Positions 1 to 64,000 of a stretch of DNA of 64,000 nt are shown in pieces. The notes below the pieces were generated by a model. The model was not told the DNA's origin and made no database searches. It saw only the letters and a program-made list of their open reading frames with translations. Made by a program: the position numbers and the translations under genes. Origin of the DNA: Xanthobacteraceae bacterium (lineage in GTDB: Bacteria; Pseudomonadota; Alphaproteobacteria; Rhizobiales; Xanthobacteraceae); contig JANINJ010000075.1 in NCBI GenBank assembly GCA_024508855.1, forward strand, positions 103,359-167,358, read 5' to 3'. Within the stretch, counting starts at the first letter, position 1. Each line of letters begins with the position of its first letter.

Positions 1-1145
1 CCATCGAAGCGTTGACTCATCATTCTGCTGACGATTGGGATCGTATGGTCAAGGGCGACCCCGGTGTCGAAAGCGTTTTTCTTTGGACGAAGGACAAAAA
101 GGGCGTCAACCGCCGCGGTGCCGGTCCCATGGACGCTTCGATTTACGGGCGCGGCGCCGGTGAAGGCATGGGCGTCCACATCATGACCGGCCCGGTCTTC
201 GTTCGCGGCGCCGAGCCCGGTGACATTCTTGAGGTCCGCATCGTCGACTGCGCATTTCGCCCATCGGCAAACCCGGAATTCAGGGGCAAGGCCTTCGGTA
301 GCAATGCGGCTGCCAACTGGGGCTTCCAGTACAACGACCTGCTCGACGGAAAGAAGCGCGAGGTGGTCACGATCTACGAAGTCGACGCGACGGGCTCGCG
401 AAACTGGGCGCAAGCCGCTTACAATTTCGAATGGGTCCCGCAAACCGATCCGTTCGGCGTCGTACACAAGACAATCGACTATCCCGGTATCCCCGTCGAT
501 CACTCGAAGACCAAACGAAACTTCGATGTTCTGAAGGGCGTTCGACTACCAATTCGTCCTCACTTCGGCACCATCGGGCTGGCTCCGAAGGAAGCCGACT
601 TCGTCGACACCATTCCGCCCAGCTACACCGGAGGCAACATCGACAACTGGCGCATCGGAAAGGGCGCCACGATGTATTACCCGGTCTCGGTGGAAGGAGG
701 CTTGTTGTCGGTCGGCGACCCGCATGCATCGCAAGGCGACAGCGAGCTCTGCGGTACGGCCATCGAGTGCTCTCTCAACGGGACGTTCCAGTTCATTCTT
801 CACAAGCGAGCCGATCTCGGCGGCACGCCGCTGGAGGAATTGAATTATCCCATGCTCGAAACCCAGGACGAATGGCTGGTGCATGGGTTCAGCTATGCAA
901 ACTACCTAGCTGAATTGGGTACCGCGGCACAAACCGATATCTACAAGAAATCTTCGGTCGATCTGGCGTTGCGCGATGCATTCCGGAAGATGCGGCACTT
1001 CCTGATGAAGACGAAGTCGCTCACCGAAGATGAAGCGATCTCGCTGATGTCGATCGGCGTCGATTTCGGCATCACTCAGGTTGTCGACGGCAACTGGGGC
1101 GTCCATGCCGTGGTGAAGAAAGATATCTTCTCCGCGAGGGCGTGA
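1..1145 (+). CDS. Acetamidase/formamidase family protein, 5' end cut by window edge
   Basis: This is a cytoplasmic amidase of the acetamidase/formamidase (FmdA/AmdA) family, which hydrolyses short amides such as formamide to ammonia and the carboxylic acid. The frame is open to the left edge: codons before the TTG at 12 read Ile-Glu-Ala and continue the family's N-terminal core, so the TTG is not the start and perhaps a few tens of residues are missing. The visible 377 residues contain the family's Gly-rich core (GAGEGMGVHIMTGPVFVRGA), the PGD segment before the strand LEVRIVD, the VGDPHASQGDSELCGTAIE region and the C-terminal ISLMSIGVDFGITQVVDGNWG segment. A hairpin terminator follows. Substrate preference cannot be read from the sequence. 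Family assignment is firm; the amide used is unknown. Confidence 0.85.
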   Translation, partial: IEALTHHSADDWDRMVKGDPGVESVFLWTKDKKGVNRRGAGPMDASIYGRGAGEGMGVHIMTGPVFVRGAEPGDILEVRIVDCAFRPSANPEFRGKAFGSNAAANWGFQYNDLLDGKKREVVTIYEVDATGSRNWAQAAYNFEWVPQTDPFGVVHKTIDYPGIPVDHSKTKRNFDVLKGVRLPIRPHFGTIGLAPKEADFVDTIPPSYTGGNIDNWRIGKGATMYYPVSVEGGLLSVGDPHASQGDSELCGTAIECSLNGTFQFILHKRADLGGTPLEELNYPMLETQDEWLVHGFSYANYLAELGTAAQTDIYKKSSVDLALRDAFRKMRHFLMKTKSLTEDEAISLMSIGVDFGITQVVDGNWGVHAVVKKDIFSARA

Positions 1146-1155
1146 CGTTTACGAA

Positions 1156-1184
1156 CAGGCGCCGGCGACAAAAGCCGGCGCCTG
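1156..1184 (+). terminator. Hairpin terminator after the amidase gene
   Basis: Perfect 11-bp arms (1156-1166 and 1174-1184) flank a 7-base loop, GACAAAA, 11 bases after the amidase stop. The tail is only weakly T-rich (CAATTTG). It also lies downstream of the minus-strand gene ending at 1243, so it may act in both directions. Confidence 0.65.
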
Positions 1185-1242
1185 CAATTTGAGCATCGTT
1201 TGTCAGATTCGAGCTGAGGCCTGGAATTCAGTTCTCGCCGGC

Positions 1243-1674
1243 TCAGGACAGGCAGCGACCTGGCGCGAGCTCCTTGGCCACGTCGGTCAGCACGCTCACC
1301 GACGGCTCGCAGGCGATCGTCGGCTTTACAGCGGCCGGAGATTTCGTCAGCGAAGGTACCGCGCGGGGCGCAATGACGTCGTTCGCCTCTTTGCCCGGCA
1401 CGGAAACGGGCACGCGCACCAGCACGGAAGTATCGGTCAGAGAGGACGGCTGGATAGCAAAGGTCTGCATCGCGACGTGGGGCAGGTTTACCATGGCCGC
1501 ACGATCCGCCTTTCCTGCACGGTTGACGGTGTCGGTTACGGGAGCTTCTGATACCGCCGGCGTTGCCACGGCCGCCACGACGCCACGCAGATCATGACCG
1601 GAGGCCAGCTGTACCGCCCCGGCGGTCATCAGCAGAGCCGTTGCACCCATCAACGCCATGGAAGTCCTGGACAT
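1243..1674 (-). CDS. Small exported protein of unknown function
   Basis: I do not recognise the family. The 143-residue product begins with a short basic end and a hydrophobic stretch (MALMGATALLMTAGAVQLAS), which reads as a signal peptide, so export is likely. The mature part is rich in Ala, Val, Pro and Thr, looks largely unstructured, and has two cysteines near the C-terminus (in IACEPS and GRCLS) that could form one disulfide. The ATG at 1674 has an AGAGG element about 8 bases upstream. GC content and codon use match the neighbours. It stands alone between the amidase terminator and another small exported protein on the same strand. No function is proposed. Confidence 0.6.
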   Translation of the reverse strand: MSRTSMALMGATALLMTAGAVQLASGHDLRGVVAAVATPAVSEAPVTDTVNRAGKADRAAMVNLPHVAMQTFAIQPSSLTDTSVLVRVPVSVPGKEANDVIAPRAVPSLTKSPAAVKPTIACEPSVSVLTDVAKELAPGRCLS

Positions 1675-1918
1675 TGTCGTTGCCTCTCCCGATCAGAGAT
1701 CGTTCTCGCGACCACGCACCGGGTTAGTAACGCGGAGACCCGATTCAGGTTCAAAGAAAGGCAAATCACATAAGCGTGTCACCCATGCCGAAAACGGATG
1801 GGAACGCTTTGGCGGGTCGAGCGTCTTACCAAAAGGCCGGTCTTCCCCTGCCCCAATCGACCGGCCAAGCGGGGCGCGACCGTGGTGATGCCGGTCGCGT
1901 CCTGCGCCTTTTTGGCGA

Positions 1919-2305
1919 TTATCTGTAGTTCCGCGATTGGCTCACCTTCAGGCTTTTGGCATCTGCCGCGCATTGCAACGTCAGGCGGGAGCCACGGCTG
2001 TCCACGATGAAAGTCATTGTCTGGGACGCACCGAGATTCACCGCGACTTGTTGCTGGGAAGGCTTTTCGGACGGCGGCTCGTTTGCGGGCTTGGACAGAA
2101 TCCACACCGAACAGGCAGACGGCTCGGATTGAAAATATCCGATGAACGACTTTCCGCCCACGACGCGATGGAAAGCCTGCATTGCCGGATATGTGGCCGC
2201 GAACGGCACGTCCGGATTTCGAGCGTGAATACCGAGCACGTTCGCGTTGCTTTGCGCGATGCCGAGACCAAGGAACAGCGCGACGATCGACATGACCGGT
2301 TTCAT
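1919..2305 (-). CDS. Small exported protein of unknown function (128 aa)
   Basis: I do not recognise the family. I place the start at the ATG at 2305 (MKPVMSIVALFLGLGIAQSNA) because AGGAAA lies just upstream and the product then starts with a clean signal peptide; the frame is open further upstream to 2416 but that part overlaps the next gene and does not look like protein. The mature region has two cysteines (SACSVWIL and TLQCAADAK) and ends in a basic tail. The middle contains Ser/Pro/Glu-rich linker sequence (PANEPPSEKPSQQQ). It is probably periplasmic. It lies about 70 bases downstream of the oxidoreductase gene on the same strand and could be cotranscribed with it. Confidence 0.55.
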   Translation of the reverse strand: MKPVMSIVALFLGLGIAQSNANVLGIHARNPDVPFAATYPAMQAFHRVVGGKSFIGYFQSEPSACSVWILSKPANEPPSEKPSQQQVAVNLGASQTMTFIVDSRGSRLTLQCAADAKSLKVSQSRNYR

Positions 2306-2376
2306 GATGGATTTCCTCATACGGAGATGTATCGGCAGCGGGGATCCGCTTATGGCGTGCCGCTGCCGCGTTCGGG

Positions 2377-3009
2377 TTATGACTTGACCCATGCGGGTGC
2401 GGCCAGCGTGCCCCATCCAAGGAAGAAGCCGAGATGGATGTTGATCTCGCCGACCGGCTCAAGATATCGGGAGTTGACCAGCGCTCCGGATTCAACGGGC
2501 TCAAAGCCGGTCGCCGTGACAAGCTCGGAGACTTTTTTCTTCGCGGCGCTGTCGTCACCGGCGATAAAGACCTGCACCGGAGCGGATCGCCCCTGACGCG
2601 CTTCCGAAGGAAGCAGTTGAGCGAATATCGTATTCCAGGCTTTCACGACCTTGGCGGCCGGCACGAGCTTCTGAATCTCTTCGGCCGCCGATGTGGTGTG
2701 CCCGATCGTGAGCGACTTGAAGTCCGGCGAAATCGGGTTCGAGATATCGACCACGATCTTCCCGGAGAGATCGCCCAGACCTTTCAACGCTTCGGCAACC
2801 CCCGCGAAAGGCACGGCCAAAATGACCGTATCCGCAAGCTTCGCGGCGGCTTCAGAACCGCCGCCGGTTGCACGCGGTCCAATCTCTTCAGCCAACGCAG
2901 CCGCCCTGGCCGGATCACGGTGCCCAATAGCGACATCAATGCCCTTCGCGGCGAGCAACCGGGCAAGGCCGCTCCCCATCGCACCCGTTCCAATAACTGC
3001 GATCGTCAT
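2377..3009 (-). CDS. NADPH-dependent F420 reductase-like oxidoreductase (NAD(P)-binding)
   Basis: The product is a cytoplasmic NAD(P)-binding protein of the F420_oxidored/NADP-oxidoreductase coenzyme F420-dependent family. The N-terminus has the Rossmann motif VIGTGAMGSGLARLL, followed by GHRDPARAAALAEE, the ILAVPFAGVAEAL strand-turn and VVDISNPIS, all typical of the family. A second half contains VVKAWNTIFAQ. Proteins of this kind in non-F420 organisms are of uncertain substrate, so the name gives the fold rather than the reaction. The ATG at 3009 is preferred over the one at 3015 because GGAGGA sits 8 bases before 3009 but only 2 before 3015. It is divergent from a LysR regulator across 110 bases containing two palindromes, and that regulator is the likely controller. 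Confidence 0.8.
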   Translation of the reverse strand: MTIAVIGTGAMGSGLARLLAAKGIDVAIGHRDPARAAALAEEIGPRATGGGSEAAAKLADTVILAVPFAGVAEALKGLGDLSGKIVVDISNPISPDFKSLTIGHTTSAAEEIQKLVPAAKVVKAWNTIFAQLLPSEARQGRSAPVQVFIAGDDSAAKKKVSELVTATGFEPVESGALVNSRYLEPVGEINIHLGFFLGWGTLAAPAWVKS

Positions 3010-3061
3010 GATCATCGTCCTCCATTCCGCGACATGCGGGATGGCGACGTTTTGATATGAA

Positions 3062-3116
3062 ATCGTTATGTGATAAATCTTCCATGATAACGATCACTTG
3101 AACCATATGAGTTCAA
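3062..3116. promoter_or_regulatory. Two operator-like palindromes between the oxidoreductase and lysR genes
   Basis: ATCGTTAT (3062-3069) is matched by its reverse complement ATAACGAT (3087-3094). TTGAAC (3098-3103) is matched by GTTCAA (3111-3116), N7 apart, ending 4 bases before the LysR start. LysR-type proteins commonly bind such dyads in the divergent promoter and regulate both themselves and the opposite gene. The dyads are seen; the binding role is inferred. Confidence 0.5.
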
Positions 3117-3119
3117 ATA

Positions 3120-4022
3120 ATGGACTTGCTGGCCAGCATGACAACCTTCGCAAAGGCGGTAGAAGCCGGGTCGTTTTCGGCGGCCGCCGAAAGCCTTTCG
3201 ACATCTTCGCAGGTGGTCGGCCGGCATGTTCGCATGCTGGAAGACCATCTGGGCGTGAAGCTGCTCAACCGCACCACGCGCCGTCAAAGCATAACCGAGA
3301 CCGGTCGCAGCGTGTATGAGCGCGTCCGCACTATTCTTGCGGAAGTCGAGGCAGCCGAAGCGCTGGCGGCCGAAAGCCGGGCGGCGCCACGCGGAAAACT
3401 ACGGGTCAACGCTCCTGTGAATTTCGGTGCGCACGACCTCGCTAACGTGCTCCCGGAATATCTTGCCGCATATCCGGAGGTCGATATCGAACTGACATTG
3501 TCCGACCGGCAGATCGACCTCATCGACGAGGGCTACGACGCCGTGTTTCGCGTTGGTGAGCTTAGCGACAGTGGGCTGATCGCGAGGACGCTGCGGTCCG
3601 TGGAGATGATCCTTTGCGCGGCCCCCGCCTATATCGAGGCGCACGGCGCACCGGTTACGCCGGCCGGAATCCGAATGCACGAATGTCTCGGTTTCGCCCA
3701 CGGCACGACCCGCGATAGCTGGAGTTTCGGGGGACCGAACGGGATCGAGACCATCGACATCTCATACCGCCTGATCGCCAATAACGGGCAGGCTCTGCTG
3801 ACTTCGGCGCTTGCCGGCCTCGGCCTTCTATTACAGCCGACCGGATTGGTTCGAAACGAGATCGCGACGGGGCGTCTCGTTCAACTGCTCGCGGACTATA
3901 CTGCCCCAGTCCGTCCCTTGCACATCCTCTACGCACCTGACCGCAGGATCACGCCCAAACTGCGCTCCTTTATCGATTTTGCCGTCAAACACTTCGGCAC
4001 GGAGTCTCCGCACCGATCGTAG
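3120..4022 (+). CDS. LysR-family transcriptional regulator
   Basis: This 300-residue DNA-binding regulator has the usual LysR length and order. A winged helix-turn-helix occupies about residues 1-60 (FAKAVEAGSFSAAAESL, then LEDHLGVKLLNRTTRR and TETG). A linker helix follows, and from about residue 90 comes a periplasmic-binding-protein-like effector domain (GKLRVNAPVNFG, ELTLSDRQIDLIDEGYDAVFRVG). It resembles the CrgA/DmlR-type subgroup with the NRTTR motif, whose members often control a divergent oxidoreductase gene. The ATG at 3120 abuts the TTGAAC-N7-GTTCAA palindrome and has no clear Shine-Dalgarno sequence, so the transcript may be nearly leaderless. The effector is unknown. It probably regulates the divergent F420 reductase-like gene. 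Confidence 0.9.
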   Translation: MDLLASMTTFAKAVEAGSFSAAAESLSTSSQVVGRHVRMLEDHLGVKLLNRTTRRQSITETGRSVYERVRTILAEVEAAEALAAESRAAPRGKLRVNAPVNFGAHDLANVLPEYLAAYPEVDIELTLSDRQIDLIDEGYDAVFRVGELSDSGLIARTLRSVEMILCAAPAYIEAHGAPVTPAGIRMHECLGFAHGTTRDSWSFGGPNGIETIDISYRLIANNGQALLTSALAGLGLLLQPTGLVRNEIATGRLVQLLADYTAPVRPLHILYAPDRRITPKLRSFIDFAVKHFGTESPHRS

Positions 4023-4117
4023 AGAAAATCTTCCGGGTCTCCTTATTCGACTTGTTCAACCGGCGATCGACGCAATCGTGATCGCGCGCTCCGATGATGG
4101 GTCGAGTCCGATATGGA

Positions 4118-4144
4118 AACGCCACCGCAAACTACGGTGGCGTT
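4118..4144 (+). terminator. Hairpin terminator between lysR and phyR
   Basis: AACGCCACCG (4118-4127) and CGGTGGCGTT (4135-4144) form a 10-bp stem with a 7-base loop. The plus-strand tail CGTCTTTGTT is T-rich, fitting termination of lysR transcription. The hairpin also sits 28 bases beyond the convergent phyR gene. Confidence 0.6.
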
Positions 4145-4171
4145 CGTCTTTGTTGCGTTATCCGAAGCGGC

Positions 4172-4978
4172 TCAGGATGCCGCTACGCGGGGCGAGCGAT
4201 TGCGGGAGTTGCGCTGGAAGAACAATGCCTGGCTGGCAACGGCCGACACCATCGCGGGCTGGAACGGCTTAGAAATCAGGAAGGCCGGCTCCGGCCGTTC
4301 GCCAGTGAGGAAACGCTCGGGATAGGCGGTGATGAACACCACCGGCACCTCGAACACGCGCAGCAACTCGTTCACCGCATCCAGACCCGAACTGCCGTCC
4401 GCGAGCTGAATATCCGCAAGGATCAGTCCTGGCGTCTTGGTCTTGGCCAGCGCTACCGCATCGGTATGGGTGCGCGCGACGCCGATCACGTTGTGACCGA
4501 GATTCTTGACCAGGCTCTCGAGGTCCATCGCGATGAAGGTCTCATCCTCGATGATGAGAACATCGGTGGCGATTTCAGCCGCCATCTCATGGCCGGCCGC
4601 GTCGGCAAGCTTGCGAACTTCTCCAACGTCCACACCCAGGATGAAGGCGACTTCCTCTTCCGAAAATCCCTCCAGCGAAAGCAGGAGGAACGCCTGCCGG
4701 GGCAGCGGCGTTATGTTCGAAAGACGACGCTCTGAAGGAGTGAGACTGGGCACCACTTCGCTTTGTTCGTTGATCGCGACCGAATTCCAGATCTGAGTAA
4801 AGAGCCGGAATAAACCTGCTCTCGGTCCCAGCCGCTCATCGAGCAACGATTGATCCTGCAGCAGCGCCTCAAGCATGGCGCCGACATAGGCATCGCCAGC
4901 GGCCTGATTCCCAGTCAGAGCACGAGAATAGCGCCGCAGCAGCGGCAAGTGTTCAGCAACGAGCTGTGATCGGGACAT
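4172..4978 (-). CDS. phyR: PhyR, general stress response regulator (sigma-mimic response regulator)
   Basis: PhyR is the anti-anti-sigma factor of the alphaproteobacterial general stress response. When phosphorylated it sequesters NepR and frees EcfG. The 268-residue product (start at ATG 4978, MSRSQLVAEH, preceded by AAGGA) has a sigma-like ECF domain at about residues 1-125 (LTPSERRL and SLEGFSEEEVAFILGVDVGEV resemble sigma region 4). A receiver domain follows from about 138, with the acidic pair in IIEDE (142-146), the phospho-acceptor Asp189 in LADIQLADGSSGLDAV and Lys237 in FLISKPF, typical of the FAT GUY receiver family. The frame is open 19 codons further upstream but the family start is here. 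It is divergent from nepR-ecfG, and its promoter region shares a palindrome containing GGAAC. Confidence 0.96.
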   Translation of the reverse strand: MSRSQLVAEHLPLLRRYSRALTGNQAAGDAYVGAMLEALLQDQSLLDERLGPRAGLFRLFTQIWNSVAINEQSEVVPSLTPSERRLSNITPLPRQAFLLLSLEGFSEEEVAFILGVDVGEVRKLADAAGHEMAAEIATDVLIIEDETFIAMDLESLVKNLGHNVIGVARTHTDAVALAKTKTPGLILADIQLADGSSGLDAVNELLRVFEVPVVFITAYPERFLTGERPEPAFLISKPFQPAMVSAVASQALFFQRNSRNRSPRVAAS

Positions 4979-5059
4979 CCCCATTCCATCCTTGTCTGAA
5001 TTCGCGTTGAAGCGGGCAGCCAGCGGCGCCGCCAAATCTAATTACTCACAGCGATGATA

Positions 5060-5100
5060 AAAGTTCCGTTTTTTCGGAACTTTACTCCACCCCCTGCATT
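5060..5100. promoter_or_regulatory. Divergent EcfG-type promoter region with palindromic GGAAC
   Basis: AAAGTTCCG (5060-5068) and CGGAACTTT (5075-5083) are perfect 9-bp inverted arms around TTTTTT, giving a GGAAC -35-type element on each strand. On the plus strand GGAAC (5076-5080) is followed after 16 bases by CATT (5097-5100), one base off the EcfG -10 CGTT. On the minus strand no good -10 is seen. EcfG promoters are GGAAC-N16/17-CGTT in related genera, so autoregulation of nepR-ecfG is inferred. Confidence 0.6.
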
Positions 5101-5179
5101 ACTCCGACGAACCAGCAGGTGAAGGCTTAATGTCAGACAAAAAAGACACGATATCACAATAGCTTAGATTGGGGAACAT

Positions 5180-5392
5180 GTGGATCAAGCCATGAAAGAT
5201 GAGAAGCCTCCCGGCAAACCGGCCAAGCCAGGCCGCCTCAATGCGGAAATCCAATCGCGGATCGGCCATCAACTTCGGGCGATGTACGACGACGTTGTGC
5301 GTCAGGGTGTGCCCGACAGATTTGCTGACCTGATCCGAAAGCTGGACACTCCGGAAGGCGAACTGGCTGCCAAAAAAGATGGGAGGGAGTAA
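5180..5392 (+). CDS. nepR: NepR, anti-sigma factor of EcfG
   Basis: NepR is the small anti-sigma factor that holds EcfG inactive until phosphorylated PhyR titrates it away. The 70-residue product has the family core of two helices, with IQSRIGHQLRAMYDDVVRQG followed by VPDRFADLIRKLD, and disordered charged ends rich in Lys and Pro. The start is the GTG at 5180, with GGGGA 4 bases upstream; an ATG at 5192 is an alternative that gives a protein 4 residues shorter. Its stop overlaps the ecfG start (TAATG), so the anti-sigma and sigma factors are translationally coupled, as usual for this locus. It is divergent from phyR. Confidence 0.95.
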   Translation: MDQAMKDEKPPGKPAKPGRLNAEIQSRIGHQLRAMYDDVVRQGVPDRFADLIRKLDTPEGELAAKKDGRE

Positions 5393-5940
5393 TGCCTCTC
5401 ACAGACTCTCTTCGCAACGACATCCTGGCGTCGGTACCTAGCCTGCGCGCTTTTGCGATATCGCTGAGCGGCAACGGCGACCGTGCGGACGATCTCGTTC
5501 AGGAAACGCTGTTGCGCGCGCTTGCCAACATCGACTCGTTCGAGCCCGGCTCGAATCTGCCGGCGTGGCTGTTCACCATCCTGCGAAATCTCTTCCGCTC
5601 CGACTATCGCAAGCGGCGGCGCGAAGTCGAGGATGCCGAAGGCAACTATGCCAAGACGCTGAAGTCGCAGCCGAGCCAGAACGCGCATCTCGAGTTCGAG
5701 GAGTTTCGGGCAGCGCTCGACAAGCTTCCGCAGGATCAGCGCGAAGCCTTGATCCTGGTCGGCGCGTCCGGCTTCTCCTACGAGGATGCTGCGGCGATCT
5801 GCGGATGCGCGGTCGGCACCATCAAGAGTCGCGTCAACCGCGCGCGATCGAAGCTCAGCGCCTTGCTGTACGTGAATGGCGCGGAAGACTTCGGTCCGGA
5901 CGAGACCGTCCGCGCGGTGATCGGCAGCGGCAACCGCTAA
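5392..5940 (+). CDS. ecfG: EcfG, ECF sigma factor of the general stress response
   Basis: EcfG (ECF15-type sigma factor) directs RNA polymerase to general stress promoters of the form GGAAC-N16/17-CGTT. The 182-residue product has sigma region 2 at about residues 12-80 (SGNGDRADDLVQETLLRAL, then PAWLFTILRNLFRSDYRKRR) and sigma region 4 at about 110-160 (LDKLPQDQREALILVGASG and YEDAAAICGCAVGTIKSRVN). The length is normal. The ATG at 5392 uses the last base of the nepR stop, so the two are coupled. A strong hairpin terminator follows. The sodB gene at the other end of the window has an exact match to this sigma factor's promoter. Confidence 0.96.
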   Translation: MPLTDSLRNDILASVPSLRAFAISLSGNGDRADDLVQETLLRALANIDSFEPGSNLPAWLFTILRNLFRSDYRKRRREVEDAEGNYAKTLKSQPSQNAHLEFEEFRAALDKLPQDQREALILVGASGFSYEDAAAICGCAVGTIKSRVNRARSKLSALLYVNGAEDFGPDETVRAVIGSGNR

Positions 5941-5958
5941 GCCAATTCCAACCACGAA

Positions 5959-5990
5959 GAGAAGCGGCCACCCGACCGTGGCCGCTTCTC
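5959..5990. terminator. Bidirectional hairpin terminator between ecfG and the sensor kinase
   Basis: A perfect 13-bp stem, GAGAAGCGGCCAC (5959-5971) with GTGGCCGCTTCTC (5978-5990), encloses a 6-base loop. It separates the convergent ecfG and histidine kinase genes. T-tracts are poor on both sides. Confidence 0.7.
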
Positions 5991-6022
5991 CATGACAATT
6001 TCATCGAGCTCCGGAGACGTCG

Positions 6023-7702
6023 TCAGCGCACGCGATGCACCGGCGCAGCAAGGCGTTCCGTCCGTTCCTGCTCGGTGAGATCGACCACCGTCGCCATCGG
6101 CGCGCTGAGTTCGTAAACATAGCTGACATCGGTGAAATAGCGTTGCGACGTACCGCCCAGCGCTTCGGGAGCAACGCGATCGAGCAGCACGCGGCCGAAA
6201 TCGCTGTCTTCGCGCCGAGTGGCGGCACTGGTGTTGAACTCTTCCCAGCGGAAATAGAACATCGCCTCGTCGCCCTCGCCCGTGACTTCCCACCGCGCCA
6301 CCACGGTCGGATGCTTGCCAACCAGAGAGAGACCTTCGTCGGAATGCGACGCCAGTTCGAAAAACAACAGCGACAGGCTTTGTGCCGCACGTGCGCTGAC
6401 TGAAATATCCGGGCCGCTCACATCGATGCGGTCGGCATGCGGGATTGCACGCGCCTCGAACAGGCCTTTCAGCTTGACCCCCTGCCATTTGCTTTCGCTC
6501 AGCAGCGACACGACGTTCGACATCGCATGAATGCGGCCGATCAGCAGGTCGCGGACCGCGTCGATATCGGCCCCGTGGCGCAATGTGCGCGTGACGATCG
6601 ATTGGATCACCGCAAGGATGTTTTTGACGCGATGGTTGAGTTCGTCGATCACCGCCGTCAGCCGATGCTCGAAACCGATCCGCGCCTGAATCTCACGGCT
6701 CATGCGCAGATTGTTGTAAGCGACATAGCCGAACAATCCGCAGATCAGGCCGGTCAATGCGATGCCGAGAAAGCCGATCGCTGCGGCCAATTCCAGTGCA
6801 CGCTGTTCGGAATTGGTCTTCGCATAATAGACAAGCTGCCAGTCGCGATTGCCGAACGTCACGGTTCGCGTAACCGAGGGGATCGCGCTGCCGTTTTCTG
6901 CCGTCGGCCGCTGGCGAGCCGTGACCTGACCGCGGTGGTCCGCCACCAGTTCGGTGTCCGCGCGCCGCGGATCCTTCAGCGCCATGGAAAACAGCGACAT
7001 CTCGTCATTGGCCAGCATCAGCGGGCCGACCTCATAAGAGAACGTCACGAAGCCGATGGTCGCGTCGCTGCCTTCCAGCGTCACCGGCGCCGCCAGCACC
7101 ACCCCTATCGGGCCGTTCGGCCGCAACAGCGCGATCGGATCGGAGGCCGATGGCTTGTTCTGCGCCAGGGTGCGCGCCATCATCGCATGCAGGACCGGTT
7201 CCTGATCGAGCACGCGTCCGGCGAACTTCATCGTTTCCGCGTTGCGCGGCTCGACATCCATCAGGACGTTGAGCGGCTGTCCGGCGGGCACATTCTGTAA
7301 TGGAGAATTATCGAACGCGCGGATTGTCGGGTCGGGAAATCCCGCGCCCGCGAGTTCGCGCTGGGCCTGATCGACATCGTCCTGCGGCAGGCGCACGATC
7401 CAGCCGGCAACGACGAAATCGGTCTTGAACGCGTAGATCGAGGTTCGCAGCGGCTGGAGCATGTTCGCCTTGGTCAGCGAGGGCGAATGAAACAGCCCGG
7501 ACGCGACGCGCGCCAGCAGTTCGCGCTCGGTGAGACGATCCTGCACCAGGCTGCTGCTCACGTCGATCGCCCGCGACAGCGCGATGCGATCGACCGTCAA
7601 TTCCTGATCGTAGGCCCGATAGGCGGCGAGTCCGGACAGCAGGATCCCCAGTAGAGCAACGAACCCGATAATGAATCCCAGCCGAACCACGTGACCACTC
7701 AA
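6023..7702 (-). CDS. CHASE-domain sensor histidine kinase (HWE/HisKA_2 type) with degenerate ATP-binding domain
   Basis: This 559-residue inner-membrane sensor sits in the PhyR locus, where the cognate kinase or phosphatase of PhyR is usually found. Transmembrane helices lie at about 8-27 and 305-328. The segment between them is a periplasmic CHASE-like sensor domain (FKTDFVVAGWIVRLP, NVLMDVEPRNAETM). The dimerisation helix carries the phospho-acceptor His357 in ELNHRVKNILAVIQSI. The ATP-binding domain is unusual: the expected N-box (HELATNA) reads FFELASHSDEG at 447-457, lacking the Asn, and the Trp-x-Glu-x-Gly-Gly-Pro segment reads FRWEEFNTSA. Kinase activity is therefore doubtful; a phosphatase or pseudokinase acting on PhyR is a reasonable inference. 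The start is uncertain: TTG at 7702, or GTG at 7690. Confidence 0.88.
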   Translation of the reverse strand: MSGHVVRLGFIIGFVALLGILLSGLAAYRAYDQELTVDRIALSRAIDVSSSLVQDRLTERELLARVASGLFHSPSLTKANMLQPLRTSIYAFKTDFVVAGWIVRLPQDDVDQAQRELAGAGFPDPTIRAFDNSPLQNVPAGQPLNVLMDVEPRNAETMKFAGRVLDQEPVLHAMMARTLAQNKPSASDPIALLRPNGPIGVVLAAPVTLEGSDATIGFVTFSYEVGPLMLANDEMSLFSMALKDPRRADTELVADHRGQVTARQRPTAENGSAIPSVTRTVTFGNRDWQLVYYAKTNSEQRALELAAAIGFLGIALTGLICGLFGYVAYNNLRMSREIQARIGFEHRLTAVIDELNHRVKNILAVIQSIVTRTLRHGADIDAVRDLLIGRIHAMSNVVSLLSESKWQGVKLKGLFEARAIPHADRIDVSGPDISVSARAAQSLSLLFFELASHSDEGLSLVGKHPTVVARWEVTGEGDEAMFYFRWEEFNTSAATRREDSDFGRVLLDRVAPEALGGTSQRYFTDVSYVYELSAPMATVVDLTEQERTERLAAPVHRVR

Positions 7703-7938
7703 ATAATGTCGATGAAATAGCGCTTGGGTCGACTGCTATTGCCCACGATTGACGAACATCGGTTGATGGAAACGATGGGCCAGCCGCTGGTCCGACGACA
7801 ATACGCGATAACTGCTCATTCGCCCTGCCTTGGCAAAAGATGAATGATATTAATGATGACCAGGGGATTTGGTTCCAGGACGGGACGGATCGAGCCATCC
7901 CGTCCATAAAAATAGACCGCGCGAGCGGTCGAACGGGT

Positions 7939-8238
7939 TCAGAATTTCTCGACCGTGGCGCCGGAAATGATTTCGATCTCCGTCGGGCCAGCCTTCAGCG
8001 GTGCCGACAGCGCCCGCCAAGTCTTCATATGCGGCGACCGGCCGTGGGCGTTGAGGTCCTCCCGCGACGCCCAGCGCTCGACCACGACGAACAGGTTGGG
8101 ATCGTGGATGCTGGTGTGATTTTCGTAGGAGATGCAGCCCTGCTCCTTGAGGGTCGCGGCGATGCAATCCTTGGCACCGGCAATGAAGGCCTCGCGGCAT
8201 TCCGGCTTCACCTTGGTGGTGGCAACGACGTAGATCAT
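7939..8238 (-). CDS. Antibiotic biosynthesis monooxygenase (ABM) domain protein
   Basis: This 99-residue cytoplasmic protein is a single ABM-fold ferredoxin-like domain of the YgiN/quinol monooxygenase group. Visible features are the opening strand MIYVVATTKVKPE, the helix REAFIAGAKDCIAATLKEQGC, the strand CISYENHTSIHDPN, VVVERWASREDLNAHGRSPHM with the conserved Trp and His, and the final strand. Such proteins act as small dimeric cofactor-free oxygenases or stress-related dehalogenase-like proteins; the substrate is unknown. It lies 22 bases downstream of a paralogue with the same domain (8261-8560) and is probably cotranscribed with it. Confidence 0.85.
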   Translation of the reverse strand: MIYVVATTKVKPECREAFIAGAKDCIAATLKEQGCISYENHTSIHDPNLFVVVERWASREDLNAHGRSPHMKTWRALSAPLKAGPTEIEIISGATVEKF

Positions 8239-8260
8239 GGGGAAACTCCCGGAAATTGGG

Positions 8261-8560
8261 TCAGCGAACGGTAACGTCCGCGGGCGTGATGACTTCGATC
8301 TTCGGCGGTGCGCTCAGGCACTTCACCGCGATGCGGCCGAACGCCTTCATATGCTCGCTCTTGCCATGCGGACCCAGCGCCTCGGCGTTCTCCCACTGCT
8401 CGACAAACACCATGCGGGTGGGATCGGTGACGCTCTCGTGCATGTCGTAGGCGATATTGCCGGCTTCCTTGCGGGTCTCCGCGATGCAGGCTTTGGCACC
8501 GGCAATCAGCTCGGCCCGCATCTCGGGCTTCACGGTCAGTGTGGCGACGACATAAATCAC
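8261..8560 (-). CDS. Antibiotic biosynthesis monooxygenase (ABM) domain protein, paralogue of the next gene
   Basis: This second 99-residue ABM-domain protein is the same length as the downstream gene and clearly paralogous. It shares IYVVAT, PE.R...IAGAK.CIA.T..E and E.WE/WA...L..HG.S.HM, but diverges elsewhere. The start is a GTG at 8560 with a strong GGGAGGA Shine-Dalgarno sequence 4 bases upstream; an in-frame extension to 8692 is not supported. The pair looks like a tandem duplication that has diverged, which may mean different substrates. The two could also form a heterodimer, since ABM proteins are usually dimers; that is inference. Confidence 0.85.
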   Translation of the reverse strand: MIYVVATLTVKPEMRAELIAGAKACIAETRKEAGNIAYDMHESVTDPTRMVFVEQWENAEALGPHGKSEHMKAFGRIAVKCLSAPPKIEVITPADVTVR

Positions 8561-8692
8561 AAAATCCTCCCGGAACATGTTTCTGCATTGATGCTGCCAG
8601 CCAGTCTTAGAGCATGGGGCTTCATTGTCCACGCCAACAGCGATGCGCCACGGGCCAACCGGCCCGCCGTCAACGCAACCGACCCCAACCAT

Positions 8693-9016
8693 TGAAAATA
8701 TTTGATATTTTTCAGTTATTTAAGCCATCACCACGCCGCTGGATCGCAAAACGGGTGGAGACGATCTGCGGGCCGGACAGCCGGATTGGGACGAATTACC
8801 TTGAATCCGCCGTGTTGCTGCGCCATATGAGCGCCACGACCTTGAGAATCATCAGGTCATTGCGAGCCGCGTGTTCTGAGCCCTGCAAGGCTTCTGGCTT
8901 GCTCCTTCAGCCAACAAAGCCGACGCCCCAAACACGCGGGTGTCTCTGACACCCCCTCGCGCGCTCCTGGCGACATGACGCCGGGCGCCTGCTTTCATAA
9001 TGGAAAGAACAATCTT
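8693..9016. other. Intergenic region before rhlE
   Basis: About 320 bases between the divergent ABM pair and rhlE. The stretch 8694-8722 is AT-rich (ATTTGATATTTTTCAG) and could hold a promoter. A short hairpin, GTGTC-TCT-GACAC, lies near 8940-8952. I see no coding potential and no known regulatory RNA. Confidence 0.5.
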
Positions 9017-10429
<1,413 letters not shown>

Positions 10430-10453
10430 CCGTCTGCCGATCTGGAGCTAACC

Positions 10454-10738
10454 ATGGCTAAAGAAGAGCTGATCCAGTTTGAAGGGCTGGTGACCGAAAT
10501 TCTCCCCGATGCCCGCTACCGCGTCCAACTCGACGCGGGGCATGAAATCGTCGCCTATACGGCTGGCAAAATGAAGAAAAACCGCATCAAGACGCTGGCG
10601 GGCGATCGGGTCACCATCGAAATGTCGCCTTACGATCTCGAAAAGGGGCGCCTGATCTTCCGTCACAAGGACGAACGGCCGGGCGGGGCCGGAGCCCCTC
10701 GTGGCGCTCCGCCCCGCGGTCAATTCCGCCGCCGCTGA
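10454..10738 (+). CDS. infA: Translation initiation factor IF-1 with C-terminal extension
   Basis: IF-1 binds the ribosomal A site of the 30S subunit and supports start-codon selection. Residues 1-72 are a clear S1/OB-fold IF-1 domain ([25 protein letters not shown] replaced by [21 protein letters not shown], then [20 protein letters not shown]). The protein is 94 residues against the usual 72. The extra tail is rich in Gly, Arg and Pro ([15 protein letters not shown]) and resembles the tail of the preceding helicase. The tail suggests an accessory copy alongside a standard infA elsewhere in the genome, but that cannot be checked here. Spacing to rhlE is 24 bases, so they are probably cotranscribed. 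A hairpin terminator follows. Confidence 0.93.
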
Positions 10739-10757
10739 GCCGCCGGACTATCCAGAT

Positions 10758-10776
10758 GGCGGGGATTTTCCCCGCC
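10758..10776 (+). terminator. Hairpin terminator after infA
   Basis: GGCGGGGA (10758-10765) and TCCCCGCC (10769-10776) form an 8-bp GC-rich stem with a TTT loop, 20 bases after the infA stop. There is no clean T-tract after it. Confidence 0.55.
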
Positions 10777-11015
10777 TCATACCACTGCCGGTTTTGCAAC
10801 TCCGGGCAGCAAAATGGCGCGCGTCAAAAAATCGTGTCCTCAGGATTGTTTTGAAGCCTACTTTCGAATAATATATCCGGATCGATTTTCGGCCGGACGA
10901 CATTCGCTAACCACCGGTGCAGCCGGTTTAGACGCTGACGACCCTTCCAAAAATTCGATGCCACCAACCCGCTGACGTGGGTTACGACTGTATTTTTTTG
11001 AGAAGGGACTATCCC
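10777..11015 (+). other. Probable long 5' leader and promoter region of the cold-shock gene
   Basis: About 240 bases without coding potential precede the cold-shock gene. Bases 10824-10880 are AT-rich (including AATAATATATCC) and could hold the promoter. The tail before the start is U-rich (GTATTTTTTTGAGAAGGGA). Cold-shock mRNAs often carry long structured leaders; this role is inferred from position only. Confidence 0.35.
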
Positions 11016-11228
11016 ATGAGCATGGGAACCGTGAAGTGGTTTAACGCAACCAAGGGCTATGGCTTCATTCAGCCCGACGACGGTGGCAACGACGTGTTCG
11101 TGCACATCAGCGCTGTCGAGCGTGCCGGCCTTGGCACGCTGCGCGAGGGTCAGAAGATCAGCTACGAAATCGTTGCCGATCGCCGCTCTGGCAAATCCTC
11201 GGCCGACAACCTGCGCGCCGCTGGCTGA
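11016..11228 (+). CDS. cspA: Cold-shock domain protein (CspA family)
   Basis: This 70-residue RNA chaperone melts secondary structure in mRNA and binds single-stranded nucleic acid. The cold-shock domain is complete: [20 protein letters not shown] with the RNP1 motif KGYGFI, then [13 protein letters not shown] with RNP2 VFVHIS, and a last strand. The start is the ATG at 11016 with AAGGGA upstream; the upstream frame to 10977 is not part of the protein. It follows rhlE and infA on the same strand but is separated from infA by a hairpin and a long leader, so it has its own promoter. A very strong hairpin terminator follows. Confidence 0.95.
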
Positions 11229-11273
11229 CGCAGATTTCCGCAGGCTTGTTCTGCGGGATTTTCCAAGCATACG

Positions 11274-11302
11274 AAAAGGCCGCGCCTGTTGCGCGGCCTT
11301 TT
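11274..11302. terminator. Strong bidirectional terminator between cspA and the TadE-like genes
   Basis: A perfect 12-bp stem AAAAGGCCGCGC (11274-11285) with GCGCGGCCTTTT (11291-11302) and a 5-base loop CTGTT. The A and T runs at both sides make it work in both directions: after cspA on plus and after the TadE-like gene on minus. Confidence 0.85.
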
Positions 11303-11338
11303 CATTTTGTGCATGCGATGCGGATCATCCGCCTCGCG

Positions 11339-11938
11339 TCAGCACGCCGCCACGCCGTTGTAATTGACGCAGGACGATTGGCGCGGCCGCGTATATGTCT
11401 GGTCGCTGACCGTGGTGTCGGTCATCGTGTAATCCGTCAGCGGGCGATAGAGATAACTCACCTCGCTCCAGATCAGATAGACATCTGCAGTCGGCGCACT
11501 CGGCGTGGATAAGACCGGCTTGAGCCCGTCAGGAACGGTTACGGAGCTCCCCGTGCCATGCGGACTGGCACCATAACTCCAGCTGACGGTTGCGTTCAGC
11601 GTCTTGGCGTCAATCTTGATCTGCGAAATCGTCGCCTGCACCGGCGGCGACGAATATGGCGCCATGATCAACCCGCTCGCCAGCAAGAAGTTACTCAGTT
11701 GGGTATCGGTGACCGAGGTCGCCTGTGAGGTCAGATCCGACAGTGTCCGCGCAACGATCGTCACCTTGCGACTGATCGTGACGTACGTCGTTACCTCGTT
11801 CATGCCAAAGAATGTCAGCAGCATCAGCGGAATGATCATCGCGAACTCAACGGCCGCGAGACCCTGGGTGTCGCGCAGGAACGCGGTTCTCAAACGGCGT
11901 GAGCGGCAGAGCAATTCTGCGATGAAGCTCATGGACAT
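11339..11938 (-). CDS. TadE/TadG-like pilus assembly protein (199 aa)
   Basis: This minor pseudopilin-like protein is probably part of the tad (Flp) pilus apparatus. Near the N-terminus it carries the prepilin-like motif GLAAVEFAMIIPLMLLTFFGMNE: a Gly, the conserved Glu five residues later, and a hydrophobic helix of about 20 residues (roughly 27-50). The rest is a predicted periplasmic domain ending in SSCVNYNGVAAC, with two Cys that may pair. It overlaps the upstream TadE-like gene by 10 bases (11929-11938), so the two are translationally coupled. The TadE and TadG names are not clearly distinguishable here. Processing by the CpaA peptidase encoded nearby is expected from the family. Confidence 0.85.
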   Translation of the reverse strand: MSMSFIAELLCRSRRLRTAFLRDTQGLAAVEFAMIIPLMLLTFFGMNEVTTYVTISRKVTIVARTLSDLTSQATSVTDTQLSNFLLASGLIMAPYSSPPVQATISQIKIDAKTLNATVSWSYGASPHGTGSSVTVPDGLKPVLSTPSAPTADVYLIWSEVSYLYRPLTDYTMTDTTVSDQTYTRPRQSSCVNYNGVAAC

Positions 11939-12501
11939 GCTCCGCTGCCAAAGGGTTCGTTCCTGAATGCCGCCGTAGCGGTCAGCAGCCGCTTGCCGTT
12001 ACCAAGATTGGACATGTCATAGTCGTAGCCGAGGCGCGTTACGAACACCGGCCACTGATAGAACAACCGCACCAACACGACATCGCACGCCTGGCCGGGC
12101 TTGTATTGCATCGTCGTAACGAATTGCTTGTTGGGATCGATTGCATCGGGAGGTATCGCCTTGTCGAACGAGGGGAAGCTTTCGACATCGACGTAGATGC
12201 CGTTCTGACAATCGAACAGCGCGGAGATTCGGCTGCAGACCTGGTCCTTGAACTGGCTTTGCGTGTAGCCGATGCCCTGCGCCTGGCCGGTCATCACCAG
12301 CCGCGCGACATCCTGCGTGGCAGTCTCGAGCGTTTGACTCGCGAAGAAGACCAGAGCCGCTTCGATGATCGCGAACAGCAGCCCGAAAAATACCGGTGCG
12401 ACCAGAGCAAATTCGACGGCCGCGGACCCGCGCCGGTCGCGTCGAAAGCAACGCGCCTTGCGCCTTACGATCGCTGCAGGCGTGTCCGGAGATGACGGCA
12501 T
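11929..12501 (-). CDS. TadE-like pilus assembly protein (190 aa)
   Basis: This is a second pseudopilin-like protein of the TadE family, upstream of and coupled to the 199-residue one. After a basic N-terminus (VRRKARCFRRDRRG) comes the prepilin motif GSAAVEFALVAPVFFGLLFA with Gly followed by Glu at +5, then a hydrophobic helix. The soluble part has several cysteines (CSRISALFDCQNG, GQACDV, GSGACP), suggesting disulfides in the periplasm. The gene order (two TadE-like genes on one strand, then a CpaC-N-like gene) is common beside cpa clusters. No flp major pilin gene is visible in the window. Confidence 0.85.
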   Translation of the reverse strand: MPSSPDTPAAIVRRKARCFRRDRRGSAAVEFALVAPVFFGLLFAIIEAALVFFASQTLETATQDVARLVMTGQAQGIGYTQSQFKDQVCSRISALFDCQNGIYVDVESFPSFDKAIPPDAIDPNKQFVTTMQYKPGQACDVVLVRLFYQWPVFVTRLGYDYDMSNLGNGKRLLTATAAFRNEPFGSGACP

Positions 12502-12669
12502 CGGCGAGTTCCTTGGGACGGCAGGAAATATCTACCGCCAAGCTTCTAGCCGAAACTCATTGTGGAAGTGTTTCGTCGAATCGAGACAAGACGCCCGGGG
12601 GCATTAACCGGGCATTAATCAATTTGTCCCGCGAGGAGCTTGATTCGAATCGGTCGAGCTGACGTGGAT

Positions 12670-13167
12670 CTAGTTGGCTTTGCCGGTCGTGTTACCCGCC
12701 TGGCTGCTCATCGTCCCGGCCTGATCCATGTTCGCCTTGAAGTAGTTTTCGCTGTCACCGAGCGTGACGCGACGCTGGCAGAGCGGCATGCAGCTATAGG
12801 ACTCGCGCTCGGTGCCTTTGTAGACCGTCACGAGCTGATCGGTCGGCCCTTCGACCTGAATGATGCGATCTTCAAGGACGTCGCCGCTGCGATCCATGGC
12901 AATGACGTTCGTGGCTCCATAACCCTTGCCGGTCACCACGACGACGCCGCCCGGCTGCAGCGCGACATCGGCGATCAGCGGATTGCCTACGACCAGCGTG
13001 GCAACGCGACCGGTGAGCTTGAACAGTTTCGCCTGATCGACGTTGACCGAGATGGTTTCGCCCGCATGGACCGCCGGAATGTCCGCGACGGACAAGGACA
13101 TGGCGACCGCGAATAGGGAGAGCAGGAGCGGCCGATCGACGATGACGCGGAAATACCTGAACAACAT
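12670..13167 (-). CDS. Pilus assembly protein N-terminal domain protein (CpaC-N-like)
   Basis: This 165-residue exported protein corresponds to the N-terminal domain of CpaC/RcpA secretins (the type II/III secretion pilus N-terminal domain) without the secretin part. A signal peptide (LLLSLFAVAMSLSVADIPAVHA) precedes the domain (GETISVNVDQAKLFKL, then VATLVVGNPLIADVAL, GGVVVVTGKGYGATNVIAMD). The same motifs occur at the start of the true CpaC in this window (IVIDLPRDVKDVLVADPKIA and YIIGAAVGQTNIVFFD). The tail has cysteines (SCMPLCQRR). It may bind or line the secretin channel, but its exact role is unknown. It is oriented with the TadE-like genes and divergent from cpaA. Confidence 0.85.
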   Translation of the reverse strand: MLFRYFRVIVDRPLLLSLFAVAMSLSVADIPAVHAGETISVNVDQAKLFKLTGRVATLVVGNPLIADVALQPGGVVVVTGKGYGATNVIAMDRSGDVLEDRIIQVEGPTDQLVTVYKGTERESYSCMPLCQRRVTLGDSENYFKANMDQAGTMSSQAGNTTGKAN

Positions 13168-13353
13168 AACTTACCCCGAAACGATCGCAGGCAGGCGGGA
13201 GCAATATGCAACGGCGCCGATATCTGACATGGCAAATATGCCGTTAATTCATGAACGAACTGCAAATGGGCCCGTGCAACCGCCGCCAGCGGCTACTCTT
13301 GATTGACCGGCGCCAGTAGAGCGGACTTCGACGACCAACGAAGGCGGGGTTGG

Positions 13354-13368
13354 TTAACGAGCGTTTAC
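13354..13368 (+). promoter_or_regulatory. CtrA-like site TTAA-N7-TTAC before cpaA
   Basis: TTAA (13354-13357), seven bases, then TTAC (13365-13368), 97 bases before cpaA and also upstream of the divergent CpaC-N-like gene. CtrA sites in alphaproteobacteria are TTAA-N7-TTAA and in Caulobacter control pilus genes. One mismatch; the role is inferred. Confidence 0.4.
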
Positions 13369-13464
13369 ATTTTTCGATCGTTCGATTTTCCGATTCTTCA
13401 TTTTCCATCGTTAGGTTCACGAAACAGGCTCGCTCGCCTGCAGTAGTAAAGGCTTGGACAGTCC

Positions 13465-13989
13465 ATGATTATCGATATCGTTCGGCTCATGCTGTTTCCG
13501 TCGTTGATGGCGTTTGCCGCCGCCAGTGACCTGCTCACCATGAGGATCTCGAACCGTATCTCACTGCTGTTGGTAGCCGGTTTCGTGGTTCTCGCGGCGG
13601 CCGGCGGAATGAACCTCAACGATGTTCTGCTGCACCTCGGCGCCGGATGCACGGTGCTTGTGCTTGCCTTCTCCTGCTTTGCCATGGGGTGGATGGGCGG
13701 TGGCGATGCCAAAATGGCTGCGGCCATCGCGCTCTGGTTCGGCTTTCCGCACCTGCTGGAATTCCTGATCTATGCTTCGCTGTTCGGCGGCGCGCTCACA
13801 TTGCTGTTGCTTGAATTCCGACGCTGGCCGCTGCCTTATATGTTCGCCGGTCAGGGGTGGCTGCTGCGCTTGCATCACAAAGAGACCGGCATCCCTTATG
13901 GAATCGCGCTCGCGCTCGGCGCGCTGATGGTCTATCCGGAAACGCCCTGGATCAAGATGGTCGATCTGTCGCGCTTCATTGCCGGCTGA
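13465..13989 (+). CDS. cpaA: CpaA, type IV prepilin peptidase
   Basis: This inner-membrane aspartic protease removes leader peptides from Flp pilin and TadE-like pseudopilins. The 174-residue protein is nearly all hydrophobic, with about six helices. The two catalytic aspartates are seen in AAASDLLTMRISNR and in the GxGD-type motif GWMGGGDAKM. It lacks the cytoplasmic methylase domain, as expected for the short TadV/CpaA class. It is the first gene of the plus-strand cpa/tad cluster, followed by a 117-base gap before cpaB that contains a CtrA-like site. An SD is not obvious; the start at 13465 gives a normal family N-terminus. Confidence 0.93.
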   Translation: MIIDIVRLMLFPSLMAFAAASDLLTMRISNRISLLLVAGFVVLAAAGGMNLNDVLLHLGAGCTVLVLAFSCFAMGWMGGGDAKMAAAIALWFGFPHLLEFLIYASLFGGALTLLLLEFRRWPLPYMFAGQGWLLRLHHKETGIPYGIALALGALMVYPETPWIKMVDLSRFIAG

Positions 13990-14025
13990 GGAAACGTATC
14001 GTTAACGTCATTTAGATACGTGCCA

Positions 14026-14040
14026 TTAACCATGCTTTGA
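14026..14040 (+). promoter_or_regulatory. CtrA-like site before cpaB
   Basis: TTAACCAT, the classic CtrA half site, begins at 14026; TTAA-N7-TTGA spans 14026-14040, 67 bases before cpaB. A separate inverted repeat, ACGTATC (13994-14000) with GATACGT (14015-14021), lies just upstream. Regulation by CtrA is inferred from Caulobacter pilus genes. Confidence 0.45.
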
Positions 14041-14106
14041 CGAATAAATGCTCAACTCCCGATACGGCGACAACTGCGTCGCAACGTAACGTGGAAAGTG
14101 AAGCGT

Positions 14107-14895
14107 ATGAATACCGCGCGCATTGTTGTGCTGACCATTGCAGTCGGTGCCGGCGGCATTGCGGCCTATCTCGCCAGCGGCTCAGACCGCAAGGTGGTCA
14201 CAGTCGCTCCGACCGTTCAGATGCAAACCGTCGACGTTCTGGTTGCCAAGTCCGACATTCCGCTCGGCCAAAAGATTTCTCCGGACATCCTGCAGTGGCA
14301 ATCGTGGCCGGCGGCGACGGCTAGCGACAGCTTCATCCGCCGCGACAAGCGGCCGGATGCAACCACGTCGCTTGTCGGGTCGATCGCCCGCTCGCCTTTC
14401 GTCAGCGGCGAACCGATCCGTGATACCAAACTTGTTCAGGCCAATGGCGCCGGCTTCATGGCTGCCGTGTTGCCTGCCGGCATGCGCGCGATTTCGACCG
14501 ACATTTCGCCGGAAACCGGCGCCGGTGGCTTCATCCTTCCCAATGACCGTGTCGATGTCATTCTCTCCCGGCGTGAAAAGAACGGCGACCAGAGCAACGG
14601 CTCCGACAGCGTTCGTTCCGAAATCATCCTGAGCAACATCCGCGTCCTCGCCATCGATCAGACGCCACGTGAAAAGGACGGTCAGAACACTGTCCTCGGC
14701 AAGACCGCCACGCTCGAACTGAAGCCGGCGCAGGCGGAGACGCTTGCACGCGCGCGCCAGAGCGGCACGATTTCGCTCGCGTTGCGAAGCCTCGCCGACG
14801 CCAGTGCCGTTAGCAGCGACGACGACATGCACAAGCGCGACAGCGTCAACATCGTCCGTTACGGCGTTTCCACCACGACAACGACACGGCAGTGA
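14107..14895 (+). CDS. cpaB: CpaB, Flp pilus assembly protein
   Basis: CpaB/RcpC is a periplasmic, membrane-anchored component of the Tad secretion channel that is thought to work with the CpaC secretin. The 262-residue protein has an N-terminal helix (RIVVLTIAVGAGGIAAYLAS), then an SAF/AFP-like domain (VDVLVAKSDIPLGQKISPDILQW), then conserved PVMP-type sequence (MRAISTDISPETGAGGFILPNDRVDVI). I take the ATG at 14107 rather than GTG 14098, because GGAAAG lies at a suitable distance. The gene ends in GTGA shared with a possible upstream start of cpaC, so the genes are tightly linked. Confidence 0.93.
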   Translation: MNTARIVVLTIAVGAGGIAAYLASGSDRKVVTVAPTVQMQTVDVLVAKSDIPLGQKISPDILQWQSWPAATASDSFIRRDKRPDATTSLVGSIARSPFVSGEPIRDTKLVQANGAGFMAAVLPAGMRAISTDISPETGAGGFILPNDRVDVILSRREKNGDQSNGSDSVRSEIILSNIRVLAIDQTPREKDGQNTVLGKTATLELKPAQAETLARARQSGTISLALRSLADASAVSSDDDMHKRDSVNIVRYGVSTTTTTRQ

Positions 14896-14912
14896 CCAGA
14901 AGGGTTGACGAG

Positions 14913-16370
14913 ATGAAGTGCCGGACGAATCAAGGACTGATGCGGGCCCTCACGGTGCAGGCCCTGTCGTTCGCAGGCATAGCCGCATTGACGTTAAATC
15001 CCGTTCTGGCGCCCGTAAAAGCGGCGGACCGCGCGATCAGCCGCGTCTCCGATGGACAAATGAATGCGCGCTTTATGACGCTCGGCATCGGCAAGTCGAT
15101 CGTGATCGACCTGCCTCGCGATGTGAAAGACGTCCTCGTCGCCGATCCCAAGATCGCGACGGCGGTCGTCCGGTCGGCCCAGCGCGCCTACATCATCGGC
15201 GCGGCCGTGGGACAAACTAATATCGTTTTCTTCGATTCCACCGGGCAGCAGATCGCCGCCTACGATATCGCGGTCACGCGCGATCTGAATGGAATCCGCG
15301 CCGCGTTCAAACAGATCATTCCCAACTCCAGCATCACTGTTGAAGGGCTCGGCCAGGGTGTCGTGCTGTCCGGTACGGCGGGAAGCCCCGCCGAAGCGCA
15401 GCAGGCGCAGGACATCGCGATCCGGCTGGTCGGCGACGAAAAGAACGTCGTCAACAACATCACCATCCGCAGCCGCGACCAGGTGATGCTGAAAGTGGTG
15501 GTCGCTGAAGTACAGCGCGACATCATCAAGCAGCTTGGTGTCGATCTGAGCGCCAATCTGAGCTACGGCACCGCAGTTGTGAATTTCAACAACACCAATC
15601 CCTTCAATGCCAACGGCGGCGCGCTCGTTCCTGGCAACAGTGTGGTCGGCGGCTTCGGCAACACGACAGTTAATGGCGTCAGCGTTCCATCGGTCCAGGC
15701 GACCTTGCGCGCCATGGAAAACGCCGGTGTCGTTCGGACGCTTGCCGAACCAAACCTGACTGCGATTTCGGGAGAGGCCGCCAACTTCCTCGCCGGCGGC
15801 GAATTTCCCGTGCCTGGCGCACCGGATTGTTCGGTCTCGCCTTGCAGACAAACCATCCAGTTCAAGAAGTTCGGCATCGCGCTCGGCTTCACTCCCGTCG
15901 TGCTGAGCGGAGGACGCATCAGCATGCGCGTGGCAACTGAAGTATCCGAACTGTCGCAGGAAAACTCCATTTCGATCGGCGGCACGACGATTCCGGGCCT
16001 GAAGACCCGCCGCGCCGATACGACGCTGGAGATTCCGTCGGGCGGTTCGATGGTGATGGCCGGCCTTATCAAGCAACAGACCAAGCAGTCCATCAGCGGA
16101 CTGCCTGGACTGACGCAGGTTCCGGTCCTGGGCACGCTGTTCCGCAGCCGCGACTACGTCAACAACAACACCGAGCTGATGATCCTCGTTACGCCGTATG
16201 TCGTGCGCGCGGTCGCCCAAAAGGACCTCTCCCGCCCGGATGACGGTTTCGCGGAGGCATCCGATCCGCAATCGGATCTGCTTGGCAATATCAATCGCAT
16301 CTACGGCGCGCCGGGGCGGACCCAACCCGGCCGGAGCTATCGTGGCACCTATGGCTTCATCACCGACTGA
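14913..16370 (+). CDS. cpaC: CpaC, outer-membrane secretin of the Flp pilus
   Basis: CpaC forms the outer-membrane gate through which the Flp pilus passes. The 485-residue protein has a signal peptide ending near APVKA, an N-terminal pilus domain (SIVIDLPRDVKDVLVADPKI), a BON domain (ITVEGLGQGVVLSGTAGSP), then the secretin domain. The secretin domain includes VMLKVVVAEVQRDIIKQLGVD, GVVRTLAEPNLTAISGEAAN, LAGGEFPVP and, close to the end, SGLPGLTQVPVLGTLFRS and TELMILVTPYVV. The length is normal. The start is placed at ATG 14913 (MKCRTNQ) because AGAAGGG precedes it by about 8 bases; a GTG at 14892 is possible. Confidence 0.95.
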   Translation: MKCRTNQGLMRALTVQALSFAGIAALTLNPVLAPVKAADRAISRVSDGQMNARFMTLGIGKSIVIDLPRDVKDVLVADPKIATAVVRSAQRAYIIGAAVGQTNIVFFDSTGQQIAAYDIAVTRDLNGIRAAFKQIIPNSSITVEGLGQGVVLSGTAGSPAEAQQAQDIAIRLVGDEKNVVNNITIRSRDQVMLKVVVAEVQRDIIKQLGVDLSANLSYGTAVVNFNNTNPFNANGGALVPGNSVVGGFGNTTVNGVSVPSVQATLRAMENAGVVRTLAEPNLTAISGEAANFLAGGEFPVPGAPDCSVSPCRQTIQFKKFGIALGFTPVVLSGGRISMRVATEVSELSQENSISIGGTTIPGLKTRRADTTLEIPSGGSMVMAGLIKQQTKQSISGLPGLTQVPVLGTLFRSRDYVNNNTELMILVTPYVVRAVAQKDLSRPDDGFAEASDPQSDLLGNINRIYGAPGRTQPGRSYRGTYGFITD

Positions 16371-16391
16371 GACGGGACAAGGATAACGGCA

Positions 16392-17135
16392 ATGACGACG
16401 AAACGACCCGTCACTTTTCATCATCGGCTGCGGCTCGCCGGCTTGCTGATCGGTGCATCCTGCGCGCTGGGCGCCTGCACGCACACCAGCCAGAGCCAGG
16501 ACGTGACCGGCAGCATTCCCGACGATTACAGGCTGCGCCATCCCATCGTGATCCAGGAAGGACGTCAGACCATCGACGTATTCATCGGCAATCAACGCGG
16601 CGGCCTGAGCGCATCGCAACGCGCAGACGTGGTGGCAGCAGCGCAAACATGGTTGCGCGAGGGCACCGGCGTCATCACGATCGGCGTTCCGGTCCACACG
16701 CCGAATGCGCGCACCGCGGCCGACTCATTGCGTGAGATCAGGTCCCTGCTTGCGGCGGTGGGCGTGCCTTCGAATGGCATCACCGTGCACAACTACCGCT
16801 CACCCGATCCGCAGTTTTTCGCCCCGATCCGCGTGACCTACCCAAGAATCAAGGCTGACGCCGGCCCCTGCGGCGTGTGGCCGGAAGACATCGGGCCGTC
16901 GATCAAGAACAAGTCCTACTACGACAACAAGTCTTACTGGAATTTCGGATGCGCCAGCCAACGCAACTTGGCTGCCATGGTCGAGAATCCGTCCGATCTG
17001 GTCCAGCCGCGCCCCGAAACTCCGGTCTATACCGCTCGGCGCAATACGGTCTTCGACAAGTATCGCAAGGGCACCTCGACTGCGACGCAGTATCCCCAGT
17101 CTGACTCGGCAAAATTGAGTGACGTTGGACAATGA
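16392..17135 (+). CDS. cpaD: CpaD, Flp pilus assembly lipoprotein
   Basis: CpaD is an outer-membrane lipoprotein of the Tad system, thought to help secretin assembly. The 247-residue protein begins with a signal peptide and lipobox LGAC (Cys29). The body carries the CpaD family regions DYRLRHPIVIQEGRQTIDVF and a C-terminal segment, WNFGCASQRNLAAMVENPSD followed by LVQPR, both diagnostic. The stop overlaps the cpaE start by 4 bases (ATGA), so translation is coupled. It follows cpaC by 21 bases. Confidence 0.93.
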   Translation: MTTKRPVTFHHRLRLAGLLIGASCALGACTHTSQSQDVTGSIPDDYRLRHPIVIQEGRQTIDVFIGNQRGGLSASQRADVVAAAQTWLREGTGVITIGVPVHTPNARTAADSLREIRSLLAAVGVPSNGITVHNYRSPDPQFFAPIRVTYPRIKADAGPCGVWPEDIGPSIKNKSYYDNKSYWNFGCASQRNLAAMVENPSDLVQPRPETPVYTARRNTVFDKYRKGTSTATQYPQSDSAKLSDVGQ

Positions 17136-18400
17136 TCAGCTACGGGCAACAGAATTCAGAAGCATCTTCCGACGTGGCCGCATCCGATACGGATGCCCAC
17201 ATCGCTCCAGCGCCGCGCGTGTCGGTGCAGGCATTCTGCGAGACTGTCGAGGTGGCGGCGGTCGTCCAGTCGGCGGGCGAGGACCGGCGGCTCGGCAAGG
17301 CTCACATCAAGATCCAGATGGGGGGCATGACTGCGGCGATCGAAGCCTATCGCACGTCGCCAACGCCGAACGTCATCGTTCTCGAGACCGATGCACGCAA
17401 CAACATTCTCACCGGCCTCGATCAGCTGGCATCGGTGTGTGACGCCGGCACCCGTGTCATCGTGGTCGGCCGGGTCAACGATGTCACGCTGTATCGCGAA
17501 CTGGTTCGCCGCGGCGTCAGCGACTATCTCATCGCTCCGATCCAGCCACTCGATATCGTCCGCGCCGTCTGCGGGCTGTTCTCGACGCCCGACGCGAAGG
17601 CCGTCGGCAGGGTCATCGCGATCACCGGCGCCAAGGGTGGCGTCGGCGGATCGACGATCGCCCATAACGTCGCCTGGGCCATTGCCCGCGATCTGGCGCT
17701 GGATTCCGTCGTCGCCGATCTCGACCTGGCGTTCGGCACAGCCGGCCTCGACTACAATCAGGATCCGCCGCAAGGCATCGCCGACGCGGTGTTTTCGCCG
17801 GATCGCGTCGATACTGCATTCATCGACCGCCTGCTGTCGAAATGCACCGATCACCTCAGCCTGCTGGCAGCGCCGGCGACGCTGGATCGGGTCTACGATT
17901 TCGGCACCGAGGCATTCGACGCGATTTTCGATACATTGCGCTCGACGATGCCCTGTATCGTGCTCGATGTTCCGCATCAATGGTCCGGCTGGGCGAAGCG
18001 GGCCCTGATCAATGCTGACGACATTCTGATCGTGGCGGCACCGGATCTGGCCAACTTGCGCAACACCAAGAACCTGTTCGATCTGCTGAAAGCGGCGCGG
18101 CCCAACGACCGCGCCCCGCTGTACTGCCTCAATCAGGTCGGCGTGCCGAAGCGTCCGGAAATCGGCGTCAGCGAATTCGCCAAGGCGATCGAAGCCCAGC
18201 CGATCGTCAGCATTCCGTTCGAACCGCAACTGTTCGGCTCGGCCGCCAACAACGGCCAGATGATCGCGGAGATCGCCGCCAACCACCGCACCACCGAGAT
18301 GTTCCTGCAAATCGCGCAGCGGCTGACCGGGCGCGGCGAAACGAAGAAGCCGCGCAGTTCGTTCCTTTCACCACTCATTGGTAAATTGCGGGCCAAATAA
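17132..18400 (+). CDS. cpaE: CpaE, TadZ-type ATPase
   Basis: CpaE/TadZ localises the Tad machinery to the pole. The 422-residue product has a receiver-like domain at about residues 38-150 (NVIVLETDARNNILTGL, then RGVSDYLIAPIQPLDIVRAV) without a clear phospho-acceptor site. A MinD/ParA-like ATPase domain follows from about 160. Its Walker A motif at 167-175 is AKGGVGGST, where the second lysine/threonine pair of a canonical KGGxGKT is replaced by Gly-Ser; such atypical Walker A motifs are known in this family. SVVADLDLAFGTAGLDYNQ and PCIVLDVPHQWSGWAK follow. It overlaps cpaD by 4 bases and precedes cpaF by 21. Confidence 0.94.
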   Translation: MISYGQQNSEASSDVAASDTDAHIAPAPRVSVQAFCETVEVAAVVQSAGEDRRLGKAHIKIQMGGMTAAIEAYRTSPTPNVIVLETDARNNILTGLDQLASVCDAGTRVIVVGRVNDVTLYRELVRRGVSDYLIAPIQPLDIVRAVCGLFSTPDAKAVGRVIAITGAKGGVGGSTIAHNVAWAIARDLALDSVVADLDLAFGTAGLDYNQDPPQGIADAVFSPDRVDTAFIDRLLSKCTDHLSLLAAPATLDRVYDFGTEAFDAIFDTLRSTMPCIVLDVPHQWSGWAKRALINADDILIVAAPDLANLRNTKNLFDLLKAARPNDRAPLYCLNQVGVPKRPEIGVSEFAKAIEAQPIVSIPFEPQLFGSAANNGQMIAEIAANHRTTEMFLQIAQRLTGRGETKKPRSSFLSPLIGKLRAK

Positions 18401-18421
18401 CCTGCCGCATGGAGTGCCGTC

Positions 18422-19882
18422 GTGTTTGGTAAGCGTAGCGGAACAGAAAATGACGTAAGGGCGTCGAGCGCCCCCGTGCTGGAGCCAGCCTCGGCTCCAG
18501 CGGCGGCTCCGTATGCGGCCACGCCGTCCTCCAGCGTTGCATCTCCACCGCTGGCTCCTGTACGCCAGGCTCCGGTCTCGACCGAGTCGCGCCGGTCCGA
18601 CACCTATTATCAGGTCAAGGCAACGATCTTCGGCGCGCTGATCGAGGCCATCGATCTGGCGCAGCTGGCCAAGCTCGACAGCGAGTCGGCGCGTGAGGAA
18701 ATCCGCGATATCGTCAACGAGATCATCGCGATCAAGAATATCGTCATGTCGATCGCCGAGCAGGAAGAACTGCTCGACGATATCTGCAACGACGTGCTTG
18801 GTTACGGCCCGCTCGAACCGCTGCTGGCCCGCGACGACATCGCCGACATCATGGTCAATGGCGCCGGCACCGTGTTCATCGAAGTCGCTGGCAAGATCCA
18901 GAAGACCGGCATCCGCTTCCGCGACAACCAGCAGCTTCTGAACATCTGTCAGCGCATCGTCAGCCAGGTCGGCCGGCGCGTCGACGAATCCTCTCCGATC
19001 TGCGACGCCCGCCTCGCCGACGGCTCGCGCGTCAATGCCATCGTGCCGCCGCTGGCGATCGACGGCCCTGCCCTCACCATCCGAAAATTCCGCCGCGACA
19101 AGCTGACACTGGAACAGCTCGTCAAGTTCGGCGCGATATCCCAGCCCGGCGCCGACATCCTGCAGATCATCGGCCGCTGCCGCGCCAACGTCCTGATTTC
19201 GGGAGGTACCGGCTCCGGCAAGACGACCTTGCTGAACTGTCTGACCCGTTACATCGAGAACGACGAACGCATCATCACCTGCGAAGACGCCGCCGAATTG
19301 CAGCTGCAACAGCCGCATGTGGTTCGTCTTGAAACGCGGCCGCCAAATATCGAGGGCGAAGGTCAGATCACGATGCGCGATCTGGTCAAGAACTGCCTGC
19401 GTATGCGTCCGGAGCGGATCATCGTCGGCGAAGTCCGCGGACCCGAGGCGTTCGACCTGCTGCAGGCGATGAACACCGGTCACGACGGATCGATGGGCAC
19501 CCTGCACGCCAACAATCCGCGCGAAGCCCTGTCACGCTGCGAATCCATGATCACCATGGGCGGCTATTCGCTGCCGTCGCGCACCATTCGCGAAATGATC
19601 TGCGCATCGATCGACGTGATCGTCCAGGCTGCGCGCTTGCGCGACGGCTCACGCCGCATCACCCACGTCACCGAGGTGATGGGGATGGAAGGCGATACCA
19701 TCATTACCCAGGATATTTTCGTTTACGACATGCTGGGCGAGGATCCGAACGGCAACATTATCGGCCGGCACCGGTCGACCGGCATCGGCCGGCCGGCGTT
19801 CTGGGATCGCGCACGTTATTACGGCGAAGAGCAGCGGCTCGCCGCAGCTCTTGACGCCTCTATGGTCAATGTAGACGTCTGA
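18422..19882 (+). CDS. cpaF: CpaF, pilus assembly/secretion ATPase
   Basis: CpaF/TadA is the hexameric cytoplasmic ATPase that powers Flp pilus assembly. The 486-residue protein has a disordered Ala/Pro/Ser-rich N-terminus (about 1-58), an N-terminal all-helical domain, then the secretion ATPase domain. That domain contains Walker [10 protein letters not shown] at 261-269, the acidic [11 protein letters not shown] region, Walker B and beyond in [17 protein letters not shown] and the His-box [11 protein letters not shown]. The GTG start at 18422 lacks a strong Shine-Dalgarno sequence, but no nearby alternative looks better. It is followed after 8 bases by tadB. Confidence 0.95.
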
Positions 19883-19890
19883 GGCCGGTT

Positions 19891-20865
19891 ATGAATTTGC
19901 AGCCGATCGCGCTGGCGTTTCTCGCCGCGACCGCCATTGGCGGCGTGGCGTGGGTTTTCCTGTATCCGATCCTGTCCGGAGAACGGAAGGCCGAACAGCG
20001 CCGTGCCTCATTGGCCAAATCGGAACCATCGATCCGAACCGCCGATCGTAACCAGCGCTCGCGCCGCGAGCAGGTCGAGACGTCGCTCAAGGAACTGGAA
20101 GATCGTCACCGGGAAGAGAAAAAGGTCTCGCTGACCACCCGGATATCCCAGGCCGGCTTGTCATGGACGAAGCAGAAATTCATCGTGATTTCCTGCGTGC
20201 TGGGCTTTGCGAGCCTTACCATCGGCTTTGTCATGGGGGCGGGCCTGCTGGCGTCCGTAGCCTTCGGATTTGCCGCCGCGCTCGGCGCGCCGCGATGGCT
20301 GTTAGGCTTTCTGAAGAAGCGGCGTGAGAAGAAGTTTCTTGCTGCGCTGCCCGATGCGGTGGATGTGATCGTGCGCGGCATCAAGGCCGGGTTGCCGCTG
20401 TTTGAATCGATCAAGGTAGTTGCAGCCGACGCACCGCAGCCGCTCAAGGGCGAATTCCTCGCCATTATCGAGACCCAGGCGATCGGCATGCCGTTGGGTG
20501 AAGCCTGTATGCGGCTTTATGACCGAATGCCGCTTCCGGAAGCCAACTTCTTCGGAATCGTCATTTCCATCCAGCAAAAGTCCGGCGGCAACCTCGCCGA
20601 GGCGCTCGGTAACCTCTCCAGGGTGCTGCGTGACCGCAAGAAAATGTCGGAAAAGATTCAGGCGATGTCGATGGAAGCAAAAGCGTCGGCCGCCATCATC
20701 GGTTCGCTGCCGCCGATCGTTATGCTTCTCGTTTATCTCACTACCCCCAGCTACATCTCGTTGCTATGGACGCATCCGACCGGCCATCTGATGCTGGCCG
20801 GGTCCGCCGTCTGGATGACCATGGGCGTTCTTGTGATGAAGAAAATGATCAACTTCGACTTCTAG
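19891..20865 (+). CDS. tadB: TadB, Flp pilus inner-membrane platform protein
   Basis: TadB is an inner-membrane protein related to GspF/PilC that forms the pilus assembly platform with TadC. The 324-residue protein has an N-terminal helix (about 6-26), a charged cytoplasmic linker (EERRAS-like, RNQRSRREQVETSLKELEDR), two further helices near 95-140, the T2SSF domain (FLAALPDAVDVIVRGIKAGL, ESIKVVA, GNLAEALGNLSRVLRDRKKM) and C-terminal helices. The GspF signature is clear. It is 8 bases after cpaF and 9 before tadC. Confidence 0.93.
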   Translation: MNLQPIALAFLAATAIGGVAWVFLYPILSGERKAEQRRASLAKSEPSIRTADRNQRSRREQVETSLKELEDRHREEKKVSLTTRISQAGLSWTKQKFIVISCVLGFASLTIGFVMGAGLLASVAFGFAAALGAPRWLLGFLKKRREKKFLAALPDAVDVIVRGIKAGLPLFESIKVVAADAPQPLKGEFLAIIETQAIGMPLGEACMRLYDRMPLPEANFFGIVISIQQKSGGNLAEALGNLSRVLRDRKKMSEKIQAMSMEAKASAAIIGSLPPIVMLLVYLTTPSYISLLWTHPTGHLMLAGSAVWMTMGVLVMKKMINFDF

Positions 20866-20874
20866 TGGTGCATC

Positions 20875-21846
20875 ATGCTGGAACTGCTGCTCGAGAAGAT
20901 TCATGACGCCCGCTTCATGACGATGCTGTTCGCGGCAATCGCTGCGAGCGCGACGGCGTACACGCTCATCACGCCGCTGCTTGTCGGAGATACGTTGTCG
21001 AAGCGCATGAAGGCGGTTGCCAGCGAGCGCGAGCGTATCCGCCAGCGCGAACGCGATCGGCTTCGGAACGATAAGGTATCGTTGCGGCAATCGCCCAAGC
21101 AGATCGTTTCCCGGGTCGTTGACGATCTCAATCTCGGAAAATGGGTCGCGCAGGAAGCGGCACGCGACAAGTTGCAGATGGCCGGCTATCGCGGCCAAGC
21201 CCCATATATCACCTTCCTGTTTTTCCGGATGGTTACGCCGATCGTCCTGCTGCTGGCAGCGATCCTCTACGTTTTCGTGATCGCCCACCTGAAGCAGCCG
21301 CTGCCCGTCAAGATCGGCATTTGTGTCGCCGCAGCCTATCTCGGCTTGCAGGCGCCAATGCTGTTCCTGCGTAACGCGATCTCGAAACGTCAGCTTTCGA
21401 TCAAGCGCGCGTTTCCCGATGCGTTGGACCTTCTGCTGATCTGCGTCGAATCCGGCATGTCGATCGAAATGGCGTTTCGCAAGGTCAGCATGGAAATCGG
21501 CGCGCAATCGGTGCCGCTGGCGGAAGAATTCACCCTGACCACGGCCGAACTGTCGTACCTTCAGGATCGCAAGGTGGCATACGAGAACCTTGCGAAGCGG
21601 ACCGGCCTCGACGGAGTCAAATCGGTCTGCCTGGCGCTTCAGCAATCGGAACGTTACGGCACGCCGCTCGGGCAGGCGCTGCGGGTGATGGCACAGGAAA
21701 ATCGCGACATGCGCATGTCGGCGGCCGAGAAGAAAGCGGCAGCGCTGCCGCCGAAGCTGACGGTTCCGATGATCGTCTTCTTTCTTCCGGTGCTGTTCGT
21801 CGTGATCCTCGGGCCGACCGGCATCAAGCTTGCCGCGCTTCACTAG
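20875..21846 (+). CDS. tadC: TadC, Flp pilus inner-membrane platform protein
   Basis: TadC is the partner of TadB in the pilus inner-membrane platform. The 323-residue protein has the same architecture: an N-terminal helix (TMLFAAIAASATAYTLITPL), a charged linker (RERIRQRERDRLRND), two helices near 120-165, then the T2SSF domain (KRAFPDALDLLLICVESGMS, IEMAFRKV, ALQQSERYGTPLGQALRVMA) and a last hydrophobic helix (VFFLPVLFVVILGPTGI). It is the last plus-strand gene of the cluster; tadD lies beyond, in the opposite direction, across a repeat element. Confidence 0.93.
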   Translation: MLELLLEKIHDARFMTMLFAAIAASATAYTLITPLLVGDTLSKRMKAVASERERIRQRERDRLRNDKVSLRQSPKQIVSRVVDDLNLGKWVAQEAARDKLQMAGYRGQAPYITFLFFRMVTPIVLLLAAILYVFVIAHLKQPLPVKIGICVAAAYLGLQAPMLFLRNAISKRQLSIKRAFPDALDLLLICVESGMSIEMAFRKVSMEIGAQSVPLAEEFTLTTAELSYLQDRKVAYENLAKRTGLDGVKSVCLALQQSERYGTPLGQALRVMAQENRDMRMSAAEKKAAALPPKLTVPMIVFFLPVLFVVILGPTGIKLAALH

Positions 21847-21941
21847 AACATGATCGACTGACGTCGAACCACGAAGGCTATCCTGAGGTGCGACGCGTTA
21901 TTCACGCGTGTCGCGCCTCGGAGGGGATCACAAAATCTCAG

Positions 21942-22074
21942 CGTCGTCCCTGCGCAGGCAGGGACCCATAACCCCTGGCGACCGTGGTGAGCACGGCTAT
22001 CCGTCAAGGATCTTGATCGCTGCCCGCATCACCAATGACACGGCGTATGGGTCCCCGCCTGCGCGGGGACGACG
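21942..22074 (+). repeat. MITE-like repeat element, copy A
   Basis: A 133-base element with terminal inverted repeats. The left end, CGTCGTCCCTGCGCAGGCAG (from 21942), continues to GGGACCCATAACCCC; the right end reads ACACGGCGTATGGGTCC and ends in GCGCGGGGACGACG at 22074. Copies B (31223-31368), C (61391-61524) and D (62131-62265) share both ends. Copy D shares some interior sequence as well (CTGCCCGCATCA before the right end) in the same orientation. It lies between the convergent tadC and tadD genes. No open frame is seen. Confidence 0.85.
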
Positions 22075-22132
22075 CTCGTTATGTTGCAAATCCGTCCACA
22101 AGCGAATTTCGAGTCAGAGATGCGCTACGAAA

Positions 22133-22942
22133 TCAGGAACGGGCCCGGGCGGCGTTCAGCTCGGCCTGCGCGCCGGGGCGTGGCTTCCGCCGGCCGTCCA
22201 GCATCTGCCTGAGATAGGCGACATTGGCTGCCGCCTCGTCCGCGGGCAGATCGGCCTTGACGATGCTTTCGGCTTCGGCGAAGCGGCCCTGCAGGCCCAC
22301 GACGAGACCCAGATTCTGACGCACGCGAGCGTCAGCCTTCGGGCTGGCATAGGCCCGGCGCAGGACCGTTTCCGCCTTCGGCAGATCGCCCGAGAGCACG
22401 TAGGACATGCCGAGATTGGAAAGAACCGAAGGCTCCTCCGGCACGATCTTCAAGGCGCTGCTGTAATACTCGCGCGCCTGATCGTGGCGCCCGAGTTGGT
22501 CGAGCGCCGTGCCCTGTACCGAAAGAATACGCCAATCCGGATTCTGCGGCGTGTGCGCGCGGCCGAGCACATCGAAGCCCAACTGGAAATTGCCATTGTC
22601 GACCAGCGCGCGGCCATACAGGCCAAGCAGCTGTCTGTTGCCCGGAATGGTCAGATTGGCCTGTTCGAGCACCGCGACGGCCTGCGCGCGCTGGCCGGAA
22701 GCGCGCAATGCCTGACCGTATTTGAGTGCAGCCTCGACGCTTTTCGGATGGGCGCGATATTGCTCGCCATAGACGTCAACGGCCCGCTTCGGATCGGCAC
22801 TCGCGCGCGCTTCCGCGCGTGCGCCGAGTGCACCGGTGATGTCGGGCATGCCCGCGGTCTGGCATCCACCCAACCCTGCGGTCAGAAGTGCGAGGACGGC
22901 CGCGGAGCCGAGAAGCCGGGCGAGACAAGGGTGCTGACGCAT
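22133..22942 (-). CDS. tadD: TadD, TPR lipoprotein of the Flp pilus
   Basis: TadD is a TPR-containing outer-membrane lipoprotein, needed for the secretin in Tad systems and resembling PilF/PilW. The 269-residue product has a signal peptide with lipobox LGGC (Cys27). Tandem TPR repeats run from about residue 50 to 230 (PKSVEAALKYGQALRASGQ, GNRQLLGLYGRALVDNGNFQ, DWRILSVQGTALDQLGRHDQ, EPSVLSNLGMSYVLSGDLPK, DARVRQNLGLVVGLQGRFAE). It is transcribed toward tadC from the minus strand and separated from it by repeat copy A. Bases 22943-23077 upstream contain several TTAAC motifs. Confidence 0.92.
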   Translation of the reverse strand: MRQHPCLARLLGSAAVLALLTAGLGGCQTAGMPDITGALGARAEARASADPKRAVDVYGEQYRAHPKSVEAALKYGQALRASGQRAQAVAVLEQANLTIPGNRQLLGLYGRALVDNGNFQLGFDVLGRAHTPQNPDWRILSVQGTALDQLGRHDQAREYYSSALKIVPEEPSVLSNLGMSYVLSGDLPKAETVLRRAYASPKADARVRQNLGLVVGLQGRFAEAESIVKADLPADEAAANVAYLRQMLDGRRKPRPGAQAELNAARARS

Positions 22943-23077
22943 GGCACATTAACTCGCGATTGCAGGCGGATGTTGCTGTCGAGTGCCTCGATCAATAGAC
23001 CGTTAACCCTAACGACCGGTTAACTGCCGAATGACATAAGCCGACACTGGAACAATCCACCAAGCGAGACCAAGCCC

Positions 23078-24460
23078 ATGCATGCTGCGTTTGTAACGGA
23101 ATCGACCGAGGCGGCGATTCCCGTCGTCTTCGTCACCAGGGCGACATGGGACGCGACCAGCGCCAGCCTTGACACGCCCGCGCAGCAATTCGCCCGCGCC
23201 AACGCCTTTTCCGGCAAGGCCGGCCAGGTTCTGTCCCTCCCGGCGCCCGACGGAACGATCGCGCAGGTGCTGTTTGGCCTCGACGATGCGTCGAGCCCCG
23301 GGCAGGATCGCTTTCGCGTCGGTCAATTGCCCGGCCTGCTGCCGCCGGGGACCTATCGCTTCGCCAATGCGCCGCACGACGCGCGACTTGCCGCCCTCGC
23401 CTTCGCGCTGGGCAGCTACCGGTTCGGTCGCTACCGCGCATCGGCGACGCCGCAGGTTCGGCTGGTGCCTCCCGCCGGCGTCGATATCACTGCGATCTCG
23501 CGCATGGCGGAGGCGGCGGGGCTGGCGCGCGATCTGATCAATACGCCAGCCAACGACATGGGACCCGCAGAACTCGAAGCCGCCGCTCGAGAACTGGCGA
23601 TGCGGTTCGGCGCCCGCTTCTCCTCCATCGTCGGCGACGAACTGCTCAAACAGAATTTCCCGCTGATCCACGCCGTCGGCATGGCCTCGACGCGCGCGCC
23701 GCGCCTGATCGACTTCACCTGGGGCGATGCTTCCCACCCCAAGGTGACGCTGGTCGGCAAGGGCGTGTGCTTCGATACCGGCGGCGTCGACCTGAAACCG
23801 GCCAGCGGCATGCTGATCATGAAGAAGGACATGGGCGGCGCGGCCAATGTGCTGGCGCTGGCGCAGATGATCATGGATGCGAAGCTGAAGGTACGGCTGC
23901 GCGTGCTGATTCCGGCGGTGGAGAATTCCGTGGCCGGCAACGCATTTCGGCCGCTGGATATCTTTCCGTCGCGCAAGGGACCGACGGTCGAGATCGGCAA
24001 CACCGATGCTGAGGGACGTCTGGTGCTGGCGGATGCGCTCGCGCTGGCTGACGAGGAAACGCCGGACCTCTTGATCGATCTCGGTACGCTCACCGGCGCC
24101 GCGCGTGTCGCGCTCGGCCCGGATTTGCCACCGTTCTACACCGATGACGATGCACTCGCCGCCGAGGTCGCACACTGCGCCCATGCGGAGAACGATCCGT
24201 TGTGGCGGATGCCGCTGTGGGGGCCTTACGACGCGTGGCTGGATTCCAAAGTCGCCAACATCAACAACGCGCCGGCGAACGGATTCGCCGGATCGATCAC
24301 CTGCGCGCTGTTCCTGCAGCGCTTCGTCGAATCCGCCGCGAGCTGGCTGCACGTCGATATCTACGGCTGGACGCCGTCCGCGAAGCCGGGACGGCCCGAG
24401 GGCGGCGAATGCCAGGCTGCCCGCGCCCTCTACGCATTGCTGAGCCAGCGCTATGGATGA
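23078..24460 (+). CDS. M17 family leucyl aminopeptidase
   Basis: This cytoplasmic metallo-aminopeptidase of the M17 family releases N-terminal residues from peptides and uses two divalent metal ions. The catalytic C-terminal domain contains GKGVCFDTGGVDLKPASGML, the Lys/Asp pair in MKKDMGGAANVL, the signature NTDAEGRLVLADAL (Asn308 onward) and DLGTLTGAARVALG. The N-terminal regulatory domain is shorter than in E. coli PepA: the total is 460 residues against about 500. It overlaps the NlpC/P60 gene by 8 bases, so the two are translationally coupled. A combined role in peptide or murein-fragment turnover is inferred. Confidence 0.93.
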   Translation: MHAAFVTESTEAAIPVVFVTRATWDATSASLDTPAQQFARANAFSGKAGQVLSLPAPDGTIAQVLFGLDDASSPGQDRFRVGQLPGLLPPGTYRFANAPHDARLAALAFALGSYRFGRYRASATPQVRLVPPAGVDITAISRMAEAAGLARDLINTPANDMGPAELEAAARELAMRFGARFSSIVGDELLKQNFPLIHAVGMASTRAPRLIDFTWGDASHPKVTLVGKGVCFDTGGVDLKPASGMLIMKKDMGGAANVLALAQMIMDAKLKVRLRVLIPAVENSVAGNAFRPLDIFPSRKGPTVEIGNTDAEGRLVLADALALADEETPDLLIDLGTLTGAARVALGPDLPPFYTDDDALAAEVAHCAHAENDPLWRMPLWGPYDAWLDSKVANINNAPANGFAGSITCALFLQRFVESAASWLHVDIYGWTPSAKPGRPEGGECQAARALYALLSQRYG

Positions 24461-25295
24461 CCCGCGCCTCACCCCCGCGCGGCCGGAGGTTGCCGCAAAG
24501 TACCTCGAAGGCAAGGTGAAGGCTGCGTGCTTCGTCGCCGGAGAAAGTCTTGTCGTGACGGAGGCCATCGCGCCGCTGCGAACCGCGCCGCGCGCCGATG
24601 CGATGCTGCAAACCCAGGCGCTGTTGGGCGAGCGCGTCACGGTCTACGACCGTCCCGGCGACGGCTGGGCCTGGGGCCAACTGGAATCGGACGGTTATGT
24701 CGGCTGGCTTCCTGAGTCCGCACTCGGCCAACCGGGCGCAGCGCCGACCCACAAGATCATCGCTCCGCGGACCTTTGCCTTTCCGGGTCCGTCGATCAAA
24801 CTGCCGCCGCTCGACGTCTTGCCGTTTGGAGCCGCTGTGGCGGTGAGGCGAAACGAGGGCACGTTCGGTGTGACCGAAGCCGGCGCATTTCTGCCCGCGC
24901 AACATCTTGCGCCGCTCGATCATCGCGACGCCGACATGGTTGCCGTCGCGGAAACGTTTCTCGGGACGCCTTATCTGTGGGGCGGCAAGACCAGCCTCGG
25001 CGTCGATTGCTCGGGACTGGTGCAGGTTGCGCTGACGGCATGCGGCATCGGCGCGCCGCGGGACAGCGACATGCAGGAGGCCGGTCTCGGCGCATCCGTG
25101 CCGATGACGGAATTGCATCGGCTCAAGCGCGGCGACCTGATGTTCTGGAAAGGCCATGTCGCCATCGTGCGCAATGCCACGACGATCATTCACGCCAACG
25201 CGCATCACATGGCGACGGCCATCGAGCCGACCCGCGATGCCGTGGCGCGCATCAAGGCCGCAGGCAGCGACATCACCGGCATCAAGCGGATATAA
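24453..25295 (+). CDS. NlpC/P60 family peptidoglycan hydrolase with SH3 domain
   Basis: This 280-residue protein is a cysteine peptidase of the NlpC/P60 family, which usually cuts peptide cross-links in murein or its fragments. An SH3-like domain (about 30-100, LRTAPRADA and GDGWAWGQLESDGYVGWLPE) and a second SH3-like stretch precede the catalytic domain (from about 160). The triad is Cys186 in GVDCSGLVQ, His235 in FWKGHVAIV and His247 in TIIHANA. No signal peptide is visible, so it may act on recycled cytoplasmic peptides, which suits its coupling to the aminopeptidase (8-base overlap). The family is also called dipeptidyl-peptidase VI-like. Confidence 0.92.
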   Translation: MDDPRLTPARPEVAAKYLEGKVKAACFVAGESLVVTEAIAPLRTAPRADAMLQTQALLGERVTVYDRPGDGWAWGQLESDGYVGWLPESALGQPGAAPTHKIIAPRTFAFPGPSIKLPPLDVLPFGAAVAVRRNEGTFGVTEAGAFLPAQHLAPLDHRDADMVAVAETFLGTPYLWGGKTSLGVDCSGLVQVALTACGIGAPRDSDMQEAGLGASVPMTELHRLKRGDLMFWKGHVAIVRNATTIIHANAHHMATAIEPTRDAVARIKAAGSDITGIKRI

Positions 25296-25329
25296 AACAG
25301 CGTTGGTATCGGAACGACGGTATCGAGTA

Positions 25330-26982
25330 TTATTCCGCCGTTACGTCACCCTTCGCCGCTTCCAGCCGGAACGCGGCAGCGAACAAGGCGCGGGTATAAT
25401 CGGTCTTCGGATGTTTGAATAAATCCGCCGCAGGCCCCTCCTCCACCACCTTGCCGTTACGCATCACGATGAGATGGCTCGCCAATGAGGCGACCACGCG
25501 AAGGTCGTGGGAAATGAACATGTAGGTGAGATTGCGCTTGCGCTGCAATTCGCGCAGCAGATCGACCAATTGCGCCTGAAACAGCATGTCGAGCGCACTG
25601 GTCGGCTCATCCAGCACTACGAAGCTGGGCTCCAGCACCACGGCACGCGCGACGCTGATGCGTTGGCGCTGGCCGCCGGAGAATTCGTGCGGATAACGCG
25701 AGCGCGTTTCCGGATCGAGGCCGACATCCGCGAGCGCCTTGATGACGCGCGCCTCGCGCTCGTCCCACGATAGCGAGCGCTGATGCACGCTCAGGCCCTC
25801 GGCGACGATATCTCCTACCGACATGCGCGGGCTGAGCGCACCGAACGGATCCTGAAACACGATCTGCATGTCGCGCCGGAACGGCCGCATCTCCTTGGCG
25901 CGCAGGCCCTGAACATCCTTGCCCATGAAAACGATCGGACCATCCGACGAGATCAGCCGCAGCAGCGCCAGCCCGAGCGTGGTTTTGCCGGAACCGGATT
26001 CGCCGACGACGCCAAGAGTTTCGCCCTTGCGCACCGCGAGGCTGACGCCGTCGACCGCCTTGATGTGCCCAACCGTCCGGCGCAGGAAACCACGCTTGAT
26101 CGGAAACCAGACCTTGAGATCGTTCGTCGACATCACCACCGGCGCCTGCGGCTGTGGCGGTGCCGGATCGGGCTTCGGCTCGGCCGCAAGCAGCGCGCGC
26201 GTGTAAGGATGCTGGGGTGCCGTGAACACCTGCTCGACCGGCCCGCGCTCGACGATCTTGCCGTTGTTCATGACGCACACCACGTCGGCGATGCGGCGGA
26301 CGATGCCGAGATCGTGGGTGATGAACAACAGGCTCATGCCGGTACGCGCGCGAATTTCCGCGAGCAGCGCAAGGATCTGCGCCTGCACGGTGACATCGAG
26401 CGCGGTGGTCGGCTCGTCGGCGATCAGGAGATCGGGTTCGTTGGCGAGCGCCATCGCGATCATCACGCGCTGGCGCTGTCCGCCGGACAATTGATGCGGA
26501 TAGCTGGCGAGCCGCGTTTCCGGTTCCGGAATGCCGACCTGCGTCAGCAGTTCGAGGATGCGCGCCCGCGCCTTCGCGCCGCGAATGCCCTTGTGGAGCA
26601 GCAATATCTCGCCGATCTGCGCCTCGATGGTGTGGAGCGGATTGAGCGAGGTCATCGGCTCCTGGAAGATGATCGAGATGTCGTTGCCGCGGATGGTGCG
26701 GATCTCGTTTTCCGGAAGCTGCAGCAGGTCCTGGCCCTTGAAGCGGATGCTGCCCGAGGGATGCGTCGCTGTCGGATACGGCAGCAGTTTCAAGATCGAC
26801 AGTGCGCTGACGGATTTTCCGGAACCGGACTCCCCGACCAGCGCTACGCATTCGCCGCGCCCGATCTCGAAAGAAACATGATCCACGGCCGTCGACGCAC
26901 CATCGCCGTGGCGGAAGGCGACCGAGAGGTCGCGGACATCGAGCAGCGGCTGGGTGATGGCATCCATGTGGGTATCCGCCAT
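25330..26982 (-). CDS. yejF: YejF, fused two-domain ABC transporter ATP-binding protein (peptide import)
   Basis: This ATPase component of a YejABEF-type peptide importer contains two ABC cassettes in one 550-residue chain. The first half has Walker A GESGSGKS, signature LSGGQRQRV and Walker [13 protein letters not shown]. The second has Walker [16 protein letters not shown], signature FSGGQRQRI and Walker [13 protein letters not shown]. Both halves look catalytically intact. It is the last gene of the minus-strand operon, 2 bases after yejE. In E. coli the Yej system imports microcin C and other peptides; the substrate here is not known. Confidence 0.94.
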
Positions 26983-26984
26983 CG

Positions 26985-28163
26985 CTATCTGAACGTCTTG
27001 CGGGGATCGAACGCATCACGCACCGCCTCGCCGATGAAGATCAGCAGCGACAGCATGATTGCGAGCGAGAAGAAGCCGGTGAAGCCGAGCCACGGCGCCT
27101 GCACGTTGGCCTTGCCCTGCGACAGCAATTCGCCCAGCGACGGCGAGCCGGGCGGCAGGCCGAAGCCGAGGAAATCCAGCGCCGTCAGCGTCATCACCGA
27201 CGATGAGACGATGAACGGCAGGAATGTCATGGTCGCCACCATGGCGTTCGGCAGCAGGTGCCGGAACATGATGACCCTGTCGGAAACGCCGAGCGCACGC
27301 GCCGCCGTGATGTATTCGAAATTGCGCCCACGCAGGAATTCGGCACGCACTAATCCTACCAGCGAGACCCACGAGAACAGCAGCAGGATGCCGAGCAGCA
27401 CGAAGAAGCCGGGCACCAGCACCGAGGACAGGATCAGCAACAGATACAGCGAAGGGATCGCCGTCCACACCTCGATGAATCGCTGGAACGTGAGATCGAC
27501 CCAGCCGCCGAAATAGCCCTGCACGCCGCCCGCCGCGATGCCGATGATCGAGGAGAAGATCGTCAGACACAGGCCGAACAGCACCGAGATACGAAAACCG
27601 TAGATCAGCCGCGCTACCACGTCGCGGCCCTGATCGTCGGTTCCGAGCCAGTTGTATTCGAGATCGCGGCAGCCCTTGAGGCCTTTCCGCTCCACCACGC
27701 TCTTGCATTCGGCTTCGGTCAGCATCCACGTCGGCTTCGACGGCGCCGGCGTCGGCAAATCGAGATTGTGGGTGTCGTAGGAATAGCGAATCAGCGGCCA
27801 GACGATATGGCCGTTCTTCGCCGCGATCTGCTTCTGCAGATAGGGATCGCGATAATCCGCCGCGGTCTCGAAATCGCCGCCGAACGTCGTCTCCGAATAG
27901 GTGACGAAGGCCGGCCAGTACCAATGTCCGTCATACTGGATGAAGAATGGCCGGTCGTTGGCGATCAGTTCGGCAAACAGCGACACGAAAAACAGGATCA
28001 GGAAGATCCACAAGGACCAGAAGCCACGGCGGTTGGCCTTGAAGTTCTGCCAGCGCCGCTTGTTGATCGGCGACAGCGCCAATGCGTGACGTGACGGCGG
28101 CACCGCTTCGCCCATCGGGGACAGCGCCGTGGTCTCGATCGGTTCGCGGGCCTGCACCGTCAT
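26985..28163 (-). CDS. yejE: YejE, ABC transporter permease (peptide import)
   Basis: This 392-residue inner-membrane permease of the dipeptide-type family has an N-terminal helix near 45-65 (FWSLWIFLILFFVSLFAELI), a periplasmic loop of about 110 residues containing YNWLGTDDQGRDV, then about five helices. The EAA-type motif reads EFLRGRNFEYITAARALGVSD. The start is the ATG at 28163, which overlaps the yejB stop (TGATG); the much longer in-frame reading upstream runs through yejB in another frame and is not real. The large loop is typical of YejE. Confidence 0.93.
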   Translation of the reverse strand: MTVQAREPIETTALSPMGEAVPPSRHALALSPINKRRWQNFKANRRGFWSLWIFLILFFVSLFAELIANDRPFFIQYDGHWYWPAFVTYSETTFGGDFETAADYRDPYLQKQIAAKNGHIVWPLIRYSYDTHNLDLPTPAPSKPTWMLTEAECKSVVERKGLKGCRDLEYNWLGTDDQGRDVVARLIYGFRISVLFGLCLTIFSSIIGIAAGGVQGYFGGWVDLTFQRFIEVWTAIPSLYLLLILSSVLVPGFFVLLGILLLFSWVSLVGLVRAEFLRGRNFEYITAARALGVSDRVIMFRHLLPNAMVATMTFLPFIVSSSVMTLTALDFLGFGLPPGSPSLGELLSQGKANVQAPWLGFTGFFSLAIMLSLLIFIGEAVRDAFDPRKTFR

Positions 28164-29272
28164 CAGACCTCCCGCGCTTCGAAGTCGATCCGCGGATCGA
28201 CCCACATATAGGCGAGATCGGAGAGCAGATTGACCACGAGACCGACCAGCGAAAAGATGAACAGCGTGCCGAATACCACCGGATAATCGCGGTTCAGCAC
28301 GCTTTCGAAACCGAGCAGGCCAAGACCGTCGAGCGAGAAGATCGTCTCGATCAGCAGCGAACCCGAGAAGAAGGCGTGGATGAAGGCGCCGGGGAAACCG
28401 GCAATCACGATCAGCATCGCGTTGCGGAAGATGTGGTTGTAGAGCACCTGGCGCTGGGTGCAGCCCTTGGCGCGCGCCGTCATCACATACTGCTTGCGGA
28501 TTTCGTCGAGGAACGAATTCTTGGTCAGCAGCGTCATGGTGGCGAACGCACCGAGCGCCATCGAGATCAACGGCAGGGTCAGGTGCCAGAAATAATCGAT
28601 GATCTTCCAGTACCACGGAAACTGCGACCAGCCGTCCGACGTCAGCCCGCGCAGCGGAAACAGATCGAAGAACGAACCGCCGGCGAACAGGATGATGAGC
28701 AGGATCGCAAACAGGAATCCCGGTATCGCGAAGCCGATGATGATGATCGCCGAGGTCCAGGTGTCGAACCGCGTGCCGTCGGCCACCGCCTTGCGGATGC
28801 CGAGTGGTATAGAGATCAGATAGGTCAGCAGCGTCATCCAGATGCCGAGCGACATCGAGACCGGCAACTTCTCCTTGATGAGCTGGATCACGCTTACGTC
28901 GCGGAAATAACTCTTGCCAAAATCGAACCGCGCGAAATTCCACAGCATGATAAGGAAGCGTTCCGGCGCCGGCTTGTCGAAGCCGAACTGCTTCTCGAGA
29001 TTCTTGATGAATGCCGGATCGAGTCCCTGCGCGCCGCGATATTTCGAATTCACCGCATCGGAACTGGCGCCGGGCTGCCCACGCGCGCCGAAGTCGCCGC
29101 CCGACGAGCCCGAGATACGCGAGCTCGCGCCGGTATCCGCACCGCTGAGCTGCGCGATGACGCGCTCCACCGGCCCGCCCGGCGCGAACTGCACCACGAC
29201 AAACGAAACGAACAGGATTCCGAGCAGCGTCGGGATCATCAGCAGGATACGGCGGGCGATATAGGCGCTCAT
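28163..29272 (-). CDS. yejB: YejB, ABC transporter permease (peptide import)
   Basis: This partner permease of YejE has 369 residues. It starts with the family N-terminus MSAYIARRILLMIPTLLGIL, has a long loop at about 40-130 (rich in Gly/Ser, SGADTGASSRISGSSGGD), then RFDFGKSYFRDVSVIQLIKE and the EAA-like motif DEIRKQYVMTARAKGCTQRQ. It lies 3 bases downstream of the substrate-binding protein gene and overlaps yejE at one base, so the operon is tight. Confidence 0.93.
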   Translation of the reverse strand: MSAYIARRILLMIPTLLGILFVSFVVVQFAPGGPVERVIAQLSGADTGASSRISGSSGGDFGARGQPGASSDAVNSKYRGAQGLDPAFIKNLEKQFGFDKPAPERFLIMLWNFARFDFGKSYFRDVSVIQLIKEKLPVSMSLGIWMTLLTYLISIPLGIRKAVADGTRFDTWTSAIIIIGFAIPGFLFAILLIILFAGGSFFDLFPLRGLTSDGWSQFPWYWKIIDYFWHLTLPLISMALGAFATMTLLTKNSFLDEIRKQYVMTARAKGCTQRQVLYNHIFRNAMLIVIAGFPGAFIHAFFSGSLLIETIFSLDGLGLLGFESVLNRDYPVVFGTLFIFSLVGLVVNLLSDLAYMWVDPRIDFEAREV

Positions 29273-29275
29273 GGG

Positions 29276-31177
29276 CTACTTCGCCTGCTCGGGCTTGGCC
29301 GCCGCCGATGTCGCCTTGGCCGGATCGGACCACCACAGTTCGATGGCGCCGACGCTGCCGAAATAGCGCGGCAGCTTCGTGGGATGGCTGAAGACGTCCC
29401 AGTACGCCACCGGGTGATTGGTGCGATACCACTGCGACACCCAGTAGTGGCCGGCGCGAAATACGCGGTCGAACGCCCGGCATGCTGTCGTCAGCGCATC
29501 GCGCGAATTAGCCGCGAGGATTTGCTCCACCAGCGCATCGATCGCCGGATCGGCGATGCCCGCGAGGTTATAGGAGCCCTTGGTGCGCGCCGCCTGCGAG
29601 GTGAAGAACGGCCGCATGCCGTCGCCGGGCGTCGCCGACATACTGAAGCGCTCGATCGCCATGTCGAAATCGAAGTCTTCGACCCGCGCGCGATACTGCA
29701 CCGGATCGACGACGCGCAGGCTTGCCTCGATGCCGATGGTGGCGAGGTTCTTGATGTAAGGCGCGTGGTGCGCCTGCAGCAGCGGCTCGTCGGCGAGGAA
29801 TTCGATTCGGAAAACCTCGCCGTTCGGCAACACGCGCTTGCCATCCTTGATCGGGCAGCCCGCATCGAGCAGCAGCTTCGAGGCCCGGCGCAGCAGCGCG
29901 CGATCCTGTCCCGAACCGTCGGACACCGGCGGCGAATAAGGCGTGCCGAACACCTCATCGGGCACCTGCCCTCGGAACGGCTCCAGCAGTTTCAGCTCAT
30001 CCGGCGACGGCGGCCCGTTCGCCATCATGTCCGAATTCTGGAACGGCGACTGCGTGCGCGCATAGGCGCCGTACATGATGGTCTTGTTGGTCCATTCGAA
30101 ATCGAACGCGAGGTCCAGCGCCTCGCGCACGTGCCGGTCCTTGAACTTGTCGCGCCGGGTGTTGATGAACCAGCCCTGCGCACCGGATGGCGTTTCATCC
30201 GGCAAGGTTTCCAGCTTGACGCGGCCATCCTTCACGGCTGGAAAATCGTAGCGCGTGGCCCAGACCCGCGCGGTGAATTCCTCGCGAAACAGATAGTTTT
30301 TCGCGGTGAATCCTTCGAACGCCACGTCGCGGTCGCGATAGAACTCGTAGCGCACGATATCGAAATTGTAGCTGCCGCGCGTCACCGGCAGGTCCGCGCC
30401 CCACCAGTCCTTGACGCGTTCGAATTCGATGAAGCGATTGACCTCGAATTTTCCGACCTTGTAGGGGCCGCTGCCGAGCGGCGTATCGAGCGTGGATTCG
30501 TCGAATGCCCGCGTCGCGTAATAGGCACGCGAAAAGATCGGCAGGCTCACCACGTAGAGCGGCACGTCCCGCGCATGCTTCTCGGCAAAGGTGACAACCA
30601 CCGTCGCGTCGTCGACGGCCTCGGCGCCGACCATGTCGCGCATCTGCTGGGTGATCAGCGGATGCCCCTTGGCTTTCAAGGTCGTCAGCGTGAAGGCGAC
30701 ATCCTGCGCGGTGATCTTGGTGCCATCGTGGAACTTCGCTTCCGGCCGCAATGTGAAGCGATAGGTCAGTTTGTCGGCGGAAATCCGCACCGACTTCGCC
30801 ACCAGGCCATACATTGCGTCGGGCTCGTCGCCGGCACGCACCATCAGCGGCGCGAATGTCAGATCCATGCCCTGTGCGCCCTCGCCTTTCAGAATATAGG
30901 CGTTGAGCGAGTTGAAGGTCTGATAGGACTGATTGTAGGCGCGCACCGACGGAACGGTCGAAAACGTGCCGCCCTTCGGCGCCGAGAGATTCACGTAATC
31001 GAAATGCTGGAAGTCCGCCGGATATTTCAGGTCGCCGAACACCGACATGCCGTGCGCGTCGCTGGTCTCTTCGGCGGCATTTGCGGAAGGCAGCGCGTTC
31101 CGGCCGAGCGCGCTCGCACCCAAGCCAATGCCGAGACCCAGCACGTGCCGACGATTGAGGAGGATGCCGTGCTTCAT
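29276..31177 (-). CDS. yejA: YejA-like extracellular solute-binding protein, copy 1
   Basis: This periplasmic peptide-binding protein of the SBP_bac_5 family delivers its ligand to YejBE. The 633-residue precursor has an N-terminal signal with a twin-arginine-like start (NRRHVLGLG) and a Gly/Ala-rich hydrophobic stretch. The mature region has the YejA diagnostics GDLKYPADFQHFDYVN and APKGG, then KFHDGTKITAQDVAFTL and NRFIEFERVKDWWGADLPV. The stop is 3 bases before yejB. A paralogue (31412-33313) lies upstream; a repeat element separates the two. The two share overall layout but differ widely, so they probably bind different peptides. Confidence 0.92.
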   Translation of the reverse strand: MKHGILLNRRHVLGLGIGLGASALGRNALPSANAAEETSDAHGMSVFGDLKYPADFQHFDYVNLSAPKGGTFSTVPSVRAYNQSYQTFNSLNAYILKGEGAQGMDLTFAPLMVRAGDEPDAMYGLVAKSVRISADKLTYRFTLRPEAKFHDGTKITAQDVAFTLTTLKAKGHPLITQQMRDMVGAEAVDDATVVVTFAEKHARDVPLYVVSLPIFSRAYYATRAFDESTLDTPLGSGPYKVGKFEVNRFIEFERVKDWWGADLPVTRGSYNFDIVRYEFYRDRDVAFEGFTAKNYLFREEFTARVWATRYDFPAVKDGRVKLETLPDETPSGAQGWFINTRRDKFKDRHVREALDLAFDFEWTNKTIMYGAYARTQSPFQNSDMMANGPPSPDELKLLEPFRGQVPDEVFGTPYSPPVSDGSGQDRALLRRASKLLLDAGCPIKDGKRVLPNGEVFRIEFLADEPLLQAHHAPYIKNLATIGIEASLRVVDPVQYRARVEDFDFDMAIERFSMSATPGDGMRPFFTSQAARTKGSYNLAGIADPAIDALVEQILAANSRDALTTACRAFDRVFRAGHYWVSQWYRTNHPVAYWDVFSHPTKLPRYFGSVGAIELWWSDPAKATSAAAKPEQAK

Positions 31178-31222
31178 CAGACGTGAACCGAACGGTTGTC
31201 GTGAAACACAATCGTCTCACGA

Positions 31223-31368
31223 CGTCGTCCCCGCGCAGGCGGGGACCCATACGCCGTGTCGCTCATGTTGCGGAGGGCCTTCATTCCACCGGGGCGACTT
31301 AAACTGAACCGCTGCACTATGACCCTTCACGCTCTGGGATATGGGTCCCCGCCTGCGCCGGGACGACG
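31223..31368 (-). repeat. MITE-like repeat element, copy B (reverse orientation)
   Basis: A 146-base copy of the element at 21942-22074, in the opposite orientation. It starts CGTCGTCCCCGCGCAGGCGG at 31223 and continues to CCATACGCCGTGTC, the reverse complement of the right end of copy A. It ends near GGTCCCCGCCTGCGCCGGGA at 31363, then CGACG. It lies between two yejA paralogues in what otherwise looks like one operon. Confidence 0.8.
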
Positions 31369-31411
31369 ATGAGTGTGTCTTGCTTCCGCCGATTGATTCC
31401 GCTCAAGCCCC

Positions 31412-33313
31412 TCACCCCCGCTTCCCGATCTTGGCGGCTTTATCGGCGTCATACCACCAGATTGTCGGGAATCCGGACAGGCCGTATTTCGGCAATTCGG
31501 CGGGGCGCCCGAAGCGATCCCATCGCGCCGTTCGCAGGAACGGATAATTCCACTGCGGCACCACGTAGTGATTCCACAGCAGCACGCGATCCAGCGCCTT
31601 GGTGGCGGCCACCAGATCGTCGCGGTCCTTGGTGAAGATCACCCGCTCGATCAGCTTGTCGATCGCCGGGTTCTTGATGCCGATGATGTTGCGCGATCCC
31701 GCGACATCCGCCGCATGCGAGCCCCAGAATTCGCGCTGCTCGTTGCCGGGAGAAAGCGACTCCGGCCACGACGACACCACCACATCGAAATCCCAGCTTC
31801 GCAGCCGGTTCTCGTATTGCGTCGGATCGATGGTGCGCACGCTCACCGCCATGCCCAGCCGCTCCAGCGACGGCTTGAAGAATAGCATGACCCGCTCCAT
31901 GCTCGGGTCTTCCACCAGCAGTTCGATCGCGAACGGCGTGCCGGTCTTCGCATCCACCAGCTTGCGATCGCGCACCTCGTAGCCCGCGTCCTTGAGCAGT
32001 TTTATCGCCTCGCGCAGATTGTTGCGCACGGCCTCGGCATTGCCGCCGACCGGATTGGTATAAGGCGTGGTGAACACCTCGGGCGGCACCTGATCGCGGA
32101 CGCCCTGCAGAATCTCCAGCTCGCGCCCTTCCGGCAGCCCGCTCGATGCCAGCTCGGTACCGTCGAAGTAGCTCGAGATGCGCTTGTATTGCCCGAAGAA
32201 GATCTGCTTGTTCATCTCCTCGAAGTCGAAGGCGAAGTTGAGCGCGCGGCGCACGCGCGGATCGGAAAACTTTTCGCGGCGGATGTTGAGCGCGAACGCC
32301 TGCATGATGCCGGAGCTGCGATTCGGAAACTGCTCCAGCAGCACGCGGTTGTCCTTGACCGCGGGAAAGTCGTAAGCGGTCGCCCAGTTCTTGGCGCTGT
32401 TCTCCGAACGCCAGTCGACCTGATCGGCCTTGAAGGCCTCGATCGCCACCGTCGCGTCGCGAAAATATTCGTAGCGCAGCTCATCGAAATTGTTGCGGCC
32501 GACATTGACGTTCAGGTCGCGCGCCCAGTGATCCTTGACGCGCTCCAGCACGATGGTGCGTCCGGGCTCGAACGACTTGATGCGATAGGCACCGCTGCCC
32601 AGCGGCGGCTCCAGCGTGGTCGCGGAGATGTCGCGTTTCGCGCCCTTGGCGTCGGAGCCCTCCCACCAGTGCTTAGGCAGGATGGTCAATTGCCCGACGA
32701 TCTGCGGCAATTCGCGGTTGCCCGGCGCATCGAAAGTAAACTTCACTTCGCGGTCGCCGGTCTTCTCGGCTTTGACGACATGGCGATAGTAGGCCGCATA
32801 TTGCGGATGGTATTTCTTGAAGACTTCGAGCGAGAAGACGACATCCTCCGGCGTCACCGGTTTGCCGTCGTGCCACCGCGCCTGCGCGCGCAAGCGATAG
32901 ATGACCGATGAATAGTCGTCCGGATAGCTGACGGCCTCGGCCAGCGCGCCGTATTCGGTCGAGACTTCGTCCTGCGCCGGCGTCGTCAGCGATTCGTAGA
33001 TCAGCGCAGCAGGACCGCCGAAGGCGCCCTTCACGCCGGCTACGACGACGTTGAAGTTGTCAAACGTGCCGAGCGCGATCTGGCGAACCGTGCCGCCCTT
33101 CGGCGCATCCGCATTGACGTAGTCGAAATGCTTGAAGTCCGGCCCGTATTTGACGCTGTTGAACAGCGACAGACCATGCCGCCAGTTCGTCTCGGAAGTT
33201 GCCGCCTGCGCCGGCGCGGCATCGATGGGGGGAAATCCGGTTGCGATGCTTGCGATCGGGGCTGCCGCCACAAGGGCGCCACTCTGAAGCAGATGTCGTC
33301 GGGTTATCGCCAA
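31412..33313 (-). CDS. yejA: YejA-like extracellular solute-binding protein, copy 2
   Basis: This second periplasmic peptide-binding protein is also 633 residues and belongs to the SBP_bac_5 family. A twin-arginine-like signal (TRRHLLQSG, then ALVAAAPIASIA) and a cleavage region near AQAAT are visible. The mature part carries LFNSVKYGPDFKHFDYVN, APKGGTVRQIALGTFDNFN, RWHDGKPVTPEDVVFSLEVF and VLERVKDHWARDLNVN, very close in order to E. coli YejA. The start is the TTG at 33313 with AGGA upstream. It lies 235 bases upstream of the first copy with a repeat element between them. It is the promoter-proximal gene of the operon. Confidence 0.92.
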   Translation of the reverse strand: MAITRRHLLQSGALVAAAPIASIATGFPPIDAAPAQAATSETNWRHGLSLFNSVKYGPDFKHFDYVNADAPKGGTVRQIALGTFDNFNVVVAGVKGAFGGPAALIYESLTTPAQDEVSTEYGALAEAVSYPDDYSSVIYRLRAQARWHDGKPVTPEDVVFSLEVFKKYHPQYAAYYRHVVKAEKTGDREVKFTFDAPGNRELPQIVGQLTILPKHWWEGSDAKGAKRDISATTLEPPLGSGAYRIKSFEPGRTIVLERVKDHWARDLNVNVGRNNFDELRYEYFRDATVAIEAFKADQVDWRSENSAKNWATAYDFPAVKDNRVLLEQFPNRSSGIMQAFALNIRREKFSDPRVRRALNFAFDFEEMNKQIFFGQYKRISSYFDGTELASSGLPEGRELEILQGVRDQVPPEVFTTPYTNPVGGNAEAVRNNLREAIKLLKDAGYEVRDRKLVDAKTGTPFAIELLVEDPSMERVMLFFKPSLERLGMAVSVRTIDPTQYENRLRSWDFDVVVSSWPESLSPGNEQREFWGSHAADVAGSRNIIGIKNPAIDKLIERVIFTKDRDDLVAATKALDRVLLWNHYVVPQWNYPFLRTARWDRFGRPAELPKYGLSGFPTIWWYDADKAAKIGKRG

Positions 33314-33570
33314 ATGAGAATCCTGTGGGTGTCAGCGTGATCCGGGAAAAGTGGACACCGATTTGAGGCCGAGGGCACGTGAAATCTATTTCATGGAGAC
33401 CTTTACCATGACGTGAAACCGGGCTGCTCACGCCCACGGCACCTGCACCATTAGCACAACGATATGCGGCAAGTGTTCGACGGATTATGTCGATTTTTCC
33501 GGAACATAACACCCGACTGCGGCGAAAGGTCCCGCGTCCGGGCCGGCCGGTCGCACGCGGTGAAAACGAA
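33314..33570. other. Intergenic region upstream of the yej operon
   Basis: About 260 bases between the yejA copy 2 start and the cycM terminator. Bases 33380-33420 contain GAAATCTATTTCATGGAGAC, with a GAAAT-type inverted repeat (GAAAT/ATTTC). No reading frame is supported. It should hold the yej promoter. Confidence 0.4.
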
Positions 33571-33595
33571 AACGGCCAGGCGATGCCTGGCCGTT
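33571..33595 (-). terminator. Rho-independent terminator of cycM
   Basis: AACGGCCAGGC (33571-33581) and GCCTGGCCGTT (33585-33595) form an 11-bp stem with a 3-base loop. On the minus strand, the tail reads TTCGTTTTC. It is 45 bases beyond the cycM stop. Confidence 0.75.
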
Positions 33596-33639
33596 GAACC
33601 TTGGTCTTACCCTTTTGCTCCGGGCGTCACTTAGGGCGT

Positions 33640-34185
33640 TTACTTGGACGCAGTCGGCAACGGAGCGGGATGTTCGGAGAGCGTATTCAGGTAGGCGATG
33701 ACGTCGGCCCGCTCGCTGTCCTTCGGAAGACCGGCGAAGCCCATCGCGGTGCCGGGGATATAGCCCTTCGGGTTGGTCAGGAACTTGTTCAGCTCGTCGA
33801 ACGTCCAAGTGCCGCCCTTGGCCTTCATGGCCGCCGAGAAATTAAAGCCACGGCCTTCGCCGCGCGGCTCGTTGACGATGCCGTAGAGATTCGGACCGAC
33901 GCGATTGGGGCCGCCCTTTTCGAAGGTATGGCAGGCTGCGCACTTCTTGGCGGCAGTCGCACCCTTCTCGGCCGAAGCCGTCTGCAGCAGCTTCTCGATC
34001 GGCTCAGCCGGAGCCGCAGCTTCCTTGGCGCCGCCCGCGCTCTCTTCCTTGACGGCAATATCGAATCCCGGCTTGGCGGGGTTGACCGGCGCGAAAATCG
34101 CCTGGGCCGCGAAACTGGTGACCATCAAGAGCAGGCACGTGCCGAGGATGGCACCAATAATCTTGTTAAGTTCGAAGGAGTCCAT
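33640..34185 (-). CDS. cycM: CycM-type membrane-anchored cytochrome c
   Basis: This class I cytochrome c is tethered to the inner membrane. In Bradyrhizobium CycM passes electrons from bc1 to the aa3 oxidase. The 181-residue protein keeps its N-terminal hydrophobic anchor ([20 protein letters not shown]), has an Ala/Pro/Glu-rich linker at about 33-65, and a single heme site CAACH at 82-86 (heme thioethers on Cys82 and Cys85, His86 as axial ligand). The distal ligand is probably Met148 in [10 protein letters not shown]. The length is close to the 184 residues I recall for the Bradyrhizobium protein. It has its own terminator. Confidence 0.9.
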
Positions 34186-34395
34186 TTCGGATCAGGCTCC
34201 AGGCCGGAAAATCGACACAACGGCCGGCTGAAACGGCCACGGAATTATCCGGAATCAGCCATTGTGAACCGCCCCCGGGTAATGGCGATGAGATACCGGT
34301 TTGCCCCGGCTCTGGCAACCCGTATAAATGACCCGTCTTACGAAAAAACCCCAACATTTCATGCGCAAGTCGATCCATCCGAGACTACCGGCACC

Positions 34396-35133
34396 ATGAC
34401 CGCGACCGCTCCCCTGATCCTGATTCCCGCGCGCATGGCGGCAACCCGTCTGCCCGGCAAACCACTTGCCGATATCGGCGGCGTGCCGATGATCGTCCAC
34501 GTCCTGCGCCGCGCGCAGGAGACGGCCCTTGGCCGCGTCGCGGTGGCGACCGACTCGCCGGAGATCGCTGCGGCCGTCAGAGCCCATGGCGGCGAGGTGG
34601 TGATGACCCGCGCCGACCATCCTTCCGGCTCCGACCGCATCTTCGAGGCGGTGCAAAAGCTCGATGGGGCGGCTGCCCATCCGGTCGTGATCAATCTCCA
34701 GGGCGATTTTCCAACGATCCGGCCTGAGCAAATTCGCGCCGTGATGTCGCCACTGGTTAACCCCATGGTTTCCATCAGCACTTTGGCCGCCGAAATTCAC
34801 ACCGAGGAAGAGGCGACCAATCCCAATGTGGTCAAGGTGATCGGCTCGCCGCTCGGTGACGGTACTCTGCGCGCACTCTATTTCACCCGCGCCACCGCGC
34901 CCTATGGCGACGGGCCGCGCTACCATCACATCGGGCTCTATGCCTATCGTCGCGAGGCGCTGGCGCGCTTTGTCGCGTTGCCGCCCTCGCCGCTGGAGCA
35001 GCGCGAAAAGCTCGAGCAGCTTCGCGCCCTTGAAGCCGGCATGCGCATCGACGTCACCGTGGTCGATGAAGTGCCGCGCGGCGTCGATACGCCGGCGGAC
35101 CTCGAAACAGCGCGGCGCATCCTGACCTCGTGA
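34396..35133 (+). CDS. kdsB: KdsB, CMP-KDO synthetase
   Basis: This enzyme activates KDO with CTP to give CMP-KDO for lipopolysaccharide inner-core synthesis. The 245-residue cytoplasmic protein has the family signatures: [20 protein letters not shown] near the N-terminus, [61 protein letters not shown] and [13 protein letters not shown] near the C-terminus. The ATG at 34396 matches the family start; the frame is open much further upstream to 33601, but that region is antisense to cycM. It precedes pheA by 106 bases on the same strand. Confidence 0.95.
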
Positions 35134-35239
35134 TACCGACGGGGCCATCGACATGCCTGTAAAACCGTCCCCACGGACTCTGGTAAAACCTGTAACGGCT
35201 GATACAACGCGCCATGATCACGCAACGAAGACCGAACCA

Positions 35240-36088
35240 ATGAAGATCGCTTTCCAGGGCGAAATGGGTGCGAATTCGCATCTCGCCATCGTCGAAGCCT
35301 ATCCCGACGCCACGCCGCTTCCCTGCGACACCTTTGAGGACGCGCTGGCCGCGATCTCATCCGGAGAAGCCGATCTCGGCATGATCCCGATCGAGAACTC
35401 GGTGGCCGGGCGCGTCGCCGACATCCATCACCTGCTGCCGCAGTCCGGCCTGTTCATCATCGGTGAATGGTTTCTGCCGGTCCGCCACCAGTTGATGGCG
35501 CCGCGCGGCGCCAGGCTCGCGGAGATCAAGACGGTCGAAAGCCACGTGCAGGCGCTGGGCCAGTGCCGCAACGTCATTCGCAAACTCGGCATCAAGCCGA
35601 TCGTCGGTGTCGATACGGCCGGTTCGGCGCGCATCGTCGCGGAACGCGGCGACAAGAGCAGCGCGGCGATCGCATCGCGGCTCGCCGCGGAAATCTACGG
35701 CCTCGATATTCTATCTGAGGATGTCGAGGACGAAGCGCACAACACCACGCGTTTCGTCGTGCTGGCGCGTGAACCGCGCTGGGCTACGGCGGGTTCAGGC
35801 CTGCTGGTCACCAGTTTCGTTTTCCGCGTCCGCAACCTGCCGGCCGCGCTTTACAAGGCGATGGGCGGCTTCGCGACCAACGGCGTCAACATGACCAAGC
35901 TGGAAAGCTACATGGTCGACGGCAACTTCTTCGCCACGCAGTTCTATGCCGATGTCGAGGGACATCCCGACGACAAGGGCCTCGCCTTCGCACTGGAGGA
36001 GTTGAAGTTCTTCTCGCGCGAACTTCGCATCGTCGGCGTCTATCCCGCCCATCCGTTCCGCGCCACGTTCAGCGAAAAGAACAGCTAA
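35240..36088 (+). CDS. pheA: Prephenate dehydratase (PheA)
   Basis: This enzyme converts prephenate to phenylpyruvate, giving phenylalanine. The 282-residue product is the monofunctional type, without a chorismate mutase domain. It has the dehydratase domain at about 1-180 ([45 protein letters not shown], in which the Thr-Arg motif marks the active site) and an ACT regulatory domain at about 195-275 ([20 protein letters not shown] and [11 protein letters not shown]), which usually binds phenylalanine for feedback inhibition. The start is the ATG at 35240; an in-frame extension to 35153 is weaker. Its end overlaps the convergent luciferase-like gene by 4 bases. Confidence 0.94.
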
Positions 36089-37116
36089 ACAGCCAATCGG
36101 GCCGCGGCACGCGCGTCCAGCTTGAACTCTGCCGCAAGCAGTTCGTAGGACCGCTTGCGCGCCGCGTGATCGTAGACCGCGGTGATGACCATCACCTCGT
36201 CTGGCTGCGTGGCCTCGATCAATGGCTGAAGCTTCTGCGCAACGGTCGCCGGCGCGCCGACGAACAGCCGCGAACGATTGCGCCCGATCACGGCGCGATC
36301 GGCTTCCGTATATGGATAGGCCTGCGCCTCCTCGATGCTGAACAGCGGCGCATATTGCCCGCGTTCGCGCAGCAGCCGGTTGAGATCGGCCGACATTGCC
36401 AGCCGTTCGGCTTCCGCATCGGTTTCGGCCGCGATGGCCGCGACCGCGAGGATGGCGTAGGGCGTGCTGCGCCAGCCGGACGGCTGGAAATTACGCCGGT
36501 ACTGCATCATCGCGTCCGCCGCGTCGTGCGAAGCGAAATGATGCGCGAAGGCGAAGCCCATGCCGACCTGCGCGGACAATTCCGCGCTGTAGCCGCTCGA
36601 CCCCAGCAGCCAGATCGGCGGCAGCGGCGCGTCGCTCGGCATCGCGGTGACGTTGTTGTACGGATGTTTTTCGGGAAAATCGCGCGTCTCCCACAACGTC
36701 AATTCGTGCAGCCGCTCGAGGAAGTCATCGCCCTCGCGGCCGTCGAGCCGGCGGCGCAGCGCGTGAGACGTCACATGGTCGGTCCCCGGCGCACGGCCAA
36801 GCCCGAGATCGATGCGGCCGGGAAACAGCGCCTCCAGCATCTTGAACCGCTCCGCGACCATCAGCGGCGCATGGTTCGGCAGCATGACGCCGCCCGAGCC
36901 GACACGGATCCGGTCGGTCGCGGCCGCGATCTGGCCGATCATGATTTCGGGCGCAGGGCTGGCGACGGACGGCAGGTTGTGATGCTCGGCCAGCCAGTAA
37001 CGGACATAGCCCAGCCGGTCGGCGTGGCGCGCCAAATCGATGCTGTTACGCAGCGCGACCGAGGGCGGAGTTCCGGTAGTGACGACCGACAGGTCGAGAA
37101 TGGAAAGCGGCGGCAT
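36085..37116 (-). CDS. LLM-class flavin-dependent oxidoreductase (luciferase-like)
   Basis: This is a bacterial luciferase-like monooxygenase of the MsnO8 type, 343 residues. It has the family layout: a short N-terminal strand ([19 protein letters not shown]), [19 protein letters not shown] with the conserved His pair, [40 protein letters not shown] and, toward the C-terminus, [20 protein letters not shown]-dependent oxidation of an unknown substrate is expected. It is convergent with pheA, overlapping it by 4 bases. The gene's 5' side borders an AT-rich intergenic region. Confidence 0.9.
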
Positions 37117-37538
37117 GGCCGTAACCTAGTGGGTCGACGAGGCCTGCAAAAGCGCCGGCGGCGCAGGGCGCCCCAGCGAAAGCCTGTGAGGCGAATACCA
37201 TGCCGTGGGACAGATATCCAATGATTTGGAAAAACGAGGACCCTTCCCACACCATCAAACATGAAAGAGCCAAACATCTAATTACTTTTTTTGTTTTATA
37301 TCATTATGTTACATATGGATCGATATTGTGGAGCATAAAAATTTCTGCCCATCTTTTCAATATTGTACATGGAATTCACATAATTCTTGGCTTAATGGGC
37401 AATTTCCCATACCGAAATATCGATTCCGTGGTAGGTCGACCGCCCTCAATCACCTATTTTGACGTCCTTGGCCGAGCGCGCATCAGCACCAGCGGCGCCG
37501 GGTAACCCATTTCTATTCGCGTGGAGTGAAGAAGCGTC
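37117..37538. other. AT-rich intergenic region before metF
   Basis: A 422-base gap whose middle (about 37230-37430) is AT-rich, unlike the rest of the window (e.g. TTTTTTTGTTTTATATCATT near 37286). It contains an inverted repeat, ATCGATATT (37319-37327) with AATATCGAT (37416-37424), and a small hairpin, ATGGG (37395-37399) with CCCAT (37406-37410). A 101-codon plus-strand frame (37200-37505) crosses it but reads as low-complexity hydrophobic sequence, so I do not call it a gene. No known methionine riboswitch is recognised. Confidence 0.55.
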
Positions 37539-38447
37539 ATGACCGACATTCGCGGAAACGGCTCCCTCGCCCCGCAGAAGACGCCCAACATCTCGTTCGA
37601 GTTCTTCCCTCCGAAGACCGAGGAAATGGAGCGAAATCTCTGGGACGTGATCGAACGCCTGGCGCCGCTGACGCCGAGTTTCGTCTCGGTGACCTACGGG
37701 GCCGGCGGCTCGACCCGCGAGCGCACCCACGCGACCATCGCGCGTATCCTCAACGAGACCGATCTCGTCCCCGCCGCGCACCTCACCTGCGTCAACGCCC
37801 CGCGCGGCGATATCGATGACGTGGTGGCGCGCTATCACGAGGTCGGAGTGCGTCATATCGTGGCACTGCGCGGCGATCCCACCACCGGTATCGGCACGCC
37901 GTATGTGGCGCATCCCGACGGCTACCAGACCTCGGCCGAACTCATCGCCAGCATCAGGAAGCGTTATCCCGATATCGACGTCACGGTATCCGCCTATCCG
38001 GAAAAGCACCCCGAGAGTGCCGACTTCGACGCCGATCTCGATGTGCTGCAGGCCAAGGTCGATGCCGGCGCGACGCGCGCCATCACCCAGGTGTTCTTCG
38101 ATAACGACCTCTACTTCCGTTACCTCGATCGCGTCCGCGCGCGCGGCATCGATATTCCGATTCTTCCGGGCATCATGCCGATGCACAACTTCAAGCAGGC
38201 GCGCAGCTTCGTGACGCGCGCCGGCACCACGGTGCCGTCCTGGCTGGAAGAGAAATTCGACGGCCTCGATGACGACGCCGAAACGCGCAAGCTGGTCGCG
38301 GCAGCCGTCGTCGCCGGACAGGTGCAGAAGCTCGCCAAGCACGGCGTCGAGAACTTTCATTTCTACACGATGAACCGCGCCGATCTGGTGTTCGCGATCT
38401 GCCATCTGCTCGGCATCCGTCCCAACGGCGCGCGAAAGGCGGCGTAA
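37539..38447 (+). CDS. metF: MetF, methylenetetrahydrofolate reductase
   Basis: This FAD-dependent enzyme reduces 5,10-methylene-THF to 5-methyl-THF, the methyl donor for MetH. The 302-residue protein has the expected TIM-barrel motifs: PNISFEFFPPKTEEMERNLW, FVSVTYGAGGSTRERTH, AAHLTCVNAPR, HIVALRGDPTTG, VTVSAYPEKHPE and FFDNDLYFRYLDRVRA, PILPGIMPMHNF. The start at ATG 37539 follows GGAGTGAAGAAG. The next gene downstream is metH, separated by a palindromic repeat of 87 bases, so the two work in one pathway but may be expressed with some attenuation. Confidence 0.95.
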   Translation: MTDIRGNGSLAPQKTPNISFEFFPPKTEEMERNLWDVIERLAPLTPSFVSVTYGAGGSTRERTHATIARILNETDLVPAAHLTCVNAPRGDIDDVVARYHEVGVRHIVALRGDPTTGIGTPYVAHPDGYQTSAELIASIRKRYPDIDVTVSAYPEKHPESADFDADLDVLQAKVDAGATRAITQVFFDNDLYFRYLDRVRARGIDIPILPGIMPMHNFKQARSFVTRAGTTVPSWLEEKFDGLDDDAETRKLVAAAVVAGQVQKLAKHGVENFHFYTMNRADLVFAICHLLGIRPNGARKAA

Positions 38448-38457
38448 CGTTCATTGC

Positions 38458-38544
38458 CGTCATGGCCGGGCTCGTCCCGGCCATCCACGTCTTTGATTGA
38501 TACCAGACAAGACGTGGATGCCCGGCACGAGGCCGGGCATGACG
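38458..38544. repeat. Palindromic repeat between metF and metH
   Basis: An 87-base imperfect inverted repeat. The left half starts CGTCATGGCCGGGCTCGTCC at 38458 and continues with CGGCCATCCACGTC. The right half reads GACGTGGATGCCCGGCACG and ends at CATGACG (38544). Each half can fold as its own hairpin, and the two halves pair, so a cruciform-like fold is possible. It is distinct from the MITE-like element. It resembles dispersed REP-type elements of this group, by memory only. Confidence 0.7.
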
Positions 38545-38564
38545 TTGAGAGATCAGGTGACATT

Positions 38565-41500
38565 GTGACGAACCAAACGAATCCCACCGCCGCAAAATTC
38601 CGCGATCTCGCGCGCCAGCGTATCCTGGTGCTCGATGGCGCCATGGGGACGATGATCCAGGCGCTGCAATTCGATGAAGCGGCCTTTCGCGGCGAGCGCT
38701 TCAAGGATTTCCATCGCGACCTGCGCGGCAACAACGACCTGTTGATCCTCACCCAGCCGAAAGCCATCGAGGACATCCACGCGCAATATCTGCGCGCGGG
38801 CGCGGACATCGTCGCCACCAACACGTTCTCGTCCACATCGATTGCGCAAGCCGACTACGACCTCGTGGACATCGTTTACGAGATGAACCGTGAAGGCGCG
38901 CGGCTGGCGCGCGCCGCCGCCGAGCGCGTCAGTGCCGAGGACGGCAAGCCGCGTTTCGTCGCCGGCGCCATCGGTCCGACCAACCGCACCGCGTCGATCT
39001 CGCCGGATGTTTCGAACCCCGGTTATCGCGCTGTGACCTTCGACGATCTGCGCAAGGCTTACGGCGAACAGATCAACGGCCTGCTGGATGGCGGCGCCGA
39101 CCTGCTGCTGGTCGAAACCATCTTCGACACGTTGAACGCCAAGGCCGCGCTCTATGCGATTACGGAGATCTGCGAGGAACGCGGCGTCGACGTGCCGGTG
39201 ATGATCTCCGGTACCATCACCGACAAATCCGGCCGCCTGCTCTCCGGCCAGTTGCCGGAAGCGTTCTGGAATTCGGTGCGCCATGCGAAGCCGATCACCA
39301 TCGGCTTCAATTGCGCGCTCGGCGCCGAAGACCTCCGCGCCCATGTGGCCGATATCGGCCGCGTCGCCGACACGCTGGTCTGCGCCTATCCGAATGCCGG
39401 CCTGCCGAACGAATTCGGCCAGTACGACGAGAGCCCGGAATATATGGCGCGGCTGGTCGGCGAATTCGCCCAGGCCGGTCTCGTCAACGTGGTCGGCGGC
39501 TGCTGTGGCACCACGCCGGATCATATCGCCGCGATCGCCGCCGCCGTCGCGCCGCACAAGCCGCGCGTCGTGCCGGAGATCGCGCCGCGGCTGCGGCTGT
39601 CGGGCCTTGAGCCGTTCGAACTGACCGCGGACATTCCGTTCGTCAATGTCGGCGAGCGCACCAACGTCACGGGCTCGGCGAAATTCCGCAACCTCGTCAA
39701 GGCAGGCGATTACACCGCAGCGCTCGATGTCGCGCGCAGCCAGGTCGAGAACGGCGCGCAGATCATCGACGTCAACATGGACGAGGGCCTGCTCGACTCC
39801 GAGCAGGCAATGGTGACGTTCCTCAATCTCATCGCGGCCGAGCCGGACATCGCGCGCGTGCCGGTGATGGTCGACTCGTCGAAATTCTCGGTGATCGAGG
39901 CCGGGCTGAAATGCCTGCAAGGCAAGCCGGTGGTGAACTCGATCTCGCTCAAGGAAGGCGAGGAAAAGTTCCTGCATGAGGCGCGGATCGCGCGCCGCCA
40001 CGGCGCGGCCGTGGTGGTGATGGCGTTCGACGAAACCGGACAGGCCGATACCTATCAGCGCAAGATCGAAATCTGCAAACGCGCTTACGATACTCTTGTC
40101 GAACAGGTCGGCTTCCCGCCGGAAGACATCATCTTCGATCCGAATATTTTCGCGATCGCGACCGGCCTCGAAGAGCACAACAATTACGGCGTCGATTTCA
40201 TCGAGGCGACGCGCTGGATCCGCCAGAACCTGCCGCACGCGCATATTTCCGGCGGCGTCTCGAACCTGTCGTTCTCGTTCCGCGGCAACGAGCCGGTGCG
40301 TGAGGCGATGCACTCCGTGTTCCTGTATCACGCCATCAAGGCGGGCATGGACATGGGCATCGTCAATGCCGGACAGATGATCGTCTATGACGACATCGAT
40401 CCCGAACTGCGGCAGGTGTGCGAGGACGTCATCCTCAATCGCGATCCGGGCGCGTCGGAACGGCTGCTCAATCTCGCGGAGAAATTCCGCGGCCAGAGCA
40501 AGCAGGCCAAGGAAGCCGATCTCGCATGGCGCGAATGGCCGGTGGAGAAGCGGCTGTCGCACGCGCTCGTTCACGGCATCACCGAATATATCGAGCAGGA
40601 CACCGAGGAAGCGCGCCAAGTCGCCGATCGCCCGCTGTCGGTGATCGAAGGTCCGCTGATGGCCGGCATGAATGTGGTCGGCGACCTGTTCGGCGACGGC
40701 AAGATGTTCTTGCCGCAGGTGGTGAAGTCCGCGCGCGTGATGAAGCAGGCGGTCGCCTATCTGATGCCGTTCATGGAAGAAGAGAAGGCGCGCAATCGGG
40801 CCGCCGGGATCGACGGCGCGAGCAAAAGCTCTGCCGGCAAGATCGTGCTCGCCACCGTGAAGGGCGATGTCCACGACATCGGCAAGAACATCGTCGGCAT
40901 CGTGCTCCAGTGCAACAATTACGAGGTCATCGATCTCGGCGTCATGGTGCCCGCCGCCAAGATCATCGAGACCGCGAAGAATGAGAATGCCGATATCGTC
41001 GGGCTGTCGGGCCTCATCACGCCGTCGCTGGACGAGATGGGTTTTCTCGCTGCCGAACTGGAACGTCAGGGCCTCGATTTGCCGCTATTGATCGGCGGCG
41101 CGACGACGAGCCGCGTCCATACCGCCGTGAAGATCGATCCCAATTATCGCAGCGGTCCTGTCGTCCATGTCAACGACGCCAGCCGCGCGGTCGGCGTGGT
41201 GTCGTCGCTGCTGTCGCCGGAAAAGCGCGAAGCCTATGCGAGCGGCGTGCGCGCCGAATATGCGAAGATTTCCGCCGCGCATTTCCGTGCGCAGCAGGAC
41301 AAGAAGCGCCTGTCGCTCAAGGCCGCGCGCGCCAATGCGGTGCCGGTCGACTGGAGCAACTACAAGCCGAAGACGCCGAGCTTCCTCGGCACCAAAGTGT
41401 TCAGCGATTATCCGCTCGAAGACCTGGTCGAGGTGATCGACTGGACGCCGTTCTTCCAGACCTGGGAATTGTCGGGCCGCTTCCCCGCCATCCTCGACGA

Positions 41501-42425
41501 CAAGGTGGTGGGCGAAACCGCGCGCTCGCTCTATGACGACGCGCGCAAGATGCTCGATCGCATCGTCAAGGAGAAGTGGTTCAAGGCCAGCGCCGTGATC
41601 GGCTTCTGGCCGGCGAACGCGGTCGGCGATGACGTTGCTGTCTATAGCGACGAGACACGCACCAAACAGATCGCGACCTATCACACGCTGCGACAGCAAC
41701 TCGAAAAGCGCGAAGGCCGCTACAACGCCGCGCTGTCGGATTTCATCGCGCCGAAGGAAACAGGCATCGCCGATTATATCGGCGGTTTCGCCGTCACCGC
41801 AGGACTTGGCGAAGACGAGATCGCGGCGCGCTTCAAGAACGCCAATGACGACTATTCGTCGATCCTGGTGAAGGCGCTGGCGGATCGTCTTGCTGAGGCT
41901 TTCGCGGAGCGGATGCATCAGCGCGTGCGCAAGGAATTCTGGGGCTACGCGGCGGACGAGACGCTCGACAACGATCAACTGATCCGCGAGGAATATCAGG
42001 GCATCCGCCCCGCGCCCGGCTATCCGGCACAGCCCGATCACACCGAGAAGGCGACGCTGTTCGACCTGCTCGACGCGACGCGCGCCACCGGCGTCGAACT
42101 TACCGAGAATTTCGCGATGTGGCCCGGCTCGTCGGTGTCGGGGCTGTATTACAGCCATCCGGAGAGTTTTTATTTCGGCGTCGGCAAGATCGAGCGCGAT
42201 CAGGTCGAGGATTATGCCGCGCGCAAGGGACGCCCGGCGGAGGAAATGGAACGCTGGCTCGCGCCGATCCTCAACTACATCCCTGCGCGCGACGCGCCGA
42301 CGACAGAACTGTCAGGCAAGACGCCCGCCAACGATATTGCCGCGAGCGATCCGGCCTCGCATCCGCCGGGCTGCGCCTGTGCGTTCCATCTGCAATATCG
42401 CAAGAAGGCCATCGGCGCGGGATAA
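38565..42425 (+). CDS. metH: MetH, cobalamin-dependent methionine synthase
   Basis: MetH transfers a methyl group from methyl-THF through cobalamin to homocysteine. The 1286-residue protein has the full four-module order. The homocysteine/zinc module holds [11 protein letters not shown] and [11 protein letters not shown], with the Cys ligands. The pterin-binding module includes [15 protein letters not shown] [16 protein letters not shown] and [16 protein letters not shown]. The B12 module has the cap helices and [15 protein letters not shown] with the His below cobalt. The activation domain with SAM-binding region ends in [19 protein letters not shown]. The start is GTG 38565 (reading [11 protein letters not shown]); an in-frame extension to 38454 lies in the repeat. 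The C-terminal tail [13 protein letters not shown] is normal. Confidence 0.96.
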
Positions 42426-42443
42426 TCCCGTGCCACGCCACGG

Positions 42444-42887
42444 CTACGCCGCATCGACCGTCAGCATCGCGCCATCGGCACGGATCACCTTGATCCGGTT
42501 GCCGGCGGCGATATCCGGGCCGGTGATGCGCCAGATCGTATCGTCGATCCGCACCGTACCGACGCCGTCGACAATCGGTTTCTCCAGCGTGAAGATGCGG
42601 CCGACCAGCGCATCGGACCGCTTGTTGAGAAACGGATTGCTGGCGCTGGCCTTGCCCTGACGTCCGATCCGCCGCCACAGCGGCACCGCCGCGATGGCGA
42701 ACACGGCGAACAGCAGAATCTGCGTCTGCCATGTGAAGGCGATCGCGAACGACAACAGGCCGACCAGCAATGCGGCCAGCCCCAGCCAGAACATGAAGAC
42801 GCCGGGCGCCACCAGTTCCACCGCCATCAGCAACAGACCGACGATCAGCCAGTTCCACGTTCCGAGTGTCTCGAACATCGAAGCCAT
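42444..42887 (-). CDS. NfeD family membrane protein
   Basis: This 147-residue membrane protein belongs to the short NfeD class, which pairs with SPFH (stomatin-like) proteins. It has two or three N-terminal helices (NWLIVGLLLMAVELVAPGVF, FWLGLAALLVGLLSFAIAF and ILLFAVFAIAAV), followed by a soluble OB-fold-like domain (LVGRIFTLEKPIVDGVGTVRIDDTIWRI split across strands). The start is taken at ATG 42887; ATG 42878 is also possible. It is 10 bases downstream of the SPFH gene, the classic pair. Confidence 0.88.
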   Translation of the reverse strand: MASMFETLGTWNWLIVGLLLMAVELVAPGVFMFWLGLAALLVGLLSFAIAFTWQTQILLFAVFAIAAVPLWRRIGRQGKASASNPFLNKRSDALVGRIFTLEKPIVDGVGTVRIDDTIWRITGPDIAAGNRIKVIRADGAMLTVDAA

Positions 42888-42897
42888 CGCGCGGGCC

Positions 42898-43899
42898 TCA
42901 ACGCTGCGGCGGTGCCGGCGGCACAGCGCCGGTGTTCGGCACCGACGAACGGCGCGCAGCGGCGGCCGCGGATGCCGCGCTTTCGCCGAAGGTTGCCTTG
43001 GCGATCTCGCCGATACCCGCAAGCGAGCCCAGCATGCTGGTCGCCTCGATCGGCAGCATGATCACCTTCTGGTTCGGAGATTCCGCCAGCTGGCCGAACG
43101 CCTTGATGTACTTGTCGGCGATGAAGTAGTTCAGCGAGGCGACATCGCCCTTGGCGATCGCTTCGCTGACCATCTGCGTCGCCTTGGCTTCGGCTTCGGC
43201 GGAGCGCTCGCGCGCCTCGGCATCGCGAAATGCCGCTTCGCGACGGCCTTCTGCCTGCAATATCTGACTCTGCTTGGCGCCCTCGGCGCGAAGAATCTCG
43301 GATTGCCGCTGGCCTTCCGCCTGCAGGATATCGGCGCGCTTGACGCGCTCAGCCTTCATCTGCCGGCCCATGGCTTCGACCAGATCGGCCGGCGGCACGA
43401 TATCCTTGATCTCGATGCGGTTGACCTTGAGGCCCCACGGCGACACTGCCGCATCGACCACGCGCAGCAGCCGCTCGTTGATCTCGTCGCGATGCGACAG
43501 CACCTGATCGAGATCCATCGACCCCATCACCGAGCGGATGTTGGTCATAGTCAGCGTGACGATCGCCTGATTGAGGTTGGCGACTTCGTAGCTCGCCTTG
43601 GCCGCATCGAACACCTGATAGAAGGCGACGCCATCGACTGTCACCGTGGCGTTGTCTTTGGTGATCACTTCCTGCTCGGGAATGTCGATCACCTGCTCCA
43701 TCATGTTGATCTTGCGGCCGACGCGATCGAAATACGGAATGATGAGATTGAGGCCCGGCGCCAAGGTGCGGGTGTATTTGCCGAACCGCTCGATGGTCCA
43801 GTCGTAGCCCTGCGGCACCGTCTTGACGCCGGCGAACAAGGTCAGGATGACCAGCAGCACCACGGCAATCGCAAAAATATCGAACCCGGACATCAGCAT
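42898..43899 (-). CDS. SPFH domain (stomatin/QmcA-like) membrane protein
   Basis: SPFH proteins form oligomeric rings or microdomains in the inner membrane and often control proteases. The 333-residue product has an N-terminal helix ([20 protein letters not shown]), the SPFH core ([76 protein letters not shown]), then a long coiled coil rich in Glu/Ala/Arg ([20 protein letters not shown]). The C-terminus is a short Ala/Pro-rich tail. It is upstream of nfeD on the same strand and probably coupled to it. Confidence 0.92.
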
Positions 43900-44050
43900 C
43901 TCCCAGCAGCAATTTGAATTGGCAGCCTAACACGGCGCGACCGCCCATGGGCAATCGCGACTTCCCCATCTTGGTCGCGCTTGACGAAAGTCCGGTTCGA
44001 ATCCAGGCCCGATTGGGCGGAATAGTGCTGTCAGGCCGGGGGTTTCCGGA

Positions 44051-45076
44051 TCAAATCCAGCCTTGCAACTCGCGCAGCACCAGTTGCCGGATCACGTCCA
44101 TGCCGGCATCGCCGTCGTTCAGGCAGGGCACGGCCGCAAACTGCTCGCCGCCATTGTGACGGAATATTTCGGCGTTCTCCTGCGCGATCTCCTCCAGCGT
44201 CTCGAGGCAATCGGCAGAAAATCCCGGCGTCACCACGGCGATACGCCGCACGCCGTCCTTGGCAAGCTTCGCGACGGTCTTGTCGGTGTAAGGCTGCAGC
44301 CACTGCGCAAATCCGAACCGCGACTGGAACGTGAGCAGCAATGATGGCTCAGGCTCGAGTTGTTCGCGCAGCTTGTCGGTGGTGACGACGCATTGCGCCT
44401 GATAGGGGTCGCCCTTGTCGATATATTTCTGCGGCATGCCGTGGAACGATACGACGATGACTTCGGGCTCGAACGGTAGCGTTGCGAGATGCGCCTTGAT
44501 CGAGGACGCCAGCGCATCGATGTAAAACGGCTCGTCGAAATACGGCGGCGATACGCGGATAGTCGGTTGCGAACGCATGCCGGCAAGCACGCGAAACACC
44601 TCGTCGCACACCGTCGCCGAAGTCGCCGCCGAATATTGCGGATACAGCGGCACGACGAGGATGCGGTCGCAGTTCTGCGCGACCAGCGCCTCGACGCGCG
44701 AGCGGATCGAGGGATTGCCGTAGCGCATCGCCCAGTCGACCACGACATGGTCGTGATCCGCGATTGCGGCGGCGAGCTTGTCGGACTGCCCGCGCGAAAT
44801 CGTCTTCAGCGGCGACTCGTTGGCGGCGTTGTTCCAGATCTTCTGGTAGTCCTTGGCCTTGCGCGCCGGTCGGGTGCGCAGAATGATGCCGTTCAGCACC
44901 AGCTTCCAGAACAGGCCCTGGTTCTCGATGACGCGCGGATCGGACAGGAATTCCTTGAGGTAGACCCGCACGCCATTTGCGTCTGCGCTGTCGGGCGTCC
45001 CGAGATTGACCAGGAGCACGCCGACGCGCGCGGGGCCGGTGCGGGCAGACAAGGTATCGCTGGCAGCGTCTGTCAT
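44051..45076 (-). CDS. hemH: HemH, ferrochelatase
   Basis: Ferrochelatase inserts ferrous iron into protoporphyrin IX at the last step of heme synthesis. The 341-residue protein has the signatures GVLLVNLGTPDSADANGV near the N-terminus, MRYGNPSI, ILVVPLYPQYSAATSATVCD, the catalytic His212 in VSFHGMP and, near the C-terminus, FQSRFGFAQWLQPYTD and the acidic pair around VTPGFSADCLETLEEI. The start at ATG 45076 follows a normal family N-terminus. It stands alone between the SPFH and NicO genes. Iron regulation is likely but no Irr or Fur box was identified. Confidence 0.94.
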   Translation of the reverse strand: MTDAASDTLSARTGPARVGVLLVNLGTPDSADANGVRVYLKEFLSDPRVIENQGLFWKLVLNGIILRTRPARKAKDYQKIWNNAANESPLKTISRGQSDKLAAAIADHDHVVVDWAMRYGNPSIRSRVEALVAQNCDRILVVPLYPQYSAATSATVCDEVFRVLAGMRSQPTIRVSPPYFDEPFYIDALASSIKAHLATLPFEPEVIVVSFHGMPQKYIDKGDPYQAQCVVTTDKLREQLEPEPSLLLTFQSRFGFAQWLQPYTDKTVAKLAKDGVRRIAVVTPGFSADCLETLEEIAQENAEIFRHNGGEQFAAVPCLNDGDAGMDVIRQLVLRELQGWI

Positions 45077-45130
45077 GATGCCGGTGGCTTCGCGCGTTGC
45101 CCTTGCCTTGTCAAGGCGACGGGCAACCGA

Positions 45131-46285
45131 TCAGAAACATGTGACGCGCTCGGCTGCGACGTAGCCGAGCAGCAAGCCCACGCCCAGCAACAGCACCAGT
45201 CCCGCGGCGGCGAATTCCAGCCCGCGCATCACCAGCGCGCCACCGCCCTCGCGACCAGCTGCCAGACGGCGCGCGATCCCCTTGGCGGACACGGCGATGG
45301 TGGCGATCGTCGCCACCGTGATCGCCGTGCCGATGCCCATGACGAAGGTCGCCGCCACGCCGGCCCAGAACAGCCCCTGCGCCAGCGCAAAGACCAGTAC
45401 CAGGATCGCTCCGGAGCATGGACGTATGCCGACGGTCAGCACCGCGCTCAGCCCGCGCTTCCAGCCGCCGGGGCCTGCCAGTTCGCTGGGCTCAGGGCCA
45501 TGCGAATGGCCGCAATGCTCGTCGTGCCGGTGATCGGCGTGATCATGGCCGCCGTGATGGTGGTGGTGGTCATGATGATGACCATGATGATCATGACCCG
45601 CGTGGTCGCCGCCGGCCGCGAAGGCGTGCGAATGCGCGTGCTCGTGACGATGCGCACCTGCATGCGCCAGCGCCAGTTCCGGAACGGCGACGGTCCGCGT
45701 CGCCTGCACCGCGCGCAGCAAGCCGCGGCCCTTGCTCCACATCAACCGTGCGCCGAATGCCGCGATCAGGCCGTAACTTGCGATTTCGATGATGCGCTCG
45801 GTGCCGCACATGGTCTTGGCGGTGACATTGAGCAGCCACGCGCCGATGCCGACGATCAGCACCGCGACCAGCGCCTGCGCCAGCGCGGAGATGAACGACA
45901 GCACGATGCCGCGCCGCGCGGTCTCTTCGTTGGCGACGAGATAGGAGGAGATCACCGCCTTGCCGTGACCGGGACCCGCGGCGTGGAAGATGCCGTAAGC
46001 GAAGGAGATGCCAAGCAGCGTCCACACCGCGCTGCCGTCGTTCTTCGCCGCGCGGATCGTCGACGACATGGCGCGATAGAATTCGGACTGCTTCGCCAGC
46101 AGCCAGCCGACGATGCCGCCGACCTGCTGGTCCGGCACCGCACGCGGACCGCCGAACGGGTTTTGCGCCAGCGCCGCGTGCCATAGACTGTCACCAGCCA
46201 GTGCAACTGCCAGCACGGCGATCCCGAGCAATGCCGCCTTCCGACCGACCGTCAATTCAAGCGATTTCACGTTCAGCAACCTCAT
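45131..46285 (-). CDS. NicO/RcnA-type nickel-cobalt efflux transporter
   Basis: This membrane protein of the NicO family is related to RcnA and exports nickel or cobalt, or moves it in the reverse direction in some relatives. The 384-residue protein has several helices (PGHGKAVISSYLVA, ALAQALVAVLIVGIGAWLL), a long His-rich cytoplasmic or periplasmic loop around residues 205-255 (HDHHGHHHDHHHHHGGHDHA then EHCGHSHG), then further helices (GIRPCSGAILVLVFALAQGL). His-rich loops in this family bind Ni, Co or Zn. It starts with ATG 46285, overlapping the DUF1007 stop by 4 bases (ATGA). The metal transported is not known. Confidence 0.88.
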   Translation of the reverse strand: MRLLNVKSLELTVGRKAALLGIAVLAVALAGDSLWHAALAQNPFGGPRAVPDQQVGGIVGWLLAKQSEFYRAMSSTIRAAKNDGSAVWTLLGISFAYGIFHAAGPGHGKAVISSYLVANEETARRGIVLSFISALAQALVAVLIVGIGAWLLNVTAKTMCGTERIIEIASYGLIAAFGARLMWSKGRGLLRAVQATRTVAVPELALAHAGAHRHEHAHSHAFAAGGDHAGHDHHGHHHDHHHHHGGHDHADHRHDEHCGHSHGPEPSELAGPGGWKRGLSAVLTVGIRPCSGAILVLVFALAQGLFWAGVAATFVMGIGTAITVATIATIAVSAKGIARRLAAGREGGGALVMRGLEFAAAGLVLLLGVGLLLGYVAAERVTCF

Positions 46286-46920
46286 GGGCAAGTCACCGTG
46301 ATCTTGTTGGCGAACATCGCGCCGTAGTTGGCGTTACTGCCGTCGAGGAAATTGTCTTCGCCGAGCTTCTGCGCGCTGGCGGTGCCATCCCTCGGGCGCT
46401 CGATGGCGGTGGTGCAGGAAGCCGGTGCGCCGACCAGCTTGACCGGATCCTTGTCCTGAAGCTGGAAGTCGACGAAGTACGACGGATCGAATATCTCGAC
46501 GGCGAGCTGCCGGGACTTGAACGGCGTCTTGAACGGCAGCACGAAGTGGAGCACCAGCGCGCTGTCCTTGTATTCGAGATAATAATCGACCGGCTCCTCG
46601 AACTTCTGCTTCTTGCCGTCGGCCTTGGCGAAGGTGAAGAAACCGAACTCCCTCAGCGATTCCACGTTGGTCTGCGCCAGCGGCGCCAGTTCCTCGCGCG
46701 TGTAGACGCCCTTGGTCTTGGTCTCGATCCCCTGCAATGCGTAGGTCGAGAACATGTCGTCGAACGTCCATGTATGCCGGACGCCGGTGATGGTGCCGTC
46801 GGCGGCGTAGACCAGTTCGCTGGCGGATTTGACCCAGACATGGGGATGCGCCGAGGCCCGATCGGCGCCGGCGAGCAGCATCACGAGCAGTGCGAATCCC
46901 CAGACAAAGGATCGCGTCAC
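46282..46920 (-). CDS. DUF1007 family periplasmic protein (partner of NicO)
   Basis: DUF1007 proteins are usually encoded beside NicO-type transporters, as here, and probably handle metal in the periplasm. The 212-residue product has a signal peptide (FVWGFALLVMLLAGADRASA) followed by HPHVWVKSASELVYAADG, the family hallmark with a likely N-terminal metal site. TWTFDDMFSTYALQG follows, and the core ends with two cysteines (ASCTTAIERP and TVTCP). The start is GTG 46920, 2 bases after the M3 peptidase stop; a longer frame to 47055 is antisense to nothing but overlaps that gene. The end overlaps nicO by 4 bases. Confidence 0.86.
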   Translation of the reverse strand: MTRSFVWGFALLVMLLAGADRASAHPHVWVKSASELVYAADGTITGVRHTWTFDDMFSTYALQGIETKTKGVYTREELAPLAQTNVESLREFGFFTFAKADGKKQKFEEPVDYYLEYKDSALVLHFVLPFKTPFKSRQLAVEIFDPSYFVDFQLQDKDPVKLVGAPASCTTAIERPRDGTASAQKLGEDNFLDGSNANYGAMFANKITVTCP

Positions 46921-46921
46921 G

Positions 46922-49015
46922 TCACGCGGCCTCGGGCGTGTCGTCCAGCAAGCCGCGCCGGCGCAGCAGCGCATCGGCTTCCGGCATCCGCCCGCGGAAG
47001 GCGACATAGGCCTCGTCGGGCTCGCGCGAGCCACCGGACGAATAGATGTCGTCATGCAGCCGCTTCGCCACCGCTGGATCGAAGATGTCGCCCGCTTCCT
47101 CGAATGCGCCGAACGCGTCGGCGTCCATCACCTCGGACCACATGTAGCTGTAGTAACCGGCCGCATAGTGATCGCCCGAGAAGATGTGGCCGAACTGGGT
47201 CGGTCGATGCCGCAGCACGATTTCCGCCGGCATTCCGATTTTTTCCAGTTCCTTGCGTTCGAACGCGGCCACGTCGCGGCTGGTCGCGGCGGGCTGGGTA
47301 TGGAATTCGAGATCGAGCAGCGCCGAGGAAACGAATTCCACGGTGGCAAACCCCTGATTGAATTTGCGGGCCGCGAGGAACCGCTGCAGCAGGTCGTCCG
47401 GCAGCGGTTCGCCGGTCTCGTAATGGCGGGCGAACTGGCGCAGCACTTGCGGCTGTTCCTGCCAGTGCTCGTAAAGCTGCGACGGCAGCTCCACGAAGTC
47501 GGTGAACACGCTGGTGCCGGACAGCGACGGATAGGTCACGTTCGACAGCATGCCGTGCAGACCGTGGCCGAATTCGTGGAACAGGGTGCGCGCGTCGTCG
47601 GGCGACAGCAGCGCCGGCTTGCCTTCGGCGCCCTTGGAGAAGTTCATGACGTTGATGACCAGCGGCGAGACTTCGCCGTCCAGCGTCTGCTGGTCGCGCA
47701 ACGACGTCATCCACGCCCCGGAGCGCTTCGAGGGACGCGCGAAGTAATCGCCGTAGAACAGCGCCTTGTGCTTGCCGCCCGCGTCCTTCACTTCCCAGAC
47801 CCGCACGTCGGGATGCCAGACCGGAATGTCCTTGCGCTCATGGAAGGTGACGCCGAACAGGCGCGTGGCGCAGTCGAACGCGGCGGCGATCATGTTGTCG
47901 AGGGTGAGATAAGGCTTGATCGCCGCGTCGTCGAAGTTGGCGCGCTGGCGGCGCAGCTTCTCGGCGTAGTAGCGCCAGTCCCACGGCGCGAGGGTGAAGT
48001 TGCCGCCCTCCTCCGCGATCAGCGCCTGCAGCGCGTCGCGATCGGCCAGCGCCCGCGCCCGTGCCGGGCGCCACACCCGCTCCAGCAGGTCGCGGACCGC
48101 CTGCGGCGTCCGGGCCATGGAGTCCTCAAGGCGATAGGCGGCGAAGGTCGGATATCCGAGCAGTCGCGCGCTTTCCTGCCGCAACGTCAGGATTTCGACG
48201 ATGGTGGCGTTGTTGTCGTTGGCGTTGCCGTTGTCGCCGCGCGCCGTGAAGGCCCTGAAGACTTTCTCGCGCAGATCGCGGCGGCTGGAATCCTTCAGGA
48301 AGGGCTCGACCGAGGAGCGCGACAACGTGACGATGGCCTTGCCCGGCATGTCCCGCTCCGCGGCCGCAGCTTCCGCGGCGGCGACAAAGCTCTCCGGCAA
48401 TCCATCCCGATCGGCTTCGCCGAGTTCGAGAAACCAGGCCTGCTCGTCCGCCAGCAGATGGTGGCTGAAGGTGGTGCCGAGCTGCGCCAGCCGCTCGTTG
48501 ATATCCGCCATGCGCTTTTTCGCCGCATCGTTGAGGCCAGCGCCGGCGCGATGGAAACGGGTGTAGGTGCGCTCCAGTAGCCGCATCTGCTCCGGCGTAA
48601 GGCCCAGCGCCGCGCGGTTCTCGTGCAGATGCGCGATGCGCCCGAACAGCACCGCGTTCATCAGGATCGGGTTCCAGTGCCGGGCCTGGCGCAGCGACAC
48701 CTCGCTGTCGATCTTCAGCAACTCCGGGCTCGAATGCGCTGAAACCAGATCGTAGAACACCGCCGCCACCTTGCTGAGCAGCTTCCCCGAGCGCTCCAGC
48801 GCCACGATGGTGTTGGCGAAATCGGGTGACGTGGGATCGTGGGTGATGGCCGCGACTTCCGCCGCATGGTCGGCGAAGGCCTGCTCGAAGGCCGGCAGGA
48901 AGTGCTCGGGCTGGATCTCGGTGAACGGCGGCGTCGCATGCGGGGTCAGCCAGGCTTGCAGCAGCGGGTTCTGCGCCTGGGCATCCATAGCTACCGCATC
49001 CATGTCGTCGGGCAT
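46922..49015 (-). CDS. M3 family metallopeptidase (oligopeptidase A / Dcp type)
   Basis: This cytoplasmic zinc oligopeptidase of the M3 family degrades short peptides, including signal-peptide fragments. The 697-residue protein has the normal length and helix-rich layout. The metal site is HEFGHGLH at 480-487 (zinc ligands His480 and His484, catalytic Glu481). N-terminal sequence (PPFTEIQPEHFLPAFEQAF) and FYGDYFARPSKRSGAWM agree with oligopeptidase A or peptidyl-dipeptidase Dcp; the two cannot be separated here. It is the first gene of a three-gene minus-strand set with DUF1007 and NicO, which is probably coincidental, though M3 enzymes need zinc. Confidence 0.94.
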   Translation of the reverse strand: MPDDMDAVAMDAQAQNPLLQAWLTPHATPPFTEIQPEHFLPAFEQAFADHAAEVAAITHDPTSPDFANTIVALERSGKLLSKVAAVFYDLVSAHSSPELLKIDSEVSLRQARHWNPILMNAVLFGRIAHLHENRAALGLTPEQMRLLERTYTRFHRAGAGLNDAAKKRMADINERLAQLGTTFSHHLLADEQAWFLELGEADRDGLPESFVAAAEAAAAERDMPGKAIVTLSRSSVEPFLKDSSRRDLREKVFRAFTARGDNGNANDNNATIVEILTLRQESARLLGYPTFAAYRLEDSMARTPQAVRDLLERVWRPARARALADRDALQALIAEEGGNFTLAPWDWRYYAEKLRRQRANFDDAAIKPYLTLDNMIAAAFDCATRLFGVTFHERKDIPVWHPDVRVWEVKDAGGKHKALFYGDYFARPSKRSGAWMTSLRDQQTLDGEVSPLVINVMNFSKGAEGKPALLSPDDARTLFHEFGHGLHGMLSNVTYPSLSGTSVFTDFVELPSQLYEHWQEQPQVLRQFARHYETGEPLPDDLLQRFLAARKFNQGFATVEFVSSALLDLEFHTQPAATSRDVAAFERKELEKIGMPAEIVLRHRPTQFGHIFSGDHYAAGYYSYMWSEVMDADAFGAFEEAGDIFDPAVAKRLHDDIYSSGGSREPDEAYVAFRGRMPEADALLRRRGLLDDTPEAA

Positions 49016-49143
49016 TGCAAATCCTGGTTTTCCGCTGTCTTCATCCTGCCTTCCTATAGCACGCCATGCGGCTTTTTTGGGCCATTAATGCTTGATACAG
49101 GCCGCGTTTTCAGAGAGATTGCGCCCCGCAACAGGACCCTGAC

Positions 49144-49404
49144 ATGAGCAATCCATCCGCCACGCCCGCCCGCCGCCAGATCGTCTGGCCCAGCGTCATC
49201 ACCGTCGTCTCCGCCGCCATCCTGATCGGCGCCGAGGTTTTCGGTGCGGCTTTCGCGGGCGGCTGGGCGCTGGCGATCCTGTTCGGCCTCGACACCTTCG
49301 GGTCGCATGTGCTGCAGGCCGTGCTGTTCGCGCTCGGCGTCGTGGTGATGATCGGCTTCGTGCGCGGCGCCCAGCGCGTCGAGCCGTTCACGCGCCGCGT
49401 TTGA
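49144..49404 (+). CDS. Small two-helix membrane protein
   Basis: I do not recognise the family. The 86-residue product has two predicted transmembrane helices (VWPSVITVVSAAILIGAEVF and LQAVLFALGVVVMIGFVRG) connected by a short loop (AFAGGWALAILFGLDTFG), and both ends basic. The ATG at 49144 follows CCTGAC with a weak ribosome-binding site. Codon use is like the neighbours. It lies between the M3 peptidase (divergent) and the decarboxylase leader. Confidence 0.6.
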   Translation: MSNPSATPARRQIVWPSVITVVSAAILIGAEVFGAAFAGGWALAILFGLDTFGSHVLQAVLFALGVVVMIGFVRGAQRVEPFTRRV

Positions 49405-50034
49405 GCCACAGAATTGGCGCGATACGATTTGCGCCTGTGCCGCAGTGACTTTTCGTTAACATAACTAAACATCCATTCATCTTCGACGCGCGATCTGCGA
49501 CTGAAAAGCATCAGTCGGATCACGTATTGGGGAAATTTGTCGCGGCCCGCAAAAAAATGTTGCGAAGCCGGTTCAAAACTCTTATTTCCACGCTTGCCCA
49601 ATTTCGCACGTGCCTGTGGTCGTGTGTCGGTCGGTGGGTATCCGGACAAGAGGCCGGACAGCCGCCAAGGAAATGGGACCCAGCATCTCTCTCAAGGGAT
49701 GCGCCGCTTGAAGGGTCTCATTGACTTGCAACCGTGACCGGCAGCCGGAGGCGAACCGGCGCACCCCGCTCTCAACGGGGGACGCGACTTAAAGCAACGA
49801 CGGATCGGGCTTTTTTGGTCTCTACCGGCATTCCAACGCCGGCGCGGGCTACTGAAAAGGCTTGTCCTTCATTGCCAGGTGTGCGGGCGGGAGCATTCCC
49901 AACCAATCCACGGCAGCACAGTTCGGTACTGAATTCGAGGCTTTGTCGCGTCTCCATCGTGCGACTTCGCCGCGTTTTCACGTCCGAAGATCATTTTTTG
50001 GACGGTCCGTCGCTGGGCCGTTTGGGAGAGTGCT
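49405..50034 (+). ncRNA. Long leader before the ornithine decarboxylase gene (speF-type element candidate)
   Basis: A 630-base region without a supported gene. Bases 49440-49475 (TTCGTTAACATAACTAAACA) look promoter-like. Further down, structured segments include CCCCG (49764-49768) with CGGGG (49776-49780), and CCGGC (49825-49829) with GCCGG (49838-49842), followed by purine-rich GAAAAGG. Alphaproteobacteria are known to carry the structured speF RNA motif upstream of this class of decarboxylase. The position fits; I have not matched the consensus, so the boundaries are given as the whole gap. Confidence 0.5.
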
Positions 50035-51177
50035 ATGACCGAACGTATCCAGGAATTCCTGCGCAACCGCCGCAACGAAGGCCGCGACACCGAGCCCTGC
50101 CTCGTCGTCGACCTCGAGGTCGTGCGCGACAACTTCCAGACCTTCGCGAAGGCGCTGCCTGACTCGCGCGTGTTCTACGCCGTCAAGGCGAACCCGGCGC
50201 CGGAAGTGCTGTCGCTGCTGGCATCGCTCGGCTCGTGCTTCGACACTGCGACCGTCGCCGAAATCGAAATGGCGCTGGCCGCCGGTGCGACGCCGGACCG
50301 CGTCTCCTATGGCAACACCATCAAGAAGGAACGCGATATCGCGCGCGCCTACGCGCTCGGCATCCGTCTGTTCGCGGTGGACTGCGCCGCCGAGGTCGAG
50401 AAGATCGCCCGTGCCGCTCCCGGCGCGAAGGTATTCTGCCGCATTCTTTACGACTGCGCCGGCGCCGAATGGCCGCTGTCGCGGAAGTTCGGCTGCGACC
50501 CGGAGATGGCGGTCGACGTGCTCGACCTCGCCAAACGCCTGGGCCTGGAGCCGGTCGGCATCTCGTTCCATGTCGGCTCGCAGCAGCGCAAGGTGAAGGC
50601 GTGGGATCGCGCGCTGGCGATGGCCTCGACCGTGTTCCGTGACTGCGCCGAGCGCGGCATCAGCCTGTCCATGGTCAACATGGGCGGCGGATTCCCGACC
50701 AAGTACCTGAAGGACGTGCCGCCGGTCGTGCAGTACGGCCGCTCGATCTTCCGTGCGCTGCGCAAGCACTTCGGCAACCAGATCCCGGAAACCATCATCG
50801 AGCCGGGACGCGGCATGGTCGGCAATGCGGGCATCATCGAGACGGAAGTCGTTCTGATCTCGAAGAAGAGCGACGACGACGAGAACCGCTGGGTCTATCT
50901 CGACATCGGCAAGTTCGGCGGTCTCGCCGAGACGATGGACGAGTCGATCCGCTATGCGATCAGGACGCCGCACGACGGCGCGGAGATGGCGCCGTGCATT
51001 CTCGCCGGCCCGACCTGCGATTCCGCCGACGTGCTGTACGAGAAGGCACCGTATCCGCTGCCCGTCACGCTCGAGATCGGCGACAAGCTGCTGATCGAAG
51101 GCACCGGCGCGTATACGTCGACCTACTCGGCGGTGGCTTTCAACGGCATTCCGCCGCTGAAGACCTACCACATCTGA
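50035..51177 (+). CDS. Type III PLP-dependent decarboxylase (ornithine/lysine decarboxylase)
   Basis: This enzyme decarboxylates ornithine (possibly also lysine) to putrescine or cadaverine, and feeds homospermidine synthase further right. The 380-residue protein is a fold-type III alanine-racemase-like decarboxylase. PLP binds Lys51 in YAVKANP. His179 in SFHVGSQ stacks on the cofactor, and MGGGFP and EPGRGMVG bind phosphate. Cys328 in GPTCDSADVL is the catalytic cysteine. The N-terminus MTERIQEFL matches alphaproteobacterial ODC. It has a long 5' leader and a terminator-like hairpin after it. Its substrate preference among ornithine and lysine is not clear. Confidence 0.93.
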   Translation: MTERIQEFLRNRRNEGRDTEPCLVVDLEVVRDNFQTFAKALPDSRVFYAVKANPAPEVLSLLASLGSCFDTATVAEIEMALAAGATPDRVSYGNTIKKERDIARAYALGIRLFAVDCAAEVEKIARAAPGAKVFCRILYDCAGAEWPLSRKFGCDPEMAVDVLDLAKRLGLEPVGISFHVGSQQRKVKAWDRALAMASTVFRDCAERGISLSMVNMGGGFPTKYLKDVPPVVQYGRSIFRALRKHFGNQIPETIIEPGRGMVGNAGIIETEVVLISKKSDDDENRWVYLDIGKFGGLAETMDESIRYAIRTPHDGAEMAPCILAGPTCDSADVLYEKAPYPLPVTLEIGDKLLIEGTGAYTSTYSAVAFNGIPPLKTYHI

Positions 51178-51229
51178 TCGCTACACGACCGGGCCGCATC
51201 TGAGCCATACGCTCAAGCCCTGAACAATC

Positions 51230-51251
51230 GGAAGCCGGCTCGCCGGCTTCC
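51230..51251 (+). terminator. Hairpin terminator after the decarboxylase gene
   Basis: Perfect 10-bp arms, GGAAGCCGGC (51230-51239) and GCCGGCTTCC (51242-51251), 53 bases after the stop. There is no T-tract. It may instead be a transcription-end hairpin of the Rho-dependent kind. Confidence 0.55.
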
Positions 51252-51323
51252 ATCCTGTCACATCGCAATTTGCTGACAACACGCGGCGGTCTTCGGATCC
51301 GTTCGCGTGGGGACTGACGTGCC

Positions 51324-51923
51324 ATGACCGCTGTTTGGAAAACGACCGCCGCCCTCTTCTCCGACGCTGCTCCGTTCGCGATCCGTGCGGAACGAGCCTC
51401 GGACGTTCGCGCGCGTGAAGCGTTGCTCGATGCGAGCTTCGGCGAAGGCCGACATGCGCGCACCTGCCAGCGCCTGCGCGACGGACGCGCGCCCGCCGAA
51501 GGCCTCGCCTTCACGGCGGTGCATGCAGGCCGCGTGGTCGGGACCGTGCGGCTCTGGCACGTCAGCGCCGGGGGCGTCCCGGCGCTGGTGCTTGGCCCGC
51601 TCGCGGTCGATGCCTCCTGCCGCAAGCTGGGCATCGGCGCGGCGCTGATGCAGCACGCGCTCGCAGCCGCCAAGGCGCGCGGCCACGGCGCCGTGATCCT
51701 GCGCGGCGACCCGGACTATTACGCCCGCTTCGGATTCAGCGCGGCGAAAACCGGCGACCTGGCGCTGCCCGGCCCGTTCGAGCGCGAGCGGCTGCTGGCG
51801 CTCGAACTGCGCGACGGCGCGCTGGATGGCACGTGCGGCATGATCGTGCCGACCGGCGCCGCAGCCCGCCCGCCCCGTGCCCGCCTCATCCGTACGCCGC
51901 GGCTCGCGGCGCATGCTGCTTGA
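51324..51923 (+). CDS. GNAT family N-acetyltransferase
   Basis: This cytoplasmic acetyltransferase of the GNAT fold has 199 residues. The acetyl-CoA site is seen in LGPLAVDASCRKLGIGAALM (the A motif with RxxGxG form R-K-L-G-I-G), followed by QHALAAAKARGHGAVILRGD and YYARFGFSAAKTG. The first third (RAREALLDASFGEGRHARTC) and final tail vary. It resembles the YhbS-type group. Substrate is unknown. It is the first of a short plus-strand run with the 55-residue membrane protein and the RidA gene. Confidence 0.88.
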   Translation: MTAVWKTTAALFSDAAPFAIRAERASDVRAREALLDASFGEGRHARTCQRLRDGRAPAEGLAFTAVHAGRVVGTVRLWHVSAGGVPALVLGPLAVDASCRKLGIGAALMQHALAAAKARGHGAVILRGDPDYYARFGFSAAKTGDLALPGPFERERLLALELRDGALDGTCGMIVPTGAAARPPRARLIRTPRLAAHAA

Positions 51924-51933
51924 GGGCACGCCG

Positions 51934-52101
51934 ATGAATGCGACGGAGCCTGCCACCGGCACGCCGGTCTACGATTCGCGGCCGCGCAAATTCACGCGCC
52001 CCGGAATCACGACCGTCATCCTGATCATGCTGGTCTTCATGATCGTGCGGGATGTGCTCGCGCGTCGGCGGCGCCTTGCCACGCAGGCGCCGCAAGCGTA
52101 A
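51934..52101 (+). CDS. Small single-helix membrane protein (55 aa)
   Basis: This 55-residue product has one predicted transmembrane helix (ITTVILIMLVFMIVRDVL) flanked by a proline-rich N-terminus and a strongly basic C-terminus (ARRRRLATQ), so its C-terminal side is likely cytoplasmic. I choose ATG 51934 (MNATEPATGT) because GAGGGC precedes it and the frame upstream overlaps the GNAT gene. It lies 10 bases after the GNAT gene and 33 before RidA. I do not recognise the family. Confidence 0.6.
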   Translation: MNATEPATGTPVYDSRPRKFTRPGITTVILIMLVFMIVRDVLARRRRLATQAPQA

Positions 52102-52134
52102 TCCGCACCTGCACATCCAACGAGGTCGCACGCC

Positions 52135-52524
52135 ATGTCACGACGCCTGATTTCCACCGGATCGCCGTTCGAGAAGACCGCGGGCTACAGCCGCGCGGTG
52201 GTCGACGGCGATTTCGTCTTTGTTTCCGGCACCACCGGCTACGACTACACCACGATGACGCTCCCCGAGGACGTCAGCGCGCAGGCGCGCAACTGCTTCA
52301 AGACCATCGACGGCGTGTTGAAAGAGGCCGGCTTCGCCTTGGCCGACATCGTGCGTGCGACCTACTACATCACCAACGCTGCGGATGCCGATGCGGTGTT
52401 CGCAGTGTGCGGCGAACACCTCGGCGACATCCGCCCGGCTGCAACGCTGCTCACCGTCGCAGGTCTGTACAAGCCGGAAATGAAGATCGAAATCGAAGTC
52501 ACCGCAAAGCGCCGCGCGGCCTGA
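52135..52524 (+). CDS. RidA (YjgF/YER057c/UK114) family protein
   Basis: RidA proteins hydrolyse reactive enamine/imine intermediates, or in subgroups bind small ligands. The 129-residue protein has the family core: ISTGSPFEKTAGYSRAVVDG, FVSGTTGYDYTTMTLPEDVS, QARNCFKTIDGVLKEAGFAL, IVRATYYITN and, near the C-terminus, RPAATLLTVAGLYKPEMKIE with EIEVTA. The usual catalytic Arg of the RidA group is in RPAATLL. It is a three-strand-trimer type protein. The subgroup is not clear. A hairpin follows. Confidence 0.92.
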   Translation: MSRRLISTGSPFEKTAGYSRAVVDGDFVFVSGTTGYDYTTMTLPEDVSAQARNCFKTIDGVLKEAGFALADIVRATYYITNAADADAVFAVCGEHLGDIRPAATLLTVAGLYKPEMKIEIEVTAKRRAA

Positions 52525-52540
52525 TCGAGCGCTGCAATTG

Positions 52541-52578
52541 ATCCTGATGCCTCGCGTTGCAACGACGGGCATCAGGAT
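52541..52578 (+). terminator. Hairpin after the RidA gene
   Basis: ATCCTGATGCC (52541-52551) and GGCATCAGGAT (52568-52578) form an 11-bp stem. The loop contains the palindrome CGTTGCAACG, so the hairpin may be longer. There is no T-tract. Confidence 0.5.
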
Positions 52579-52881
52579 ACGCGCCAAGATGTCGCATCTG
52601 GCACGTTGACATCCCGGCCGATCGACCTACCTTACATGCATGATGTCGAACGTCTGCAATAACCGTTTGTTGCTGCGCGCCGGTCACCTTATCGCAGGAA
52701 GGTGACCCGGGCGGACGCGCATCTGCGCCGTCCCGGGTATACGTTCGACTTCAATCTCATCCCATAAACAACCTGATACGCAACACGCGCTCGAGACGTT
52801 CATCGCCGGGCGATTGTTAGCCGTTCTGTTCAACCGCTTGAATAAGCAACGCCGCGTCGGCGTCAACCAACGGTGAGGGAC
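52579..52881. other. Intergenic region before rnk
   Basis: About 300 bases. Around 52705-52740 an imperfect GC hairpin begins ACCCGGGCGG and ends CGTCCCGGGT. I see no reading frame with coding features. Confidence 0.4.
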
Positions 52882-53277
52882 ATGGACCACGCCTTGCAAA
52901 CCCGGCTTCCCGCTATCGTCATCAGCGCGAGCGACGCCGATCGCCTTCGGCATCTCGCCGAAGCTGCCGCGGAAAAATATCCGGCGACGGCGGAATTTCT
53001 GGCGCGCGAGATCGACCGCGCCGAAATCGTGCCGGGCGATCGCCCGATGCACGGCGTCGTCGGCATGCAATCCGAGGTGACGTTCCGCGACGACGTCAGC
53101 GGACAAACGCGCACCGTGACGCTGGTGTTTCCGGACGCGGCCGATGTCGATTCCGGCAGGATCTCCGTCCTGACGCCGATCGGCGCAGCATTGATCGGCT
53201 TGTCCGCCGGACAGACCATCGAGTTTCAAACGCCGGCCGGTGGCTGGCGCTCGCTGACCGTCGTCAAGGTCAATTGA
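52882..53277 (+). CDS. rnk: Rnk, nucleoside diphosphate kinase regulator (GreA/GreB-family)
   Basis: Rnk binds RNA polymerase through the secondary channel and regulates nucleoside diphosphate kinase expression in E. coli. The 131-residue protein has a short coiled-coil N-terminal part (ASDADRLRHLAEAAAEKYP) and a GreA/GreB C-terminal FKBP-like domain (RTVTLVFPDAADVDSGRISV, LTPIGAALIGLSAGQTIE). The N-terminal coil is shorter than in GreA, as in Rnk. I choose ATG 52882 (MDHALQTRL); GTG 52873 is the alternative. A perfect hairpin lies 21 bases after the stop. Confidence 0.87.
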   Translation: MDHALQTRLPAIVISASDADRLRHLAEAAAEKYPATAEFLAREIDRAEIVPGDRPMHGVVGMQSEVTFRDDVSGQTRTVTLVFPDAADVDSGRISVLTPIGAALIGLSAGQTIEFQTPAGGWRSLTVVKVN

Positions 53278-53297
53278 TCTGCGACCCCGAACTCATT

Positions 53298-53332
53298 GAT
53301 GTCAGCGCGACGGATATCGTCGCGCTGACATC
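53298..53332 (+). terminator. Strong hairpin terminator after rnk
   Basis: A perfect 15-bp stem: GATGTCAGCGCGACG (53298-53312) and CGTCGCGCTGACATC (53318-53332), with a 5-base loop GATAT. There is no T-tract, so it may be Rho-assisted or an mRNA end stabiliser. Confidence 0.65.
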
Positions 53333-53521
53333 TGGTGCGTCACACGCATGTAACCTGCAGTCGGCTTTCAGCGTCGGTTTGTGACCGCGACGTGACAGCT
53401 TCCCCTCCTGCGAAAGTGGCTTTTGGCCTTGATTTTCGGCGCCATTTGTCGTTTTCAACACCTCAAGCGCGCCACCACGGCGACCTCATCCCCTGACAGT
53501 ACCATCATCCGGAGACCTTAA

Positions 53522-54967
53522 ATGCCGTCACCCGCTTCGCCCGTGCACGCGCGCATCACCGGCCCGATCGTCATGGTCGGCTTCGGCTCCATCGGCAAAG
53601 GCACGCTGCCGATGATCGAGCGTCATCTCGATTACGACAAGTCGCGCGTCACGGTGATCGATCCCAAGGACGAAGGACGCAAGGCGCATTGCGAGCAGCA
53701 CAATGTGCGCTTCATCCAGCAGGCCGTGACGAAAGACAATTACCGCGAATTGCTGGCGCCACTGCTCACCGAAGGCGGCGGCCAGGGTTTTTGCGTCAAC
53801 CTCTCGGTCGATACCGGCTCCACCGATATCATGGAGCTCTGCAACGAACTCGGCGCGCTCTATATCGACACGGTCAACGAGCCGTGGCTCGGTTTTTATT
53901 TCGATGCGTCGAAGGGTCCGGAAGCACGTTCCAACTATGCGCTGCGCGAAAACACGCTGGCCGCCAAGAAGGCGCGTCCCGCGGGCTCGACGACGGCCGT
54001 GTCCTGCTGCGGCGCCAATCCCGGCATGGTCTCGTTCTTCGTCAAGCAAGCGCTGCTGAATGTCGCCGCCGACCTCAAGCTCAATGCTCCGAAGCCGAAG
54101 AGCAGAGCCGAATGGGCGGACCTGATGCGTCAGGCTGGCATCAAGGGCATCCACATTGCCGAACGCGACACCCAGCGCTCGAAGAAGCCGAAAGAGCCGG
54201 ACGTGTTCGTCAACACGTGGTCGGTGGAAGGTTTTATCTCGGAAGGCGTGCAGCCGTCCGAACTCGGCTGGGGCACCCATGAAAAGTGGATGCCCGACAA
54301 CGCGCATACCCACGAAGCCGGCTGCGGCGCGGCGATCTATCTGATGCAGCCCGGCGCCGATACGCGCGTGCGCACCTGGTGCCCGACCCGCGGCGCGCAA
54401 TACGGCTTCCTCGTCACCCACAACGAGTCGATTTCGATCTCCGACTATTTCACGGTGCGCGACGCATCGGGCACGGCGATCTATCGGCCGACCTGCCACT
54501 ACGCCTACCACCCCGCAGACGACGCGGTGCTCTCGCTGCACGAAATGTTCGGCCGCGCCGCCAAGGCGCAGGAGAAGCATCACATCCTCGACGAAAACGA
54601 GATCGTCGATGGTATCGACGAACTCGGCGTGCTGCTCTATGGCCACGACAACAATGCCTACTGGTTCGGCTCGCAACTCTCCATCGAGGAGACGCGGAAA
54701 CTCGCGCCCTATCAGAACGCCACCGGATTGCAGGTCACCTCCGCGGTCCTCGGCGGCATGGTGTGGGCGCTGGAAAATCCGAACGCCGGTATCGTCGAAG
54801 CCGACGAGATGGATTTCGATCGCCTGCTGGAAATCCAGCTGCCCTATCTCGGGCCGGTGAAGGGCTACTACACCGACTGGACGCCGCTGACGGATCGCCC
54901 GGGCTTGTTCCCGGAAGACATCGACACCAGCGATCCGTGGCAATTCAAGAACGTGCTGGTGCGGTAG
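53522..54967 (+). CDS. hss: Homospermidine synthase
   Basis: This NAD-dependent enzyme joins two putrescine (or putrescine and spermidine) units to form sym-homospermidine, the main polyamine of many alphaproteobacteria. The 481-residue protein has an NAD-binding motif GFGSIG at 20-25 (VMVGFGSIGKGTLP), then VIDPKDEGRKAHC, LYIDTVNEPWLGFYFDASKG, SCCGANPGMVSFFVKQALL, and AGCGAAIYLMQPGADTRVRT. The C-terminal part has HDNNAYWFGSQLSIEETRKL. The size matches the bacterial enzyme. The decarboxylase 2.3 kb to the left supplies putrescine. A hairpin terminator follows. Confidence 0.95.
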   Translation: MPSPASPVHARITGPIVMVGFGSIGKGTLPMIERHLDYDKSRVTVIDPKDEGRKAHCEQHNVRFIQQAVTKDNYRELLAPLLTEGGGQGFCVNLSVDTGSTDIMELCNELGALYIDTVNEPWLGFYFDASKGPEARSNYALRENTLAAKKARPAGSTTAVSCCGANPGMVSFFVKQALLNVAADLKLNAPKPKSRAEWADLMRQAGIKGIHIAERDTQRSKKPKEPDVFVNTWSVEGFISEGVQPSELGWGTHEKWMPDNAHTHEAGCGAAIYLMQPGADTRVRTWCPTRGAQYGFLVTHNESISISDYFTVRDASGTAIYRPTCHYAYHPADDAVLSLHEMFGRAAKAQEKHHILDENEIVDGIDELGVLLYGHDNNAYWFGSQLSIEETRKLAPYQNATGLQVTSAVLGGMVWALENPNAGIVEADEMDFDRLLEIQLPYLGPVKGYYTDWTPLTDRPGLFPEDIDTSDPWQFKNVLVR

Positions 54968-54992
54968 AGTTCAGCAAGTAATCTGCTTGCAC

Positions 54993-55028
54993 AAAGAGCC
55001 CCGATCCTGATCAGGATCGGGACTCTTT
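54993..55028 (+). terminator. Rho-independent terminator after hss
   Basis: AAAGAG (54993-54998) with CTCTTT (55023-55028) and the palindrome CCCGATCCTGATCAGGATCG between them form a long hairpin, 26 bases after the hss stop. It ends in CTCTTTGC, so the T-tract is short. Confidence 0.75.
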
Positions 55029-55067
55029 GCATTTCATCACCACTCAAAACTACACGTCTCTGTTTCG

Positions 55068-55394
55068 CTATTTCGATTTCTGTTCGATCGGCGGCGCAGT
55101 TTTCTCGGCGGGTGCCGGCGGCAATGCGGGCTGCGCACCGGCCTTGCGTGCATCTGCGTCCGGACGTGCCGGTTCCGGTGGCGGCGTGGTCGGCCGTGTA
55201 CCGCCCGGCTTCGCTTCGGCGGGCTTGTCGGATACCGGCGGCGCTGCCTGCGACTGCGCCATGGTCATGCCATCGCGATTACCGACGGCCAGTTGGGCGA
55301 GCGAAAAACCGGAGACAACGAGACCGCCCGCAATCAATACGGCCGCGATCCAGAAGTCCGTTCGCGCGGCGCGTTTCCGTGAGTCCGTCAGCAT
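55068..55394 (-). CDS. Small membrane-anchored Pro/Ala-rich protein of unknown function
   Basis: This 108-residue product has one hydrophobic helix near the N-terminus (FWIAAVLIAGGLVVSGFSLA) after a basic start (RKRAARTD), then a low-complexity tail rich in Pro, Ala and Glu (PEPARPDADARK, PPAPAEKTAPP) with a Gly/Arg/Thr stretch. A signal-anchored periplasmic protein is likely. The family is not recognised. It is separated from the MgtC gene by 64 bases on the same strand. Confidence 0.65.
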   Translation of the reverse strand: MLTDSRKRAARTDFWIAAVLIAGGLVVSGFSLAQLAVGNRDGMTMAQSQAAPPVSDKPAEAKPGGTRPTTPPPEPARPDADARKAGAQPALPPAPAEKTAPPIEQKSK

Positions 55395-55458
55395 GAGTCA
55401 CCATTCCTCGTATGACAAAATAACGAGGGCGACTGCCTATGGTTCCGATTGAGTTCGC

Positions 55459-56175
55459 TCAGTCCGGCGCGGTGACGTCCCATGTCGCATGTCGCACACC
55501 TGGACTACGCTCGAGTTCCGCGGCGATGGTATCGAGTTCCCCCTGCTCGACGGCAGAACTGACCAGCGTCGCGACGATCTCGACGCTGTCGTCGGCGCGC
55601 TCGGTAACTTCGACGTCGCGAACGGGATAGTGGGACGCTTCCAGCTTCTCGACCAGCAGTTCACGCAGGTCGGCCAGCGCATCGGCATCCACCGTCAGCC
55701 TGAACTGATAGGTCGCCTCCGACGTTCGCACGTCAAGCGGCGCACGCTCGATCGCATTCACCAGCGGCCGCAGCAACGTGTTGCCGGCGAGCACGAACGC
55801 CGTGAGCAAGGCAGCCTGCGCGATCAGGTCGGCGCCGGCGCAGGAGCCGACCGCGGCCGAACCCCACAATGTTGCCGCCGTATTCAGGCCGCGGACATTC
55901 ATGCCTTCCTTCATGATCGCGCCGGCACCGAGGAAGCCGATGCCCGAGACCACATAGGCGATGATCCGCACCGCGCCATCCGCGCCGGACAGATGCATTC
56001 CGATATCGACGAAAGCCGCGGCGCTCACCGCCACCAGAACGTTGGTCCGCAATCCAGCGGTGCGCAGGCGGTATTGCCGCTCCGCGCCGATCAGCGTGCC
56101 GAGAACAAAAGCCGTGGTCAGACTGACCAGCGTGTCGAGGAAGTCATAGACCTGGAAGGTCGCAAGAAAACGCAT
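55459..56175 (-). CDS. MgtC family membrane protein
   Basis: MgtC-family proteins are inner-membrane regulators of ATP synthase and Mg homeostasis in Salmonella; homologues outside pathogens are often of unclear function. The 238-residue protein has the family N-terminal membrane domain with about five helices and signatures TLIGAERQYRLRTAGLRTNV, GIGFLGAGAIMKEG, VRGLNTAATLWGSAAVG. Residues from about 145 form a cytoplasmic ACT-like domain (YQFRLTVDADALADLREL). The length agrees with MgtC (about 230). It has no clear Mg riboswitch upstream. Confidence 0.92.
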   Translation of the reverse strand: MRFLATFQVYDFLDTLVSLTTAFVLGTLIGAERQYRLRTAGLRTNVLVAVSAAAFVDIGMHLSGADGAVRIIAYVVSGIGFLGAGAIMKEGMNVRGLNTAATLWGSAAVGSCAGADLIAQAALLTAFVLAGNTLLRPLVNAIERAPLDVRTSEATYQFRLTVDADALADLRELLVEKLEASHYPVRDVEVTERADDSVEIVATLVSSAVEQGELDTIAAELERSPGVRHATWDVTAPD

Positions 56176-56263
56176 CGGCGGTCCGCTCCCAAAACCCGTC
56201 GCGCCTCACGGAAGCGACAGCGAAGCCTTGGCGCAACTGCGGCCAAAGAGCAAGCAGACCCTG

Positions 56264-56296
56264 AAGCGTGAGCAGACTCTTAAAGCGTGAGCAGAC
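56264..56296. repeat. Two 14-base direct repeats at the 3' end of the WD40 gene
   Basis: AAGCGTGAGCAGAC occurs at 56264-56277 and 56283-56296, with a period of 19 bases. The second copy encodes the last residues of the minus-strand WD40 protein; the other lies just past its stop. This looks like a small local duplication. Confidence 0.6.
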
Positions 56297-57299
56297 CCGC
56301 CTTGCCATCGCCCACTGCAAATGCAAGCAGGCTGCCTTTCGCATTCCAGCCGAGCGCCGTCACCGCCGCGTCATCGTTCTTGCGTACGAGAATCTCCGCA
56401 CCGTCGGTGATCCGCACCAGCAGGATGGTGCCGTTGGTATAGCCCGCCGCGAGGATGTCTTCCCGCGGATGACAGGCTACCGCGGACACGCGCGCCGGCA
56501 CCGGCGCCAGCATTGCGGGCTCCTTGCCCATCGGGCCGTCCTTGCTGGCGAACGGCCAGATGATCACGGTGTCGGCCCCCGACGTCGCCAGCAGCTTGCC
56601 GCTGCCGTTCCACGACATCGACCGCACCCGCGACGGATAACCGGTCATCCGCATATGCCGCGCATCGGCGAGACGCCAGCCGTGCAGCGCCGGCTCATGC
56701 ATCGCCGTGATGAGAAACTTGTTGTCGGGGCTGAAGGTGACGCCGAGATGCGAACCCGCCCATTCGAGTCCTTCGGGTGTCGCGGCCATGTTGGGAAACC
56801 ACAGCGACACGCCGTTGTAATGCGAAATCGCCAGCCGCAATCCCTTCGGCGCGAAGGCCAACCCACCCACCGTGGATTTGACCTCGTGCGATTTCTCTTC
56901 GCCCTTCACGCTGCGCACGAATGCCGTCTTGCCCGACGACCACGCCACCGCGCCATCGTCATGCAGGGCGACGTTGTCGATCCAGCGCCGCTTGGCGTCG
57001 GTAGCCAGCGTGGTCACCTCGCCCTTGCGCGAAAGCTGCACCACCTTGCCATCGTCGCCGCCGGTCACGATCCGGTTGCCGTCGGAAGCAACGCAGAGCA
57101 CTGCACCGGAGTGGATCGGCAGCCGTGTCGTTTCGGCTTCGGGGGTGACCAGCGTCACCGCCTCCTCGTCACCGACGAAGGCCGCGACATCGCCAAGGAA
57201 ATGAATGGCCGTGACCGCGCTGCCCAGATCGATGGACTTCACGCGATCGGTCACGGAAACGATGGATGCCGAATTCTCCGGCGGATCGAACGAAGCCAT
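56280..57299 (-). CDS. WD40 repeat protein in the zinc operon
   Basis: This 339-residue protein is made of WD40-like repeats, with pieces such as GAVLCVASDGNRIVTGGDDG, DNVALHDDGAVAWSSGK, LAFAPKGLRLAISHYNGVSL, VTFSPDNKFLITAMHEPAL, SMSWNGSGKLLATSGADTVI and VTALGWNAKGSLLAFAVGDG. It has no signal peptide, so it is probably a cytoplasmic beta-propeller that binds a partner protein. The start is ATG 57299 (MASFDPPENSAS), which overlaps the cobW stop (TGATG), so the two are translationally coupled. A WD40 protein at the end of a Zur-linked operon is unusual; its target may be the GTPase. The longer frame to 57401 is not supported. Confidence 0.85.
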   Translation of the reverse strand: MASFDPPENSASIVSVTDRVKSIDLGSAVTAIHFLGDVAAFVGDEEAVTLVTPEAETTRLPIHSGAVLCVASDGNRIVTGGDDGKVVQLSRKGEVTTLATDAKRRWIDNVALHDDGAVAWSSGKTAFVRSVKGEEKSHEVKSTVGGLAFAPKGLRLAISHYNGVSLWFPNMAATPEGLEWAGSHLGVTFSPDNKFLITAMHEPALHGWRLADARHMRMTGYPSRVRSMSWNGSGKLLATSGADTVIIWPFASKDGPMGKEPAMLAPVPARVSAVACHPREDILAAGYTNGTILLVRITDGAEILVRKNDDAAVTALGWNAKGSLLAFAVGDGKAGLLTL

Positions 57300-58396
57300 C
57301 ACGTGGTGACGCACTGCTCGAAGCCGTCGCGGATCGCCTGCTCGGGCAGTTCGCGACCGATGAACACCAGCCGGCTCTCGCGCGGCTCGCCGTCTTTCCA
57401 TGGGCGCTGATGCGTGCCTTCGAGCATCATGTGGACGCCCTGAAACACGTAGCGGTCATCATCGCCGGTGAACGACAGGATGCCCTTGGAGCGCAGGATC
57501 TTCTGGCCTTCGGTAGCGACCAGCTGCTGCAGCCACGGCATGAACTTGCTCGGATCGAGCGCCTTCGAAGTGCGCAGCGACAGCGATTGCATGTCCTCGT
57601 CGTGGTAGTGCTTCATGCCGTGACCATGGCCGTGATCGTGATGATGGTCATGGCCATGGTGGTGATGGTCGTGGCCGCAATTCTCGTCGTGGCAATGTTC
57701 ATGATCGTGGTCATGATGATCATGATCGTGATCGTCGGCTTCGAGGAATTCCGGTTCGATTTCGAGAATGCGATCGAGATCGAACGCGCCGCGCTCCAGC
57801 ACGTCCGACAGCGCCACCTGGCAGCGCTCGGTCCGGTGCAGCTTGGCATAGGGGTTGATAGCATGGATGCGGCCTTCGACCTCGGCCAGTTCGGCAGGCG
57901 TGACCAGATCGGTCTTGTTCAGCACGATGACGTCGGCGAACGCGATCTGGTTCTTGGCTTCCGGCGCGTCCTTGAGGCGGTCGCTCAGCCATTTGGCGTC
58001 GGCCACCGTCACCACGGCATCGAGCCGCGCATTTTCCTGCACGTCCTCGTCGACGAAGAAGGTCTGCGCCACCGGGGCCGGATCGGCGAGGCCCGTGGTC
58101 TCGACGATGATGGCGTCGAACTTGCCCTTGCGCTTCATCAGGCCTTCGAGAATCCGCACCAGATCGCCGCGCACGGTGCAGCAGACGCAGCCGTTGTTCA
58201 TCTCGAACACTTCTTCGTCGGCGCCGATGATGAGATCGTTATCGATGCCGATCTCGCCGAATTCGTTGACGATGACGGCGTATTTCTTGCCGTGGTTTTC
58301 GGACAGGATGCGGTTGAGCAGGGTCGTCTTGCCGGCGCCGAGATAGCCGGTCAGGACGGTCACGGGGATTTTGTCAGCAGCAGTTGATTCGGACAT
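57299..58396 (-). CDS. CobW-family GTPase (G3E, COG0523) with His-rich stretch
   Basis: This is a G3E P-loop GTPase of the CobW/ZigA/YjiA group, which as a zinc metallochaperone may hand zinc to client proteins during starvation. The 365-residue protein has P-loop GYLGAGKTTLLN (17-28), the Cys motif CVCC (70-73, in GCVCCTVRGDL), Walker B-like IIVETTGLADPAPV and NKTD. A His/Asp-rich insert of about 50 residues follows near 195-245 (DHDHHDHDHEHCHDENCGHD, HHHHGHDHHHDHGHGHG), then the CobW C-terminal domain. The operon context with znuABC supports a zinc role. It lies 46 bases after znuA and overlaps the WD40 gene start. Confidence 0.93.
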   Translation of the reverse strand: MSESTAADKIPVTVLTGYLGAGKTTLLNRILSENHGKKYAVIVNEFGEIGIDNDLIIGADEEVFEMNNGCVCCTVRGDLVRILEGLMKRKGKFDAIIVETTGLADPAPVAQTFFVDEDVQENARLDAVVTVADAKWLSDRLKDAPEAKNQIAFADVIVLNKTDLVTPAELAEVEGRIHAINPYAKLHRTERCQVALSDVLERGAFDLDRILEIEPEFLEADDHDHDHHDHDHEHCHDENCGHDHHHHGHDHHHDHGHGHGMKHYHDEDMQSLSLRTSKALDPSKFMPWLQQLVATEGQKILRSKGILSFTGDDDRYVFQGVHMMLEGTHQRPWKDGEPRESRLVFIGRELPEQAIRDGFEQCVTT

Positions 58397-58442
58397 CGGG
58401 ACTCCGGCGGGATGGAGCGCGGCGGCGGCAGGGGGCCCTGCC

Positions 58443-59345
58443 CTAGCTTTTGAGCGCGCTCGTCACCGCCCTTATATTGTGCCTGACCATGTCAATGTAA
58501 GTGGGTGCATCGCCCTTTTCGCCCGTCAGGCTGTCGGAATACAGCGTGCCGCCGATCCGCGCCCCGGTCTCGGCGGCGATCCGCTCCACCAGCCGCGGAT
58601 CGCTGATATTTTCCAGAAAAACTGCCGGAATTTTTTCCTTGCGGATTTGCGTGATGATTATCGCGATGTCCCGCGCGCTGGGCTCGGAATCGGTCGATAC
58701 GCCCTGCGGGGCGACGAAGGCAATGCCATAGGCAGCGCCGAGATAGTCGAAGGCTTCGTGGCTAGAGATCACCTTGCGCCGCGCCTGCGGAATTTGCGCC
58801 ACCTCGTCACGCACCTCGCGGTCCAGCGCATCCAGCTTGGCGAGATACTGCTCGGCGTTGCTTCGATAGGTCTCGCCTCCCGGTGGATCGACCGCGACCA
58901 GCGCGTCGCGGATGTTGCCGACATAGATCTTCGCGTCGGCGACCGACTGCCAGGCATGGGGATCGGCCTCGCCGTGATGATCGTCGCTGTGATGATCGTC
59001 ATGGGCCTTCAACGGCGTGATGCCCCTGGTCGCGACCAGCATCGTCGCATTGCCGCCGCTGGATTTGACCAGCCGCGGCAACCAGCCTTCCAGCCCGAGA
59101 CCGTTGACCACCACCAGCCGAGCATCGGCGATCTTCTTGGCGTCCGATGGCGACGGCGTATAGACGTGCACGTCGGCGCCCGGACCGACCAGCGCCGTCA
59201 CCTCGACGCGCTCGCCGCCGACATTGCGTACGAAGTCCGCCAGAATCGAGAACGTGGCGACGACATTCACCCTATCGGCCGCCTGCGCCGGTTGCAGCAA
59301 CAACGCAGCTACCAAAGCCACGATCGATAAACGAAGGCGATACAT
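58443..59345 (-). CDS. znuA: ZnuA-like zinc ABC transporter substrate-binding protein
   Basis: This periplasmic zinc-binding protein of the cluster 9 (A-I) family delivers zinc to ZnuB. The 300-residue precursor has a signal peptide (LSIVALVAALLLQPAQA), the first metal-site His60 in GADVHVYTPSPSDAKKIADA, and a His/Asp-rich loop at about 115-130 (HDDHHSDDHHGEADPH), typical of zinc-specific members. HAWQSV follows, then ISSHEAFDYLGAAYGI and IFLENISDPRL-like. The start is ATG 59345, 2 bases after the znuB stop region. It is followed by cobW. Confidence 0.92.
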   Translation of the reverse strand: MYRLRLSIVALVAALLLQPAQAADRVNVVATFSILADFVRNVGGERVEVTALVGPGADVHVYTPSPSDAKKIADARLVVVNGLGLEGWLPRLVKSSGGNATMLVATRGITPLKAHDDHHSDDHHGEADPHAWQSVADAKIYVGNIRDALVAVDPPGGETYRSNAEQYLAKLDALDREVRDEVAQIPQARRKVISSHEAFDYLGAAYGIAFVAPQGVSTDSEPSARDIAIIITQIRKEKIPAVFLENISDPRLVERIAAETGARIGGTLYSDSLTGEKGDAPTYIDMVRHNIRAVTSALKS

Positions 59346-59347
59346 CG

Positions 59348-60217
59348 TCAGGCCTCGAGATGGCGGCCGGGAAACAATTGCCGCACCAGCCCACTGACAT
59401 TCCCGAACAACACGGAAAGTACGTAGAGCGACGCTGCGACCAGAATGATCGCCGGTCCCGACGGCACCCTGGTCTGGAACGACAGCACCAGCCCGGCGTA
59501 GCCCGACAGCATGGCGCTCGCCACCGCAATGGCGATCATGCCGCTGATATCGCGCGACCAGAACCGCGCAATGCCTGCGGGCAGGATCATCAATCCCACC
59601 GCCAGCAGCGTCCCCAGCGCATGGAAGCCGTTCACCAGATTGATGACCACGAGCGCCAGAAACGCCAGATGCGTCGGAGCACCGGAGCGGCTCACCGTGC
59701 GCAGGAAAACCGGATCGACGCATTCGATCACCAGCGGCCGATAGATCACCGCCATTACCAGCAGCGTGATCGTGGCGTTGAAGGCAATCACCAGCAATGT
59801 CTGATCGTCGAGCGCAAGGATATTGCCGAACAGCACGTGCAGCAGATCGATATTGGTGCCACGCATCGACACGATGGTGACGCCGAGCGCCAGCGACACC
59901 AGATAGAACGTCGCAAGCGAGGCATCCTCTTTCAGTTCGGTGCTGCGCGCCACCACGCCGGACAGGATCGCGACTGCGAAGCCCGCGATCAGACCGCCGA
60001 ACGTCATCGCAAAGAGATTGAGCCCGGAGATCAGGAAGCCGATCGCGGCACCCGGCAGGATCGCGTGCGCCATGGCGTCGCCCACAAGGCTCATCCGCCG
60101 CAGCATCAGGAATACGCCGATCGGCGCGCCGCCCAGCGCCAGCGCAATGACGCCGGCCAGCGCACGGCGCATGAATTCGAACTCGGTGAAGGGCGCGATC
60201 AGGGTGTCGTAGAGCAT
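59348..60217 (-). CDS. znuB: ZnuB-like zinc ABC transporter permease
   Basis: This ABC-3 family inner-membrane permease forms the zinc channel. The 289-residue protein has about eight helices. It starts with MLYDTLIAPFTEFEFMRRAL and has the family motif LRRMSLVGDAMAHAILPGAA and, later, LLAVGLMILPAGIARF. Codon use and GC are normal. It sits 4 bases after the znuC stop and 2 before znuA, so the genes are tightly packed. The frame upstream to 60268 overlaps znuC and is not used. Confidence 0.93.
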   Translation of the reverse strand: MLYDTLIAPFTEFEFMRRALAGVIALALGGAPIGVFLMLRRMSLVGDAMAHAILPGAAIGFLISGLNLFAMTFGGLIAGFAVAILSGVVARSTELKEDASLATFYLVSLALGVTIVSMRGTNIDLLHVLFGNILALDDQTLLVIAFNATITLLVMAVIYRPLVIECVDPVFLRTVSRSGAPTHLAFLALVVINLVNGFHALGTLLAVGLMILPAGIARFWSRDISGMIAIAVASAMLSGYAGLVLSFQTRVPSGPAIILVAASLYVLSVLFGNVSGLVRQLFPGRHLEA

Positions 60218-60221
60218 GGCG

Positions 60222-60980
60222 TCAGGCAGCCTGTGCCGGCAGGCCATCGGCGACGCACGGCGCCGCACTGTCGTCGAAGGCTTCGCACATCCGGCGCGCG
60301 GCCAGCAGATTTTCCTGCGTCAGCACCTGCGCGGTTGCGCCCCACGCCACCGGCTCGCGCGCCAGCAGCAGGGTTTCGGGGAAATTCGCTCGCACCAGAT
60401 CCATGTCATGCAACGCCGCCAGCACCGTGCGTCCCTCGGCGTGCCATTGCTTCACCAGTTCGAGCAGATCGGCCGAGGTCTTGGCGTCGATGGCGTTGAA
60501 CGGTTCGTCGAGCACGATCATCCGCGCATCCTGCAGCAGCACGCGCGCGAACAGCAGGCGCTGCATCTGTCCTCCGGATAGCGTGCCGATGGTGCGGCGC
60601 TCGAAGCCGTTGAGGCCGACCGCGGCGAGCGCATTCAACACCTTCGCCTGCTGCGCGCGCCCTATGCCGCCGAATAATCCGGTGCTGCGCCACAGTCCGG
60701 TGGCGACGAAATCGAACACCGAGATCGGAAAGCTGCGGTCGATATCGGCGCTTTGCGGCAGATAGGCGATATCGCGGACATTCAGGCCACCGAGATCGAT
60801 ATGTCCCGCGAGCGGCTTGAGAATGCCGACGATGCCGCGGAACAGCGTCGACTTGCCGGCGCCGTTCGGGCCGACCAGTGCGACCAGCGCGCCCGCGGCG
60901 ACGTCGCCGCTCAGGTGGTGCACGGCGGGGTGGCGGTCGTAGCCCAGCGTCACGTCGCGGAATTGCAGGCGCACGCTCAT
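60222..60980 (-). CDS. znuC: ZnuC-like zinc ABC transporter ATPase
   Basis: This ATPase of the zinc importer has 252 residues. It carries Walker A GPNGAGKSTLF, the Q-loop YLPQSADIDRSFPISV, signature LSGGQMQRLLFAR, Walker B MIVLDEPFNAID and the switch His in ALHDMDLV. It starts at ATG 60980, overlapping the small His-rich gene stop by 4 bases (ATGA). The C-terminus ends in a Cys-containing tail. The in-frame region upstream to 61235 lies in the small gene and is not part of the protein. Confidence 0.93.
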   Translation of the reverse strand: MSVRLQFRDVTLGYDRHPAVHHLSGDVAAGALVALVGPNGAGKSTLFRGIVGILKPLAGHIDLGGLNVRDIAYLPQSADIDRSFPISVFDFVATGLWRSTGLFGGIGRAQQAKVLNALAAVGLNGFERRTIGTLSGGQMQRLLFARVLLQDARMIVLDEPFNAIDAKTSADLLELVKQWHAEGRTVLAALHDMDLVRANFPETLLLAREPVAWGATAQVLTQENLLAARRMCEAFDDSAAPCVADGLPAQAA

Positions 60981-61183
60981 GACGGCCTCATCGCGATCAA
61001 CACCATGCCCCACATCACGGCGCTGACCGCAATCGCTGCCCCCAATCGCCCAACGAGCGGCATGCGCAGGATCGACCACGGCGCCGCTTGTGCCGGATGC
61101 GGCATCGCCGGCGCGTGATGGTGCCCCTCGCCGGGCCCGTGAACATGCCCGTGATGGGAGTGCGTATGGTGATGTTGCGCCAT
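60977..61183 (-). CDS. Small His-rich single-helix membrane protein at the head of the zinc operon
   Basis: This 68-residue protein has 12 His in its first 29 residues (QHHHTHSHHGHVHGPGEGHH), then Pro/Ala, then one hydrophobic helix at about 46-65 (RLGAAIAVSAVMWGMVLIAM). It is the first gene after a Zur-box-like palindrome, and its stop overlaps the znuC start by 4 bases (ATGA), so it is coupled to the importer. I know no established family name. A zinc-binding or zinc-storing membrane peptide is inferred from composition and context. The ORF could be chance, but the overlap argues that it is real. Confidence 0.75.
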   Translation of the reverse strand: MAQHHHTHSHHGHVHGPGEGHHHAPAMPHPAQAAPWSILRMPLVGRLGAAIAVSAVMWGMVLIAMRPS

Positions 61184-61240
61184 TAGCCTGACATTCGAAG
61201 CGTAAGGCAGGGAGGTTCCGGCCTTTGGTGGCCAATATAG

Positions 61241-61252
61241 ATGTTATAACAT
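61241..61252 (-). promoter_or_regulatory. Zur-box-like palindrome ATGTTATAACAT
   Basis: A perfect 12-base palindrome, ATGTTATAACAT, 58 bases upstream of the small His-rich gene. Alphaproteobacterial Zur boxes contain GTTATAAC-type cores, so zinc-dependent repression of the operon is expected. The palindrome is seen; Zur binding is inferred. Confidence 0.72.
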
Positions 61253-61390
61253 AACGTCACAAGCGCCTGAGACGCGTTGCAGGAAGGACATGGCTACAAG
61301 CCCGGCTAGGACGCGGCGTGCTGTTTCTACGGCACCCTGAGGCGCGAGCGTAGCGCGCCTCGAACGATGATGATCGCCACACACCATCAC

Positions 61391-61524
61391 CGTCGTCCCC
61401 GCGCAGGCGGGGACCCATACGCCGTGTCGCTTGTGATACGGGCAGCGACCATGACCTTGGGCAACAAGCATTCCCTCACTCAAAACCACAGGGATTATGG
61501 GTCCCCGCCTTCGCGGGGACGACG
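61391..61524 (-). repeat. MITE-like repeat element, copy C (reverse orientation)
   Basis: A 134-base copy of the dispersed element. It begins CGTCGTCCCCGCGCAGGCGG at 61391, continues to CCCATACGCCGTGTCGC, and ends GGGATTATGGGTCCCCGCCT through 61510, then TCGCGGGGACGACG. It has the same orientation as copy B. Confidence 0.82.
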
Positions 61525-61608
61525 GTGAGTTTGGGGTCGAGGTCAACGCTCAACTTTGCCCGTCTGCATCATCGCGATTGACATTCTTCGGATATAGGAA
61601 TATATCCC

Positions 61609-62054
61609 TTGTGTCTCGTTCGCGAGGGGCGCTTCATGAGGCGTCGTGACGCGGAACGGGATGCGGCGCCTGCGCGATGTGGTCTCGCAGCCATGTCGTC
61701 CGGGAGGCCGGGGGCTACCGTCCGCCGCTACTACGAGCGGCCGCCACTTGCTGGCTGGACGCGGTTGGGAGGCCGGCGGCGAAATCCGCCGGAGATCGAC
61801 GGAGACCTGGAGAGAGCATCTTCGGGAATCTGTGCCCAGCCCGGAAGCACGGTCCCCGGTCCTTAAAAATCGCCGCCGATGGAGCGCCGGAAGGCGTTTC
61901 CGCGGCCGCTGTTCGCTCCGTTAAGCGAATACGTCGCGGCACCACTACCAAGGCGCGCCTCTCGGCGCTCCGTCTCCCCTCATTCTTCGGGGAGAGAACC
62001 AAAAGCTCACCCCGCGCAGCAGCGCGGGAATGCATGGCCGTGGCTGTTTGACAT
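61609..62054 (+). other. Non-coding or pseudo-coding block between repeat copies C and D
   Basis: About 445 bases with several overlapping open frames in both directions (the longest plus-strand one is 124 codons, 61677-62051) but no Shine-Dalgarno sequence that fits and no family features; all read as Arg/Pro/Gly-rich chance translations. Prominent landmarks include a CCCGGTCCTTAAAAATCGCC segment near 61855-61875. I have an uncertain impression that similar sequence recurs in related genomes. It may be a dispersed repeat or a structured RNA. Confidence 0.4.
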
Positions 62055-62130
62055 GTGAATCAGGAAGACGATGCGGAGATCATCGCTACGCGGATCACGC
62101 AATCGACTCGCGGCGCCGCGTCATCATCAC

Positions 62131-62265
62131 CGTCGTCCTTGCGAAGGCAGGGACCCATAACCCCTGACGGTAATGATGCGCAGAGCGGTCATCCGCGAAA
62201 CATCACTACCGCTGCCCGCATCATGCGCGACACGGCGTATGGATCCCCGCCTGCGCGGGGACGAC
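62131..62265 (+). repeat. MITE-like repeat element, copy D
   Basis: A 135-base copy. It begins CGTCGTCCTTGCGAAGGCAG at 62131, continues to GGGACCCATAACCCCTGA, and ends with CGACACGGCGTATGGATCC then CCGCCTGCGCGGGGACGACG at 62265. It shares part of its interior with copy A and has the same orientation. It lies 100 bases from the sodB gene end. Confidence 0.85.
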
Positions 62266-62309
62266 GACAGTGATGCCGCACGGTTGAAATAAACAGAATC
62301 GCAAAATCA

Positions 62310-62338
62310 AAGGGCGGCGACCCTCGGCCGCCGCCCTT
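62310..62338 (-). terminator. Rho-independent terminator of sodB
   Basis: AAGGGCGGCG (62310-62319) and CGCCGCCCTT (62329-62338) form a 10-bp GC-rich stem with a 9-base loop. On the minus strand the tail reads TGATTTTGCGATT. It is 28 bases after the sodB stop. Confidence 0.8.
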
Positions 62339-62365
62339 CTGTCTTATACCGCGTCGAGCGCCGGA

Positions 62366-62962
62366 TCAGGCCTTGCCGAGCAGTTCGTCGACATATTCCC
62401 AGTTCACCAGGTTATCGACGAAGGCCTTCAGATAGTCCGGACGACGGTTGCGATAGTCGATGTAGTAGGAGTGCTCCCAGACGTCGACGCCGAGGATCGG
62501 GGTCGCGCCATGCACCAGCGGGTTCTCGCCGTTCGGCGTCTTCGACACTTCCAGCTTGCCGTTCTTGACCGAAAGCCAGGCCCAGCCCGAACCGAACTGG
62601 CCGGCACCGGCGGCGGCGAAATCGGTCTTGAACTTCTCGAGGCCGCCGAGGTCCTCGTTGATCTTCTTTTCGAGCCGGCCGGGCAGCTTGCTGCCGCCGC
62701 CATTCGGCTTCATCCACTTCCAGAAATAAATGTGATTGTAGTGCTGAGCGGCGTTGTTGAAGAGCGGCACATTCTTGCCGAACGAGCCCTTGACGATCTC
62801 TTCGAGCGATTTGCCCTCGAATTCGGTGCCCTTGAGCAGGTTATTGCCGTTGGTCACATAGGCCTGATGATGCTTGTCGTGGTGAAACTCCAGCGTTTCC
62901 TTGGACATGTAAGGAGCAAGCGCATCATACGCATACGGCAAATCGGGAAGCTTGAAGGTCAT
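62366..62962 (-). CDS. sodB: SodB, iron-type superoxide dismutase
   Basis: This cytoplasmic superoxide dismutase of the Fe/Mn family has 198 residues. Metal ligands by alignment to E. coli SodB are His27 (EFHHDKHHQ), His77 (AQHYNHIYFW), Asp160 and His164 (GVDVWEHSYYIDY). Gln73, before the second His, is the position that carries the solvent-ordering Gln in Fe enzymes, so iron is favoured. The ATG at 62962 begins MTFKLPDLPY, a standard start. An exact EcfG promoter, GGAAC-N16-CGTT, lies upstream, so it is probably a general stress gene. A good terminator follows. Confidence 0.96.
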   Translation of the reverse strand: MTFKLPDLPYAYDALAPYMSKETLEFHHDKHHQAYVTNGNNLLKGTEFEGKSLEEIVKGSFGKNVPLFNNAAQHYNHIYFWKWMKPNGGGSKLPGRLEKKINEDLGGLEKFKTDFAAAGAGQFGSGWAWLSVKNGKLEVSKTPNGENPLVHGATPILGVDVWEHSYYIDYRNRRPDYLKAFVDNLVNWEYVDELLGKA

Positions 62963-62996
62963 GATTTCTGTCCGGACTAGTGTGAGGTAACGGTCT

Positions 62997-63021
62997 AACG
63001 GGAACCTTTATATAAGGTTCC
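62997..63021 (-). promoter_or_regulatory. EcfG (general stress) promoter of sodB with overlapping palindrome
   Basis: On the minus strand, GGAAC (63021-63017), a 16-base spacer, and CGTT (63000-62997) match GGAAC-N16-CGTT exactly. The ATG of sodB is 35 bases beyond CGTT. The -35 lies inside the palindrome GGAACCTT-TATAT-AAGGTTCC (63001-63021). The motif is seen; EcfG use is inferred. Confidence 0.75.
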
Positions 63022-63107
63022 ATCCCGATTAACAGTCAAATGCGGGCGGTCCGGTTTTGCAAATCGGTTGCAAACTTCCGCCCGATACGGCCCGTGCGCA
63101 TGCAAGA

Positions 63108-64000
63108 TCACGCCGGACGCGGCACCGCGCCGGCCGGCTGCGCTGACGGCGGCCGCACGTTCATCAGCATCTGGAATGCTCCGGCAACCAAGCCGATGAT
63201 GACCGCCGCACGCCACGCCACGTCGTAGCTGCCGAGGTGGTCGTAGACCAGTCCGCCGCCCCAGGCGCCGAGGAACGATCCAGCCTGATGGCTGAGAAAG
63301 GCGATTCCGGTCAGCGTTGCCATGAACCGCAGGCCGAACAGTTGCGCCACCAGTCCGTTGACGAGCGGCACAACGCCGAGCCACAGCGCGCCCATCACAG
63401 CGGCAAAAACAAGCGTCGTTGCCGGCGTGGCGGGGAACGAGAAATAGGCGGCGATCGCGATCGAGCGAATGATGTAGACGCCACCCAGCAGGATCTGCTT
63501 CGGAAAACGCCCGCCGAGCCAGCCGAAGGTGTAGGAGCCGATCACGTTGAACAGCCCGATGGTTGCCAGCGCCTCGGCGCCGAGCGCGGGATCGAGACCG
63601 CAGATCTCCAGATAGTTCGGCAGATGCGTAGTGAGGAATACGAGCTGCAGGCCGCAGACGAAGAACGCGATCGACATCACCACGAAACCGGAATGACCGA
63701 GCGCGGTCTGCACCACCGCGCTCAACGGCTGGCTGGTGTCATCGGCCCTGTCGATATCCACCTTGTCGGCATGTCCGGCGAACAAGGCTGCCGGCAACAT
63801 GACGGCCGCGAGACCGAGAAAGCCGACCAGCGCGACCTGCCAGCCAGCATGCGTGATCAGCGTCTGCGCCAGTGGGGATGCAAGGACGAGACCGAGCGAC
63901 CCGGCCGCCGACACCGCTCCCATGGCAACGCTGCGCTTGGCGGCGGATACCACACGCGACGTCACCGTCATCGTCATGCTCGACGCCGTGCAGGACAGCG
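63108..64000 (-). CDS. MFS transporter, N-terminus cut by window edge
   Basis: This is a major facilitator family transporter. The frame is open through the right edge, so the ATG at 63977 is not the true start. The visible part (about 297 residues) lacks roughly the first 100 residues of a usual 400-residue MFS protein. Several helices are seen (GAVSAAGSLGLVLASPLAQT, VALVGFLGLAAVMLPAALFA, and in the second half FVVMSIAFFVCGLQLVFLT, TIGLFNVIGSYTFGWLGGRF and LVFAAVMGALWLGVVPLVNG). A loop GRFPKQIL is MFS-like. The C-terminus is RPPSAQPAGAVPRPA. Substrate is unknown. It is upstream of sodB on the same strand, 145 bases apart. Confidence 0.87.
   Translation of the reverse strand, partial: LSCTASSMTMTVTSRVVSAAKRSVAMGAVSAAGSLGLVLASPLAQTLITHAGWQVALVGFLGLAAVMLPAALFAGHADKVDIDRADDTSQPLSAVVQTALGHSGFVVMSIAFFVCGLQLVFLTTHLPNYLEICGLDPALGAEALATIGLFNVIGSYTFGWLGGRFPKQILLGGVYIIRSIAIAAYFSFPATPATTLVFAAVMGALWLGVVPLVNGLVAQLFGLRFMATLTGIAFLSHQAGSFLGAWGGGLVYDHLGSYDVAWRAAVIIGLVAGAFQMLMNVRPPSAQPAGAVPRPA

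Follow-up and report, generated by a model that had tools for sequence, protein, structure and literature searches.

The window analysed here is a 64,000-nucleotide stretch of DNA from a member of the Xanthobacteraceae, near one end of which lies sodB, a gene for a superoxide dismutase. Scores of 105.5 bits against Pfam Sod_Fe_N and 124 bits against Sod_Fe_C, both above the curated cut-offs, place the protein among the Fe/Mn superoxide dismutases; its best NCBIfam model is that of Fe-SOD, against which it scores below the curated cut-off of that model. sodB is the sole match to its own sequence in the genome (E up to 0.001), and a Cu/Zn superoxide dismutase is encoded at another place. An MFS transporter gene precedes sodB on the same strand and ends 145 bases from it, and downstream of sodB lies a stem-loop that is a likely terminator (−29.5 kcal/mol for 62300–62345, z −5.5); a scan finds two terminator-like sites against 1.2 in shuffles. 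The features at this end of the window are as follows.

62309–62339, minus strand: stem-loop downstream of sodB, likely terminator
62366–62962, minus strand: sodB, Fe/Mn-family superoxide dismutase, 198 aa (Pfam and NCBIfam profiles)
62986–62991, minus strand: expected sodB transcription start region, from the box spacing
62997–63000, minus strand: EcfG-type −10 box CGTT, exact match, 34 nt upstream of the ATG
63001–63021, no strand assigned: exact 21-base inverted repeat (8+5+8), arms GGAACCTT and AAGGTTCC, inward polarity
63008–63019, minus strand: sodB-specific conserved core AACCTTNTATAA (in the window AACCTTATATAA), overlapping the −35 box and spacer, from comparison with relatives
63017–63021, minus strand: EcfG-type −35 box GGAAC, exact match, kept in relatives

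The original prediction placed an exact EcfG-type promoter before sodB, and pattern matching confirms GGAAC-N16-CGTT at 63021–62997 (minus strand). The sequence reads GGAACCTTATATAAAGGTTCCCGTT, with the sodB ATG at 62962, 34 bases further on; both boxes lie on the strand of the gene, with a spacer inside the 16–17 range of the EcfG regulon. A search of the leader for known RNA families (E up to 1) gave six hits, each below its gathering score. Upstream of the promoter stands a separate exact inverted repeat, TTTGCAA-N5-TTGCAAA (63056–63074), which we take to resemble Mur/Fur-type manganese or iron sites.

The same genome carries the cognate EcfG, NepR and PhyR. Their genes are joined at 4.2–7.7 kb by that of a histidine kinase, whose match is below its model cut-off.

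4172–5035, minus strand: phyR, response regulator, above the NCBIfam cut-off (start taken from the ORF list; the true one may be further in)
5060–5083, no strand assigned: phyR–nepR inverted repeat GTTCC..GGAAC, whose −35 boxes face outward, in contrast to the sodB repeat
5192–5392, plus strand: nepR, anti-sigma factor, NepR model E 1.3e-8, below cut-off
5392–5940, plus strand: ecfG, ECF sigma factor, above the NCBIfam cut-off; the name EcfG follows from family and gene neighbourhood

The general-stress sigma factor that had been placed at 5.4 kb is thereby borne out, ORF 5392–5940 passing the cut-off of its own model. Other sites of the same type were also seen. A second exact GGAAC-N16-CGTT lies at 55422–55446 (minus strand), 27 nt upstream of a 108-aa ORF (55068–55394, minus strand) that has no Pfam match and adjoins an MgtC-family gene; this ORF is a candidate for a further EcfG target. 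Four exact EcfG-type sites cluster within 3.2 kb about 3–6 kb left of the window start (G000:C75:97189–100348, or L239:3790–6949), one of them 34 nt upstream of a 123-aa ORF with weak, sub-cut-off matches to DUF883.

As a bare string, the motif is not beyond chance. GGAAC-N15–18-CGTT occurs five times in the window where 2.2 would be expected (at least five in 6 of 100 shuffles), and for GGAAC-N16/17-CGTT the genome total of 82 falls short of the 123 reached by the reversed pattern, so that the bare motif proves nothing. Over-representation in the genome, which is not a defining feature of a single regulon member, was accordingly rejected as evidence. Thirty of 38 sites examined (a sample of 30 of the 82 genome sites, four in the window and four in L239) fall inside mechanically found ORFs of at least 150 aa on either strand; the start-codon filter used for this sample missed sodB itself. 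Because the string alone does not exceed chance, conservation before sodB was examined.

Leaders of sodB were drawn from a family sample (30 rows with loci, 60 added and 20 later added), from a genus resembling Nitrobacter and from named genomes. In a protein tree built from 158 SodB rows, one branch (support 95/85; 98% of bootstrap trees) separates the clade that surrounds the window from all other rows. The clade spans 12 genera, among which we infer ties of g25, g29 and g20 to Bradyrhizobium, Rhodopseudomonas and Nitrobacter; L110, titled Bradyrhizobium, falls outside it. In 30 of 51 clade genomes the 120 nt upstream of the sodB ATG contain an exact site, whose CGTT ends 33–37 nt before the ATG. 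Twelve more have a near match (11 with one base changed and one with two, mostly GAAAC instead of GGAAC), and nine have none. Shuffled leaders contain the exact site in 111 of 102,000 cases (0.11%); here, as in the sigma-70-pair and outside-clade tests below, the shuffles move two-base blocks and dinucleotide counts are not exact.

A further set of 30 genomes (of 40) from a Bradyrhizobium-type genus holds the exact site throughout, with a spacer of 16 bases in 16 genomes and 17 in 14. The set contains 18 different cores, and the bases directly before CGTT vary while both boxes stay constant. Bradyrhizobium BTAi1 (L047) likewise has the site, with a 17-base spacer. By comparison, the 30 bases upstream of GGAAC show nearly free variation (0.0–0.5 bits per column across 44 distinct leaders), and two g45 genomes retain GAAAC-N16-CGTT around an entirely different spacer. 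Part of the conservation of the site is accounted for by common descent. It is nevertheless this retention before the orthologous gene, and not the string, that carries the case for a putative EcfG site. PhyR was found above cut-off in 46 of the 48 clade genomes searched (of 51), which makes its presence uninformative as a predictor of the sodB site. One genome of the window's own genus (G005, 93% complete) has the exact sodB site and no PhyR above cut-off, possibly through an assembly gap.

Seven of the nine clade genomes without a site belong to g20; the other two are G094 and G049. Among the g20 losses GGAAC has become GGAAAC or GAGAAC in five genomes, and CGTT has become CGTC or gone. All seven (7 of 9 in g20) carry a TTGACC-N15-TATGTA block further upstream, which is absent from the two g20 members in which the site survives. 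PhyR is present in all five of the seven that were searched, and the link of sodB to the stress response can therefore be abandoned. The g20 leaders G150, G151, G088, G026, G122, G067 and G106 hold inverted repeats with different arms, which outlast the decayed EcfG boxes.

Sites of this type are also found beyond the clade. Relaxed sites (GGAAC-N16/17-NGTT up to 200 nt before sodB) occur in 14 of 63 family genomes outside it, against 0.32 in shuffles, and include six of six genomes in g35 and four of four in g33, with differing distances and spacers; exact sites occur in four of the 63, against 0.14. The 63 named loci outside the clade, which partly overlap the family sample (identical SodB), have no exact and two relaxed sites. 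Such recurrence suggests that EcfG-like sodB sites were either gained repeatedly or often lost. The leader of the g33 genome G095 (L246) combines two tandem sites upstream of sodB, one of the EcfG type at −112 and one of the sigma-70 type at −69.

Leaders of the sigma-70 type number 0 of 52 inside the clade and 57 of 106 outside, a pattern that was defined after these leaders had been inspected; among 20 held-out leaders, four are of this type and three have an exact EcfG site. The 0/52 versus 57/106 split, together with the clade branch on the tree, had made the replacement of a sigma-70 promoter by an EcfG promoter in one clean step seem likely. That account was rejected: the pattern is post hoc, the held-out leaders yield only 4 of 20 and EcfG-like sites recur outside the clade. 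A wider history is tentative and on balance doubtful. In it, the whole lineage of Bradyrhizobium, Rhodopseudomonas and kin would have exchanged the housekeeping promoter of its cytosolic superoxide dismutase for one read by the general stress sigma factor, the new promoter being a composite of EcfG boxes interleaved with a sodB-specific basal element, and other genera would have done likewise independently.

The yardstick for the sodB promoter comes from phyR and nepR, whose promoters in these genomes have predicted boxes that match those before sodB. Over columns 9–17 the spacer holds 1.13 bits at sodB, against 0.64 at phyR and 0.25 at nepR; the phyR and nepR promoters retain GGAACTTT and the −10 box. 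This comparison covers 20 genomes with 19 rows for each gene (phyR/nepR rows are missing for G052, and a sodB row for G088); in the phyR row of G140 the anchor sits one repeat too early, and the site-less G049 and G067 are among the sodB rows. Strong spacer conservation is thus not general to EcfG promoters, and part of the conservation at sodB must have another cause. The core AACCTTNTATAA occurs exactly once per genome, at sodB, in six of the seven genomes searched, and is absent from the seventh. Its reversed form has only three matches over the seven genomes, which shows that a strict 12-mer is rare in any case. The 12-base core was rejected as a shared operator, having no second occurrence in the six genomes that possess it and none in the seventh. 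There are hints that the sodB-specific core may constitute a second signal within the promoter, and our guess, a weak one, is that CTATAA in the spacer could be a sigma-70 −10 box interleaved with the EcfG boxes.

Carried to its end, this idea would have a housekeeping sigma-70 promoter explain the whole block, with CTATAA as its −10 box and GGAAC..CGTT kept through overlap. Seven of the 51 clade genomes (that of the window not among them) do have a TTG box 17 bases upstream of CTATAA, in a TTG-N17-TATA geometry that encloses the EcfG −35 box as GRAAC, but the other 44 are without a matching −35 box. No consensus sigma-70 site is present in 62250–63250, and under looser criteria roughly half of the leaders show sigma-70-like pairs, most of them no better than those in shuffles. 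The explanation draws further strength from a spacer conserved beyond the needs of an EcfG promoter and from the frequency of sigma-70-type leaders outside the clade (57/106). It does not account for CGTT, which lies downstream of CTATAA and stays while the intervening bases vary, nor for g45, which retains EcfG-like boxes without CTATAA. We regard it as improbable.

The −35 box had also been predicted to lie within a 21-base palindrome, and GGAAC does form one end of the 8+5+8 inverted repeat at 63001–63021; the repeat is real in the window genome, with CGTT just outside it. The accompanying claim that this palindrome is like that of the phyR–nepR promoter fails on polarity, the sodB arms pointing inward and the GTTCC..GGAAC of phyR–nepR outward (one pattern of outward polarity fits 19 of 20 relatives). 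At sodB, the right arm is followed at a distance of 16 or 17 bases by ATCC or TCCC and not by a CGTT that could be a second −10 box, no divergent gene is present for that arm, and the phyR–nepR type of divergent pair, with outward −35 boxes and a gene on each side, is not found.

Could the repeat itself be the functional part, with the sigma boxes as by-products? It might bind a dimeric regulator, or form a hairpin in the leader of an mRNA with a more distant upstream start. Its arms pair better with their native partners than after swapping (in g20, 5 of 5000 swaps; over all 37 distinct leaders, 1 of 5000), although the signal is weak outside g20 (148 of 5000) and template switching between arms can also keep them alike. 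In g20 the repeat is kept after the loss of CGTT, and the TTGACC-N15-TATGTA block lies upstream in seven of nine genomes; perhaps the repeat is functional there. The right arm GGTTCC is often lost, being present in 14 and missing from 16 of the 30 exact clade sites, and present in only 8 of the 30 Bradyrhizobium-type sites (missing from 22). The 12-base core has no second place in six genomes, which argues against a shared operator in that form. We do not read the repeat as the main cause of the conservation of the site, and this explanation as a whole is very unlikely. Least probable is a nine-base match that fell before sodB by chance, since the lack of over-representation in window and genome, which favours it, is outweighed by conservation against a fast-changing flank, by two spacer lengths that keep both boxes and by recurrence in other genera.

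We thus favour transcription of sodB from an EcfG (ECF15) promoter, GGAAC-N16-CGTT at 63021–62997 (minus strand), to which we assign a probability of roughly 0.8 from sequence comparison. Since the exact site is kept before sodB in dozens of relatives, superoxide defence is likely to be under the general stress response. In the known partner switch, PhyR binds NepR under stress and so frees EcfG (PMC8092242). Under stress, PhyR would here draw NepR off EcfG, and the freed EcfG would be the sigma factor that recognizes the sodB site. EcfG–RNA polymerase would then start sodB about 6–11 nt after CGTT (about 62986–62991), so that PhyR signalling would alter the level of SodB, freed EcfG raising superoxide dismutase. 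The conserved spacer, possibly through CTATAA, may give basal sodB expression without stress. The suggested membership of sodB in the EcfG regulon is in this way supported by both boxes being kept before orthologues and by their recurrence in other genera, and it is a well-supported prediction that sodB is a further member of the known regulon with an unusual, sodB-specific spacer.

Should this hold, the one Fe/Mn superoxide dismutase detected in the genome would respond to a multi-stress signal and not to superoxide itself, and among the relatives of Bradyrhizobium and Rhodopseudomonas oxidative defence would be linked with osmotic, heat and symbiotic stress. The sensitivity of a B. diazoefficiens ecfG mutant to NaIO4 does not depend on the trehalose pathway (PMC8092242), and sodB would be a concrete candidate for EcfG-dependent oxidative tolerance outside that pathway. 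Its conserved spacer may also be a useful case for how two signals share one promoter.

In the literature, the EcfG regulon of S. melonis includes two catalases, a peroxiredoxin and ferritin-like proteins (PMC6599016); the word 'superoxide' is absent from the main text of that paper, as it is from the main text of the B. japonicum start-site paper (PMC4842269), whose tables are in supplements outside the scope here. 'Superoxide dismutase' is likewise absent from the passages of PMC3420878. B. japonicum sodF rises with H2O2 (review PMC8226930), and in R. etli the superoxide dismutase passage concerns sodC in a mutant of another regulator (PMC3188799). Within the passages of the EcfG literature covered, no statement of EcfG control of a cytosolic superoxide dismutase was found. 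Neither sodB nor sodF was found as an EcfG target in titles and abstract openings (supplements outside this scope), and novelty is not claimed.

Set beside known EcfG (ECF15) promoters, the sodB site is of the same build, with GGAAC, a spacer of 16 or 17 bases, NGTT and a position about 25–50 nt before the start codon; the motif given for S. melonis is GGAAC-N17–20-GTT (PMC6599016). It differs from the phyR and nepR EcfG promoters of the same genomes in that its spacer sequence is conserved and theirs is not. The divergent phyR–nepR promoters share with it a GGAAC inside an inverted repeat, theirs serving two genes outwards and that of sodB one gene inwards. The sigma-70-type sodB leaders of other Hyphomicrobiales resemble the window in having a TA-rich box upstream of the orthologous gene, and differ in their TTGNC-N17/18-TA..TA pattern. 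The closest functional parallel lies in katC and katG of rhizobia, which are under an EcfG-type sigma factor (review PMC8226930): these are oxidative defence genes like sodB, acting on peroxide under a control that has been experimentally shown, whereas that of sodB, against superoxide, is predicted.
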